Positions 1 to 64,000 of a stretch of 64,000 nt of DNA are shown here, one piece after another. The notes under the pieces are model-generated. The model did no database searches. It was given only the letters and a program-made list of their open reading frames with translations, and was not told the DNA's origin. This stretch comes from Anadara kagoshimensis (lineage: Eukaryota; Mollusca; Bivalvia; Arcoida; Arcidae), in contig CM037871.1 in assembly GCA_021292105.1 (NCBI GenBank), positions 16,375,960 to 16,439,959 of the forward strand, in the 5' to 3' direction. Positions within the stretch are counted from its first letter, which is position 1; every line of letters starts with the position of its first letter. A program made the position numbers and the translations under genes.

Positions 1-119
1 AAAAAGGCGATTTAAAAACAGTGCTTTTACATTTATATGTTCACTATTGCTGATTATGGCTTCTCTGACATGCCTCACATTGAAAGTCCATTCGTTAACA
101 TGTTCTCTTTAGATATGTT

Positions 120-235
120 TGGTTAAGGGGATATAATCCAGGTTAAAAATTCCAAAACCCCCTAAGCCGGACACCTACCTAAACTGGACAAATCTATGGT
201 CCGGAGACTGTCCGATTTAAAGAGGTTTTACTGTA
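120..235. mobile_element. Right end of a pogo/Tigger-like MITE
   Basis: On the reverse strand this begins TACAGTAAAACCTCTTTAAA followed by TCGGACA, the style of pogo/Tigger terminal repeats. A second inner GCCGGACACC-like module lies at about 163-190. The left end is outside the window or degraded. Confidence 0.5.
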
Positions 236-276
236 TTATTAAATTTTTATACATTGTCGGCTTGTTCTATTACCGA

Positions 277-960
277 TTTTTGTTCAAACCACAATCCTAT
301 GGAAACTTTGAAACCGACAAATAAGGTTAAACACATGAACTTCCAGCAAGAATCGAAGTGAGGTCGGGTGCTCCGTAAGGGTAACCACTTCCTGTAAATT
401 TAGTTACATCGACCACGTGTTTTATGAAACTTGATAATGAATGGAACACGGCACTACGGGATATCAAATATATCCAGGTTAATTTTGATTCAGAGGCATA
501 CTTAACTTAACAACAGTATTGTGGTTAGCGCCATAAAACTCTTTCAGTGACTTGATAAGTCTACGGTTTCAATATCCCTTCGTCAACAGTTTATTTCCAA
601 GCAGCTTGCTTCTTTGTATGAAGTTCCCGCAGTGGGAACAAGCTGTACCATTTATTGTGAAACAAATTAACCTTAAACAGGAAAAGCAGGTATGGATAAA
701 GGAAAGTTTAAAAACGTCATCTCGTTTGTCTTAGAGATTCAAATGTAGCCTTTTGTTAGTGTCATAATTGAGGTTTAAGCCTAAATATGAAGCAAGAAAT
801 AAGAAACCAGTCGTACAAGTCCACTTGTACAAATGTCGTCCACATAATCTCTTAATTCAGGCTTATTAATAGATGGAGCGTCATCAATATATCTGTGTGT
901 GAAGAATGTTATACAGATTGTTTGTTGGAAAAGTACTTGAACAAGCACATTTAATATGTT
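277..960 (-). pseudogene. Reverse-transcriptase fragment, 3' part of the dominant RT repeat family
   Basis: On the minus strand, codons at about 880-915 give RYIDDAPSIN, a YxDD catalytic box, preceded at about 940 by QVLFQQTI. This fuses two RT segments that are separated in fuller copies, so an internal deletion has occurred. The remainder down to 277 matches the C-terminal coding part and the 3' tail shared with the copy at 27335-28090. Stops and frameshifts interrupt it. The family resembles RTs common in bivalve genomes; Penelope-like affiliation is possible but not settled. Confidence 0.6.
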
Positions 961-1316
961 GCTAACAAAATTTCTCACATTTTGACGATGGTACTTTCAG
1001 TTTATTTTCTTTGGAGTTGTAATATCTAATAAAAACAATAGTCAAATTTCTAAGCTCTCAAAGAACATTTTACAATCCGCTAAAGTTTGTTCCAACATCT
1101 TACAAACTAACAATAAATATAGTTAATTTACGAAAGTTTTTTTTTTTAAAAATTCTTACAGTTTCTTTTAAAAAGGTGATAAAACGTAGCTTTAAGTTTT
1201 TAATTTTTTGGCTAATGTTACTAAAGGACTTAGATTTTTTAAAAGTAAATCATACTGTAGGTGGTCGTTGGATAGCCAAGGTCATAATTCCGACACAGAA
1301 TAAATTTATTAACCTA

Positions 1317-1494
1317 AAGACCAACCTGCCTTAAAGGCCAACTCTATAAGGTCACCTGCTTATAAAAATCAGTAGAATAGTATTCTCATTGTTCTATATT
1401 CATATTATTCGAACTTGTAAATAAAGGCCACTTGCCCGTAAATGCTACTTTGAAAGGTTACCTTCGGTTGTCAATACAGAAAGGTTTTACTGTG
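1317..1494. mobile_element. MITE, CAACCTG...TTTTACTG family
   Basis: The ends resemble those of the copies at 13144-13324, 18198-18390 and 37740-37893. The element starts with CCAACCTGCCTTAAAGGCCA and ends AAAGGTTTTACTGTG. The internal TCATATTATTCGAAC matches the other copies. It has no coding capacity and its TIRs are reminiscent of Tc1/mariner-pogo MITEs. Confidence 0.6.
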
Positions 1495-1554
1495 TTTGGA
1501 TTTATTTTAATTAGTTCAAATTGTGCTAAATTCCCCTTTATTAGAAAATTCTCA

Positions 1555-1710
1555 ATTTTGATTTCACATGTTTGTTCGGATGTGGCTACTCGAACATAAG
1601 GTACTTTATCTTCCAGAACACCCGGCCTCACTTCCTAGGCGTGAGTTACGGGGTTAAACTTAATAAGAATGTTTTTGCTTTGCTTTGGAATTGTGTTTTT
1701 GACATGGTTT
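1555..1710 (+). repeat. 3' tail of the dominant RT repeat family
   Basis: Contains the shared run ACACCCGGCCTCACTTCC and the conserved GTGAGTT...TTTGCTTTGGAATTGTG block that ends many copies in this window. Only the noncoding tail remains. Confidence 0.5.
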
Positions 1711-2139
1711 AGTTTGTTGTTTTAGTTATTAACAAATATGTAGTAATTCACTTTTTTATGTCTTTGTATGTGATTGTTGGACCTGTCGTTGCTTTTACTT
1801 TCTTTTGTTATTAGAAATTGTTAAATATTATATATATTACCCACCGTCTTATAATTGATGTATAAATAAAAATGGGTTTAAATGGGTTTAAACTCTAATT
1901 TTCTAATTAAATAACATTTTGTGTATTCAGTAAAAATATTCAAGGTAAAAGTCCAATGAACCAAGACGACCCATTACTTATGATATAAACACAAAGAAAG
2001 TCTTAATTGAAGATGTTGTACGTATCACTTCTGTTATTGCCAGTATAAAGATTATAACTCAGCTTAAGATACTAATAAAAATGCGATTTTATATAAAACC
2101 ATATAGATTACTCTTTAACCCGTGCTTTAGGTAAGTACC

Positions 2140-2325
2140 AGTATCAAGAGAAATCACTGTTTTCAGACGATTAAAAACAAACATACTGATCCATGTCCGA
2201 ATCACAATCAAGAAGCAAAACAAAAACTTTTGAACTGATAAGCAAGGTTGAACACGTGAACTTCCACCAGGGAAGTGAGGCCGGATGCTTCGAATGGCAT
2301 ATGTGAAAAGTTTCACAACCGTGAT
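2140..2325 (-). repeat. 3' tail of the dominant RT repeat family
   Basis: Minus-oriented copy with the blocks CATGTCCGAATCACAATC, CACGTGAACTTCCACCAGGG and AAGTGAGGCCGGATGC, the same order as at 27335-27500. No coding part remains. Confidence 0.6.
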
Positions 2326-2719
2326 TGCTCCAAATATATAACTGTTGTTTTAATTTTCAACAAGCGAAGCGGTGAGGGAGATATACCTTACATTATTTCA
2401 GAAACAGATCTTTTTCTTAGAGCTTAAAGAGCATAAACAACTCCCTATGATTATTTTTCAAATAAGTGTTATTGCAGATTTTATGATAGTGTGAATTTGC
2501 TTGTATAGGTAAACAATTTTGACCTGTCCGCTCGCTTGACCTTCCATTTGAAAATTTATTTTCGACGATTGCATTTATGTAAAGGGATTACGTGGTTTTA
2601 TTTTGTCGACATAATGCCAACACTGCTCAAAGACTCCGTATACACCTGGATAACTTCGAATCCTACAAACATAAAACTTTTACATATCTTGTTATAATAG
2701 TTCTGTTTTTGTCCCTATA

Positions 2720-4600
2720 AGTACATGTATAACAGTGTTATAATTAGATGTATATCATGGTCTGTGATTCGTTTGAAATACGAATATATATCAAAATGTC
2801 TAAAATAAAATTATAAATGTATACAAGTTTCAATTTAATCGTAAGCAGATTACTTCATTTCCATAGTCGGACCAACAAACTCTACGGTGTCATATTTATT
2901 GTGAAAAGAAGACACAATTGCAGGTATAATGCTGCATAGAAAAAGAAAGTTAACAATAGAAAAAGTGATTATACTTGTCTTAAAATATCATACATGTATG
3001 TACATTTCGTAAGTAAGTGTCGTAATTAAGGTGTTCGTCAAATGTGAAGCAAAACTTGAAGGATCAGGCATTCTGTCTAATTTAAGCTCTTTAAGATACA
3101 TAACATTAATATACAGTATTCTTCAAATGTAAAGTCATTAAGAGGTTAAATGCCATCTATATAATATTATTACTCGTATCTGCATGTGAAGTTGAATGAT
3201 TTGAGAACTGTATAAAACAAAGCAAGATGCCAACACATCAGTCGTTTTGATACTGCAAGCCTAAGGTTATCAATATCTCAAAATCATTTATTGTCCTCAT
3301 CACAATATTGTTGATAAATATTAAATGCATTTTTATACAAAATTATTCTGAACATATTAATTGTGCCGTAGTTATATGTTCCTTTTAGTCTCATTGTTTT
3401 ATTTCACTCGTGACAAATGTGATTGGATAGAAGGGGTATTTTTTCCATAGCACCCAACCTTAACTCTCTGGTTGAATTTTACATGTATAACATAAACAGT
3501 TTTCAACGTTTGACCTTGCTTTTGTAATTGTCATTGAGGCGTGAACCGGTATGGTTGATTTATACTTGCTGGGTATTGAATTCATTGTTTTTTAAATACA
3601 CGACGGATGTAGCTAGCTAAACAGGAGGTGTTTACACTTTCAGAGAACCCTGTTTTATCTTTAACGTTAGGGATGCTTTTGTTATATGTAAACATGTTGT
3701 TATAATTAAATATATATATCATGGCATGGAATTAAATGTGTTTTAATCGTCATAACTTATTGTAAACAGCTTTCTTCACAAACTATACTTTCCGGAAAAC
3801 TTTACCATAGCCTTTTTACTGTAAAACAAATACATAATGCAGGAGAGGCAAGTATATTTTTGTAATAAGTTTCCATCGCTAAATGTAAGTCACATAGTCC
3901 GACCAACCTCTTCCATAGCGTATTAACTGAACAAATACACTCTAAACAGAAGAAGTGGGTGTATTATTGGATAGGACAGTATATTTGACAATAGAAAACT
4001 TGAAGTGATCACATTTGCCTTGCAGCTCCGGTGTAAAAATTCGCGAGTAACGTAATTGAGGTATCGGTCAAATATGAAACAACTTGAGGAATCAGTCGTT
4101 CTGTCTATTTTAAGCTCTTTAGGATAGATAACATTAACATATTCTTCGAATGTAGAACCATTAAGAGGTAGAAGGGCATCTATACATGTATCTGTGTATG
4201 ATGAATGATTTGAGAACTGTATACAACGAAGAAAGTTGCTTAAATATAAATTATTTTCTGAGGGATACTGTATCCGTATACAAAATTGTTATGGACATAT
4301 TTGACGCACCTTAGTTACATGTTCTATTCATTCTCAAATTTGGTTTCACACGTGAAGGGTGTTTAACTAAGGAAGGGTGCGTACATTTCCGCAGAACTCC
4401 GGGTTTGATTCCCTGGTAAAAATTTGCGTGTTTAATTAAAATGACCAGTTTTATAAGTTTTTACAAGGACATGCATGTTTCTGTTTGACTGATATAAAGA
4501 TGTTGTGTATTTTGTCTGTTGAAAAGGTTTCATTTTAACATAATTCGAATGCGTCATAGGTTATGACGAAATAAGAATTGTTAAATACCATATAGTAGTG
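2720..4600. repeat. About 1-kb composite block duplicated in tandem (RT fragments in both orientations)
   Basis: Landmarks recur with offsets of about 0.96-1.03 kb: ATATATCATGG at 2751 and 3714, the TCTGTCTA...TTTAAGCTCTTTA block at about 3070 and 4100, and GAACTGTATA at 3203 and 4211. Each half carries a minus-strand RT fragment (about 2840-3230 and 3780-4240) followed by a plus-strand tail (about 3240-3640 and 4245-4480). The arrangement suggests one head-to-head insertion followed by segmental duplication and divergence. Confidence 0.6.
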
Positions 4601-4824
4601 TTAAAAACTCACCATTAGACATATACTCGAATGACCGGCAAAAAACTGGAGTTGCAGAATCAGTGATTCCAATATATATGAGAAAAAGACCCCTTATTTG
4701 TGTTCGTCACAATCCAGATAATCGACGTCAAATTTTCCTTTTGCCAAGCTGAAACACACAGCAATTTGCTGTTTTAATATAATGACGCCAAGAACTATAC
4801 CATGTTGTATAGATGCCTTGGATT

Positions 4825-4826
<2 letters not shown>

Positions 4827-4870
<44 letters not shown>
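4827..4870. repeat. (GT)n microsatellite
   Basis: Uninterrupted GT dinucleotides, about 22 units. Confidence 0.97.
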
Positions 4871-4872
<2 letters not shown>

Positions 4873-5210
4873 AAACAAACTGAATACAACTACAAGTATT
4901 GAATCTGAGATAATTTTAAAATAAAATTCTTATCATTTCTCGCATTTTGCATTCCAATTTAGATATTTTTAATCTGCAATTAATGGGAGAATCGCAAAAT
5001 GGTAAAGAAATTGACAGCAAGTCCAAATTTTCATTTTACACATTTTATCTAGTACATGAGATTTTTTTATATTGATGAAATTTATAGGAACTTAAAAATA
5101 TTTTCATAGATACAGATCCATAATCCATATATAATTTCTAAAACTATGGTTTAATGTATAAAATTAATGTAAAAACATATTAATTTAATATCATTCATAA
5201 TACGCTGAAA

Positions 5211-5480
5211 GATGAGTAATGGTGTTTAAGATTATTTCACTTATATCGAGTCGTCGCCAGCTATAGGTGAAGGAGTAGAAATTTTGTCTTTGCGTTGCGC
5301 TGGTTGCATTATACAGCAAGGTTCTTTATCATGCTACGCCTACCGTGAAAAGGAACCTCGTTTATTTTAAGTTTCCATTCAAAAGAACCGTGCTTTTTAT
5401 TTCGTAATGCCGAGTTCTTAGCAAGAATAGTGCCTTACCACTTTCAAGTCTTCGGTCAAACCCAGCCGGGGAACAAATTA
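5211..5480 (-). mobile_element. tRNA-headed SINE, diverged copy
   Basis: On the minus strand it carries the SINE body shared with 12510-12822 and 34250-34575: the CACTCGGCATTACGAAAT-like block, GGTTCTTT, the GCTGTATAATGC block, GCTGGCGAC and CGATATAAGTGAAATA. It ends at 5211 with the ACACCATTACTCA-type tail. The tRNA head is lost near 5480. Confidence 0.75.
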
Positions 5481-6099
5481 AACCCATAACCCCCAATATA
5501 TGGATCTATAAACAGAGCTATCTTAGTGGTCATTCATACTGGTATCTGACATTTTTAACTCTCAAAATTTCAATCTTTTTGAATATAAGAAATAACTCGG
5601 GCGATAATACATATTACTTACGGGCTCCTGATTGACAAAGCTCAAAAGATCTACATTTTTAATATTCTGTACATCTGCAAGTGAGGAATCTAATTAAAGA
5701 GCTGTGACATTGTTGGCATTCAAGAGTATCTTGAAAAGCTGCAGCTGCATACCAAATATCAAAATTATGTTCCCTGTAGAAAAATGTAAAAAAAAATCCG
5801 GTCATTAGTTATTACTGCAATTACACACACACAAAAATAAATGTATATACAAGCGACAACGGAAGCAATGTTTGAAGTCTTGGCATTTCGTACTCGTCTA
5901 GTCGTATCAAATTAGCAATGTACATCATGTTGAACAATAATAATAATTCGGAACGCACGTCTAGTAATGTTCATTATGTTATACATTAGCCCGATTCATA
6001 TAGCATTAGTAATGTGCATCATGGTACATAAACGCGATTCGTATAGCCGTGTCTAGTCCGGTATAATATATAATTTAAACCAGTGAGACGGTATCTATA
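5481..6099. other. Intergenic, nothing recognised
   Basis: No coding pattern, tRNA boxes or terminal repeats recognised. There is a short ACACACAC run near 5825. Confidence 0.5.
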
Positions 6100-6335
6100 T
6101 GCTGGTGGATGTTTCCCCGATGATATTACAAACTCAGTAGGCATTAATAGTATATTATTGTCTGAAATATACTATTGTCTAAACTTTCTGCTAGAAAAAA
6201 TTGAATTTCCTCAATAAATAAGGTATACTCCTTCATGCAAAGTTTTTCCTTAGCTAAATGTGATTAATATATTTCGGTCCTCTTAGTATCTATTCAAAAT
6301 CTTGTAACAAATATTGGTTTGTCCAAACATTACTC
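6100..6335 (+). repeat. Dispersed repeat, 'AAGGTATACTC / TTAGCTAAAT' family
   Basis: Shares ordered blocks with 56080-56365: a CTCAGTAG start, TATTATTGTCT, CTAAACTTT, AAGGTATACTCxxTCATGCAAAG, TCCTTAGCTAAAT and GGTCCT. Related copies lie at 30590-30765 and, inverted, at 61225-61390 and 61900-62150. No coding capacity; class unknown. Confidence 0.6.
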
Positions 6336-6983
6336 TATTATGTGGTACCATACCTAAGGGAAGATGTCAGATACACACTGTCTCCACTGTACTCTATTAT
6401 ATGGCACCATACCTAAGCGGGGGAGGGGGGATCAGAGAGATCGAGGTCCAAAGTAAACAATCGAACTTCAGTATTGCGTTTTAAACATGTATACGTAGTT
6501 GACAGTAGTTCAAATTGCCATATTTTATTAAATTCCAATTGAATATTCTTTGCAAATTCGCCAAGATGCGATGTCAACCAACACACAGTCACACACGCAT
6601 GACACGAAAACATCGAAAAAATAATTTGCCTGAATCGTGCTACTAGGCTGTCCTGTCGTTCAAACCTTTATACAAGTGATGGATAAATTATTTTATCAAC
6701 CCATAATAATGTTCCTGATACGTGACATTAGTTGTAATTTCTTCAAATATCTAAATTTCACAGTGTAACTTGTTTGATTTCCGAAATGTCTGCTTCAGTG
6801 TTGACAAACACATCACGATGCAAGGACGATTCTGATTGGCTATCGGTTATCTATAGGAAAGTTACAACTCCCGATAGCTGTTGCAAAATGGGGTTTGAAA
6901 TTTTTAATTCATACAAACCTCCGCTTTTAATGAAATGCTATTTTCTATCTCAGAATATCAGGGGGTATTGGGGGTTTTATTTC

Positions 6984-7170
6984 AGGTATCTATGGGATAA
7001 CAGCAGGTATCTATGGGATAGTTGCCAGCTATCTATAGGATAACAGACAGCTATCCCATAGATAACTGATTTATAAAACACAATACCTGCAGGTATCGAG
7101 AGTTACGGTCTGGTATCTATAGGATAGCGGCAGCCAGCTATCCTATAGATAGCTGAGCTATCCTAGGTTT
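6984..7170. repeat. Cluster of GGTATCTATGGGATA / TATCCCATAGATA motifs in both orientations
   Basis: Direct copies of AGGTATCTATGGGATA begin at 6984 and about 7003. AGCTATCTATAGGATAACAG follows at about 7026, inverted AGCTATCCCATAGATAAC at about 7049, and further direct and inverted copies at 7111-7170. The array can fold into several alternative hairpins. It resembles the inside of a foldback or MITE element, but no clear outer TIR was fixed. Confidence 0.7.
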
Positions 7171-8030
7171 TGCTGATTTTTGCATCAATTGGCGTGCCAT
7201 ACCCTTGTATAACCTATTTGAAACAGCAGGTACTTTATTTGTCGTTTGACAAATTTTCGGGTTTGACTTGTATGAATGTATTACATATCATACACATGTA
7301 TGTGTTCGCATGTTGTACATTTATGATTGCGCGTTTTTACTAATATCTCAGAGCTTTAAGTATGTTGTGTTAAATTGTGTATTTTTTTTCTTTTGTATGG
7401 TACCATGGCGATACCAAAGAATGCATTTGTTTCACTTTTCTGATTGATACTTTATGTGAAGAATTTTTGTTTCATAAATATTTACGGATATGTTATTAAA
7501 TACCTTGTTGTTGTATGTCTTTGTATACAATTGTTCCCCTTGTTGTATTTACTTCCTCGGCTGTTTTCAACTAAATCATATACTATATATTTTATCAACT
7601 CTCTTGTAATTGGTATATAAATTGCAAATGATTGAACCCTCAATTAAGTAACTGTTTATGCATACAGCAATATTTAACAAACCAGGAAGTATCGTAGCTT
7701 ATTATGGTAATAAGTTTTGATTGAAGATGATTTTATCACCCCTGCCAATGCCGGCATTACTAGGGCACCTGTAATACGGATATTCCTTAGGCTTGATGAA
7801 CATAAATATTTAATTTGACTAAAAGATAAAGAATATACGTACATTGGTGTTTATGAGAAGTGCCACTAAGAAAGAAAATTTCCCTAATTGAGTCAACATT
7901 ATTGTACAATTTCAAGTCAAATAGACATGACACTATTTATAAATTTTACCATGTCCAATTGTATTGACTAAAGGCTACAGGGACAACACAAAATATAAAA
8001 CATTATATACAATATATAAAGATTACTTAA
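7171..8030. other. Intergenic; diverged repeat tail
   Basis: Part of 7500-7640 resembles 1735-1880 (a GTATGTCTTTGTAT...ATTGTT stretch and a later TATAATTGATGTATAAAT-like stretch), probably a shared 3' repeat. The rest is unrecognised and no ORF looks coding. Confidence 0.35.
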
Positions 8031-8052
8031 GTGAGAAATGTTAAAGACCATC

Positions 8053-8054
<2 letters not shown>

Positions 8055-8131
<77 letters not shown>
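8055..8131. repeat. (AT)n microsatellite
   Basis: About 38 uninterrupted AT units. It creates spurious Ile-Tyr repeat reading frames on both strands. Confidence 0.97.
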
Positions 8132-8134
<3 letters not shown>

Positions 8135-8139
8135 GTACT

Positions 8140-8640
8140 ACTAAATCATTATTAGTAACTTTAACACAAATTTTGACAATCGTCAAAGATGGTCTTCAGT
8201 CCTATTCAGAAAAAGTATATTCTACATTTGGAATCAACCAAATGTTGATTCTCAAAAATTCTAAAGAATTACTTCAACATCTTGCTTCTTATACTTCATC
8301 TCATGCAAAAAATATTTTTTTTTATTTTCTACACTATACACCACTATCTCTCATTCTAAATTGAAATGGCGTCTTAAAGAAATTATTCACTTACTATTCT
8401 TTTACAAAAACGGTAAGCCAAGATACAAATATCTGGTGCTGAACAGAGATTCTGGTTATTTTGTCAAGCATCATACGGATTCCAAACAAAAATATTTGAA
8501 GAAACCTAAAACAGAATGTTGTAGTTTTTGATAGATAACTTATTTATTGTGTCTGGTAATATAGTTTTTCAGCAAACAATCGGTGTACCAATGGGTACAA
8601 ACGGTGCACCATTGATTGCTGATTTGGTTCTTAGTTAGAA
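8140..8640 (+). pseudogene. Reverse-transcriptase pseudogene fragment (RT core)
   Basis: The frame from 8525 to 8638 reads FLIDNLFIVSGNIVFQQTIG followed by VPMGTNGAPLIADLVLS and a stop. This is the conserved PMGTNxAPL box of the dominant RT family (the usual Cys is Gly here). Weaker homology with frameshifts extends upstream to about 8140. It is cut off before the YIDD box. The adjacent (AT)n tract is close to the 5' limit. Confidence 0.65.
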
Positions 8641-8796
8641 AGTTCATAGAACAGCGTATTCAGCCTAGCGTAACACACATTATTTTTTACTTATTTATAC
8701 AACACAACATTCCGCCATTTTAAACATATCAAGTTTATTTGTCACAACAAATTTATGTAATTCTCAAAAGCATTCAAAGTTGGTGACCATCAAGCA

Positions 8797-9024
8797 ATGA
8801 TGGAAAATCAAAATGTTGAGTTTAGGGCATTAATAAAGTTCCTCGCAGTAAAGGTATCAAATGCCAAAGAAATTCACCGGCGAATGGCCGAGGCGTACGG
8901 TGACAGTGGTCCTGTCTATTCCACAGTGGCAAAATGATCAGCTGAATTTAAACGTGGGCGCACCTCACTAAAGGATGACCCACGGTCAGGTCGGCCAGTT
9001 GATACCATCACAAAGGAAATTCTC
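8797..9024 (+). pseudogene. Mariner-type transposase N-terminus (HTH region), truncated
   Basis: The frame from ATG 8797 contains FRALIKFLAVKVSNAKEIHR, then AEAYGDSGPVYSTVAK, a TGA at 8935-8937 where the family has Trp, then SAEFKRGRTSLKDDPRSGRP. This is the Mos1-type HTH DNA-binding domain of a mariner transposase. Coding similarity stops at about 9024, where it joins the truncated DIRS-like element. The catalytic DDD region is absent, so it is dead. Confidence 0.85.
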
Positions 9025-9618
9025 ATCTAAGACACTTGGTAAATAAATAAGGAGCCAATGAAAGGTCAAACGCTAAGACAGTATAACAATAAAACTTGCC
9101 CTTCCATGAGAACCCCAGGTAAGTTTGCTGCTGCGTGCAAATGTCAAAATGAAAGTAACCAGACTTTAAGTCAAATTTAAACAACTAACAGTCTTTCGCG
9201 AAATAGTTTAAAACAAGCCTGTAATCTTCAAACTTTACTTTATCTTTTCTAATATAATTATTTATTTCACTAAGGTCTAAGATAAGCCGCTTTTTACCCG
9301 AATGCTGAACTGAAACGCTTAAGGGATTAACAACAAACGGCTGAAACGGTGTTTCAGCAATGCAGCCGATATCTCACAATTCGGAAATTGCTTCATCGAC
9401 AAAATCAGAATGAGAAATGGCTGAATTATTATTTCTCATAAACATGGGGGAGGATTTTCTAGAAAAGGTATAACGTTACCATATTCAATAGTATTAAGAA
9501 CAAATTCACTAGCACCTATAAAACGCCAAAATGTTACATTTTTACGCAAACTCTTTTTAACGCCTTTAGCTGAAGAAGCGATATCGATTTTATCGAGAAA
9601 AAAAATTAACATGCTCAA
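9020..9618 (-). pseudogene. DIRS-like retrotransposon reverse transcriptase, 5' part of the domain, degenerate
   Basis: On the minus strand the text reads KNVTFWRFIGASEFVLNTIE with NVIPFLENPPP, then after a frame shift FVDEAISEL, VVNPLSVSVQHSGKKRLILD, KVKFEDYRLVLNYFAKD, a stop, then FDLKSGYFHFDICTQQQTYL, GFSWKGKFYCYTV and APYLFTKCLR. The FDLKSGYxHxDI box carries the first catalytic Asp and typifies DIRS/Ngaro tyrosine-recombinase retrotransposons. At least two stops and a frameshift break it. The downstream half, including the second catalytic box and the recombinase, is missing at the junction with the mariner fragment. Confidence 0.85.
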
Positions 9619-9685
9619 TAAACATTTAAATTTGATCTAACAAAAGACTATTTTCATTAAAACAGTAACATATTTATACATGTAC

Positions 9686-10334
9686 TTATTTTTGACTCTT
9701 CTGAGACTGCTGAATTGGACCTTGTATTAGTGAGGGAACAGCGATTCCTCCAATGACCAAATCGGTTACATCGGTAGCAGATGTCATACGGAGTTGGTTC
9801 TTACGCCGGTTGCCACGAAAGGGCTGCTGCTGCTGTTGTTGCATACTGTGAAAAGGTATGGTAGAAGAAGCTGTAGAATGAGACTGACGAAACATAGCGT
9901 TGGTTGAACTTCTGTTGTATGGCTGGAACCTTTTCTTCTCCTTAATGCTCAGAAGGGCTCTGTTTTCTGCTGAACGAAGTCTTTTCTCATCTTCCGAGTC
10001 GGATGCAAGGTCGTCACTCTCATATTCTCGAACTGTTTTCCAACCAGCTGACGACTTGTCTGCAATTCTGATAACCTTATTTCTTTTGTTAATTTTAACA
10101 ATAATGTCAGAAATAATTTTAAGAGCAGTAGAATCATCATCTGGTAAATTCTTTTATAGTTTATGCAAATCAGTTAAAGTTATATTGGATTTGGTTACCT
10201 TCTCCCTTGAGTTTGGTAGATACTTCTTGTTTTAACTTTTTAGCAAATGACTCGTTACCCACAGCAAGCTCCTTATACAGAGTAGACATTTTACCATCTA
10301 AATATGATTTAAATAACTGAAAAGTGTCCGACAT
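9686..10334 (-). pseudogene. DIRS-like retrotransposon gag-like ORF1, broken
   Basis: From the minus-strand ATG at 10334 it reads MSDTFQLFKSYL... KLKGEGNQIQYNFN, then a frame change and stops near 10155-10180. The rest continues open as PDDDSTALKIISDIIVK, IRIADKSSAGWKTVREYESD and DLASDSEDEKRLRSAENRAL, then a Gln-rich, basic C-terminus (MQQQQQQPFRGNRRKNQ) to a stop at 9686. The GWxTVxEYExDxLASDSEDEKRLRxAE block is characteristic of ORF1 of DIRS-like elements in molluscs and cnidarians. It lies just upstream of the RT in the expected order. Confidence 0.8.
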
Positions 10335-12425
10335 CAGGGACAATTATAAAAGAGTGTGCGTGCTGCTACAACGAGTGGCTAACTCCAAATGCTGTATAAT
10401 CATACATGACCCTTTATATACGCCAAAACACGCACGTTTTCTCGTGAATACTAATACCCGTGTAAGCACCCGTGAATCCGCAATGCGGTAAAATCGTACC
10501 AGATTTTAACTTTAGTGATCACATGACAATCACTCCTGGTCCACATGTTGGACACCAAACCTATATACAAAATCACTCATGTGCAACATGTTAACTTTTA
10601 TAAATTTATACTTGAACACGAGAGAAATCAACAAAACACCCTGACTGGTCGCGAAAACGCATAAATTCTCCGATATGTATTTTCTATAAAAAGAAACAAT
10701 CTTCATAGGATAAAGATACAAATTATTAAGAAGCCACCATGCTCCGCTAAAAATAAGATTTTTCTTTGCACCTTGAAATTTGTTTACTGTACAAGTAGCT
10801 TGGACCGTACTGTCCAGGTAGCTCACAAATAAAACAAAATAATTCAATGTTCTCTACATTATTTATTGATTGCGATTTTTGCTTCTAGAAGCTGAATATT
10901 TTAATATTGCATTATTTTAAATTTCTTATGTTAACCAAAAGCAAAATATAGTCCAGTCAATTTACAGTTTGATTTTTAACCAATTGCAACTGGAAATATT
11001 TTACTACTAATATGGACTTAAATACATTAAATCTTTATGTGAAAAACTTCTACAAACATCTGGCTTTAATGACAAGGGTCATAACTCTTGTTTAACCGGT
11101 GGGACTTTAGTGCCATTATCCATTTCCATGTTGCTATTTAAAAAAACGTAAAGCAATAAATTAAAAAAAATATTTTCAATGAGGGACTTCATTCATGACA
11201 TATCCTAGTGTGAGAAAGTTTGTGAGCCCGCTTGCCGATGGTCTTTGGTTTCCTCTAAACTGGGGAGGCATCAACAAGTAACCATTGCGATGTTCTTACT
11301 GTCTCGATGTAAATGAAATATTCTTGACTTGAACATTACATTTCGTGAAATCAAACCTTGCTTTAAAGTAAGGTTAAATTTATAATTATTCTATTAGAGA
11401 AAATTGTTCCTTATACTCGAATAATGCAACGTAGCTTGAATGTCTGGTGTTGAGCTACCTGTAAAGTAAAATGTGAGTTACCTGTATAGACAACAGAATA
11501 GCATGCGACCGTCCTAATTAATTTTTTTTAAAGTTTTTCTCCAATCTTATAAAACCTGTAACAAGTCACAATTCCTGTTTAACATTCATAGCTCGCTAAC
11601 TGTCTGCATTGTGGTATTAAATACTAGACGAACATAGAGAAAATCATGTCCGTATAAAAAATCGCAGAACAGTTCATAACAACAATAATATTAGATAATC
11701 CCACATAAGTTTGACCAAACTGTTTTCATTCATCGCTTCAGAAAACAGAGCTACCAGCGACTGAACTTCCGTCCCCACACTGTGAATCTAAGTGATATTG
11801 TTTCGTCATAGCGCATGTAGCCTGTCTTGCCCTAGGGTTAAGCAGAAAAATCTCACCCTGTTAAAACGATGGATTTTCTGATCCAGTATGGGAGAATGTA
11901 ATTTTTAATTATGTTTTCTGTCATACCCTATTCTTGCCTTGCATTGTACGGTAAGCAGAATTTCTATAAATGCTTTGATTTTTTCCTATATTGAACGTCA
12001 ACTTTGCACTCAATTGTTTATTTATTAATTTTTTTTTATATTTATTTATATAATTAATTATTAATTAATTAATTTATTTATTTATTTATTAATATATATA
12101 TATATATTTGGATTATCCTAATCTCTACCATGATTCGATTCTGTTTCATGTTATAACAGGGGGTGTTGCAACCGCCCCTTAAATCCGCCACTGCATGCAT
12201 TATCTAGAGTAGTATAACAATATTTATTTTTCATAAATTACATAAGTGGATTAATTATATTTACACAAACATATTAGATTCTGAAACAAGAGCAAATTCT
12301 TAATATGAATCAGGCTCTCAAAACACTAATTACAAAGAAATATTATACATGTGAATTTTGCAATAAATACAAAAATATTAATTTTTTGCAAAGATATCCT
12401 TAATTTGATATAAAAATACATTTGT
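10335..12425. other. Intergenic; DIRS flank, SINE tail, otherwise unrecognised
   Basis: The first about 150 bases are probably the 5' region of the DIRS-like element. A SINE 3' tail fragment sits at 11287-11345. An AT-rich low-complexity tract lies at about 12020-12110. The 105-codon minus reading frame at 10530-10847 shows no recognisable protein family. Confidence 0.45.
11287..11345 (+). mobile_element. SINE 3' tail fragment
   Basis: GTCTCGATGTAAATGAAATA followed by TTCTTGACTTGAACATTA matches the end of the tRNA-headed SINE family in this window. Confidence 0.55.
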
Positions 12426-12426
12426 T

Positions 12427-12950
12427 CTACAGTACAGGTCTGTCGAAAGTTTAACACCGAGCTGACGCAAAGGAACCGAGACTCGGCTGCCGAGGGGCCG
12501 AGCTGTGGAGTGAATGAGTAATGGTGTTTAACGTCCCAGTCAAGAATATTTAACTTATATCGAGACGTCGCCAGCTATAGGCGAAATTGCAGAAATTTCG
12601 CCTGTGCGTTGCGCTTATGGCATTATACAGCAGGGTTCTTTAGCGTGCCAAGCCCACCGTGACACGGGACCTCGTTTATTTTAAGTTCCCATCCGAAAGA
12701 ACCGTGGCTTTCATTTCGTAATGCCGAGTGCTTGGCGAAAGAACAGTCACTACCCACTTTCTAGTCTTCGGTCAGACCCGGCCGGGGTTCGAACTGTGAC
12801 CTCCCACTTACGGAGGACCGAGGAGCTGTAGACAGGTAGTGGCTAAAAAGCTGTCCACATGGCCCCTCGGCATCTAAAACTGTCCACAGCTCGGCAACTC
12901 ATTCGGCCCCTCGTTACATTTAATTGTCCACAGCTCAGTGGGTAGTGCGC
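12427..12950. mobile_element. TIR element copy A (CCTGTCGAAAGTTTAAC family), interrupted by a SINE
   Basis: The left end TACAGTACAGGTCTGTCGAA is followed by AGTTTAACACCGAGCTGACG. GGCCGAGCTGT and CCCCTCGGC modules follow on either side of the nested SINE. A clear right TIR is not found, so the right limit is approximate. Confidence 0.6.
12510..12822 (-). mobile_element. tRNA-headed SINE, near full length, with target-site duplication
   Basis: On the minus strand the head keeps a B-box-like GTTCGAACCCCG at about 12790. Next come the ACTTTCTAGTCTTCGGTC complement, the CACTCGGCATTACGAAATGA block, the body, and a tail GACGTTAAACACCATTACTC. It is flanked by direct repeats GAGCTGTGGA (12500-12509) and GAGCTGTAGA (12823-12832), a typical LINE-mobilised insertion nested in TIR element copy A. 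Confidence 0.85.
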
Positions 12951-13143
12951 AATTTTAACGAGCTACGCTCAAGTCTTAACCTAGCATGATAAATCTGACC
13001 CATACGGGTACCACGATTACGAAAAAGAAGGGAAAATAAAACGTTATGGTATCAATGCATAAATTCCTGAATGGAACTATTTTTATTATCGGGGCTCATA
13101 TCATTCTATTCTCTTATAACATGTTTTGGTTTATGTACCGATA

Positions 13144-13324
13144 TACAATCCAACCTGCTTAGAGGTCACCTCTATATAAGGACCAACTGCTTATTAAGGT
13201 CAGTAAAATTGTACCCCAATTGCTCTTTATTCATTTTATTTGAACATATATATAGTGACCACCTGTCCATAAAGGCCATTTTACAGGTTCCCTTGTGTGG
13301 CCTTTATAGTCAGGTTTGACTGTA
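13144..13324. mobile_element. MITE, CAACCTG...CAGGTTTGACTGTA family
   Basis: Terminal repeats TACAATCCAACCTGCTTAGA and CAGGTTTGACTGTATA are imperfect inverses. The internal CTCTATATAAGGACCAACTG and TTATTCATTTTATTTGAAC match the copies at 1317, 18198 and 37740. Confidence 0.75.
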
Positions 13325-13484
13325 TACAAAAATAATAGGTACATGAACATTTCTTAATTGATCTTTATTTCTTTTTATTGGTGTCTCATAAGTCAGTTTG
13401 GCCGGGTGTTAATATTTTAATGTGTTTTAGATCTAAGGAATTTTACAGTTCTATACTTATTAACATGTGACACTTGAATAAAAT

Positions 13485-13496
13485 AAATTATTATTA

Positions 13497-13532
<36 letters not shown>
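13485..13532. repeat. (TTA)n microsatellite
   Basis: Near-perfect trinucleotide run. Confidence 0.95.
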
Positions 13533-13535
<3 letters not shown>

Positions 13536-14221
13536 GTAAGGTGTACGAAAAGATTCTACGTTGTACTAAATCTCCCCATTGTATAAATTATCAATGGTTG
13601 ATCCAGGTATGGTATATGTGTATATAACCGTATCATACCGAATACACCGCCGTTTAAATATTTAATCACCTATTGATTGGATTTCCGTCTAATGGTACCG
13701 AACCGTAAAACACTTATACGTTAACAAAAAAACACATTCACTGTTCATTACCTATATAGCACAGGTAACCTAAACACTAAAGTATATCGATTATTATATT
13801 GGCATAGGTAAATGGCGATGTGGCTATAACGACACAGAAAATATTGTTGTTGTTTTTTTTTCTGTAAGCGACATTTTGAGTAATTAGGGAAAATCTTTGT
13901 GGATATTTTATTAGAGATTTTGTTGTTTTAATTTAAAAGTGGAGACTAAAACAGGTATTCGGTAAGTGAAACAAATACATTATTTAAATGACGCGTTTCA
14001 ACCAATCTAAAAACTTTGTTTTATAAAACGATCGCTTCTCTGGCTATACATGTGTGTTTGAAATGATTTTGTATTGTTTCACTGCAGATTATGATAAATG
14101 ACAATGGATACCCTATAAGTGAGGCTCGGTGTTAGGGTAAGCGACTGAATGTGGTACTATAAAAATCCATTAATTTTCCTAACGCATGAAATATGTATTG
14201 CATTTATTGTACTACAACTAC
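13533..14221. other. Upstream region of the EXD1-like gene; possible noncoding first exon
   Basis: No coding exon recognised. GGTATTCG at about 13954 followed by GTAAGTGA (13962) is a good donor-like site and could end a 5'UTR exon of the downstream gene. This is speculative. No strong TATA box was identified. Confidence 0.25.
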
Positions 14222-14515
14222 TATAGCTCAGTTGGTAGAGTGTTCGCTTCATAGGGGGGGGGGTTGTAGGTACGAACATCGGTGTTTAACCAAGACTTGA
14301 AAATTTGTATTGACTGTTTTTTCGTCAAGCACTCGGCATTTAGAGATGAAAGTCACGTGGTTCTTCGAAAGAGACCCGAAAACCCGATGCCCCGTGCAAT
14401 GGCACGTTAAAACACCCTCTCTGCACATTGTCCCAAGTGCACTGTTAACGTAAATCTTTTGCCACTTCACCTACATGAATAGCTGGCAACGTCTCAGTAT
14501 AAATGAACAATTTCT
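14222..14515 (+). mobile_element. tRNA-headed SINE with A box
   Basis: The head TAGCTCAGTTGGTAGAG is a textbook pol III A box, with a degenerate B box GGTACGAACATC after a G-run. The body (GTCAAGCACTCGGCATT, AAAGTCACG, GCTGGCAACGTCTCAGTATA) matches the family and the extreme tail is eroded. It lies upstream of the first recognised EXD1-like exon. Confidence 0.8.
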
Positions 14516-15114
14516 TTACTAATACGTTAAACCAAATTCATTCATACAAATTTTTTTGTAAAAAACTAACTGCACATATGTGTGTTTGACATGAGACATT
14601 GTTCTTTCGCTAAATAAGGTAACTGATACCTGGTATGAGGTTCAAAAACAGGGCAAGATGACAGTATTAATTTGCAGATACTTCTAAGCTACCATGTGTT
14701 ATATGCAGAATGCAATGGAGATTCAGATGATAGCAACAGTGCTAGCTCGCCCTTATTCAACCATAATCTTTATAAGAACCGAGGAACCGAATTATAATCT
14801 AAACAACCACATATGGCTTGCTAAATTGTCACAAACTACTCTAAGAATAATTTTGTTTGTGGATTATGCAAACATTTCATAGAGCATCCAATGAATTTAA
14901 ATGTTGACTAAATTGTTCTGTCATACGGCAAGTTTGATGTTCAAAACATCGCTGTATTATAGGGTTATTATATTGATATTGGGAAATATAGACCGGATTT
15001 GAAGCTTGTATAAATTTTGATTAAAAAAGGCATTTTCATCAGCAATTTTGAAACAATTTGTGATAGATTGAGAGCTTACTCGGTCTAATAAATTTCTTTT
15101 AAATTTATTTTCAG

Positions 15115-15141
15115 TTTTAGAAACAACACATTTTGTTCGTC
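15115..15141 (+). other. Alternative splice acceptors upstream of the EXD1-like ATG
   Basis: Two acceptors are possible. The AG at 15113-15114 follows a better pyrimidine tract and leaves an in-frame TAG at 15118-15120, making the ATG at 15142 the true start and this segment 5'UTR. The AG at 15119-15120 starts an exon at 15121 that is open in frame upstream of the ATG, leaving room for a further N-terminal exon. The choice decides whether this is a short 259-residue protein or the C-terminal part of a longer one. Confidence 0.5.
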
Positions 15142-15461
15142 ATGCCGAATTTGAAGCTTGTCACTTCAGTGGCCGCCTCTAACAAGGCTGTACATAAACT
15201 ACTATGTTTAGACAGACCTGTAGTAGGGTTAACACACAAGGGCGTTAACAAGGGCGTAGACGGTAAGTATAATAGAAATAGAAGGAAATATTTTTTATCA
15301 TAACTATTTAATTTTTTTGTCATTTTTAATTTCTAATTTATCACATGTATTTTTAACACACACACACCACACGCGCGCACACACACACACATTGCATACA
15401 TTTAATATAATATAATATATATTATTGCGTACAATTTAACACACACTTTAACAAACATATC

Positions 15462-15496
<35 letters not shown>

Positions 15497-18400
15497 TTAC
15501 TGCTGTATATTGAATGTACATGTATATTTTTTCGCTAATTTTTATAGATGGCCGTGTCTCATAAGTCTTTTAGGCTGGATGTCATGATATTTTATTTTTG
15601 TATTGTATATGTTATTATGTATGTTTTATGGCATGTGACACGTTAATAAAATAAATTATATATAGTATAGATAGCAATAAGGGCAAGATCGATAATTATT
15701 TGATAATTATCAAGGCGATTAAAAGTTTTTAGCGTCATCACAAACTTATATGATGTTTCTGTGTCCAAAATTATTCTAGATATGTTTGACGTCCCTTAGT
15801 TCCATGTACCTTTCATTCCAAATTTTAATGTTACACTCTGGGGCCGGGGGTGAAGCCAGCCAAACAGGAGGTGATATCTTTTTCGGATCACCGGACTTCA
15901 CACCCTTAAGATTAGTGGCGGCAGGTAAATGTAAAAAGTCTTGTATGACAAGTCATAAGTTTAAACGTAAAATCTTGTAAGACTTCAAATCTTATAAGAT
16001 TTGTATTATATGATTAATCTTGTAGTGAAAACCCCACTTTAGGTAACTTTACTTGAATAGTCATCATGACCCAAGGTGTGTTATAATCGTGAACCAATGT
16101 TATAACAGAAAGGACAACTTAACATCGCAGGAAAACATTAAATTCCTGTAAATGTTGGGGGCGGGAGGAGACAGTTCTAGTTTTCACTCATGCTTTTATT
16201 TTATTCAATTTGTCATCCATAGGGACTATAACACTCGTCGCCGTATCCACATTCGATGGTGACGTCTATTTATTTGATATCAAGACATGTCCGGACATAA
16301 TGTTGCTGGGAGGATTAATACGGTTATTACAGTCTGTGGAAGTTGTTAAGGTAAATATATATATATGGAATCATCATGTCCGTCTGACCATCTGGTCGTC
16401 TGTTTGTCCGTCCAAATACCGTGTCCTCTCCAAATCTTCTATGTCAATGAATGAACTTTCACTAAAAATTTTCTTTCATTCAAAATGTTCCGTCCCTTAG
16501 TTCCATGTTTTTTTCATTCTCTCTCTTTTTTAATTGTTCACGTGACCAGTGTAGCTAGCTAGTCCCGATGTGCTCATCCGGTCTCAATTCCGTGAAGGAA
16601 GTTCACGTGCTTAACTTAAACGTTATTTTCCAGTTTTCAACGATTTACTTTGCTTTTGAAATTGTGATTTGAACATGAGCAGGTATGTTGTGTTTGATTG
16701 GTACCTCTACATATTAGTTTTTGAGGACTTAAAAATACCTCGTGTCACACACGAAGGCTCGTTGACTTATTGCATAGAAAAATATTAAACTCGTTTAATA
16801 AATTCAATATTACTTAAGCACTCATGGTATATATAAGACCCTCTATATAGTGCATTGTATATTTATCAGTTTTAACATTCCTATACAATTTTTTGTTTTG
16901 ACAGGTTGTACACGACTGTAGTCTTATAAGTGTCCTGTTACATAAGAGATATGAAATTACTCTCAAAAACTACTTCGATACACAGGTATGGCGTATAATT
17001 TACACTAAAGTTAAATCACAAAAATCTAACTCACAAATTGTAACTGTTTCATTTAAAGAACAGGATCAGGCCCCAGTTTGACAATTATTTCTTAACTAAG
17101 ATTTCTCTTAAATCAAATTTTACAAATTTAAAATATTAATGATTTTGTAAGATATTCGGGAATTTAAGATGTCATTTTGAAGATCATTAAAAGCTTTAAA
17201 CATCTGCATTCAGTGTTTGTCAAAAATGGTTCCAATAAATATTGTTAAAACTTTCTTAATTTAGGTTAAGAAAAATCTTAGTTGTCATGTGCTGTTTTTT
17301 AATTTCTATTAAAATAATGCATTCAAAAACAGCAGTTGTCATGTGCTGTTTTTGAATGCATTATTTTAATAGAAATTCAAAAACAGCACATGACATAGTT
17401 AAGGAATAATTGTGAAACTGGTCCCTGGAATACAATCATTCCTTAACTTGAATTGAAATAATGAAATATATGTGTTAATTTTTTTTCAAGATATTCAATA
17501 ATGTTGGGGTTCATTCTAAAGATTCAAGCTTATGAAAGCAGTTTCTAGTTATGTGGAAAATTTAAATTCTTGGCCCCATGAAAGATTGCTAAAATTAGAA
17601 AACTGTATCTTAATGTACAGTGTCCGCCTGTCCGCTCGAAAAAATTATCGATAATCAGCCCTCTTGATACTGAACGCAAGATCTTTTAATAATTGAATCT
17701 TAACTATGATCCGACCGGGTTCAAACCAACGGAAGCTCTAACGCTGGGCCACCGAGGCAGTCGAATAAATTAGGAGTATGAAAGAAACTAAAAGATCTTT
17801 TGAAAAAAAAAATGAAAATAGTCGAGTCCACAATTACAGGTATAAAGGGAATATAATAAATACATTTATTACATTATGATATGATTTTACTCTGATATCT
17901 TTGTTTTGATTGGTTAAACTACTTGCACGCGCGACACCATTTTTCATCATATTGCACTCTGGAACATGATGAAAGATCATATTGCATTATGCTAATCAAA
18001 TCCATCGTTGGAAACTACAAGCGACACAAGTCAGCTGAAGAAACTAGAAGAAAGAACAAGTTGGCAAAATGGTGCAAGTTATAATTTCATTGTCTTATAA
18101 ATTTATTACAATTGATCATTTTGTTGTTAATTATTATTTTGAAGATAATTAATAATTACAAATTTAAACTATAACAATGGCCCTCTTGTTTTAAAATACA
18201 GTCAAACCTGTCAATAAAGGTTACTTAAGGGAACTAGTAAAAGTGGCTTTTATGGGCAAGTGACCTTTATATATATATATATACAGGTTCAAGTAATATG
18301 AATAAAGAACAATTGGGATACAATTCTACTGTACTTTATAAGCAGATGACCCTTATATAGAGGTGACCTGTAAGTCAGGTTAGACTGTAGTTTACATGTA

Positions 18401-21161
18401 ATAAAACAATTATAGTATATTTTTTGCAGATTAAGTTTTTTCGGTTTAAAATTACAGAACAAAGTGAAAGCAGATTATGTCATCACAAGTAAAACGTGTT
18501 TTACCAGTTACGTTGTTAAAATTAAGTTTATTTTTATAGATAATACCTGAGTGTAAATAAATATACTCATTGTAGTTAACAAAAGTACAGTCCTGCCCAA
18601 AGTTTAACACTTAGCTAACGAATCGAATACGCTCATCTCGGTCCCTCGTTAGATGCCATCTGTCTAGGTAACTTTTCGGTAACTGTTATCTATCTCTCCG
18701 AAACCTTTACCAGCTCTCTAGCTATAGCTGTCCAAAATTATATCCGGAAAACCGAACTTTGACTCTTTTTTATTTGCTCGGTGTTAAATTTTTGACAGGT
18801 CAGTATCATACTAGATAAATACGGTAATATCGATTATATGTCTGTTTAAATAACGAAATATAAATATTCTATATAAATTTAAAAAAAAAAAACTCTTCTT
18901 TACAAATAGCGTTTATAATTAGTTACGTCCAATTAAATTGAAGAAGGTAAATGAATATTTCATTTTGAAATAGAGTTGTGAAATGGTGTTTAATGCCCAT
19001 ACCAAGATTATTTAATATTATCGGGGCGGCTATTTCTGTGATTTTTGAGGAAACTGGAATACCCAGAGGAAATCTTCAGCCATGACACTAGGATCTACCA
19101 GGAAATGCTTCAACCCTAGCCGATGATCAGAGGCGTTGCAATCCATAAACGCGCTTTAGACCACTCAGCCACAAAACACATATGCACAAACTACAGTACG
19201 GACCTGTCGAAAGTGTAACACTGAGCTTACGAAAAGGAGTCAAAGCTCGGCTAACGAGAGGCCGAAACATAGACAGCTAGTGGCTGAAACATAGACAGCT
19301 AGAGGCCGAAACATAGACAGCTAGTGGCCGAAACATAGACAGCTAGTGGCCGAAACATAGACAGCTAGAGGCCGAAACATAGACAGCTAGTGGCCGAAAC
19401 ATAGACAGCTAGAGGCCGAAACATAGACAGCTAGTGGCTGAAACATAGACAGCTAGAGGCCGAAACATAGACAGCTAGTGGCTGAAACATAGACAGATAG
19501 AGGCCGAAACATAGACAGCTAGTGGCCGAAACATAGACAGCTAGAGGCCGAAACATAGACAGCTAGTGGCCGAAACATAGACAGCTAGAGGCCGAAACAT
19601 AGACAGCTAGTGGCCGAAACATAGACAGCTAGTGGCCGAAACATAGACAGCTAGAGGCCGAAACATAGACAGCTAGTGGCCGAAACATAGACAGCTAGAG
19701 GCCGAAACATAGACAGCTAGAGGCCGAAACATAGACAGCTAGTGGCTGAAACATAGACAGCTAGAGGCCGAAACATAGACAGCTAGTGGCCGAAACATAG
19801 ACAGCTAGAGGCCGAAACATAGACAGCTAGTGGCCGAAACATAGACAGCTAGAGGCCGAAACATAGACAGCTAGTGGCCGAAACATAGACAGCTAGAGGC
19901 CGAAACATAGACAGCTAGTGGCCGAAACATAGACAGCTAGAGGCCGAAACATAGACAGCTAGTGGCCGAAACATAGACAGCTAGAGGCCGAAACATAGAC
20001 AGCTAGTGGCTGAAACATAGACAGCTAGAGGCCGAAACATAGACAGCTAGTGGCCGAAACATAGACAGCTAGTGGCCGAAACATAGACAGCTAGAGGCCG
20101 AAACATAGACAGCTAGTGGCCGAAACATAGACAGCTAGAGGCCGAAACATAGACAGCTAGTACCCGAAAAGCTGTCGAGAGATAGATACCATCTGTGGAA
20201 CAGGTGTCAAGACATAGCCTAGCGAGATGAACTGCCGATTCGTTACCAATACATTAGCTTCGTGTTAAACTTTCGACAGGCCTGTTTAGACGTTGACTCA
20301 CATGATAAGAAAACTTCATAGTGACTTGAAACGAATGAAATAATTTTTTATTAATGATAATAGGCATCGTCAAGGAAATACCAAAGTACACAAAATATTT
20401 TTTTACTTTTTGCCGTTTTAAATCTTGCTTAATTTGCATGGCTCGGGCATGTCTAATGACTCGCTTTAGAAAACGTTACTTTTCCGTAGCACCCGGCCTC
20501 ACTTCCCTGGTGGAAGTTCCTGTGTTTAAACTGATTTGCAAACTCTTTACTTTTGTTTGGGGTTGTGGTTTGAACATCGATTGATATTTTTGTTTTTGAT
20601 GTGCTTTAAAAAGTGTGACTGACTAGATTTGCTTTATGCCAATAAATACTATTATTATATTATTATTATTATTATTAATTTTTTTTATGTAATAAAGATT
20701 GACATTTCCGATCACAGCAATGATGATAGGCTTTATATAATTATAACAAGTTATACTATAAACCAGGAAATTTTGCGTCATTTATTTTTTTTATTTATTT
20801 GTTTATTTATTTGTTTATTTATTTATACCATGCAATCGGACATCTATGTACTGATTATTTCTCATAGTTGCTTAACCCCAAGGAGACTTCTGATGGAGAA
20901 AAAATTTATGTAACATTAATATTATAGAGCCTTCCTTAAATAAAACATTTTACAAAAATAATTTAAAATTTTGCCCAGTTTTTTTTCCATTAATTTCGCG
21001 CCGAAATACTCCCGTCCATTTATACGAAAGTAATAAGAACGCGAAAGTTTTAGATATACAGTGGTTTTAGTCCATCAAATATGTTTTTTCGAACATCAAC
21101 ATAGATGGACATTTATTATTAATATTAGATTGAATTAATATTTATTTTATTATTATTACAT

Positions 21162-21224
<63 letters not shown>

Positions 21225-23660
21225 CAGATTGCTTACTCCGTTATAATGGAATCAAGAGGACTAACACGGAGAAAAATATCTCTTCAGAGTTTATGTGACA
21301 AGTATTATATAAATGTTTATAGACCTCCTCCTGATATACAGGTATGTGTTTTTGAAAAATGCATCTGTGGTTTAATTTATCAAAGAGAGTGAAGAGTTAA
21401 GTAAAGGTGTTTTACGTCCCTGAGAACATTTCACTTAAATCGAGACGTCGCAAGATATAGACGAAGGTTGCAAAAATTTTGCCTGTACGATGCGCTGATG
21501 GCATTATACACTACGGTCCTTTTTCGTGCCACACGGAACCTCGTTTCCATCCGAAAGAACTGTGACTTTTATTTCGTACTACCATGAGCTTGGCGAAAGA
21601 ACAGTCACTACTAACTTTCTAGTTTTGTGTCGGACCTGATCGAAGTTCGAACCAACGACCTCCCACTTACGGAGCGAACACTCTCCCAACAGATCTACTG
21701 CTGTGGTTCATTTGTCAAAACCAAGAATATGCAACTTTATCATGGTTATTCTAATAAGTGTGAAGATTTCATAAAAATGACATGTTTTGTCAAATTGCAT
21801 GATGATGTAATATATACTAATTTGTAAGAAAGAGTGCATGTATACATGTCGCTTGCCTCTACACATCTTTTCATTGATCATGACACACAGCGACGAACAT
21901 TAGCGCCCTTTGGAAACTTTTTCTTCCATTCTCCCAATTGCAGAATGACTTAATAAGATCATTAAAGGTATCCTTGCAAAAAAAATAATAAAAAATAAAA
22001 AAAACCTATACATAGTTTTATGTAAATAAAAGATAATTATAACCAAAGTCAAGTGTTGCATGTATTTAAATGCCGGTATACTCAACGCCTGTCAAAAGCA
22101 AAGAGGCAGAGTTATAAATGCGTGTGTGCACATTATGCTTCCTTCCTTTGTAATGCATGTAGTTACAACATACCATATACAACAACAAGGATGCGTGGTT
22201 TTCGAGAACGCGCTATTGTATTTCTAATATCATATCCATATAAGATGCAAATGTTGTAACTAGCTTGTAACATGATGCGACGTCTTTCCTCATTGACCAA
22301 GGAATGTTGTATTGACAATTGATTTTGATTGTGTCTTGTTAGCTGTGATTGGTTCCTATTTATATTGCAAAGACCATATAATTTTAATTATCTGATGATT
22401 TTCATACTTTATTCTCTCAGTACAGAAAAACGTGCTATATACATCTCTATTTTTTTCTCTCAGCGCAAAATGCATGACGACATTAATTTCTGGGGACTTC
22501 GGCCCGTGACCAAGGTTATGTCAAACACAGCAGCTGCAGAAGTACTGCCTTTGGTACCATATCTTTACGAAGAATTATGTGGGTATGTTGATTTTATGAA
22601 CATCAAACACAAACATGTCAATCCATGCTGAAGCAAAGTCTAAGCAAAGTAAACACTTTGAAAAACTGGCAAAATGAGTTTTCCACGTGAACTGAACCCA
22701 CGGAAGTGAGGTCGTATGCACCGGAAGAGTAGGTATATCCCTTCTAGCTTCATCCGCCACTTGTGAATGAATTATTTTCACCATTATTTAACACGACACT
22801 AGCCAAGACCGATCTAAAGCTTCTGTATCTATCAATTTAAAATCCACTTTAAAAAGGGGCATTTCGTGTTTGAAATTTGTGTGTTTATAATCACGGAATT
22901 GATCAGAAAAACTACATTGTATTATGTATTGAGTATTATCCCTCATTCCGTTTTACTGCACTTGAAATACCTACACCTCGTAAAATATTAAACTTAGTGC
23001 TACGAATACGTTGCTATTTGAAAACAAATTAAGAGTACAATATAATTCAAGAAATATAACACTATGTTGTTTTAAGACTTATAATAAGAAAATCTGTAAT
23101 CAGTCTAATGTGTACCCTCTTAATGTTGAAAATGTTGATTATTCTACCAACACATGGCGGCCATATTGAATTTTGGCAGCCATTTTGAATTATATGTGTG
23201 GCCATCGTTAAATTTCTATTCAGTAAGTATAAAACTACCATCATGCAAAATTTCATGCTTGTATCACAATTTGAAAGATTGGCCTGAAAAAAATGTTTTA
23301 TCTGCCCCGATAGCTTTAGAAAAGCTTCATTGTACCCGAAAATCGAAAAACCACGCTGGTCACATGACAACACTTGCACTTCCCGTCGTTTGGATTTTTG
23401 GTTTATCCAACAAGTTTAATATTTTTTCAATCTTATACTGTAGGAAACTTATGCCTGACGCATTTGAATGGTTTGACTCTCTGAGTGAAGAAAATAGAAT
23501 GTCAAAGATAACGGAAAAAACGATTGAGAAGAGACGCAATCAGAGACGAAGGCAGGATTTTATGGACCATATCTATGAATACCCGGTCACAAGATTATCA
23601 GAGGAACAAAAACATCTGGCTAAGAACACTGTCCCGGAAACCCATCATCTTATTTCTTGA
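15142..23660 (+). CDS. EXD1/Egalitarian-like 3'-5' exonuclease-domain protein, probably catalytically dead (six exons)
   Basis: Coding exons read directly: 15142-15262, 16223-16350, 16905-16985, 21228-21341, 22464-22582 and 23444-23660 (TGA stop). All introns are GT-AG with matching phases (1, 0, 0, 0, 2), giving 259 residues. The domain runs from about residue 5 to 190: a VVGLTHKGVNKG segment (27-38) where the DxE motif I belongs, the beta-strand TLVAVST plus VYLFDI, KVVHDC (83-88), YFDTQIAYSVI spanning the exon 3/4 junction, FWGLRP (157-162) and an AAAEV helix (171-175). A basic stretch EKRRNQRRRQ lies at 216-225. Relative to the family, motif I D and E are Thr31 and Lys33, motif II D is Ile91, and motif III D is Glu174, so hydrolysis is unlikely. 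Known: mammalian EXD1 is an inactive nuclease acting as an RNA adaptor in piRNA biogenesis; Egalitarian is an mRNA-transport adaptor. Inferred: a similar RNA-binding role. The LSm-like N-terminus of vertebrate EXD1 is not visible. The start is uncertain: an acceptor at 15120 would keep the frame open seven codons upstream. Confidence 0.85.
15357..15494. repeat. Two (AC)n tracts in EXD1-like intron 1
   Basis: Runs at 15357-15390 (with CG interruptions) and 15464-15494, separated by AT-rich sequence. Confidence 0.9.
15715..15925 (+). repeat. RT-family 3' fragment in EXD1-like intron 1
   Basis: Ordered blocks CGTCATCACAAA, TTTGACGTCCCTTAGTTCCA, AGCCAGCCAAACAGGAGGTG and TCACCGGACTTCAC match the plus-oriented copies at 62485-62830 and 50690-51130. 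Confidence 0.65.
16480..16715 (+). repeat. RT-family 3' tail in EXD1-like intron 2
   Basis: Starts TTCCGTCCCTTAGTTCCATG, then GTGTAGCTAGCTAGTCCC, GGAAGTTCACGTGCTTAAC and ACTTTGCTTTTGAAATTGTG, ending with the ACATGAGCAGGTATGTTG terminus. It begins only about 130 bases after the exon 2 donor. Confidence 0.65.
17066..17430. mobile_element. Palindromic MITE in EXD1-like intron 3
   Basis: The outer ends CCAGTTTGACAATTATTTCT (about 17072) and AATAATTGTGAAACTGGTCC (about 17405) are inverted repeats with a few mismatches. Inside lies a 51-bp inverted repeat, 17284-17334 against 17344-17394, with one mismatch and a 9-base spacer. No coding capacity. Confidence 0.8.
17640..17770 (-). mobile_element. 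tRNA-like SINE head fragment
   Basis: On the minus strand, GGTGGCCCAGCGTTAGAGC resembles an A box and GGTTTGAACCCGG a B box, about 35 bases apart. No family body follows clearly, so it is a degraded SINE head or tRNA-derived pseudogene rather than a working tRNA. Confidence 0.5.
18198..18390. mobile_element. MITE, CAGTCAAACCTG...CAGGTTAGACTG family
   Basis: The terminal repeats TACAGTCAAACCTGTCAATA and GTCAGGTTAGACTGTAG are inverted. The middle holds TATATAGAGGTGACC and TTATATATATAT. It is in EXD1-like intron 3 and matches the copies at 1317, 13144 and 37740 in reverse. Confidence 0.8.
18585..18806. mobile_element. TIR element copy B (CCTGTCGAAAGTTTAAC family)
   Basis: The left end GTACAGTCCTGCCCAAAGTT and the right end GTGTTAAATTTTTGACAGGT are diverged inverted repeats. 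It is a short single-unit copy without internal amplification, in EXD1-like intron 3. Confidence 0.7.
18975..19178 (-). mobile_element. SINE with a Ser/Leu-tRNA-like head
   Basis: On the minus strand the head reads GTGGCTGAGTGGTCTAAAGC, a class II tRNA-like A box. The opposite end reads AATAATCTTGGTATGGGCAT then TAAACACCATTTCAC, close to the tail of the other SINE family. The same head type occurs at 31477-31785. Confidence 0.65.
19192..20287. mobile_element. TIR element copy C carrying a large 22-bp minisatellite
   Basis: The left end TACAGTACGGACCTGTCGAA, continuing AGTGTAACACTGAGC, is the inverse of the right end TTCGTGTTAAACTTTCGACA, continuing GGCCTGT. Between them lie the minisatellite (19259-20162) and about 120 bases of unique element sequence with a CTGTCGAGAGATAGATACC module. 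It sits in EXD1-like intron 3 and is noncoding. Confidence 0.85.
19259..20162 (+). repeat. 22-bp minisatellite, about 41 copies, with 44-bp higher-order alternation
   Basis: The unit is GGCCGAAACATAGACAGCTA plus GT or GA. Two variants (ending GT and GA) largely alternate, with a few places where the same variant is repeated and a few GGCTG variants. The array is highly homogeneous, so amplification is recent. Confidence 0.97.
20470..20600 (+). repeat. RT-family 3' tail in EXD1-like intron 3
   Basis: GTAGCACCCGGCCTCACTTC, TGGTGGAAGTTCCTG and the TTTGGGGTTGTGGTTTGAAC block match the family terminus. Confidence 0.65.
21161..21224 (+). repeat. (TTTA)n microsatellite forming the intron 3 polypyrimidine tract
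   Basis: About 16 TTTA units run to within three bases of the CAG acceptor (21225-21227) of EXD1-like exon 4. The tetranucleotide run is the only pyrimidine-rich tract at this acceptor. Confidence 0.95.
21393..21706 (-). mobile_element. tRNA-headed SINE in EXD1-like intron 4
   Basis: On the minus strand, the head TAGATCTGTTGGGAGAGTGT (A-box-like) and GGTTCGAACTTC (B box) precede the body with AAAGTCACAGTTCTTTC and ATAATGCCATCAGCGCAT and the tail ACGTAAAACACC. It starts only about 50 bases after the exon 4 donor. Confidence 0.8.
22645..22775 (-). repeat. RT-family 3' tail in EXD1-like intron 5
   Basis: Minus orientation: AACACTTTGAAAAACTGGCA, CACGTGAACTGAACCCACGG, AAGTGAGGTCGTATGC and a TCCGCCACTTGTGAATGA terminus. 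Confidence 0.6.
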
Positions 23661-23830
23661 TCAAAGTAGTACTTGATTACTACAGAAATGAACGGAGACC
23701 GCAAAGGGACTTGATTGAAAATAGTTATTTCGTATATTTGCAATCTTACAGTCATGTCCCTTTACGGGCTCCGTAGAAATGGAAATTATATATTTTTATC
23801 GCAATATTAAAACGGATAAGGTATCATTAC
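23661..23830 (+). other. Probable 3'UTR of the EXD1-like gene with a stem-loop and a variant poly(A) signal
   Basis: Following the TGA, 18-bp arms at 23693-23710 and 23756-23773 are complementary with two mismatches around a 45-base loop. An ATTAAA hexamer lies at about 23806-23811, roughly 145 bases past the stop. The hairpin could also be a small foldback element. The 3' end itself cannot be fixed from sequence. Confidence 0.4.
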
Positions 23831-23864
23831 CAAACTTTATGATCGGCATTATACAGTTATAAGA

Positions 23865-23920
23865 TAATCAAAAACAAACATACTAATCCATGTCCGAATC
23901 ACAACCAATCAGATAATTTA
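23865..23920 (-). repeat. RT-family terminal fragment
   Basis: Only the extreme terminus AACAAACATACTAATCCATG plus TCCGAATCACAACC remains. Confidence 0.5.
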
Positions 23921-23923
23921 ATG

Positions 23924-24110
23924 TACAGTAAAACCATTTATAACGACTATATAAATATCGCATGCCCATTGAGAGCAGTTTTTTTCAGTTCCGTTGGTTA
24001 ATATTTCAAACATACTTGTACATGTATAATAACAACTTGTCTGGATTTCGCATTTCGTCCACATTTCGTCGGTCCGATGGGTGGTCTTTATATACAGGTT
24101 TTACTGTGCA
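23924..24110. mobile_element. MITE with TACAGTAAAACC / GGTTTTACTGTGCA ends
   Basis: The ends TACAGTAAAACCATTTATAA and TTATATACAGGTTTTACTGT are inverted. The interior is unrelated to other copies. Pogo/Tigger-like TIRs as at 120-235. Confidence 0.7.
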
Positions 24111-24343
24111 TTGTCATCTTTTTCACTTTAGTAGTATAATTTTTGTGATAGGCGGATTCAAAACGTTTGGCACTTTAAGTCTTAAACGAAGCCATCTACG
24201 CTCCCAAGAATTGTTTATATAGCAACAATGAACCGAAACTGTAACCGCAAAAATTGTAGATGCATGTGCCTGCACAGACTACCGAAGTTATATATAAATT
24301 ATGTATAATTATATATTCATTCATTTATATATTTTATTTTATA

Positions 24344-24382
24344 TTTATTTATTTATTTATTTATTCATTTATTTATTTATTT
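24344..24382. repeat. (ATTT)n microsatellite
   Basis: Tetranucleotide run with one ATTC interruption. Confidence 0.9.
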
Positions 24383-24671
24383 GTTTTTTAATTGCACATC
24401 TTTCTGTATATCAAATGACTTTGTTTTTCCACAATGTCCAAATCCACTTTCAGTATTATGAAATTTTATTATGTAATATAAACCATATACTATTGCAATT
24501 ATACAAACATGCTTAAATTTGAGCACACTATCATGTCAAAAGTAGCATAAATAATCAAAATAGTGTTGTCTACATCGAACTTATCTGTAAAATTACGATT
24601 ATTTACACGAAATTAAAAGATTGAAAATGTATTTATGTCTATAATGTGGATCAGAGGGCGATAAGTTTAGT

Positions 24672-24852
24672 TGAGTAATGGTATTTAACGTCCCAGTCAA
24701 AAATATTTCACTTATATCGAGACGTGGCCATCTATAGGCGAAGGTGCAGAATTTTGCCTGTGCGTTGCGCTGATGGCATTATACAGCAGAGTTCTTTATC
24801 GTGCCAAGCCTATCGTGACACGGGATCTCGTTTAAATTTATTTTAAGTTCAA
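24672..24852 (-). mobile_element. tRNA-headed SINE, 5'-truncated
   Basis: Only the 3' half remains: the GAGTAATGGTATTTAACGTC tail complement, TTATATCGAGACGTGGCC, TGCGTTGCGCTGATGGCATT and CCTATCGTGACACGGGATC. Confidence 0.8.
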
Positions 24853-26455
24853 AGGGCGATTAGACTGCATGTACTAGTTGATTTGCATATGTTAGAGTTT
24901 CTTCCCCTATATCGATTGTACCTTTAAAATTTGAAAGTGAAGGTGCCGAAGGAGGCAGCTATAATGGAGACTACTGTATTTCCATAAATTGAGTGCACAT
25001 GTTTTTTTTATCTATTTTTTTAATTGAAAATGTTTCCATTTAACTTTCAATAAAATGCATTTAAAATGCACTGACCTAACCAAATTATATTGTAATTAAA
25101 AACATTATTGTTCAGTTCTCCTGTACATAGAGAAATTTTACGAAAATTTTGGAAATTTGCTCAAGTTAATACACCAATGGCCCTCATTCAAAGTTACATC
25201 AGGGCATTTAGGGTCAGGTAGGTCATTGTTGTTCGGGTTTTTTCCAGATGTGATCATCATGGATATTCCAATTATGACATAACGTTTATAGTTGTTCTAT
25301 GTAAGAAGGTACAAAAGGGATAATTTTGACATAGTCATATTTGTTGTTTTGTTAAAAAGTTAAAAAACTGCTCTATATACAGAATTAAGTTTACTTTTTC
25401 GTGAATGAAAACTATTTTTTCCTATTAGTTCAATATATTTTGTATTAAGTTTTGACACTTTTTTGTAAGTTTGTTGGAAAATACGACTTTATTCTTGCAT
25501 TTTCCATGTGCACTGACTTTTTGGAAATACAGTAGTGTCCGAGGAAAACGATCGATCTTCAGAGATTGACCTTACAAACTTTCTCTCATTTGGGTGAGGT
25601 CCAAGTTAGGCACTGACATGCCTTGTCGGCTCTCCAAACATCTGCACCGTTAAGGCCCATCTTAACTCACGGCATGCTTAACCGGAGAAATCCACCTACC
25701 CTCTGAAAGCAAAATGACAAATTTTCAGACACTGGATTCTGAGCTAGCAATGAAAGGTTCTGTGATTATTTTTAGAGTATGTTGGGCGAGTCTGTGGTCG
25801 AGGCCCTTGTTTTACAAAGGCAACACAAAGACGCATCAAACAAGATACAACTATGCTACAACTTGCATAAGTTAAAATGGCATTCCGATATTACATTCAA
25901 GATAAAATGCGTGGTAAATTGGTTCATTTAATTTTCTTGATTATACACAGTACAGTTGTTTTACCAGTTCCGAACAGGGTTTCATGTAGTCGAGACTGGC
26001 TGCAGACACCAACAAAAAGCAGAGGAAACAAAAATATCATTGTTTGTCGATAATAATCTGGGAGCAGCTTGCAAAACCCAAAAATGTAGTCCGCACAATG
26101 TTTCTTTGTTGATAATATATGTTTAGGATGTAATTAATCATAATCCGAGTGATGCCACCTTGGCACAAGTGGGGAAACTGAAAAATCCAAGATGGCGGTC
26201 AATATGGCTGACAAATCTAGGATATCTCGTATATATAGTTATAATAGCCACATCAAGTTAATTAAAGAGTCTTTTTATAGTCTTTATGTGTCAAAAAAGT
26301 TGTTTTAGCTGTTTACATGCATACAGAGTGGATATCTGAACCATTTTGACATATTGTAGACGATTTATTGTCGAAATTTGGACTTTGTGCGAAAAACGTT
26401 CTTCTTAATGACATACATGACATTTGGTTGTTCAAGTTATGGGAAAGACTTGACT
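24853..26455. other. Intergenic, unrecognised
   Basis: No coding frame or terminal repeat was recognised. CCAAGATGGCGGTCAATATG near 26188 resembles the ATGGCGGCCATATTGAATTT near 23155, pointing to a further dispersed repeat. Confidence 0.35.
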
Positions 26456-27327
26456 AGTGTTAGTTCTGATCGCATCAAAAAATGGATCAAACAACAAGTG
26501 AAGATACGTTACCATGCATGACGCTTTGGAGAGACAACTAATAAATAGTGAACGTTTATGTAATTATAGTTTAAAAATTGTCTGTCATACTTCAATTTAC
26601 CACATCGTCATTTGGAAAGCGTTGAAGGATGGACAACATTAGTATGTCAAGATCAAGTCCAAAATGAGTAGAAATCTGTGGAAGGCCATACATTCTACAT
26701 TCCAGTTGGAGTCTGTATTTTATCATGTGGATTGTTGGTGAAGAAAATTGCTGTTGTCTTTTGTAAGGACATTATGGGTTCTACCATCGTCAGTCTTAGC
26801 ACGTATCTTTCTATTTCGAAAAGCAATGGATAAAAGAAGTGGAAGAAGATGATACATCTACATAGGTTGTTGCTAAGAGGATCATCACAGAATGTATCAA
26901 AAGAGAGATCAAAGAAAGTTAGAGTAAAGATAACTAAAACTCTGTAGACAGAAGATCGATCTTGCTACAGAAGAATTCATCTTTACACCAATTAATTTGT
27001 TATCTAACTTTCCTACACTCTCCATGCCTTGCTAATTGGCAAAATAATCACTAGCAGTCGTCTGATTAATAGGTATCTAAGTAAGGGAAAACCACAAAAT
27101 GTAGACTTTCCAATGACTTCGGCGAAGCATGTTCATATGATGTGAACACGTTCAAATCCTCTGTTGCAGTAACTGCAGGGGAAACTGCAAAAGCTATTAA
27201 CAATTCTGGTGGCGGACTGAAACAGGCTTTGGCAGATAACTCTGATGCCAACATTTCATCACAAATGGGATTAAATACAAAATTCAGCGGCTTTATTACA
27301 CGATTGGCAAGGGAACAGATTCAATAA
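26456..27327 (+). pseudogene. Unrecognised decayed coding stretch
   Basis: Several protein-like blocks appear in changing frames: SDRIKKWIKQQVKIRYHA at about 26465, then HDALERQLINSERLCNYSLK from about 26518, continuing with occasional stops to about 26850. A final open stretch at 27142-27327 includes TFKSSVAVTAGETAKAINNS and LKQALADNSDANISSQMGLN. Long near-open runs broken by few stops suggest a degenerate transposon or retrogene ORF. I do not recognise the family. Confidence 0.35.
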
Positions 27328-27334
27328 CATTAGT

Positions 27335-28090
27335 AATCATCATAAACAAACATACTAATCCATGTCCGAATTACAATCCAGAAACAAAGTAAAAATATTA
27401 GAACTGACAAGTTAAGTTAGACACATGAACATCCACCAGGGAAGCAAGGCCGGATGGTCTGGAAGGGTAAGCACCTACTGTTCAACTAGCTACACCCGCC
27501 ACGTGTGTAATCAAAATTTTGTGAAAGGAACCTAGAACTATGGGACGTCAAATATATCCAGGGCAATCCTGGACACAGAGACGTCAAACGTATCATCAAT
27601 ACTGTGATGACCGCCATATAACTGTTTTAAGGCCTTGATAAGTCTAGGCTTAAAATATCCCTGGGTCAACAATTTATGTGCAAGCAGCCTGCTTCGTTGA
27701 ACAAAGTCCCCGTAGTGGGAGGGAACTCTACCATAGCAAATTAATTGGGAAACAGATACCCCATAACCAGGAGAAGCAGGTATATAGTTATATAGAAAAA
27801 TTGAAATCATCACGTTTGTCATAAAGCTTCAAATGTAGCACTTTGTTGGCGTCATAATTCAGGTATAAGTCTAAATGTGAAACAGAACTTGAGGAATCAG
27901 TCGTATCTTTTATTTTAAACTCACTAGGATAGATGGATTTCATATAGTCTCCAAATTGTGTAGAGACAGAACACTCATTTATATATCTGTATGTTGAATT
28001 GAATGATTTGGCAAGTCTTCTCTCCAGATTTAACAAGGTTCTGCATAAATTCTGCTTCATAAGAATAAAGCAACAAATCAGCAAGCAGTA
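27335..28090 (-). pseudogene. RT-family C-terminal coding fragment plus 3' tail, best-preserved copy
   Basis: The minus-strand frame from about 28084 reads LERRLAKSFNSTYRYINECS, then FGDYMKSIYPSEFKIKDTTD and LKLYDKRDDFNFSI. After a frame shift near 27800 come YIPASPGYGVSVSQLICYGR, RLLAHKLLTQGYF and KALKQLYGGHHSIDDTFDVS. The YIDDV catalytic box is YINEC, so the two catalytic aspartates are lost. The 3' tail to 27335 contains the CACGTGTGTAATC, GGAAGCAAGGCCGG and CATGTCCGAATTACAATCC blocks. The family is the main dispersed repeat of the window. Confidence 0.75.
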
Positions 28091-28194
28091 ACAACTACCA
28101 CGTACACACCTCTTATAGACACTGGTTCCACCAGATGACTTCTATGTAAGGAGCTAAGACGTTAAATGAATGAAGAAATTCTTAATTGTATTAA

Positions 28195-28340
28195 CAGCTA
28201 ATCATCAAGTAGGTGCTAATCCTTCAGTAGCACCCGACCTCACTTCCCTGATGGAAGTTCACTTATTTAATTCGCCAGTTTTCAATTTACTTTTGGAATG
28301 TGATTTGGACATGGATTGGTGTGTTCATCTTTGATTATGT
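28195..28340 (+). repeat. RT-family 3' tail
   Basis: CAGTAGCACCCGACCTCACT, TGATGGAAGTTCAC, TTACTTTTGGAATGTGATTT and GGACATGGATTGGTGTGTTC. Confidence 0.65.
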
Positions 28341-28454
28341 CGAATTTATATTATATCTCATTGATGACATGCAATATTGTGTAAAATTGTTGTTGATCAA
28401 GTTTATAGACTATGTAACAATTTTATTATAAGAGATGGGATTAGGTAAAAACAA

Positions 28455-29155
28455 GGCAGTAAAGCAGTGGCCGATCTGTTTGAGGGCAGATCAAAGCAGG
28501 AGGGTAAAACTGTAGCTGTTTTTTCTGAGGGCAGATCAAAGCAGGACGGTAAAACTTTCGCCGTTTTGTTTGAGGACAGGTCAAATGGGGACGGTAACAC
28601 CTTGGCTGTTCTGTTTGAGGGCAGATCAAAATAGGACGGTAAAACTGTGGCTGTTCTGTCTGAGGGTAGGTCAAAGCAGGACGGTAAAACTGTGGCTGTT
28701 CTGTCTGAGGGTAGGTCAAAGCAGGACGGTGAAACTGTGGCTGTTCTGTCTGAGGGTAGGTCAAAGCAGGACGGTGAAACTGTGGCTGTTCTGTCTGAGG
28801 GTAGGTCAAAGCAGGACGGTGAAACTGTGGCTGTTCTGTCTGAGGGTAGGTCAAAGCAGGACGGTAAAACTGTGGCTGTTCTGTCTGAGGGTAGGTCAAA
28901 GCAGGACGGTGAAACTGTGGCTGTTCTGTATGATGGCATATCAAAGCAGGACGGTAAAACTGTGGCTGTTCTGTTTGAGAGCAGATCAAAACAAGACGGT
29001 AAAACTGTGGCTGTTCTGTGTGAGGAAAGATCAAAACAGGACAGTAAAGCTGTGGCCGTTCCGTCTGAGGGTAGGTCAAAGCAGAACAGTAAAGCTGTGG
29101 CTGTTCTGTCTGAGGGCAGGTCAAAGCAGGACGGTAAAGTTGTGGCTGTTCTGTT
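28455..29155. repeat. 45-bp minisatellite, about 15-16 copies
   Basis: The unit is about GACGGTAAAACTGTGGCTGT followed by TCTGTCTGAGGGTAGGTCAAAGCAG. Central copies (28640-28920) are nearly identical; flanking copies diverge. Because 45 is a multiple of three and the unit has few stops, long overlapping frames of 178-227 codons exist on both strands. These are judged repeat artefacts, not genes. Confidence 0.95.
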
Positions 29156-29229
29156 TTATCAAACCAGTGTTGATTATAAAGTTATTCTTTTTATCATAGA
29201 AGGTAGCAGAATGGGCTTTGAACTCTGAT

Positions 29230-30589
29230 CAGAACAAATCAAACAAGGCATGTTATATGACTTTCCTAGCTTTGCACTCTTAGAAATGATAAAACTAAGA
29301 CCATTTTCGGAAGAATAACTTATTTAATTATTATTTTATTGATTTTTAGGTTATGTGTAAAAATAGCATTTGTCATCTGGACTATAAGGATCATGCTAAG
29401 ATACTGTTAAAGTATGCAAGGGAAGCACGACAGCAAGGCGAAAACAACTGACAGCCATTTTTAGTTGCAAATAGAATTGCCACTTTCGAATGGTAGCAGA
29501 ATTTGCCGGCGTACCATGTTATCAATATCCCTCAACGTTTTGGAAAACGTTTATGTCAGAATGTCCTGGAAATTCAAAGCGTCGTGTCGATGGGAAAAAA
29601 TTAACTGATGCGATTCTTAATAGATATTTAATTGAAACACAAAAATAAGGGCGTATCAATTAGTTAGCAGGTGAACCTCATTTAAGTAGAAAATATCCAT
29701 AGGGAAACCCCATTTGCGAACATTTTACCGATTTTGAATTTTAATTCTCTTATAAGGTAGCACTCCGTCTCACTTGCAATGCAAGCCTCGTTCTGAATCC
29801 TTAACATGTACCCAAATTAGTAAGCGTAGACTGTACCAAGCTGCGGACAGCGACCAACATCTCTTTCATCGCGACATACGGAAATGTTGTTTCGTAGATT
29901 GAGACCGTATGTCACAGAACAGTCACAGCAACCGGTAATGTCAAACAATCAAAAGTTAATTCACGTCAAGTTTTCTAATTAAGCCTTTTGTTCTTGCGCC
30001 AGAAAATTGCAAATGCATTCTGTTCAGACGTTGACAATTAAATATCCTAATGTAAAGAATTAAGTGAAAACAAGACGTAATTTGCCATTTTAATGGGATC
30101 TACAAAATGTTTACAAAACCTGTTTATCTATATTTCTCCTCGATTTGCGCGAATTGCTCTTGTTTGATAACAATTTCCATTTACAACAAATCAACGTATA
30201 ACTTCAAAATTGTTATCCAAACAGTAAAGCCATAATACATAAGGCATGATACTCAATATTACTCATGTTTCCTTGGGTTGATTGTTCTTACATGCGTCAA
30301 ATTTTAAGGGTTTGACTTGTGGTTTTGCAGCCATGTGCATGTTTTCTGTTCTAAAAAGCTGAGAAAGCAATTTACAGAAAAAACAAGAAAATTCAATGGA
30401 TAATTACCCCCCCCCCCACCGACAGTAAAAACGTTTTTGTGATTTGCATTTATTTTGAAAAGGACAGTAACTGCCAGGAAAATGAGCACATCAACCAAAA
30501 TTCACTGAATAAATAGGTTAAATATTATGGAAAAAATAACCCATCGGATTTTTGGTCCAGTAACATCCGTTTTAGTGTTTTTAGTTTCA
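29230..30589. other. Intergenic; one weak exon candidate
   Basis: TTTTTAG at 29343-29349 is followed by an open phase-0 stretch 29350-29451 ending in TGA (residues include CHLDYKDHAKILLKYAREAR). No partner exon was found. A 12-base C run lies near 30408. Otherwise nothing recognised. Confidence 0.25.
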
Positions 30590-30765
30590 TGCAAATTATT
30601 TCCTTAGCTAAATTTGGTAAAATATTTTTTGTCCTTTTGGGTATCTTTTCATTATATTGAAAACAAATTAGGTTTCATAACATTTGTCTAAGCACTACTG
30701 ATGAGGAATTGTATTCCGAAACGACGGTCTAATGCTGTAAAATTAAAACTGGTATAATATGTAAT
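30590..30765 (+). repeat. Dispersed repeat, 'GATGAGGAATTGTATTCC' family
   Basis: Contains CTTAGCTAAATTTGGTAAAA, GTCTAAGCACTACTG, ATGAGGAATTGTATTCCGAA and CTGGTATAATATGT in the order seen at 56200-56360 and, inverted, at 61225 and 61900. Confidence 0.7.
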
Positions 30766-31476
30766 ATGCAGATTGATTTTTTTAATGTTTTAACCTGATA
30801 CATAACTATTCTATTTATTTTACCTTTCTTGTCAATGATGTTTACATATTTTAGAATATAGTGGTTTTCAATTAAACTGTAAAGAAATATTGATTTTAAG
30901 AAAATTGATAGAAATAGACAACAATATAACATTTCATTGGTCATTCTAGTACTTAAACCACTGACTCTTTCTTTCACTTTTATGAATTTGGAGAAAATAT
31001 AAAAAGATATGTGATGTTTTAAACACGTGTCCAGTTGTTATCAGCTTGACCATACAACTAATCCTATTGTCCATAGGAACGATTCTGTCCAGACAAATGG
31101 ACATTTAATATCAAATTCTACAGTATATTTAGCACATACGTTAATCTAATTTACCCGTTCAGTGGGCATCAATAAACGCAATTTGTAGGGTTGTCATCCG
31201 GGCAATTCTAAAAGCACGTACTCCAATTAAAATGTCAGCAGGCTGTGTAAAGTTTGTTTGTGGTCAATAGTGGTCAAACTACCATAAATATTTGACATTT
31301 GTTTCTCCTTTCAATGTCCACTACTATCTGTTGTTATTGTTGGGTGTCTGTCGGTTCATTAAGGGCGAAACGTGTTTATATTTCTTATGCACCTATTGAC
31401 ATTAATGTTGCTTTAAAAGACAAGTGATGATTGAATTTTTGCAATCTACTCGATGTCTAATTTTGCAACCGGAACC
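30766..31476. other. Intergenic, nothing recognised
   Basis: No coding frame, TIR or tRNA-like box identified. Confidence 0.4.
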
Positions 31477-31785
31477 TCTGCGGCTGAGTGGTTAAAGCGT
31501 TAGCCTACATACCTCAAGGCATTTTACTGTTTGATTTCCATCCCGGTCACATGCAAGAAAAATAGGATATTCTTTGCTGTAAGACCTTACTGTGTTGCCT
31601 GGTACCTGTATAATGGACTGAGTTGTCTGCGACATTGCGGTCGAGTGTACCCTAAGGTCTCAATAATTTCGTACTAGCATATAGCAGATAAAGGTCATGT
31701 GTTTAGATTAACCCTTGAGCAAAAAGCTGAAAAAATATAATGAGAAGAGACGTTAAACAGCATGCAACTAACCAACCAACATCTA
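31477..31785 (+). mobile_element. SINE with a Ser/Leu-tRNA-like head
   Basis: The head TCTGCGGCTGAGTGGTTAAA with GCGTTAGCC is followed by a B-box-like TTTGATTTCCATCCC. The tail GAGAAGAGACGTTAAACAGC ends in an ACTAACCAACCAAC motif. Its tail GACGTTAAACA is shared with the other SINE family. Confidence 0.75.
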
Positions 31786-33108
31786 AGACTAAAGCTTTGT
31801 CTTTTTAAGGAAGCATAATTATGTAATTGTTATGTACATTCAGGCCATTTTTTAAATTTTAAATGTTAGTATTTATGACCAACTGGTTGTAAAACACAAA
31901 ATGTAAGTGGGGTGGCATGGTTTAGGCACTCACGGTGCTATAACCATTTTGTTTGACATGTATTCAATTGTTCGTCCAAAGATATTTTTTTAAAAGTCCC
32001 GAGTTGATTAGTTATTTTCACGAGCTTGCGAGTCACAAAAATATCAGTTCAATATTTATTATAGAGCAAAATACATTTCATTAACTTACCAGTGGCATCT
32101 CATCTCCAACACTTTTTTGTCTCACAATACGTTAATATTGCACTAGTTCTCGTAGAAGGATATATAAACTGTAGTGCAATTAAACAACTACATAGCGATG
32201 TCGTGGCGAAGAACAGCACGCTGCAAAGTATAATACAATATGAAAATGTTTTCGGAAAACCACGAATCGGAAAAAAATGGCGTGCAAATATCGATATATA
32301 AATTTACACTTTAACACCTAAAGATTTATTGTTTAATTTTATGTGAAACATATTTTGCTTTGTAATAATATAGAATATTAAACTCAAAATTATTTCGAAT
32401 TGTTTGTGTGTTTGCTGTTTTGACCAAACGATTTCATGCCAACCCCCCTCCCCTTCCCCTCAAAAAATAACTCTACAACAAAACTGATAATTTGGTATTC
32501 ATCAATCTTTGTAAAAGGAAAACATACGCCACTTGTTTTTGTCAAGAAAGTCACTTAACTTGAAGATATAAATATAATGTAAAGTTTACCGATCACGAGA
32601 TTCCCAAAGCTAATGTTTAATGATAGCTGCTCATTTGAATGTTGATGATGGTATTGGGAAATGTTTGGGCACATGTAGCTAATTGATGTAGTATAATATC
32701 AACAACCCTTTATTATCCAACTTCCGGTATTTGCCTGCGTCTATTCGAAGTCATGAACCATGTTAAGTTTAGATTGACTAATTCACAGAAACGGAAGTCG
32801 GTTCGGCAGAAATTGCATTAGCTCGGGCAATCAGTCGGTCATCAAAATGTTTGGAATGACAAAAAAGCTTCTAAGTTTACTCTTAGCCAATTGCTTTTGA
32901 TTTCAAGAAGGGCACTTAACGATAATCAAAATAAACTTATAGCTGACAAAGTCAATTTAAAGTTCATCTAGAAGTGAAATAAGAGATGTACAATCACTAT
33001 CTGTTGTTTCTGAGATATTTGATTGAATAATGGTGGTATGGATTCAATAATTAAATTTTATTTTGCTAGTCTTAATGTGCTTTTGATTAACTTTTTATTG
33101 AATCATGC
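31786..33108. other. Intergenic, nothing recognised
   Basis: No coding exon or known repeat seen. Some stretches (32700-32900) are less AT-rich and could be conserved noncoding DNA, but this needs comparison to show. Confidence 0.3.
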
Positions 33109-33109
33109 T

Positions 33110-33152
<43 letters not shown>

Positions 33153-33159
33153 CGCTCGC

Positions 33160-33212
<53 letters not shown>

Positions 33213-33218
33213 CTCTCT
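33110..33218. repeat. (CT)n / (CTCG)n compound microsatellite
   Basis: CT run, a central CTCG/GCTC stretch at about 33148-33171, then CT again. Confidence 0.95.
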
Positions 33219-33523
33219 GTGGATATTTTAAGGGTAAAGTGGGGACAAATGAGATAAATAGTGGGAGGAAAAGGCGAAATTCAAATGAAATACGTTAGAC
33301 CTTTCAAATAAAATGTAAGGACATTGTGGGGACATCTTTGTCAGGCCAAGTAAATGTACCGATCTAACATAAACCTACTCTGTTTTACATACATGTAGTT
33401 TTTTTTTATAACATTTCAACTTATTGTACGACTAAGGACGCGAGTTTTGTCCTTATATTGTTAGTTGTTTCCCCACTAAGAATGTAATGCGACTATAAGT
33501 GCCTCCTATTATTCGCTAGAACA

Positions 33524-33524
<1 letters not shown>

Positions 33525-33614
<90 letters not shown>
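33525..33614. repeat. (CT)n-(CA)n compound microsatellite
   Basis: CT units to about 33583 continue directly into CA units. Confidence 0.95.
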
Positions 33615-33616
<2 letters not shown>

Positions 33617-33807
33617 TAAAAACCAATAAAGGTTTGCAGTTGGTTAAAATATGATGTATGAATATTACACGCAGTTTTGTGATGACCGAGCGCAAATTTG
33701 TTTTGAGCATAATTTCTGACAGCATCTTTTTTATCTTTAGATACGAGGACGAGTCAATAAGTAAAATAAATATCTGAAAGGAAACGCCGTTTTAAAGTTG
33801 ATTGGAA

Positions 33808-34007
33808 TACAGTAAACGTATTTATTTTCGCGGTGTATCAATTTTCGCTTATTTCGTGGTCATTTGTATTGAGCGAAAATTATATTAATATGCTTTTTGT
33901 GTTATAGTGCATGTTTAAAAAACGCAAAAATTTAACTACGCGGATATTTCTAAATTTCCTATACCGCGAAAATAATATACACGCGAAATTAAATACGTTT
34001 ACAGTAA
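33808..34007. mobile_element. MITE with ACAGTAAACGTATTTA...TTTCGCG terminal repeats
   Basis: The left end TACAGTAAACGTATTTATTT plus TCGCGGTGTAT and the reverse-complemented right end TACTGTAAACGTATTTAATT plus TCGCGTGTAT are about 30-bp TIRs. The 200-bp element has no coding capacity. Confidence 0.85.
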
Positions 34008-34249
34008 TTATATAATCACTTGATTTTACTCAATTTTATTTCATAATAAAAGAAAGCTTGTAAGTTTCATTTTAAAAGTAATATTTTAACGATTTTTAAA
34101 ATAAAATATTATTTTTAAAATGACACTAATAAGCTATCGTATAATGTGAATAAAATCTCCCTAGCAGATTAAGTTTTCTGCCATTGATTCAACAAATCGT
34201 CCTCGTCCACAAAAAGTGATCTCAAAATATATGTTTATCTTGTCTTGTT

Positions 34250-34575
34250 TGAAATTGCTCGCTCCGTGAGAGGCCGTGGGTTCGAACTCCGACCGCGTTT
34301 GACCAAAGACTTGAAAGTGGGTAGTGACTGTTCTTTCGCCAAGCACTCGGCATTACGAAATGAAAGTCACGGTTCTTTCGGTTCTTTCGGATGGGAACTT
34401 AAACAAGGTCCCGTGTCACGGTAGGCTTGGCACGATAAAGAACCCTGCTGTATAATGCCATCAGCGCAATGCACAGGCAACATTTTTACACCTTCGCCTA
34501 TAGCTGGCGAAGTCTCGATATAAGTGAAATATTCTTGACTGGGGCGTAAACACCATTACTCAACTCAACTCTTGA
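34250..34575 (+). mobile_element. tRNA-headed SINE, well-preserved body
   Basis: The B box GGGTTCGAACTCCGA at about 34279 is followed by GACTTGAAAGTGGGTAGTGA, CGCCAAGCACTCGGCATTAC, a duplicated GGTTCTTTC, CCGTGTCACGGTAGGCTTGG, AACCCTGCTGTATAATGCC, TCGATATAAGTGAAATATTC and a CACCATTACTCAACTCAACT tail. The A box is eroded. Confidence 0.9.
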
Positions 34576-34861
34576 CATTTTTATTGCTTAAAACTGTACA
34601 CTACTAGTGTATTACAACATTCAGTAGTTAACTCAATTTTTAATCAATTTAGATGCTTTCATGTTAATTGTTTTGGTTTTCATAAACATTTAATAAAAAT
34701 CGAAATCGCAAAATTAACCCATGACATTACGCAAAATAAAATAATTTTCTCTTTTTCTAAAAAAAATATATCCTATTTGTATAGAAATCAGATAAGTGAT
34801 GTTTTAAATAATTTTATATATTGCCAGAACATCTATATAAGCCGAGGAATTAATACCGGGA

Positions 34862-35715
34862 ATACAGTACAGACCTGTCGAAAGTTTAACACCGAATTAA
34901 CGAAAACGCGTCGAAGTTAGGCTGCAAAAATATGGATAGCTAATGGTCGAAAGGCTGTCGAGAGATGGGTATCTAGTGGTCGAAAGGCTGTCGAGAGATG
35001 GGTATCTAGTGGTCGAAAGGCTGTAGAGAGATAGATGGCAGCTGCGGAGGTACAAGGCATACCTGTCGAAAGTTTAACTCCGAACTAACGAAAACGCGTC
35101 GAAGTTAGGCTACCGATATACGGATAGCTAGTGGTCGAAAAGCTGTCGAGAGGTAGATGTAGATAGCACCTATGGAGGTACAGTACATACCTGTCGAAAG
35201 TTAAACACCGAACTAACGACAACGCGTCGAAGTTCGCCTACCGATATACGGATAGCTAGTGGTCGAAAAGCTGTCGAGAGGTAGATGTAGATAGCACCTA
35301 CGGAGGTACAAGACATACCTGTCGAAAGTATAACTCCGAAGTAACGAAAACGCGTCGAAGTTAGGCTACCGATATACGGATAGCTAGTGGTCGAAAGGCT
35401 ATCGAGAGATAGATAGCAACTGTCGAGGCACAGTACATACCTGTCGAAAGTTTATCACCGTGGTAACGAAACGGAGTCGAAGCTAAGCTTTTAAGTGGTA
35501 GATATATGGAGAGCCAGATAGATAGAAACTGTCTGTCGAAAAGCTGCCGAAATAACCAGCGGTCGAAATTACTGCCGATTCGGCACCGATTCGTTAGCTC
35601 TGTTTTAAGCCTTCGACAGGTCTGTACTGTATACATAGCTAACGAAGGGCCGAAAAGATGTGCCGATTCTACTCTTACTCGATAAATTAGTGTTAAACTT
35701 TCGACAGGCCTATAC
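34862..35715. mobile_element. TIR element copy D with five left-end modules in tandem
   Basis: ACCTGTCGAAAG left-end modules start near 34873, 35061, 35187, 35317 and 35439 (spacings about 188, 126, 130 and 122). Each is followed by AACGAAAACGCGTCGAAGTT-type sequence and a TGGTCGAAAGGCTGTCGAGA module. The first module also has three copies of a 32-bp subunit (about 34946-35040). Right ends CTTCGACAGGTCTGTACTGT (about 35610) and ACTTTCGACAGGCC (about 35697) close it. Confidence 0.85.
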
Positions 35716-36439
35716 TAAATGTGGCGATATCTGATGACATTAAGACGTTAGTTAATGTCACTCCCAAGACGGCTTACAAACACAAAATGTAATTCTATAT
35801 AGTTTTGCATAAACCAATTGTCACACACACTTTGCGATATTACATTTGTGTTTCACAATATCAACGCTGGGTTTACTTGTAAAATGTATCCTATTTTTTC
35901 AGCTGATAGTTCAAATATAATTCCTAATACTTTTATCTCTAATGACCTAGGAGTAGCTGAGAAAGCTTCTTCATTCAAAATTAATACGATTTACTCTAGT
36001 CTCTTCTTATACAAATTGAGTTCGTGTTACAATAACGTCCCAAAAGACTTATGAACCACGCTATTCCAAAGGCTTAAACAATAATGATTTTGTATCTTAA
36101 GCCATTCTTCGAAACACATGTTCTGGAAACCACAGGAGTAATTGTTCTGTAGAAATTAATTTCTCTCTTTGATCAGATATATGCATTAACCCATATTACA
36201 CCAATTGAATTCCCATCTAGTGTTTTAAATTAACAATGTCATATCAGATCGCCTTGGGGAACCCTAGCGAGAGTTATAAAGTCAATACGTCTACAAAACA
36301 TATAACATTAATGTTATGTATGTATTATAAACGTATATTTGACATTAATGATTTGAAATTTGTTTCATTGGAATGTCAATATTTAGTTTAAAGTAGTAAT
36401 ATTATTTTCATTTTAAGTTTGAAACTGTACTTGATAATG
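35716..36439. other. Intergenic, nothing recognised
   Basis: The 78-codon plus frame at 35818-36054 has no recognisable motif and is not supported as a gene. Confidence 0.35.
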
Positions 36440-36671
36440 CTGTAGATCACTTTTTCATCGCCAGTAGAAAATTTCGCGTCAAGAACATTTTGGCCTTATT
36501 AGCAAATATTTGAATTCGCGTTTGGAATCTTATCGAATACAACATATGTATGTCAACATAGAAATATCTGTGTGCTGAAAATTTATGCGTCATATTTGAA
36601 TTCGATAATGGGACGAGTCGCGAATTTACGCGAAAATAAATCTCTCGCAAAATAAAAGTGATCTAAAGTAA
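36440..36671. mobile_element. MITE with TTAGATCACTTTT / AAAAGTGATCTAAAGT ends
   Basis: The left TGTAGATCACTTTTTCATCG and right GCAAAATAAAAGTGATCTAA are imperfect inverted repeats. The inner TTTCGCG/CGCGAA motifs recall the MITE at 33808. Confidence 0.6.
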
Positions 36672-36689
36672 TCAACATAAACGGGAGCA

Positions 36690-36950
36690 CGAAAAAGTTA
36701 ATGATAAAATTAACCAATGGCTCATAAACCTTTTCTTAGTAACAACCAACGCAATTGAGAACATAAAAATACAATTTAATGATAAAACAAAAGCGAAAAT
36801 GGCTAAAAAGCCCTGTTCTTGGCAACAACCAAAGCAATCGAGATCAATGGTAAAAGCCAATGATAAAACAAAGCAATGACTTATATACCTGTTCTGGGCA
36901 ACAACCAACGCAATCAAGAACATAAAACAATACAAGTTAATGATAAAACG
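36690..36950. repeat. About 80-bp tandem repeat, just over three copies
   Basis: AATGATAAAA recurs near 36699, 36778, 36858 and 36938. Units contain an AACAACCAACGCAATCAAGA-like core and are diverged. Confidence 0.8.
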
Positions 36951-37084
36951 ACCATTGATAAAGTGATGGCAAGCACACCATATTTCAAAAAAAAAGTATT
37001 TGCCTATGCCTATATAAAATTAAATCCAATGTTCATATTGGAATGTTTTCATGTAAAAACTCATTGAAAAATATAGGCGTCATT

Positions 37085-37125
37085 GTACACAAACATACCG
37101 GTCCATGTCCAAATCACAATATAGC
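37085..37125 (-). repeat. RT-family terminal fragment
   Basis: CAAACATACCGGTCCATGTC followed by CAAATCACAAT. Confidence 0.4.
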
Positions 37126-37739
37126 ATTTCTTCTTCTCTTTCTTCATTGATTGTTTTAACATCAGATTATTGTGCATCTTTTCACAATAAATAACGAAAG
37201 TTATTGCTACAGCCAGCACATAATCTTTTTGCTCAAAACGTATTATAAAACTTTGTTATCCACTTTATTTAAAAGTTACTTTATTGAATGACAATTTTAA
37301 TTTTGTGTTCAGGTCAGATCGCTGCATTTCTTTTCATTACGGTTTGCTATGCCCATTGCATTTTGATATGAAACAAGTCCATGACATATTTATGTAAGTT
37401 TTTTGCTATACACTTCATTATGGCTAATTATGATTTATCAATTTCATTATTTTAATAAACGTCACATTGCAAATACAGAACACCTGCATCAAACGCAGTT
37501 GTACCTCCCGAATAAAAAAACAACAAAATGCATTAAAAAAAGCTGGACCAGAAATACAGATAAAAAACAAATATCTTACTATCTCTGGTTTAATTGGAGA
37601 TGTTCTTCTAATGTTCACTAGTACCTAAATGATATGTAAAGGTACTCAAGATACTAACTTAATGGTTAATAGTATACTTGCAATACCATAAAGCTGTAAG
37701 GTAAATAAAACATAACAACACACATGCATTTCTGAAATG

Positions 37740-37893
37740 CAGTCCAACCTGCCTTAAAGGCCACCTCTATATAAGGGTCATCTGCTTAAAAAGACCAGTA
37801 GAATTGTATCCAGAGTGTTCTTTATTCATATTATTTGAACCTGGCCACTATACTTGTTCCCTTGAGTGTCCTTTACAAACAGGTTTGACTGTA
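37740..37893. mobile_element. MITE, AGTCCAACCTG...CAGGTTTGACTGTA family
   Basis: The ends are inverted (CAGTCCAACCTGCCTTAAAG; CAAACAGGTTTGACTGTA). The internal CTCTATATAAGGGTCATCTG and TTTATTCATATTATTTGAAC match the other copies. Confidence 0.8.
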
Positions 37894-38144
37894 CATTGAC
37901 AATAAATATATATTAAGAAGATAATAACTTCATTGATCTCTTTAATTTCTACATTTCTTTATTTTTATTCCCAGATCAGTCATATCATTAAAATGAATAA
38001 AACGATATACATCATGTAGAATTAACAATATTCGAATCATTGAATTTAATACTTCTTTTACAAGATTTAAAAAAAAAAATCATTACACTTAAGTTATCCA
38101 ACGTTGATAAAATATTAAAGATCGCGATCGCGAATTATAAGAAC

Positions 38145-38695
38145 TGCTTTTATTGAAAACAAGTATTTTGATAAAATAAAAAATTCAATGTAGATTTTTT
38201 TTGTGAACAAATATTTTCTTAAAATTGATTTCTTCAAAAGGAAATAATAATTAATTTTTATTCGTTTCGGGAGAAAAATATTTTGAAAAGAAATCATCTG
38301 ATTCTTCTTGTAAACACACATTTTGAAAAGAAATAATTTAGATTCTTTTTTGTGAACAAATATTTTGAAAAAGGTTTAATAAGATTCTTTTTGGGAACAA
38401 ATATTTTGAAACAAAAAAAAAAATAATTTGGATCCTTTTCCGGGAACAAATATTCTGAAAAGAAATAATTTAGATTCTTTTTGTGAAGAAATATTTTGAA
38501 AAGGGAATAATTAAGATTCTCTTTTTATGAACAAATTTAAAAAAAAAAAAAGATATTTAGATTTTTTTGTGAACAAATATTTTGAAAAAAAGCATAAATA
38601 AGATTCTTTTTGGGAACAAATATTTTGAAACAAACAAAAAATAATTTAGATCCTTTTTCGTGAACAAATATTTTGAAAAAGAATTATTAAGATTC
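38145..38695. repeat. Diverged AT-rich tandem repeat, about 40-47 bp, about 12 copies
   Basis: Units are variations of GATTCTTTTTGTGAACAAAT followed by ATTTTGAAAAGAAATAATTTA, at about 38203, 38262, 38313, 38352, 38394, 38440, 38483, 38528, 38571, 38611 and 38661. Point changes and A-run length changes mark an old array. Confidence 0.85.
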
Positions 38696-39395
38696 CTAGC
38701 ATATAAGGGCTCAAACAACAAAGACAGTCTATTTGCGCTACGTCGTGCTCATACACGAGTTAATCGTGTTTTAATGCTGCAGACAAATACGCGCGGATTA
38801 AGGGGATATTGTTATCATCAATCACCTTAACGCTTAATGTACGTGCTTATTTTTATTGGTCGAAATCTCTAGTAATTAAACTACTTGTATAACAATAATT
38901 CTGACAATATTGTATTAATAGGGATTAAAATATCTAAATCCGAGATCCCCGTCCCGTATCCCGCATAAGGAAGATTGATCACTATTTAGAACAAAAAGAA
39001 AAACAAGTTTTATGGTTAAAAGTGACATGCATAATAATGTGGTGGGTTGTTGGTTAGGTAGGTTTTTTTTCTTTATTTTTTATTATATATAAATTAAATT
39101 ATTTTATTTTATAACACAACAATTTTAGCAAGGCATCCATGTACAAGGTCATAATAAGGAAATTCGCAACTGAAAAAGCGCTTGGTAACAAAAATCGCAA
39201 CCATGAATGCATTATTATACAAATAAGTGATACAACAAAAGAAACCCCGACACATTGGGGCAATATAACATTCTCAACTATGGAAGGGGACAGGAGCAAA
39301 ATGGTTTGATATTGAGTGTTTTATAGAAATTATGATTTCAAGTACAAGTTTATATCAGAATATTAGAAAAAAGGAATAAAAAACAAAAAATACCA
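38696..39395. other. Intergenic, nothing recognised
   Basis: No coding frame or repeat family identified. Confidence 0.35.
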
Positions 39396-39399
39396 AACA

Positions 39400-39790
39400 A
39401 TGTTCAATCCAGAAACCAAATAACAAAGTAAATGAAATCTGGAAAATTAAATTTTTAAGTTAAAGCACATGGACTTCCAGGTGGAAAGTGAAGCCGAGTG
39501 CTCCGGAAGGGCAAGCATCTCCTGTCTAGCTACATGTGGCTACAACTATCATGTGTGTAATCAAAATTGAGTATGAAAGGGATACGGAATATGGGACGTC
39601 AAATATATCCAGGGTAATTATGGGTAAAAGGTCATCCTTATTATATACAAACGTAATTATACAATATTATTATTTACGGCCATAAGAATGTTTCAGGACT
39701 TTGATACGCCTAGGCTTGTAATGTCTCTGATTAAACAGTTATTTGTAAGTAGTTAATTTCGTTGTATAAAAACCATCGAACAAATAAAGA
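39400..39790 (-). pseudogene. RT-family 3' part
   Basis: Blocks CACATGGACTTCCAGGTGGA, GAAGCCGAGTGCTCCGGAAG, CATGTGTGTAATCAAAATTG, GGGACGTCAAATATATCCAG and ACGGCCATAAGAATG follow the order of the copy at 27335-27700. The C-terminal coding part is present but badly broken. Confidence 0.7.
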
Positions 39791-39884
39791 AACATTTTTG
39801 GAATTATGATTAAATATACAAGTGCAGACCTTATTTTATTAAGTGCTTCTATGAACAACACCAAACACACAATACGCAGAAGTG

Positions 39885-40025
39885 TTCGAATCCCACTCAG
39901 GACAAATCCTATTGGAATCGGTCGTTTTCTCCTTTACTCCGGTTTTATCCCCATTTCTGAACTGGAAGCCTCGATATAAGTAAAGTAATCCTAATTCGGG
40001 ACATAAAACTCCATTATTTTACCAC
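39885..40025 (+). mobile_element. Highly diverged SINE remnant
   Basis: TTCGAATCCCACTCAGGA is B-box-like. GAAGCCTCGATATAAGTAAA and CGGGACATAAAACTCCATTA match the family tail. Confidence 0.5.
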
Positions 40026-40623
40026 ACATATACATGTATATACTTGCTGGATTCCTCTTACACAAAAGTAGCAATATCCGGTGGCAGTCGAAGTTGTCAA
40101 TAAACCATTAGGTTATAATCAGAATATCAATTCAATATTTACAATATAATCACAATGATAATCTCAGATATTTAGCAAAATGCAAATTTCCAACACTAAA
40201 ACAGCGGGATTCTCGTGATCATTAAATGAAGCCATACAATACGGCGCTAAAAGATAGCTTTGACATTTGTGTGGCTTTTCTGTCTATAAAATACCTCATT
40301 GCTAAATATATAAAGCCGATACATCACATCGTTTGATATGTAAATGCTGTAGCTTTCAAGAAACAAACATTTGGCTTGCAATAAATGACATCAGTTAATG
40401 CACCGGAAGTGAACCAATTTACACCTACTTCCGGCGGCGCGCATTAACACCAATTAAATGTCATTAGATCATGACTTAAAATGCGATTGATAACAAGAAC
40501 CGGAAGTTTGAAATGCCAATTTCATTAAGGGAAGCTGACGCTTTAATAACATATTTATTCAGGAATGAATCCAATCAATTCAGTAAGGTGATGCAGTCAT
40601 GAACAAGCAACAATAGTGTTACT

Positions 40624-40635
40624 GCCCCCTGCTGG
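40624..40635 (-). promoter_or_regulatory. CTCF-type motif (candidate)
   Basis: The minus strand reads CCAGCAGGGGGC, matching the conserved bilaterian CTCF core. It lies in a less AT-rich block (40380-40640) that also has two CCGGAAGT ETS-type sites. Functional binding is an inference. Confidence 0.4.
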
Positions 40636-40982
40636 TTTTATGGAAGGGACCATGTTATATGTTTAGGGCGGATGGATTAAGATCCATTAAAGATATTGCT
40701 GTAAGAACAAAAAATTATCATGACTATTTGACTATTGTAATGGAAGATTAAATTTTATGTAATCTAACAAAAGCACAACAAAAGTCGGGTTATGATTCGA
40801 ATATTTCATGCATAACAAATAGATTTAATTGTGTGAAAATAGGATTTCAAGATAAAACTAAATGTATTGCATTTAGATGTATTATATTTCTGATATGTGA
40901 CGCTCAATTAACGATTAATAAAAAAAATAAGATCCTGGAAGTATCTGAGTAATGATGATTTTATTTCTATACCACAGATTGT

Positions 40983-41184
40983 GCACAGACCTGTCGAAAG
41001 TTTAACACTTAACTAACGAATCGACAACTCATCTCGCCACTTCGTTAGCTCGACATTTTACCACTTCGTAAGCTCGGCATATTTTTTCGGCTACTGGTTA
41101 TGCATGTCTTGTTCGCAAACTCAGCACCCAAACTTCGACTCCCTTTGGAAATTTCAGTGTTGACCTTTCGACAGATCTGTACTA
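40983..41184. mobile_element. TIR element copy E (CCTGTCGAAAGTTTAAC family)
   Basis: Left GCACAGACCTGTCGAAAGTT and right GACCTTTCGACAGATCTGTA are inverted. Inside are TCGTTAGCTCGACA-type modules. About 200 bp, unamplified. Confidence 0.75.
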
Positions 41185-41305
41185 TTCAGGATTTTCTTCT
41201 ATACTATATTTTTAAACAAATTTTGAACAGCCTTCACATATGCAATTACAAATAATCTGACAGATTTTACAAATTGATATATCGGTAAAAGTGCGTATAA
41301 TAATA

Positions 41306-41331
41306 TAATAATAATAATAATAATAATAATT
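41306..41331. repeat. (AAT)n microsatellite
   Basis: Short trinucleotide run. Confidence 0.85.
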
Positions 41332-41724
41332 GATTTGCAAAGCAAAACAAAAATTGCTATAGCAGTTATACAGAAAATATACGTGTAATGGTAACAACAT
41401 AGCAGAGGACATTTAGTAAAATTAATTTATTTATTAAATAAATCAAATCTTCGTATCCATGACAACTGTAGGTAGCGACATAGTTTCCGAATAAGATGTT
41501 CAGAGCTGGCACCTAATAGCTTCAATAACTTATATTGAGCCAAGCACTATAATATTTGGATAGACACAGCTGACTGTAGTCTGTATTTTTTATAAACTTT
41601 TTAAGGTTTTTTGAAAATTAAAGAAAAAAACCTCTCTTGTCACCGTTGCATACAGGGACATCTTGAAATTCCAGGAAGACACTTATACTTACCTAATGAT
41701 TAAAGCACATTTACTTGTGCTATT

Positions 41725-41845
41725 TGTTGACGTCACTGACACTAGTACGTCATTAGTTGCCGTGACGCTACTTCGGTACCGTAATGGTCGCCAGTGTCAA
41801 AACATAAAAGGCTGGTCAACGATACGTCAATTCGGTCTTCAGTGA
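41725..41845 (+). promoter_or_regulatory. Candidate promoter: CRE cluster with TATA-like box
   Basis: A perfect palindromic TGACGTCA at 41728-41735 is followed by TACGTCA and GTGACG half-sites up to 41770. A CATAAAAG box lies at 41803-41810 and a TCAGT initiator-like motif at about 41839-41843. No downstream coding exon was recognised; a solitary retroelement promoter is an alternative. Confidence 0.3.
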
Positions 41846-42660
41846 AACCATCTGTATGACAATTGGTTAAAATACCAATAAAGTCTAACTCATCTAAAAA
41901 ATAAATGAAAGTAGAATTATGTTAAAAAAATAATTATTCAGCAAATATATTTCATATGCCTGTGACTATTGGCCTCGATAACATACGGCGTTAGCCATTG
42001 TTATATGGTACTTTACAACATGAATTAACAAGTCGGACTTTCAACTTCTGAGAAATCAAATGGTTTGCTTATTTTAATTAAAAAGTAATACATCGACCTT
42101 AATGGTTTAATGGTATAGAATAGACGCTAACAAATTACATAGCCCCTGATTGTCTAGATTCCATTTTCTCTCGAGACCCAATTTGGGAAGGTTTGCAAGT
42201 TAACATGCCCAATGTCAGTTGGTGGTTTTCTTTCGGCACTCTGGTTTTCCCCACCATCCCAAAATTGACCGTTTCGAGTAAAAAATCTAGACTGAAACGT
42301 GAAAAAAACTCTACTCCAATTCACCGCTGTCGCATTATCTTGCTCTTTCAAATGTACTGTTGCCAGATAAGAAACGACATTGTCTGACTATTGTACATGG
42401 ATTAAATAGAAGATTGATTTATAACAAGCTCTGAATTCAATTTTGTTAAATAATACACTGTCTGGCTAACACGATAGTCCGTAAATTGAATATGTTGTCC
42501 CGATCATCCTGAATAAATATTTTGTATACGAATTATATTCTATTTAGTAATTGAATTATTTAGGACTTGTGTTTGGATTCAAGACATCTTGGCTAATTGA
42601 AAGCTGATTTACCGTGCCTGGGATTTGTTACGCGGGAAAAAATGGCATGTTTTCGCAACA

Positions 42661-42670
42661 TGATTGACAG
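42661..42670 (+). promoter_or_regulatory. PBX/MEIS-type decamer (candidate)
   Basis: TGATTGACAG is the composite PBX-MEIS/PREP consensus. A single 10-mer can occur by chance in a window this size. Confidence 0.2.
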
Positions 42671-43257
42671 TTGTTGGCGCCATAATCTCGATTTCAGATT
42701 TTATCAATAAGAAATCAAATTTCTGAATGTTTACTGTGTAATTATAGAGGTTGGTCTTGTGTCTCTGCGTATGTTTCTTTAAATAAAGGAGAAAATTAAA
42801 GGGATATTTATCAGGTAATTTTTCTGAATTTACAATAACTGATCGAAAAATGCAGTTTGTTAAGTCAAATGCACATTGCACTGCGTTGTGTCCAAATATG
42901 AAAATTAATGTAAAATTATTTATTAGTAATTAAAAACGTTTTTCGAGATTCGCTTTTGTGTTATGTTACTATAACTGAAGAAAATGTTTATACAAAGTTG
43001 TGTAACCTAACAATTCTCAACTAAAGCATATTTAGATTTTTTACAGCGACGGTTAATATATTAATGTCAGTTTAAAACTTACAAATATACATCAATAATA
43101 CAATACATTGAAACATATATCTTTTTTTCATATTCATTTTTATTCACATTCACCATACTTTTACAATATTCTTCTAACATATATACATTTATAATACAAT
43201 ATTCTTTTGTATAATGAATATAATAATCTTTTTAATGAGTATAGATGGATACTACTA
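42671..43257. other. Intergenic, nothing recognised
   Basis: AT-rich; no coding frame or repeat family identified. Confidence 0.35.
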
Positions 43258-43258
43258 C

Positions 43259-43323
<65 letters not shown>

Positions 43324-43760
43324 GTAATAATAATAATAATAATAATAGTAATAATAATAACCTTTTAAATTTATTGATTATGGATGGATACTACTACATA
43401 TAATAATAATAACAATAATAATAATAATAACAATAATAATATAACCTTTTTATTGATTATGAATGAATACTACTGCATATAATAATAATAATAATAATAA
43501 TAATGATAAATAATAATAATAATAATATAACCTTTTTATTGATTATGGATGAATACTACTACATATAATAATAATAATAATAATAATAATATAATAATAA
43601 TAATAATAATAGTAATAATAATAATAGTAATAATAATAACCTTTTAAATTTATTGATTATGGATGGATACTACTACATAATAATAATAAGAAGAAGAAGA
43701 AGAAAAAGAAGAAGAAGAGAAGAAAGAAAGAAAGAGAAGAAAGAAAGAAAGAAAGAAAAC
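43258..43760. repeat. (TAA)n arrays inside an about 100-150-bp tandem repeat, ending in (GAA)n/(GAAA)n
   Basis: The module TTATTGATTATGGATGGATA with CTACTACATA followed by a TAA run occurs about five times (near 43240, 43375, 43455, 43540 and 43655). TAA-run lengths differ between units. The final unit runs into AAGAAG and AAAGAAAG tracts. Confidence 0.9.
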
Positions 43761-46289
43761 AAGACGAATTACTTGCACGTTTCTTTTAATGGGATATTTC
43801 TTTTCATTAGATACTAATATTTCTCGCATAAATTTGAATTAAATTATATTTGTGCACAACTACACAAAATAATAACTGCGACTTTAAAACATATACATTT
43901 TGCAATTTAAAAAAAAGAAAGAGCACATCCCACGTGATTTACCAAGAAGAATACCGGTAAAACAAATCTTCTGGTTTTAATGAAAAACTGTTCTTATTGG
44001 TTCAACGCTGGAAAAAACTTTTGTTGAACCTGGGTGCAAAAAATAAATATAACCCAAAATTATATTTTATTCCTTTACAATCAAAATTGAATTTTATATT
44101 TAAAAAGTTGATTTTTCACTTAGCCATGTAGTAAAGTTTCTTAAAGTTATATTAAGAAAATATGAGTACTTTTTGAATTAAAAAATTGCAATAAGACATG
44201 TGTAACACTCCAATCCATGCCACAACACAACTTGAAAGTGGTCACGGGCTTGTCTGTCTGTGTTGGTACATTTGTATTATTGCCAGAATACGACCTAACA
44301 AAATTTAATTATGTACATAAATCATTCACAACCCTGTCAAATTTTATGGATGAGGAATCCCCTACGACGAAAATAATTTGATATTAAAAAGCCCTTGACC
44401 AAATTTCACGATTCATTGAATTTATCGCCGTTTATAAATAGACTTAAGCGGCCACGGTATATTAAAAGCATCAATTACTAAAATGTCAACAGCCCTTATA
44501 AAAATAATCTGAGTTGACAAAATTAGCTCTCAGAACAAGATCACTCGAAGCGTAAAAACAAAAAACAAAGGGTCAGTTTAGATATTAAAGTCCATCTGAG
44601 AGTCTAAATCTATTTAATTCGCATCAGAGGTCATTTTGTTGGCCCTTTCAATCTTGACCGATGGAGTGAATTAAGTGGTCATTTCTTAATCAACACTTTA
44701 TACGTATTTAAATAAATATGTCACTTTCTGTCGCCGATATCTGGATCGCCACAATTCGTACCCAGCAGCTTCAGACATCAGGGCTGAAGATGTTGACAGC
44801 TATTTTTGAATTTTATATGAAATAATTAAAAATTAATTAAAACGCAAAATTAATCATGTTGAGAAAAATAGTAAAATAGTTGGATTGATGACAAATTCAA
44901 ATACGTATTTCAATTTTCTTCGTTTGAGGAGTTTTTCATAGATGACTTTTAAGCTTTTTAGAGCATCTTTAATTTACTGCATACATCTGTTATTTGCAAA
45001 CTTATGAATATTTCTATTATTCTAAATTTTGCAACTGACAAGCCTCAAACGATGCATGTTCATCATATTCTTTAAAGAGAAACCCACTTGCTATAGATAA
45101 AATTAAATATGGTAGAAACCCGTGTATGAAAATCAATCTTAACATATCAAAACCCATTGAGGTAAATGTATGTACGAGGGTGGAGCCGACATTAACAATA
45201 ATGCTGCACCAATTGTTTACATTTATATGTGTGTTTTAAATTTCACTCTTGAAATGATTTTATTAAAAGAAAAACAAAAATAAATAAAATAAAAGAAACA
45301 ACAACCTTTCTTTATATTAGATGTGTTTTCTCCACTTTAATATGCTATTTCAACACCATGATTACTGTATATGTATATTTTTTTTAATTTTGTGAATTTT
45401 TTTGATATCTCTCAAATAAAAAATGATTTCAAGTGAAGTAAGATTAAAATTATATTACTTGTACTTTCAAAATCGTGTACTTGGTCATAGCCTATGCATA
45501 CAACATAAAAAATGGGTTGAGTTCGAACAATGTCAAAGAAATTATTTTTTACAAAAAGTAGGGGTTTTGGGGTTTTTTTTATGGAACAAGTGAGAATACT
45601 TGATGTTGAAATTGGGGGATCAATTGAAGATAAAAAGCAAACCTCTTCTGTTTACAAATTTGTAGATGGACGAAGAGAAAAAAGAAAATGACAGATGTAG
45701 TCGTTTTTTATTACTGTAAAGTCAATATAAAATTAAGGCTTTTGTTTGTTTTGTAATTCTGTACCGGGATTTAGAAGCTAACATCAGCTTTACTAAGGTA
45801 TATAATGTTTTTAAATCATTGTAGTCAGATTTTTTAAGATTCAAGAATTATCATAATAGTGACATTAATGGTCCAAAATAGATGCACAGATGTGTACCTC
45901 TGAAGGAATGATAAATCTTGACTTCCTAGTTTATAACATCTGGAATCAAAAATTTATTTGTAGTTTTCGATTGCTTTGCCATATGTAGACTTAACAGCGC
46001 GGACAACGTGTATACAGAAATTGGTAACACGCCCTCTTATACATGTAAGAGTTCGTCTCGTTAAAAACCAAGAAGGCAAAACATATATACGACACATTGT
46101 ATATGTATGTCATAGTAAAAACTGAAATTCAGTAAAATCCAGGATTTTACTAGTAGAAACAGAATTCCAGTTTTTACTGGATTTAATTTATATATATTTT
46201 CAGATAAACATTGTTCATCAAAATTATCTGCTTATTAAATTTTAGAAATTCCTCCAAAACACCAAGCCATGCTCAATCGTTCAAAATAC
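43761..46289. other. Intergenic; no gene recognised, one small hairpin
   Basis: No coding exon was identified. A nested inverted repeat lies at 46114-46178 (17-bp outer arms with one mismatch, 10-bp inner arms). The block 44560-44800 is less AT-rich and unrepeated, and could be conserved noncoding sequence. Confidence 0.35.
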
Positions 46290-46440
46290 TGCCTTAGGTA
46301 AATTTGGGTTACATGTTTTTGATAATTCTATTTTTCTCAATATAGCATCATTAAAAAACATTTAATTTCTACAATTTTGGTCCAAGCACAACTGTTGAGG
46401 TATTTTACTTCGAAATAGTAATTTAGTGCTCTAAAAAATA
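46290..46440 (+). repeat. Diverged copy of the 'GATGAGGAATTGTATTCC' repeat
   Basis: CTTAGGTAAATTTGGGTTAC, GGTCCAAGCACAACTGTTGA, GGTATTTTACTTCGAAA and TTAGTGCT preserve the block order. Confidence 0.45.
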
Positions 46441-47540
46441 AAACAAAATTAGTAATAATTCATGCATTACCTTTCAAATCTGACCGTTTTGATTTTTGTC
46501 AATAGCTGGAAATTAATTCCTTGAATTTTATCAATAAAAAATATAAAATGCAGTTGCGATTGCAATCACTGTTTTTTTATTTCACGTATAGATCAGTGTT
46601 CTTAAAATAGATGAAAGGAATATTTAACTAACCGTGGAAAACCTGCACGTGAACAAAGAAAATGAAACATTACAAACCAATAACTAATCAGCCAATGAAG
46701 ACAATGTTAGAGAATCACATATTTTGACCACTGACACTTGAGTACATGTAGCTTGGTACAGTTGGAACAAAGTAAAACGGTATGCCATGAGAAAATGTCA
46801 TGGCCATTCTGCTATCTTTAAGATTGAGCGGAACTTTAAACTCATATTTGATACTTAACTGTTCCGAAAATACAAAAAAAAAAAAAAAAAAAAAAACCAT
46901 GTGGAAGTTAAAGAATGATTTTATGCGGAAATGCAATTCACCGTATTTTTAACAGCGGCATTTGTCGATGCTGAATTACATCTCTTGTTACGGTAACTTT
47001 GAGGTTTCTATTGAACTAATACCACGGATCATCCAGAAAATAATTAATTCTTTTGTAAACATATTAAACACTATTTGAAAATCAAGTGTAAACACTCAGT
47101 TGTTTATTAGTCAATAAAGCCAGGCAATAAAACAACAAAATAAACGGCTTCAAATTAACAATGCATCTGGGACCTAAACATTCCAATTGTTGAAATATTC
47201 ATTGACCATTGATTCCAGAAATTCGTAAATATTTGAAAAACAGTATAATTATTTGTAAAAGGTATTTCGGATATTAAGATGTAATTAATTGTTTTTTATT
47301 CTTTAAATGTAAATTTTAAATTAACATAAACACCGTTACCTACTAAACTGAAATGAAAAGTTAATTAAAAGTTGTGGTAATTTCTGAATAATCACGACTG
47401 CCAACGATCATAAAAAGTGATCTTAACTCCTAGTTTTCAAACGGTCGGAATTGATTTCACGATAATATATTAAATACTCCTGACCACCATTTAAAAAAAC
47501 AGAGCTGTAGGACAGATCGCGACATCAATGAATATTAGAG
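46441..47540. other. Intergenic, nothing recognised
   Basis: Only a 22-base A run near 46875 stands out. Confidence 0.4.
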
Positions 47541-47541
47541 T

Positions 47542-47545
<4 letters not shown>

Positions 47546-47584
<39 letters not shown>

Positions 47585-47771
47585 AGAGAGAGAGAGAGAA
47601 ATCAGCACTACAGTAGAGAGAAAGAGAGATTGATAGGCATTTTAATTGAGAGAGTGTGATCAGCATTATAAGAGAGAGAGAGAGAGAGAGAGAATGAGGA
47701 AGAGAGTGAAAGAGAGAGGTATGGATCAGCATTGCAACATGGGTGAGAGAGGAGAGAGATCAGCATTATAG

Positions 47772-47803
<32 letters not shown>
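47546..47803. repeat. (GA)n tracts interspersed with ATCAGCATTAxA spacers
   Basis: Five or so GA runs are separated by related spacers (ATCAGCACTACAG, ATCAGCATTATAAG, ATCAGCATTGCAAC, ATCAGCATTATAGG). The whole is therefore an irregular minisatellite and not a single microsatellite. Confidence 0.9.
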
Positions 47804-48119
47804 TCCACACACCTGTGCTGCCTTTTTATAAAATAACTTGAAACTTAAAACAAACTAAAGGGTTGAAAATCTAATAAGAACATATATCAAAGGTGAAATT
47901 GACAATAGATAAAAGGTCTTGACTTGACAGAAGTCTTGCTGATTGTTGTAATTCGAGAAGGAGGGTAACTGTAGGAAGCCATCATCATCCATTTTCCATT
48001 TCGAGTCAAAAACAGTATGCAACCTAAGAAAGTGTATTTTTCATTTTAGATTTTTGTGTAGGGTTAGAATTATAATAGGCAGTGTCTATTTCAAACAATC
48101 AGTTTTTAATGTTTAAAAA

Positions 48120-48915
48120 TCTGTTTTATTGTTTATATTGGACAAGGGAATTGACAGAACCAGCTTTTAAAGTCCATCCTCTGTTTAAACTTTGATACAA
48201 AATATCTTTTATTATTTACATTGGAAAAGGAAAAATGTCGGGACCATCTTTTTAATTCCTTACTCTTAATGAGCTCCGAAACTAAATTGCTTTTATTGTT
48301 TACATTGGACAAGGCCCTAGCTTTGATACAAAATTCCGTTTCCATTATTTACATGAAAAAGGGAAAAGTGGGGACAAACTTTTAAGGTCCATTATCCTCG
48401 ATAATTTTGATACACCATATCTTTTATTATTTACAATGCAATTCATTTATTCCCAAAGCATACACATATGTTTTTACAATGAAAATAAAGTTGCATGGCG
48501 CACATATAACAATATATAAAAGTGTATGGCAACATGGCAAAATATTCGTATATTCTAATATTCGTTAGATAGCAATAATAATAATACATGTAATAATAAT
48601 AATAAGTACGACGAGGGAGACTATGCTGTCTAGTCAGTTGTATTCGAATGATTGGATGGATTGTCTAGTCAGTTAACATTGGACAAGAAAACATTGTCCA
48701 AACCCTTAGTAAGCTTTGAAAAATTTACTTTTATTATTTACATTGGACAAGGAAAAATGTCGGGATCATCCTTTAAAGTCCATCCTTTTTTAATATTTTG
48801 ATACAAAATATCTTTTATTATTTAAATTGGGCAAGAAAAAATTGTCGGGACCGTCTTTTTTAATTCAACCTCTGAGTAAACTTTAATTTGATACAAAACA
48901 TCTTTTATTATTTAC
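48120..48915. repeat. About 85-bp diverged tandem repeat in two blocks
   Basis: CTTTTATTATTTACATTGGA with CAAGGAAAAATGTCGGGACC and a TTTTGATACAAAATAT end recurs near 48127, 48210, 48293, 48343 and 48420. After about 300 unrelated bases it resumes near 48732, 48816 and 48905. The interruption (48440-48720) looks like an insertion. Confidence 0.8.
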
Positions 48916-48977
48916 ACCGGACTAGCGAAAAATGCCGGCACCATCTTTTGAAGTCCTTCCTCTTTTTTAAGCGTTGT

Positions 48978-49025
<48 letters not shown>
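48978..49025. repeat. (ATTT)n microsatellite
   Basis: About 12 units. Confidence 0.95.
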
Positions 49026-49029
<4 letters not shown>

Positions 49030-49655
49030 TGGTACAAGGAAAGTGTATTTTCTTATTTCATAAGATTTAAGATCTATAAGACGCCATCATGGGTGTTCAT
49101 CAAATAATAAAAGACAAACATCAGCACAATTTAAAACTACAATATTGAAGCCCATTTTAAAGACACCAAATCCAACATCATCCTGAACACGAACATGGTT
49201 AAACACCTATTTTTTTAAAATACATTCTACGACGTTTTCATAGATCTGAAATGAACAGTTTTATTTTAGTTTGACTACACTATCTGCCTTTAGTACTGCA
49301 TTGGTCACCCTAAACAATTGAGTTAGGTTATACTATTCATTTTCATCATATCGTCTTCTTTAAATATTATCGAAATTTTGAGTATGAACAAGAAAAGATA
49401 GATACCTGACACCAATTTGAAAATGCAAGCTAGGAGGCCAAAAACACCAACAGGAAAACAACTGAAACAGACAAAGAAAGGCTAGAAAAAACGGAAGGGA
49501 AATTACATGATTGGTGAAAGATAAGAAAGGTTTGGATCCATTACATCGCCACCTTATGGAGCTCTTAAAATAAATAAATATAGTAAGTAATTACATGTAA
49601 GGCTGACTGTAAGTAAGTGAGTAATTAAGTCGGTACTGACGTAATTGAGTAAGTA
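49026..49655. other. Intergenic, nothing recognised
   Basis: Short GTAAGTAA-type repeats near 49580-49660 only. Confidence 0.35.
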
Positions 49656-49659
49656 CTTG

Positions 49660-49790
49660 TCAAAACAAACATACCAATCAATGTCCAAATCACAATCCCA
49701 AAGTGAAAACTTTAAAAATGGCAATAAAAAACCTGAACTTCCACCAAAGAAATTGGGCTGATGTTCTAGATAGGTAAGCGCCTCAAGTCA
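49660..49790 (-). repeat. RT-family 3' tail
   Basis: CAAACATACCAATCAATGTC, CCTGAACTTCCACCAAAG and TTCTAGATAGGTAAGCGCCT. Confidence 0.55.
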
Positions 49791-49799
49791 CAAGTTTTT

Positions 49800-50685
49800 A
49801 ATTCGATGCAGTATGTGCACATACATGTGCAAATATTTGAGAAGCATTTTATTCCAAAAGTAGATTTTCTACTTACCAGTTTAACTTTTCAAGACCTCAG
49901 ATATTTTGTTTATGAGGGTCACATGGGACAGCGGTTTAAATTTGAATAAAACGTGCTAGACCTATTGTAATACATAGAATTGTAAATATATAGGTTTTCT
50001 ATTTAAAGTTTTATTTTCAATCAAGTAACTCCAATATAGTACTAAAACACTTTTAATTTTAGAAATGCGTTACATTAGACACGCCTAAATAAGGAATTAA
50101 ATTATTAAATGAAGAAATTTATCATGCTATTATTCACAGGTGCGCGGACTATTTATACACCTTTCAATGCAGTTTCAAAAAGGCAGGTATCACTTGATTA
50201 AAAGAATCAATATTTAGTTTTCTGGTTAACATTGGTGATACATTACCATCAATAGGATATTTACATTCCGACATTGAGACTAACAGTGGGTTGTTGAAAC
50301 ATAATACTTTTATTTACTCCGAAATGTGCTTGGTTTGAAAAACATAATAAAAGAAATTGAAAAGACTGCTGGATTACCTGACCAGGTGTTTAAAAAGGAG
50401 ACTTGATTGAATTTCTTTAAAGTTAATTATCCTAGAAAAATATTCTGGTCATGGCCATGATTTTACAGACTCAGGAAATGTTATTGTGTTAAAATTTAAC
50501 TGTTGACATTAAAGTAAAAAGGTTTTCACAGATACTTGAAATTTAACAGTTTGCTTTTTTGTAAAAACAGGAATTGCTCATGCACATGTTATGTCATAAG
50601 GTACAAAGCCATTAATATTATCAGAGCCAAAGTCTTGTATTCTAGTGAGTAGTGACGAATTATTCAATACCGGAACTTTATTGAA
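49800..50685. other. Intergenic, nothing recognised
   Basis: No coding frame or repeat family identified. Confidence 0.35.
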
Positions 50686-50689
50686 GGAG

Positions 50690-51130
50690 CAAGCCTACAA
50701 ATAAATTGTTGACTCAGGGATATTGCAAGCCCAGGGTTATCAAGAGCCACAAAATTCTTATGGCCGTCATTACATTATTGTTAATCAGTTACACATTATC
50801 CTGGATAAATTTGCATTGCAATAGTTGCATGTTCCGGTCATCCTCAATTTTAATTTAACACATGGCACGTGTAAGTATCTAGACAGGAGATGCTTATTGC
50901 AAGCCTAGGGTTATCAAGAGTCACAAAATTCTTATGGCCGTCATTTCAATATTGTTAATGAGTTACATAGGTGTCTCCAAAATTATCCTGGATAAATTTG
51001 CAGTGAAATGGTTGCATGTTCTGGTTATCCTCAATTTTAATTTCACACATGGCGCGTGTAGCTAGGTACATGTATCTAAACAGGAGATGTTTACATGTAT
51101 CTTTATAGAACATCTGGAGTCTTACTTCTA
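50690..51130 (+). repeat. RT-family C-terminal/3' fragment duplicated in tandem
   Basis: ATTGCAAGCCCAGGGTTATC (about 50724) and ATTGCAAGCCTAGGGTTATC (about 50897) start two about 170-190-bp units. Both contain ACAAAATTCTTATGGCCGTC, TTATCCTGGATAAATTTGCA, TTTAACACATGGCxCGTGTA-type sequence and an ACAGGAGATG end. Confidence 0.75.
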
Positions 51131-51344
51131 TATCAAGTGCTCGTCAAAAAGTCGGTAGTTATATAATATTTTTGTCACAATATTGACTTGTTTCATCCAT
51201 TTGTGGAACCGTATTCTGGGTTGTGTTTGTGCTTTCTGATTCCATTTTTCATTAACATTTTAGAATCTTTTAGTATATAGCTTTAAAGTGGTACACATAG
51301 AAGCCTAAATAGCATCATTTGACTGTATTGACAAGTTAGAGTGA

Positions 51345-51672
51345 TTGAATGAATAGAAGTTTTACCTCCAAGTCAAGATTATTTCATTTATATTGATGCG
51401 TCACCAGCTATAGCTAAAGTGGCAAAACATTGGCACCCAAGGCAATGTGCACGGGATGTTCTTTAAGATGCCACGACTGTAGTGACACATGACATCGGTT
51501 TTCAAATTTTAAGGTCGCTTCTGAAAAACCCCATGACTTCCCTAATGTTTGGCGAAATAAAAATCACTGTCTTTTTTCAAGTCTTGGTCAGAGCCGGTTG
51601 GGTTTGAACCCACGACCTCACACATAGAAGGTACGAAGCAAGTGCTTTATCAACTTAGCTATCGTAATGGTT
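51345..51672 (-). mobile_element. tRNA-headed SINE, diverged full-length copy
   Basis: On the minus strand, the A-box-like TAGCTAAGTTGATAAAGC and B box GGGTTCAAACCC are present, then a GACTTGAAAAAAGACAGTGA-like body start, GTTTGGCGAA complement, AGCTATAGCTGGTGACG and a TATAAATGAAATAATCTTGA tail. Confidence 0.8.
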
Positions 51673-51780
51673 TTGCAATTCAGAGATAATTTGAAATAGG
51701 ATGAAATGTTGATTTCATAAGACCTCAAACGAGAATAATAATTATTTGGTTTTTTTATTAAACCTTTTTTGATAAATCGT

Positions 51781-51782
<2 letters not shown>

Positions 51783-51834
<52 letters not shown>
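51783..51834. repeat. (TAA)n microsatellite
   Basis: About 17 units. Confidence 0.95.
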
Positions 51835-51835
<1 letters not shown>

Positions 51836-54540
51836 CTGTTATAAACGTACGAACAATCTGCAATTTATAATTTCTTGAGAAATCTGGAATCAATTAATAA
51901 TTCGAATTATTGTTTGACAATATACAACACACATCGACCACACTGATAAAGAAATATTTCCATGAAACACAAACCTTTCATGTTTGATAACACAGTTCTA
52001 ATTGATATGATAGTCTGATTATTTCACAAGGATAAAGAGATTATGCGATTTTCCACCTCTTCACTCACGTGCAATGCACGGTCATGTCACGCGCATGACT
52101 TTTGTGTGTATGTGGCGTAGTAATCTATAAATGAAATTGAGTGATTGGGTAATTTCATTTCAATAACAAGTGTAGTATGTTTGATTATCAATACCAATAG
52201 CCGATGACAGAATACTTCCCATAATCACTTCTGTTACATAAAACAGTACACGACAATTGCATTTAACCGGTCTCTGCTTACAGAATTTGGACATACGAAA
52301 ATTAAATTTACCAGATAAAATGGTTATACGCCAAAATATTTATTCTATGTTGAGTAGATCGACAAAGGCTTTTTCCCAAACTAATCATTGTAATTATCAT
52401 GTCTTGGTTTTAGAAAAGAGATAGGTTTTTTGACATAGCTAGATAGCAAATAAGTCCGTTATTGATGTGAAAATGATTTCGATTTTTTTTTGCAAACTAA
52501 AGCGAAGCTTTTTGCCTATACAATCTTCTTTTTGTCATCTCTGAAATATTTTTTATTTTAAATTGCTACTTAATAAATAAACAAATAAACAAATAAAATG
52601 TCATGTTATAATATTTCGAGTTTTAATGAAGTATGCGTAACCGTGCAATGCGACTTTTTGTCATTATGTCATCTAATACATCTTTGAATATTTCATTCAG
52701 AAAATTATAAAAACAATTATATATACAACATGACAAACACCAAGCTGTTAATAATGATAAAAAATACAGTCCGCTTTCGAATATTTTAATTCCCGATTAT
52801 GTTGTCAAAAACATTATCACCAGAAACGCTTTATTAAAATATGTAGATTGAAATGGAAATGTGTGCTAATAACCCTGTATTCTTTTTTCAGAGTAACCGA
52901 ATGATGAAGAACGTCGGCATCGGGGTCATATGACCTTTAAATTTCAACACCAAGCTTAAGGTTCGGACCCTTAATGTGAGAACGTTTCAGTTCGCATTTC
53001 GAAGGTCGGTTGCATTTTTCTGTGATTTCAAGTTTCTTCCGCGCCCAGGCCTGGTGACGATTCCAAGGTAATCAACAAACCATTTTCATAGAAGTCATTT
53101 TTGGACGGTTGAAATTAATCAAAGGCGGGATATTATGCACGCGTCCTTCGCAATGATTACCGTGATTTCCGTATTTACCGAAATACAGTTACATAACTTT
53201 AATTTAAAATATATTTGCACCACAATGCATTTCCACAATGGGTTTACAAAGTCGTGTTTTCAATTCTGCTTTCATTTTCGAAATAAGTTTTACTTTCAAT
53301 TTTTTTTAAAATAGAAAAAAGTTTTTTATAGATTTAGCTAATTTTAGTGCTGCTGTTTTTTAATGTTTTATTATTTTTAATAATATCAGGGTTTTTGTTT
53401 ATCAAAATTAGACACATTTTATTGCTCAAAATTCACCTTAAGCGAAAGGTATGAACGCCTATGAATGAATGTCTAATGCAGAAAAGAAAGATGGAAATTC
53501 ATGGTATGTAACTCTCAAAAGCTTACCAACTTTAGGAAAAACAAACATGGTTTTGGGTATTTTTGTCGTTCTACAATGTAAATAAGAAAAGGGATTTTGT
53601 TACAAAGCTTAATAAGAGGATGAACTTTAAAACCAGAGTTACCGGAGAATCCATCGACCTTTGGCAATCGAATTGACAAACGTTCTCACACTAGGATTTG
53701 GTGTTGGATTCAATATTTGGCGCTGAGATTCTATGGGATTCGTACGCGTGAACTTGAGACCGGTTGGCCGCCGAGCCTCTAAGCTATATCAAGAACAGGT
53801 CGTCAAACGATTAAGGGTCTGAGACAAGTGGCATGTACATCTCGTCATGTGGCTAGTGCAAATATGTGACTTCCGAGTACAAGACCAATAGGTGTCAGAA
53901 CAATAGTACCGAGTTGTTTTATGGGGTTCCAGTCATCCGACATACATGTGCATTTGTATTTGACAACTAGTGTTCCCCAATCACGCACACCGCAAAAGTG
54001 TTTTCTATTCTTTATCAAACAGTAGACTGCAGTTTGATGAATTGATTAGACAAATGTTTTTGGATTCGTCTGGGTTAAAACAATCCATTTTAAATCAACA
54101 CGTTGATATTCAATGCATCTTGTTCTGACTTGACACATTTTGCTGTATTCACGGTGACTGGGTTTCTACACCAAACAACGATCAACATTCTCTGCCCATT
54201 AGCCATGATTTTTCCTATACTTTCAAACTATTTCCTTTCACGCACCATTTGCAATATACCGTTTGATATTTCAACACTCAATTGCAAATAAAATTCATCA
54301 TATTTCGCTTAGGTCGGATTAATCCATCGACATGTAAAAATAAAGACAAATTGACTATTTAAAAGCTCTTTCATGTTTGGCGTTATTTTCACAAATGCGT
54401 CTATTTCGTGCAGATGCCACGCCCACTTTTTGGATATAATGGATCCTGTGTTGTGATATTATGTCCCTTTATGATACAGTCGGGTAAATAAAGTAGAACA
54501 CGATTGTTCATTTCAATGATGTAAATGTCCACATCACTAA
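51835..54540. other. Intergenic; weak exon-like block and an inverted-repeat pair
   Basis: TTTTTTCAG at about 52883-52891 precedes a GC-richer block to about 53070 with a short open stretch (NRMMKNVGIGVI, then stop). AACACCAA...TGTGAGAACGTTT at about 52948-52992 and its inverse at about 53675-53708 form an imperfect inverted pair about 700 bp apart. No gene recognised. Confidence 0.3.
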
Positions 54541-54544
54541 CTTA

Positions 54545-54764
54545 TGTACAGTACAGGCCTATCGAAAGTTTAACACTTACGTAACAAACAGAAGCTAAAG
54601 TTTAGCCATCGAGTATCCGAGACGTGGATAGAAAACCTGTCGAACGATGGATATCAGCTGTCGAAATGTCGACAGGAAATAGACAGCGTAGGACCTAGAT
54701 AAGCTGGCGATAAGGCACTGATTTGTTATATTGGTGTTAAACTTTCGACAGGTCTGTACTGTAT
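54545..54764. mobile_element. TIR element copy F (CCTGTCGAAAGTTTAAC family)
   Basis: Left TGTACAGTACAGGCCTATCG plus AAAGTTTAACACT; right GTGTTAAACTTTCGACAGGT plus CTGTACTGTA. The TIRs are over 30 bp and well matched; unamplified interior. Confidence 0.85.
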
Positions 54765-56079
54765 TTAACAAATGGAAAACACTACAAATACACTTCAATA
54801 AAGTGACATGACAAATTGTATTTTATTACGGACCAACGCCTTATTTGAAATGAGAAATCAGCCGAAAGACCTGACACTGTACATGTATACGTTTTTATTG
54901 TATAGTGGTATGGAAATTAAGTTATGAAAACTATTTTTATTGAAATAAACAGGTGAAGTTTAAACTGATAAAAAGAAGGACAATATTATGTACAATTATG
55001 ATTTATAATGGTTTACAACAGTCAGTTAAAAGGAATGTAGATTCAGGTACTCTTCTGAAAAATTCACTCATGTAAAGCGACCAATGATACCATAAGTGAT
55101 TTTAAGATTTTTTTGAGAAAATTTTCAGGCAAATGATACCATAATTGATTTTAAGATTTTCTGAGAAAATTTTCAGACCATTAATACCATAATTGATTTT
55201 AAAAATTTCTGAGAAAATTTTCAATAACATTTTGTCTTAGAATTTATATTTTTTATATTAACAAGTTTTGTTTCTTGTTCCACCATTCTTGTCACTTTAT
55301 TATTATTATTTACTGTTTTAAGCAATAGCATATAAATGTTTTTGCTATTGAATGCGTTTCAGGTGCATACTGTATGTATATGTATATAAAGACCAAGAAC
55401 GTTGCTTCAAAAGTTTTAATTTGATATCGTTTAAAAATTGAAGTCATTTGGTGGAAGTATGATTTCAAAATGACATGGAAATTTAAATCCGGCACGTTTA
55501 GTTAAGTAGTGTTTATACAGAGGCGGTCGCTACAAGACGTTTTATTGCATATATAATGACAGCAATGACAATTGTTTTCATTTGAAGTTGTCAAATCTGA
55601 AAAAAAACTGAAAATAGTTTTTCTTACTTTTCTTCAAGCTTGCTTTGCATTTCTTTATATAGAGGTCTGCCTGCAAATAAGGCCAATACGATACAATAAA
55701 GCACAGATTGTTAAGCACAATAAAACGTCAATGAAGAATCAAGTAATGTTTTCCTAACCGATCTTAAGCCGCCGATCGCCACTTGGTAATGTTGATACAA
55801 GCTGTTCTATGACTTGTTTCACAATTAATTCTTAGCCAGAGTATTTGTATTAAATGTGATATGATATTTGAGTAAATATGTTGACAGGAGGAGTCTTGTT
55901 ATTTCTAGCTTGTGTGACATAGAAAATCGTGTTATGGCTATTGGAAGACACGAAATTGGTACATGATTCTGATAATGTTTTAATCGAATAATTATTGAAA
56001 TGAAATTTATTGAAAATATAAATTATTCTCTCTTTTTGCTCAAATACGAACTTGTGCGTCATTTTCTCAAACATCTTAT
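54765..56079. other. Intergenic; one short tandem repeat
   Basis: AATGATACCATAAGTGATTT and variants recur three times at about 55083-55225 with a period of about 57 bp (GATTTTAAGATTTxTGAGAAAATTTTCAG). Otherwise nothing recognised. Confidence 0.5.
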
Positions 56080-56365
56080 CGTAAACTCAGTAGACAATAA
56101 TTGTTTATAATTGTCAGATATATATTATTGTCTAAACTTTAAGCTAGTTAGAATCTGAAAATCCTAAAAAAAAACTAAGGTATACTCACTCATGCAAAGT
56201 AATTCCTTAACTAAATTTGGTTCGATATATCTTGGTCCTTTCTATATTTTTTAACCCTTACAAAAATTTTTGTTTCACAATTTTCATCCAAGCAATACTG
56301 ATGAGGAATTGTATTCCGAAATGACCGTCTAGTGCTTAAAATATAATATGTACCACCATTTATTA
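56080..56365 (+). repeat. Dispersed repeat, most complete 'GATGAGGAATTGTATTCC' copy
   Basis: Joins both halves seen separately elsewhere: TATATTATTGTCTAAACTTT, AAGGTATACTCACTCATGCA, CCTTAACTAAATTTGGTTCG, GATGAGGAATTGTATTCCGA and CCGTCTAGTGCTTAAAAT. Confidence 0.7.
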
Positions 56366-57003
56366 CCAAAAAAAATCCCTGTTTTGTTAAAACGTACATT
56401 CGGATATCTCCCATTCACTGTATTTTTCGGTAATTGTCTGTATAGAAGATTAATAATTTACAATGTACGTGCTATTGGATTATTAAAGTTATTTAAAAAA
56501 TACTAAACCTGAATATTTGAAATTCTTGGTATCAGTATTATGCACGGAGTGGACTTCGATGTGTATCTATGCCGTTGAAGACGAGTACTAGCACTCTAGT
56601 AAAAGCCAAAAATGCGCACTACTCAAAATCAGATTAGAAATTTTTGTCCAACGTATGAACCCTTGTTTGAATTAGTTCTTGAATGAAATAAATGTAAAAA
56701 ATAGCCTAAAAGTAAATTTATTTATTTATTTTTGAAATTTTGTCATTAAAACATTTTACAAAATGATATGCGTCATATGATATTTGTTTTAATGTATCAA
56801 ATTGTAATTCTTTTAATGTTGCAAATACAAACATAACCTTGGACACAGACTGATTAACAGAAAACAACAAAGCGATTCTGTAGACGTCAAATTTTATATT
56901 AAAACAACCAGAATACAGATTGGTCGGTGTAATAGCACATGTAATTGAAGCGAATATCAGGCTCATGCTACATTTATTGGAGGACTGGAAGACATTAATC
57001 GAG
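56366..57003. other. Intergenic, nothing recognised
   Basis: The minus 98-codon frame at 56718-57014 has no recognisable motif and overlaps a mobile-element end. Confidence 0.35.
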
Positions 57004-57223
57004 GTACAGTACAAACCTGTCGAAAGTTTAACACTTTGTTAAACAAAGGAGTTTAAGCTCGACTGCCGAGGGGCCGAGATATGAATAGTTACGGTAGAAA
57101 ATCTACCGAGAGATAGATAGAAATCTGCCGAAAGACTGTCGTAATGTAGGTTACAGATGACGTATCGATGCGGCGGTAATCCGTATGCTTAGTGTTAAAC
57201 TTTCGCCAGTCTTGTACTGTACA
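57004..57223. mobile_element. TIR element copy G (CCTGTCGAAAGTTTAAC family)
   Basis: Left GTACAGTACAAACCTGTCGA plus AAGTTTAACACTTTG; right TTAGTGTTAAACTTTCGCCA plus GTCTTGTACTGTAC. Interior GCCGAGGGGCCGAG and CTACCGAGAGATAGATAG modules. Confidence 0.85.
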
Positions 57224-58205
57224 TCGTTATCAAATCTGCATTGTATCTTCTAGAAATCAATCAAAACTAGATTAGAACCTTGTTATTATCATTACAATGT
57301 CGCTGCATAAAACAGCACACGTGTTTACATTGCCCATTAAATTAGCATTTGAAAAACAATCTATCGGATTACTGTGTGAATTTGTCATCTTTTAATGTAT
57401 TGTGTTGTTGAGTGACCGACTGGTATACTTAATCTTCTAGATTGATGCTTCACAAGAATAACACACTTTTAGACAATTATGTGTTAAGTAAATGATCAGC
57501 ATGGAACAGGCCGAAATGAATTATATGAATTACCGAATAAAGCAATATAGAGCAGTGCTAGTGTCAAAAATTCAATTTTTTTTAGATAGCATGTCAATCT
57601 TCAAATCATTTTTTGTGAAGTTATCTATCTTCTGTAGACTAGTCTATCTTCAGTGCATACTTGTAAATCTATTGCAAATTAAATTTATGTTTAATAAAGC
57701 CTTTAAAGGATTTCATCAAACTTTTTATTACATTTTATGCTTCTTTATTTTCTTCTTGACTGCTAACATACTGAAACGCATCCACTAATTATGTTTACAT
57801 TAAACCTCTATTTACTACCACCTACTAAGTACTTTTAGCACCTACAACTTGCTTCACCAGCAAACTATACACTAGCAGTATTCTGAAATTGTTATGCAAA
57901 ACATCTTTGAAACCTTTCAAATCGCTTATTTGCTGGAATTTATGCGAGAAAATATCAGCTTAAGCAACGATATTCCCAATTTGAATGGTAGCTCCGCATA
58001 AATGTTTTAAAACGATTTTCAAACCACAGAGCTTTCCATTTTCCAGCATGAAACCTAGGTTAGTAGTTTTTTACTACTAAATTGGTTAGCCTAGCTACCA
58101 ACAGCATTATGGATCATAGAATCATTTTTCATTTTTAAGAAGAGGACTTAAAACACTTGCTTGTGCGACAATTAGTATCGTACAGTGGCTGAATGAGGTA
58201 TCATG
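57224..58205. other. Intergenic, nothing recognised
   Basis: The plus 98-codon frame at 57492-57788 is hydrophobic and AT-driven; no family recognised. Confidence 0.35.
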
Positions 58206-58211
58206 TTTTAA

Positions 58212-58670
58212 AGTACAGAGCTGTTGAGCGTTTAACATTAAGCTAGCAAAAACCTCGACTGCAGAGGATGGCTTATAGCCGAGATGCTGCTGAGATTAAA
58301 ATATATCTAAATAAACATAATAATCCATGTCCGAATCGCAATCCAGAAGCAAAGTAAAAACTTTGAAACTGACAAGTTAGGTTCGACAGAGAAGTGAGGC
58401 CGGGTGATCCGGAAGGGAAAATAACAGCTACAGAAAGCTGCTGTGATACAGCTAAAAAGGAGCCAAAACTTGATAACGATTCCTCACTAATTCCTTATCT
58501 TGGTGTAAAATTGTCGACCTCCATGGCAATAGACAACATGTTGCCGAAAAAGCTGCCAAGACAGCACTGATAACAGTTGTTTTCGTGGTATAGCCTTATA
58601 TCTAATGAGAAGCCGATACTGTGATAATTTGTTAAATTAGTGGTATATTTTCGACAGGCCTGTATTGTAT
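58212..58670. mobile_element. TIR element copy H, interrupted by an RT-family tail
   Basis: The left GTACAGAGCTGTTGAGCGTT is diverged. The right GGTATATTTTCGACAGGCCT plus GTATTGTAT is clearer. A minus-oriented RT-family tail (58310-58425: CATAATAATCCATGTCCGAA, GAAGTGAGGCCGGGTG) splits it. Confidence 0.6.
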
Positions 58671-58734
58671 TATGTGTATCAATATTTTCATTGCAGAATC
58701 CACGGTAATTGGTATCACATGTTTGTTCAACAGG

Positions 58735-58870
58735 ATTTGTTTACCCTTCCGGAGCAGCCGGCCCTACTTTTCTGGTGGAAGTTCATGTGTCTAACCTGAC
58801 TTGTCAGTTCCAAAGTTTCTACTTGGCTTCTGGATTGTGATTCGGATATGGACTAATATGTTTGTTTTTG
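58735..58870 (+). repeat. RT-family 3' tail
   Basis: TTACCCTTCCGGAGCAGCCG, CTGGTGGAAGTTCATGTGTC, TGACTTGTCAGTTCCAAAGT and GATTCGGATATGGACTAATA. Confidence 0.75.
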
Positions 58871-60944
58871 AATGTACATTTCTGTAAGAAGCCGCCTTTA
58901 CAAAACGCTCACAACACCATTATAGATTATGATAACATATTGTATTTTGTATAAGAGGCTGACTTTTACAAAACACTTTCTTCCACAACAAAGGGTATCA
59001 TGTTGTATTTTGTGCAATCAGTCATTCGCTGACCACTATTGTCCATTAACAAGTGTCCGATAATTAATCTTATATAAGACACCTCCTCTTACTTTGTCTT
59101 AAAATGATTGATAATGGCTAGGTTTTTTATTCTTGTTAAATTGATAAATTGGTTTATAAACGCGTGCTTCACATATACATATGTAGGTTTTCGTGTTTAG
59201 CATGATATTGAAATGTTATCTTGTTGTCGTAATTGTAATCTTAGATTGGTGTTCTTAGAGGAATTGATCATCCTCCAGATTTGGCTTGCAATGTCTTACT
59301 ACTTCAAAATGACAATAATGTTCTGGTGACGATTTTTTCTTCTTATTTTTACCAATACTTTTCTATTATTATTATTATTATTATATACCTTGCATAATTT
59401 AGAAATTATATATTTTTGATGTCGTAATTGTAATCTTAGGTTGATGTTTTTAAAGGAATTGATCATCTTCGAGATTCGACTTGCAATGTCTTCAAAAGAT
59501 ATAGCTATATATAGTTTCACTTCAAAAATGATAAATAATAAAAATGATCCTTGTAATAATGATCAGATGGCAATTTCTGTCCTCTTTCTCATCAATGTTC
59601 TCAATTATTATATTTATTGTTGTTTTTTATGTTTTTTGTTGTTGTTATTGTATAGTTTCGTATTCGTTTATGCATTGGTAGGTATAATGTTTATCAGTGC
59701 CAAAATTAAAAATATGTGGATGGAATTTTTTTAGTTTTCTTCATTTTAACTACATGTAGTTCAAATCTTATAGATATAATTGAAAACTATTAGGGCAATA
59801 TGTTTACAATAAAAGTCAGCCACACGAACCTTCAGACTTTTTTATTTTAATGACATTAGAAAGATTCAGGAAAAAACCCTTGATGAACGAGAACGATGCA
59901 ACCAATCAGGTTAATCACGTGATTATTACACATGTCAGGGTCAGAACGTTTTATGAAACTATTACGTTGCATTCCAGCATTAGTTTCGGGTATATATTGG
60001 CTTTTGCAGATCCACAAACGTTATATTGTTCTGTATGTTGTTCGTTGATCTAAAACAAACATTCCCCGTTTTATTGGATGCGCGTTTCTAATCGGTAAAT
60101 ATAGGTTCTATCGCTAATTTTATACGGACTACATCTCCGTGGTTATGAGAATTGTAAAATTGGCAAGCATTATATGTTTAAAGTTGTTTCACCTCTTAAA
60201 TGCAATTGAAGTTGAACTAACTACGGTATGCTTTTGAAATTTAATCTCGGGGTTAACAGGTGTATATTGCAACAGTCTGTTTAAACTCCATTGCAGCTTA
60301 TGACCTTACCTCTGTGTATACTGGTTTATAGAAATTTCTTTTTGTAAATTTATATGATTGTCATGTGATTGAATATTTTAATTGAATAATCAAAAATACA
60401 ATGCAATCTGTGATCAAATATGGCCGTTTTCCATCAACGTGCTAATCCTACAGCGAAAAACATGTTCATTTCATTTGATATCCCAAACACCTGATAAATC
60501 AGTTACCTCATTCAGTTGAGCAACACATGCTTGTCCCAGGTTCAAAACTGTTTAAACTTGTAACAGTGTGATGATATCAATTTGTTGCCCGTCAATTTAG
60601 ACAAGTGACGTCACTTTCAGGAGTTGTTGCTGTCGCGTTAAATATGGACTCTTTTCTTCAGTTAACACCTGCGCAGTAATATGAGACGTATAAAAACTCA
60701 GGTAAACAATGACTTGCCTCTTTGTTGTTTATCATAAAGGCACTATTTTTTATCCTTAAGAATCCCTGCTGTCAGTCATTAAAGCGGTAATAAGTTATGG
60801 AATTCACGTGTTATCGCCTTTTTATTGATTGCATTTAAAGAACTGGATAAGTTACAAAATGTTGGTCACATGTTTATTTTCACCACATTATTAATTTTTT
60901 TTATTTGTAACAAAAATGCACCGATATAAACTAGTATGCATCAA
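58871..60944. other. Intergenic; duplicated segment and a CRE/TATA cluster
   Basis: The segment at about 59225-59310 (GTCGTAATTGTAATCTTAGA then GAATTGATCATCxTCxAGAT, CTTGCAATGTCTT) recurs at about 59420-59500, a tandem duplication about 195 bp apart. No coding exon recognised. Confidence 0.5.
60606..60700 (+). promoter_or_regulatory. Candidate promoter: CRE plus TATA box
   Basis: Palindromic TGACGTCA at 60606-60613 and TATAAAAA at 60689-60696, with CTGCGCAG (NRF1-like half-site) between. No downstream gene recognised within the window, so function is open. Confidence 0.3.
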
Positions 60945-61205
60945 ACACAATAATGTCAGTCCATGCTCAAATCCAAAGCTAAGGCGAGCAAGAACCTAAA
61001 TTAAGAAATACACCAAACATGCAAACAAGGAAACTATATTTAAAGCAAAACCATACTGATTAATATTTAACCCACAACTCCAAGCACAAAGCACATGCTG
61101 GGATATTTTTAGATTAAGTTAAATACGCGAACCTCCACCACGGGTGCTCCGGATGGGTTATCACTTTCTGTCTAGCTAGCTAATTACATCTGTAATGTGT
61201 GAAAT
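60945..61205 (-). repeat. RT-family 3' tail, diverged
   Basis: CAGTCCATGCTCAAATCC, CGCGAACCTCCACCACGG, GTGCTCCGGATGGGTTATCA and CTGTCTAGCTAGCTAATTAC. Confidence 0.55.
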
Positions 61206-61224
61206 CTAATTTGACAACGAAAGT

Positions 61225-61390
61225 ACATATTATGCCAGTTGTAACTTACAGCACCAGACAGCCATTTAGGAATACAATTCCTCATCAGTGGTGCTTAAAC
61301 CAAAATTATGGAACCATAATTGTTTTCAACGCGTTGACAAAAATATATCTTAACAAATTTAGCTAAGGAAACAGCATTCAATATACATTT
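61225..61390 (-). repeat. 'GATGAGGAATTGTATTCC' repeat, minus copy
   Basis: GGAATACAATTCCTCATCAG, TGGTGCTTAAACCA and AACAAATTTAGCTAAGGAAA are the reverse complement of the plus copies. Confidence 0.65.
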
Positions 61391-61609
61391 TTATTTCTTC
61401 CATCTTGATAGGTCTAGCTTTGAATTACTTTGTTCAATCATAATGTAGAAATAGTAATCGATCAATTGTCGAAGGACGATGCTTTTTGCGCTTTTTTATT
61501 ATAATTTCTAGAATTTCTAACACACAATTATTCACAATACTTTTAACTTATCATTTCTCAATCTTTAGACGAATTCAATTAAAATAGCTAATTAAACATG
61601 TAGAACGTA

Positions 61610-61700
61610 ACCTTTCTGAGCATCTGGTCTCACTAAGTTTTTTAAGTTTTCACTTTGCTTTTTAGATTGTTGTTATGACATGGACCGGTATATTTGTGTT
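61610..61700 (+). repeat. RT-family 3' tail fragment
   Basis: CTTTCTGAGCATCTGGTCTC, TTTCACTTTGCTTTTTAGAT and ATGACATGGACCGGTATATT. Confidence 0.5.
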
Positions 61701-61899
61701 TGAATAATAAACAAGTTCATTATTTTTACAATGCGTTCGTTTGAACCTCTTCCTCGTCCATTCAGTTGTATCAAATGTATCAAATAAAATCTGGAAACTC
61801 TACTTTTCAATTTTATCCAAACTTCAGTATAATCTTTACTATTATATAAAAATGAAAAACGAAATTTCGATTTTAAAATAAGAAAAAATCTTCATAGAA

Positions 61900-62150
61900 A
61901 TCAAATAGTGTAATTTGCATATTATACCAATTTTAACCTTAAGCACTAGACGGTCGTTTGGTTATACAATTCCTCATCAGTAGTGCTTAAATTATAACTA
62001 TGAAACCAAAATTGCTTTCAAGATGTTAAAAAGATTATGAAATAAGCAAAATATATTTTACCAAATTTAGCTAAAAAAAAGCTTTGCATAAGGGAGTATA
62101 CCTTAGTTTTGAGAAATTTCAAACTTTTACTTTCAGCAATATACGAATAA
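61900..62150 (-). repeat. 'GATGAGGAATTGTATTCC' repeat, second minus copy
   Basis: AGCACTAGACGGTCGTTTGG, ACAATTCCTCATCAGTAGTG, ACCAAATTTAGCTAAAAAAA and GGGAGTATACCTTAGTTTTG. Confidence 0.7.
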
Positions 62151-62484
62151 ATAAATAATTTTTTAAAATGAAGTGCACGCATATGCATTCTTCATAACAA
62201 AAGTGCGATATGAGCATTCTAAAGCATTATCAAACTAAACATTTGAAGAATAAATAAATATAAACAATAAATTTAAACAATCATTTTTAAATAAATTAAC
62301 GTATTAATACATATATACATTAAGCGAAAACCAGATATGCATTTTTACAAATACATCAGCTGTTGCAAAACATTTTACAATTAAAATTGTTTATGTACAT
62401 TGTATATTCATTGATTCGATATGCTGAAGTATATGTAGCTGTATACATGTACTTTTAGCCAAGACTAACAGCAGGATGCTTACA

Positions 62485-62830
62485 AATAAATGGTTGACTC
62501 GGGGTTATTGCAAGCCTATGCTTATCAATGCCCTCAAAAAGTTTTATGGTCGTCATCACAGTATTGGTGAAAAGTTTAATATCTCTGTGTTCAGGATTGC
62601 CCTGAGTACATTTGACGTCTCATACTTCCATGTTCCTTTAACACAATTTTGATTACACACGTGGCGGGTGTAGCCAGCTAAACATAAGGTACTTACCCTA
62701 TCGGAGCACCCAATCTCATTTACCTGTACCTGGTGGAAGTTCACGTGTCTAATCTGGCTTGTCAGTTCCAAAGTTTTTACTTTGCTTCTGGATTGTGATT
62801 CGAACATGTATAGGTATGTTTGTTTTTGAC
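62485..62830 (+). pseudogene. RT-family C-terminal coding remnant plus 3' tail
   Basis: The plus frame from about 62491 to 62654 reads WLTRGYCKPMLINALKKFYG then RHHSIGEKFNISVFRIALST, homologous to the KALKQLYGGHHSIDDTFDVS region at 27538-27822 (minus). It stays open for about 54 codons. The tail has ACACGTGGCGGGTGTAGCCA, GGTGGAAGTTCACGTGTCTA and GGATTGTGATTCGAACATGT. Confidence 0.75.
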
Positions 62831-62859
62831 TAACAACAAATTATATCGATAAAAATATC

Positions 62860-62960
62860 ACCTTCCCGAGCACCCGGTCGTAACTTGCTTGATCGACATT
62901 CACGATTCAAGATTTTACACAATGTGCTTTGCTTTGGGGTTGTTCTATGGAAATGGATAT
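62860..62960 (+). repeat. RT-family 3' tail, diverged
   Basis: CCTTCCCGAGCACCCGGTCG, TTGATCGACATTCACGATTC and TGCTTTGGGGTTGTTCTATG. Confidence 0.5.
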
Positions 62961-64000
62961 TTTTTTACATTGATAAAAACTAATGCCTTTGCTAAAATAC
63001 ACTCTAGAATTGTAATGACACCGTATGTATAATGTCATCAAGACGGGTACCATTTTTATATCAATCTCTTTTTCTTGACCAACCTAAGATAGAAACAATC
63101 CATAAAAATATGTGAATTATTTTTCTCTCTTGTACCATTTGTGCAAGAAACATTTCACGCTTTTCCTCTCGACCAAATATATTAACAAATTGGTAAAGGG
63201 TATGTTGATTTAAAAATTGATTATGTTTATTTATATATAATAATAATAATTATTATTATTATGTAATTATTAGTTATACACTTAATTAAATGTTTTTAAG
63301 TTATAGGAGACTTGTTAATATTAGAGTTATTCTCTATTTCCAGAATTTATTGTATTTTAGTTAAGCAAAATATTATAGCCCTTTTCAAAATAGTTAATAT
63401 TTTCATTAAAGATTAACTGTTATTAACAATTTATTTAAGTTCATTTAAATATATTAATTAATGAGAGAGTCAGTTATCCGGGTTAAATTAAAATATATTA
63501 TATGTTCTTCTATTTGCATATGGTTACTAATGTGTGTTATTTTCTTTGTATTTATATGTACATGTATGTATGTTCTCAGTATTGTAATCTACAATAAGAG
63601 AAATAAAGAAACTTGAAACTAATATGTATTATATTTTATTGAATAAATATTGTTTAACAAGGTTGGTTCGAGATTTCCCTACCTGGTACTACAAGAACTG
63701 GTAGATTCTAATTTTCATGTTAAGTACCTTGTTAATTAAATATTATAAGTCCGAATTATGTTTTAGCTAAAGCAATTAATTCTATAGTTAATGTCTAACT
63801 TTGGTATATTTGTAAGGAATAATTATTGAATGTAAAGCAAAATTAGCTATTGCCATGTAAAGAAAATTAACTCATTTCTTAACGTTTAGATAATGAAGAA
63901 TGCAATTAAAACTAACACCATACAAAAACAGGTAAACATTACGAGATCTTTGGTTCAATCAACGCATGAATAAATCAGTGTATTTAGCGCCAAAGTCTTA
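62961..64000. other. Intergenic, nothing recognised
   Basis: An ATAATAATAATAATTATTAT palindromic run lies at about 63236. No coding frame identified to the end of the window. Confidence 0.4.

Follow-up and report, generated by a model that had tools for sequence, protein, structure and literature searches.

The gene described here lies on the forward strand of a 64,000-nucleotide stretch of Anadara kagoshimensis contig CM037871.1 (the window), and its six exons join into a single frame of 259 codons ending in TGA. The initial annotation had proposed this structure and it is borne out: all five introns have a GT donor and an AG acceptor, no stop or frameshift interrupts the 259 codons, and alignment of the predicted protein with Drosophila Egalitarian (query residues 26–225) spans all five junctions. 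Exon 1 (15142..15262, + strand, as for all features below) supplies the start codon, an N-terminal segment and motif I (GLTHKGVN), and reaches its GT donor with the frame open; from residue 26 onward it matches Egalitarian from residue 556. Exon 2 (TITLVAVSTFDGDVYLFDIKTCPD..., 16223..16350), which is bounded by an AG acceptor and a GT donor, aligns with Egalitarian without gaps. Exon 3 (16905..16985) houses the motif II region VVHDCSLIS together with FDTQ, and exon 4 (21228..21341) places R124, R125 and K126 at or beside Lys657 and Lys659, which are given as RNA contacts of Egalitarian in the available text of PMC13186709. Exon 5 (22464..22582) contains FWGLRP and motif III, and exon 6 (23444..23660) the beginning of an adjacent helical domain and the TGA stop. 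Intron 3 (16986..21227; 4242 bases) owes part of its length to an inverted-repeat element that contains a 22-bp tandem array (19198–20285); the window in general is rich in repeats. An in-frame TAG lies at 15118–15120, just 5' of the ATG, and there may be an additional upstream exon, either coding or non-coding. Residues 1–25 and 226–259 of the 259-residue protein are without homology support.

The protein scores 33.9 bits with the Pfam profile PF01612, above the curated cut-off of 23.6 (E=3.6e-8). The gene had at first been labelled EXD1-like, but its kinship proves to lie elsewhere. In a search of the PDB the nearest solved relative was the exonuclease-homology domain of Drosophila Egalitarian, at 109 bits, compared with 39 bits for EXD1 from Bombyx; the Egalitarian chains 9uju and 9rvy matched with E of about 2e-30 over query residues 26–225. 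A MAFFT alignment with Egalitarian gave 68 identical columns out of 200, although three columns at the end are plainly misplaced; 67 of 196 aligned residues are shared with Egalitarian, an identity of 34% as against 25% to EXD1. FDTQ, ISLxSLC and FWxxRPxT, as well as the segment forming the exonuclease fold, are common to the gene and Egalitarian. In a tree of 11 rows (10 of them distinct), which used the columns of query residues 26–186 with the five active-site columns included and has long branches, the gene pairs with Egalitarian at 99/99, and EXD1 and the EXD1-side copies from the same genome stand on the opposite side. The rows for Egalitarian and EXD1 were the segments aligned in the PDB search, and two genomic copies (L007 and the second copy of L034) were left out on account of an in-frame stop in each. 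The branch leading to the gene has a length of 2.68, compared with 0.29 for Egalitarian.

The catalytic D, E, D and D and the Tyr that mark the DEDDy family are all missing from their places in the protein. With Drosophila Egalitarian as reference, in both the MAFFT and the PDB-search alignments, motif I reads T31 H32 K33 (codons ACA CAC AAG, 15232..15240) where D-x-E is expected; the Asp of motif II is I91 (codon ATA, 16926..16928); and motif III, where Y-x-x-x-D is expected, has T A A A E at residues 170–174 (22527..22541), so that D, E, D, Y and D have become T31, K33, I91, T170 and E174, respectively. Egalitarian itself retains D,E,D,Y,D. The original statement that all four acidic positions are replaced holds for T31, K33 and I91; E174 is a D-to-E change and still acidic, so the true loss is of three acidic positions out of four. 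The replacement of the motif III Tyr by Thr170, also noted at the outset, falls in the same column in Egalitarian and in five genes from the same genome. These five more distant genes, which have D,E,D,Y,D, yield identical active-site columns throughout, and misalignment is therefore unlikely. No acidic residue lies within two positions of I91 (S89 L90 I91 S92 V93); D108 within FDTQ is retained. Altogether none of the five active-site residues is kept, compared with 22 of the 33 columns that are identical between Egalitarian and Bombyx EXD1, and the structural signature motifs survive as first described, including FDTQ and FWxxRPxT. The replaced codons differ from any codon for the ancestral residues at 11 or more of 15 bases, so the loss of the active site does not look recent. 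With its catalytic residues replaced, the gene is not classed as an active exonuclease.

Bombyx EXD1 (5fiq, 5fis) has the same fold segment, and has likewise lost the Asp of motif I and of motif II (to S and L). Because the gene and EXD1 fall on either side of the 99/99 branch, the earlier suggestion of a loss parallel to that in EXD1 is upheld, within a tree of 11 rows and long branches. The accompanying suggestion of a more extreme loss is only partly sustained: T, K and I in the gene stand against S, D and L in Bombyx, the comparison covering the three alignable columns, those of motifs I and II.

By tblastn the window matched the protein only at the gene's own exons (E<=1), with no spare exon that could supply the acidic residues, and neither such an exon nor a tandem copy turned up within 100 kb on each side (E<=5). 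Scanning all six frames of the window for motifs of exons with acidic residues produced a single match, which was unrelated. Restoration of the residues by alternative splicing was also considered, and was rejected because the replaced codons are internal to their exons and away from the junctions.

A PF01612 profile search of the genome, made frame by frame with limited candidates, identified genes on the EXD1 side of the tree on contig C2 (L002–L006, L033 and L034). They have the same fold, with 21–24% identity to the six-exon gene, and in each the matched part is one open frame. Six of the eight copies have a longer tail with CxxC pairs; L002 and L005 end earlier. Those at 39.4 Mb and at 41.0 Mb nearly duplicate one another and run in opposite orientations; the open copies, at least five with D,E,D,Y,D and at least three with D,K,I,H,D, therefore stand for about three and about two distinct genes, respectively. 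Acidic residues are thus kept in full in one group of same-genome paralogues and in part in the other, all of them EXD1-side and more distant. The three open copies of L033 and L034 share the motif I K and the motif II I of the six-exon gene; unlike it, they keep the Asp of motif I and of motif III. The counts are lower bounds. The search did not recover the six-exon gene itself, and closer intron-bearing paralogues, even with an intact active site, may for that reason have gone unseen. For the 3 pairs of D,K,I,H,D copies dN/dS was 0.40–0.50 at dS 0.05–0.44, and for the 10 pairs of D,E,D,Y,D copies 0.24–0.94 at dS 0.01–0.25; in the 15 pairs that cross the two groups dS was saturated. These values concern the EXD1-side copies and not the six-exon gene.

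The explanation that we favour, with reasonable if not strong confidence, is that the gene product is a stand-alone pseudonuclease of the type of Egalitarian's exonuclease-homology domain, most likely a non-catalytic module that binds RNA or a partner in an RNA–protein complex. Judging from the sequence, catalysis has very probably been lost from an exonuclease-fold protein: the core of the fold would be retained, but of the four metal-binding carboxylates only one remains, now as Glu, and the catalytic Tyr is gone as well, so that two-metal exonuclease chemistry should be impossible. K33, if it faces E174, might substitute for the lost metal ions and so keep the pocket closed. The mean pLDDT of a single-sequence AlphaFold2 prediction was 32, too low to be of help. 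According to the available text of PMC13186709, Egalitarian can do without its putative catalytic residues, which lie some 15 Å from the RNA, both in binding RNA in vitro and in its function in vivo; a role in binding RNA or a partner is therefore plausible here. The same source describes in Egalitarian a dynein light chain site, LOTUS-like domains at the N-terminus and an adjacent domain at 744–816 without which RNA binding is severely reduced. None of these extras was recognised in the gene, with upstream exons covered only in part: a LOTUS match was found in none of eight upstream open frames searched against Pfam, five of them on the gene's strand, where 70 upstream frames reach 40 residues. 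The tetrahelical domain at 744–816 is not present in recognisable form, the alignment ending at query 225 and Egalitarian 759, after roughly its first 16 residues, and the C-terminal 90 residues alone gave no Egalitarian match in the PDB at E<=10. R124, R125 and K126 lie near Lys657/Lys659, and His152/Asp153 stand at Arg686/Arg687. The adjacent helical domain is thus for the most part not conserved, nor apparently is one RNA-contact cluster out of two, which counts against an RNA-clamp role like that of Egalitarian.

A young pseudogene, or a gene under relaxed constraint, is a possible but less likely explanation: an already inactive Egalitarian-like copy may have fallen out of use too recently to have gathered stops or frameshifts. 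The long branch also fits relaxed constraint, part of the adjacent domain is missing, and the two related copies mentioned above, elsewhere in the genome, do have stops. In a simulation of neutral decay, which ignores indels and recent loss of function, a stop-free frame was left in 221 and 91 of 400 runs at 0.02 and 0.05 changes per site, but in only 29, 5, 1 and 0 of 400 at 0.1, 0.2, 0.3 and 0.5. Against this explanation, GT and AG are intact at every one of the five introns, the frame is open throughout, and the signature motifs are retained with a match of E about 2e-30 to the fly protein. On the favoured reading the gene would have a long-term function.

A piRNA-pathway adaptor resembling mouse EXD1, with a TDRD12-like partner, is improbable. 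EXD1 is named as a TDRD12 partner in slicer-triggered piRNA production in the available text of PMC5481186, and Ile-Ser at motif II resembles the Leu-Ser of Bombyx EXD1; but an adaptor role by descent is unsupported once EXD1 kinship fails on both bit scores and tree, and the genome has EXD1-side genes elsewhere, on contig C2. It is slightly less probable still that Egalitarian has been split in this lineage, with an Egalitarian-like protein keeping the dynein and BicD ends but no longer having an exonuclease-homology domain that can be recognised, and with that domain surviving as the present, catalytically dead gene and recognising RNA in trans. An origin by capture or domestication of a mobile-element ORF, for which the repeats of the window and the DEDDy ORFs of bdelloid rotifer retroelements (PMC5408684, available text) could be cited, is very unlikely: the gene has five introns and is kin to a host gene family, and no relative was confirmed in phage records by tblastn, nor in scans of viral contigs and of prokaryote genomes for a few peptide patterns. 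A still-active exonuclease, with an unusual metal site built from Glu174 and other acidic residues such as the D108 of FDTQ, is scarcely credible, given that one metal-binding position is taken by Lys and the motif II Asp has given way to Ile with no acidic residue near it.

The favoured pseudonuclease may be read as another addition to the known class of DEDD-fold pseudonucleases. Animal members listed in the available text of PMC8097288 are EXD1, SMG5, Maelstrom and Exuperantia; the MAEL domain of Maelstrom is described as an RNA-binding DEDD fold without catalytic residues (PMC4408791, in the part available), but it is a separate domain family with a structural zinc, and the likeness is one of class and not of alignment. 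Among the matches listed in literature searches, none reported an EXD1-like pseudonuclease from a mollusc. Planarian egal-1 is related to Egalitarian and has no clear exonuclease active site; it and the spiralian Egalitarian-like proteins keep the N-terminal domain and the light-chain motif, with a common central region of 67–71 residues, and the available text of PMC12579938 finds little likeness to the exonuclease domain in planarians and leaves open whether the central region is kin to it. The present gene is the reverse, an exonuclease fold without the other parts. Egalitarian retains putative catalytic residues that experiments call unneeded, and a relative that lacks them but keeps the fold core would amount to a natural test that the fold serves animals as a binding module. 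Taken together, the gene and the partly inactivated EXD1-side copies, which have K and I in the corresponding two columns, point to repeated loss of the active site within one genome.

The gene at window positions 15142..23660 on the (+) strand has the six exons that the initial annotation described, as judged from the joined frame and the splice sites: once joined they run to 780 bases, with 259 codons ahead of a TGA stop, and all five introns begin with GT and end with AG. The alignment with Drosophila Egalitarian runs from residue 26 to residue 225 and spans all five junctions, and this supports the splice pattern well over that part of the protein; residues 1-25 and 226-259 are supported by the open frame. 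The G+C content is 0.40 in the exons overall (0.33-0.46 individually) and 0.32-0.36 in the introns, exons 3 and 4 being no richer than the introns.

The protein matches PF01612 at 3.6e-8, and its best solved relative by sequence is Drosophila Egalitarian (~2e-30, 109 bits; identity at 67 of 196 aligned residues, or 68 of 200 in a three-row alignment), followed by Bombyx EXD1 with 39 bits (29 of 114, or 31 of 113). In a tree of 11 rows, 10 of them distinct, a branch supported at 99/99 separates the gene and Egalitarian from EXD1 and from the related genes on contig C2 of the same genome; the branch leading to the gene, at 2.68 changes per column, is very long compared with the 0.29 of Egalitarian, and the tree program warned that long branches meet. 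Both comparisons place the gene with Egalitarian instead of in the EXD1 family to which it had been assigned, and a piRNA adaptor role inherited from EXD1, as had been proposed, is therefore unlikely.

In the alignments, T31, K33, I91, T170 and E174 of the gene occupy the columns of Egalitarian D561 and E563 (numbers counted by hand off the alignment), the motif II D, and the motif III Y and D. The claim that all four acidic positions are replaced thus stands for three of them; the fourth, at the motif III D, is E and still acidic. The product is likely to be a dead nuclease. Bombyx EXD1 has S, D and L at the first three columns, which are those compared, motif III lying outside the alignments.

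A PF01612 profile search of the same genome gave at least 16 matches, among which the gene itself is absent, so that such a search misses genes split by introns. Comparison with same-genome relatives, as had been suggested, found the active-site residues D,E,D,Y,D in five open copies (L002-L006), and D,K,I,H,D in three open copies around two weaker matches, where a further copy carries a stop. These EXD1-side genes form two near-copy clusters of PF01612 matches on C2, at 39.40-39.45 Mb (-) and 40.94-41.01 Mb (+), mutually opposite in orientation (loci L002-L007, L033 and L034), with the matched part of each gene within a single open frame; both active-site states occur there, and two copies carry a stop. 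Pairwise dN/dS among the D,K,I,H,D copies is 0.40-0.50. The tree requires the active site to have switched between intact and lost at least twice; if lost residues never come back, we read it as three losses, one each for the gene, Bombyx EXD1 and the C2 group. In that case the motif I K and the motif II I that the gene shares with the C2 group would most simply be convergence, a reading that calls for caution because the tree contained long branches and was built with the active-site columns included.

The replaced codons (ACA, AAG, ATA, ACA and GAA) differ from any codon of D, E, D, Y and D at no fewer than 11 of 15 bases by hand count, and the loss of the active site therefore looks old. 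Under neutral substitution alone, the simulated copies still without a stop, out of 400 (counts derived from printed fractions), were 221 at 0.02 changes per site, 91 at 0.05, 29 at 0.1, 5 at 0.2, 1 at 0.3 and 0 at 0.5. The scarcity of stop-free copies at the higher divergences argues that selection kept the frame over most of the period that followed the replacement of the residues; that the gene lost its function recently is still conceivable. No relatives of the gene were confirmed in viral contigs or prokaryote genomes, both scanned with a few peptide patterns, or in phages (tblastn).

Animal pseudonucleases are already well known: those on record include EXD1, SMG5, Maelstrom and Exuperantia (PMC8097288), and Maelstrom is described as an RNA-binding DEDD fold without catalytic residues (PMC4408791). 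A 2026 cryo-EM study of Egalitarian reports that the putative catalytic residues lie ~15 A from the RNA and are needed neither to bind RNA in vitro nor for function in vivo. In the same study, RNA binding was impaired by mutating Lys657, Lys659, Arg686 and Arg687 of the exonuclease-homology domain and severely reduced by deleting the adjacent domain, residues 744-816 (PMC13186709). R124, R125 and K126 of the gene lie at or next to the Lys657/Lys659 pair, and H152 and D153 at the Arg686/Arg687 pair; because of this second pair, and because the alignment reaches no more than about 16 residues into the adjacent domain, the product could work as an Egalitarian-like RNA clamp only in part. Most likely, the product would serve as a dead-enzyme binding module whose ligand may be RNA or a protein partner. 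In such a module K33 might pair with E174 and stand in for the metals, the sole predicted structure being useless on this point.

A bolder reading is that the exonuclease-homology domain may have been split off as a separate gene. It is prompted by planarian egal-1, which, as PMC12579938 describes it, still has the N-terminal domain and the light-chain motif of Egalitarian, but no evident exonuclease active site; the protein's central region of 67-71 residues is common to mollusc, annelid and brachiopod proteins, and PMC12579938 leaves the kinship of that region to the exonuclease domain undecided.

Intron 3 holds an inverted-repeat-bounded element (19198-20285) containing CCTGTCGAAAGT and an internal 22-bp tandem array of ~41 copies (19260-20169). 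A second such element with CCTGTCGAAAGT, at 34862-35632, has an internal 128-bp array (35006-35489), and the two look like a non-autonomous family with internal satellites. An open frame at 8761-8934 (+) resembles the Mos1 transposase domain HTH_48 (E=0.0011; 19.5 bits, below the cut-off of 24.1) and is perhaps a mariner remnant. A short frame at 8525-8635 (+), which matched nothing from Pfam, bears FQQTIGVPMGTNGAPL, reminiscent of a reverse transcriptase motif. At 28459-29154 a 45-bp tandem array of 15.5 copies has several frames open on both strands, and similar-repeat open frames occur 7-12 kb upstream of the window. Further upstream, at ~20, 72 and 96 kb, lie three similar glycine-rich protein frames of 295-360 residues (L009-L018). 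Downstream of the window, at 90556-91527 (-) in window coordinates, is a 324-aa frame with the look of a forkhead gene, apparently FoxB-like.
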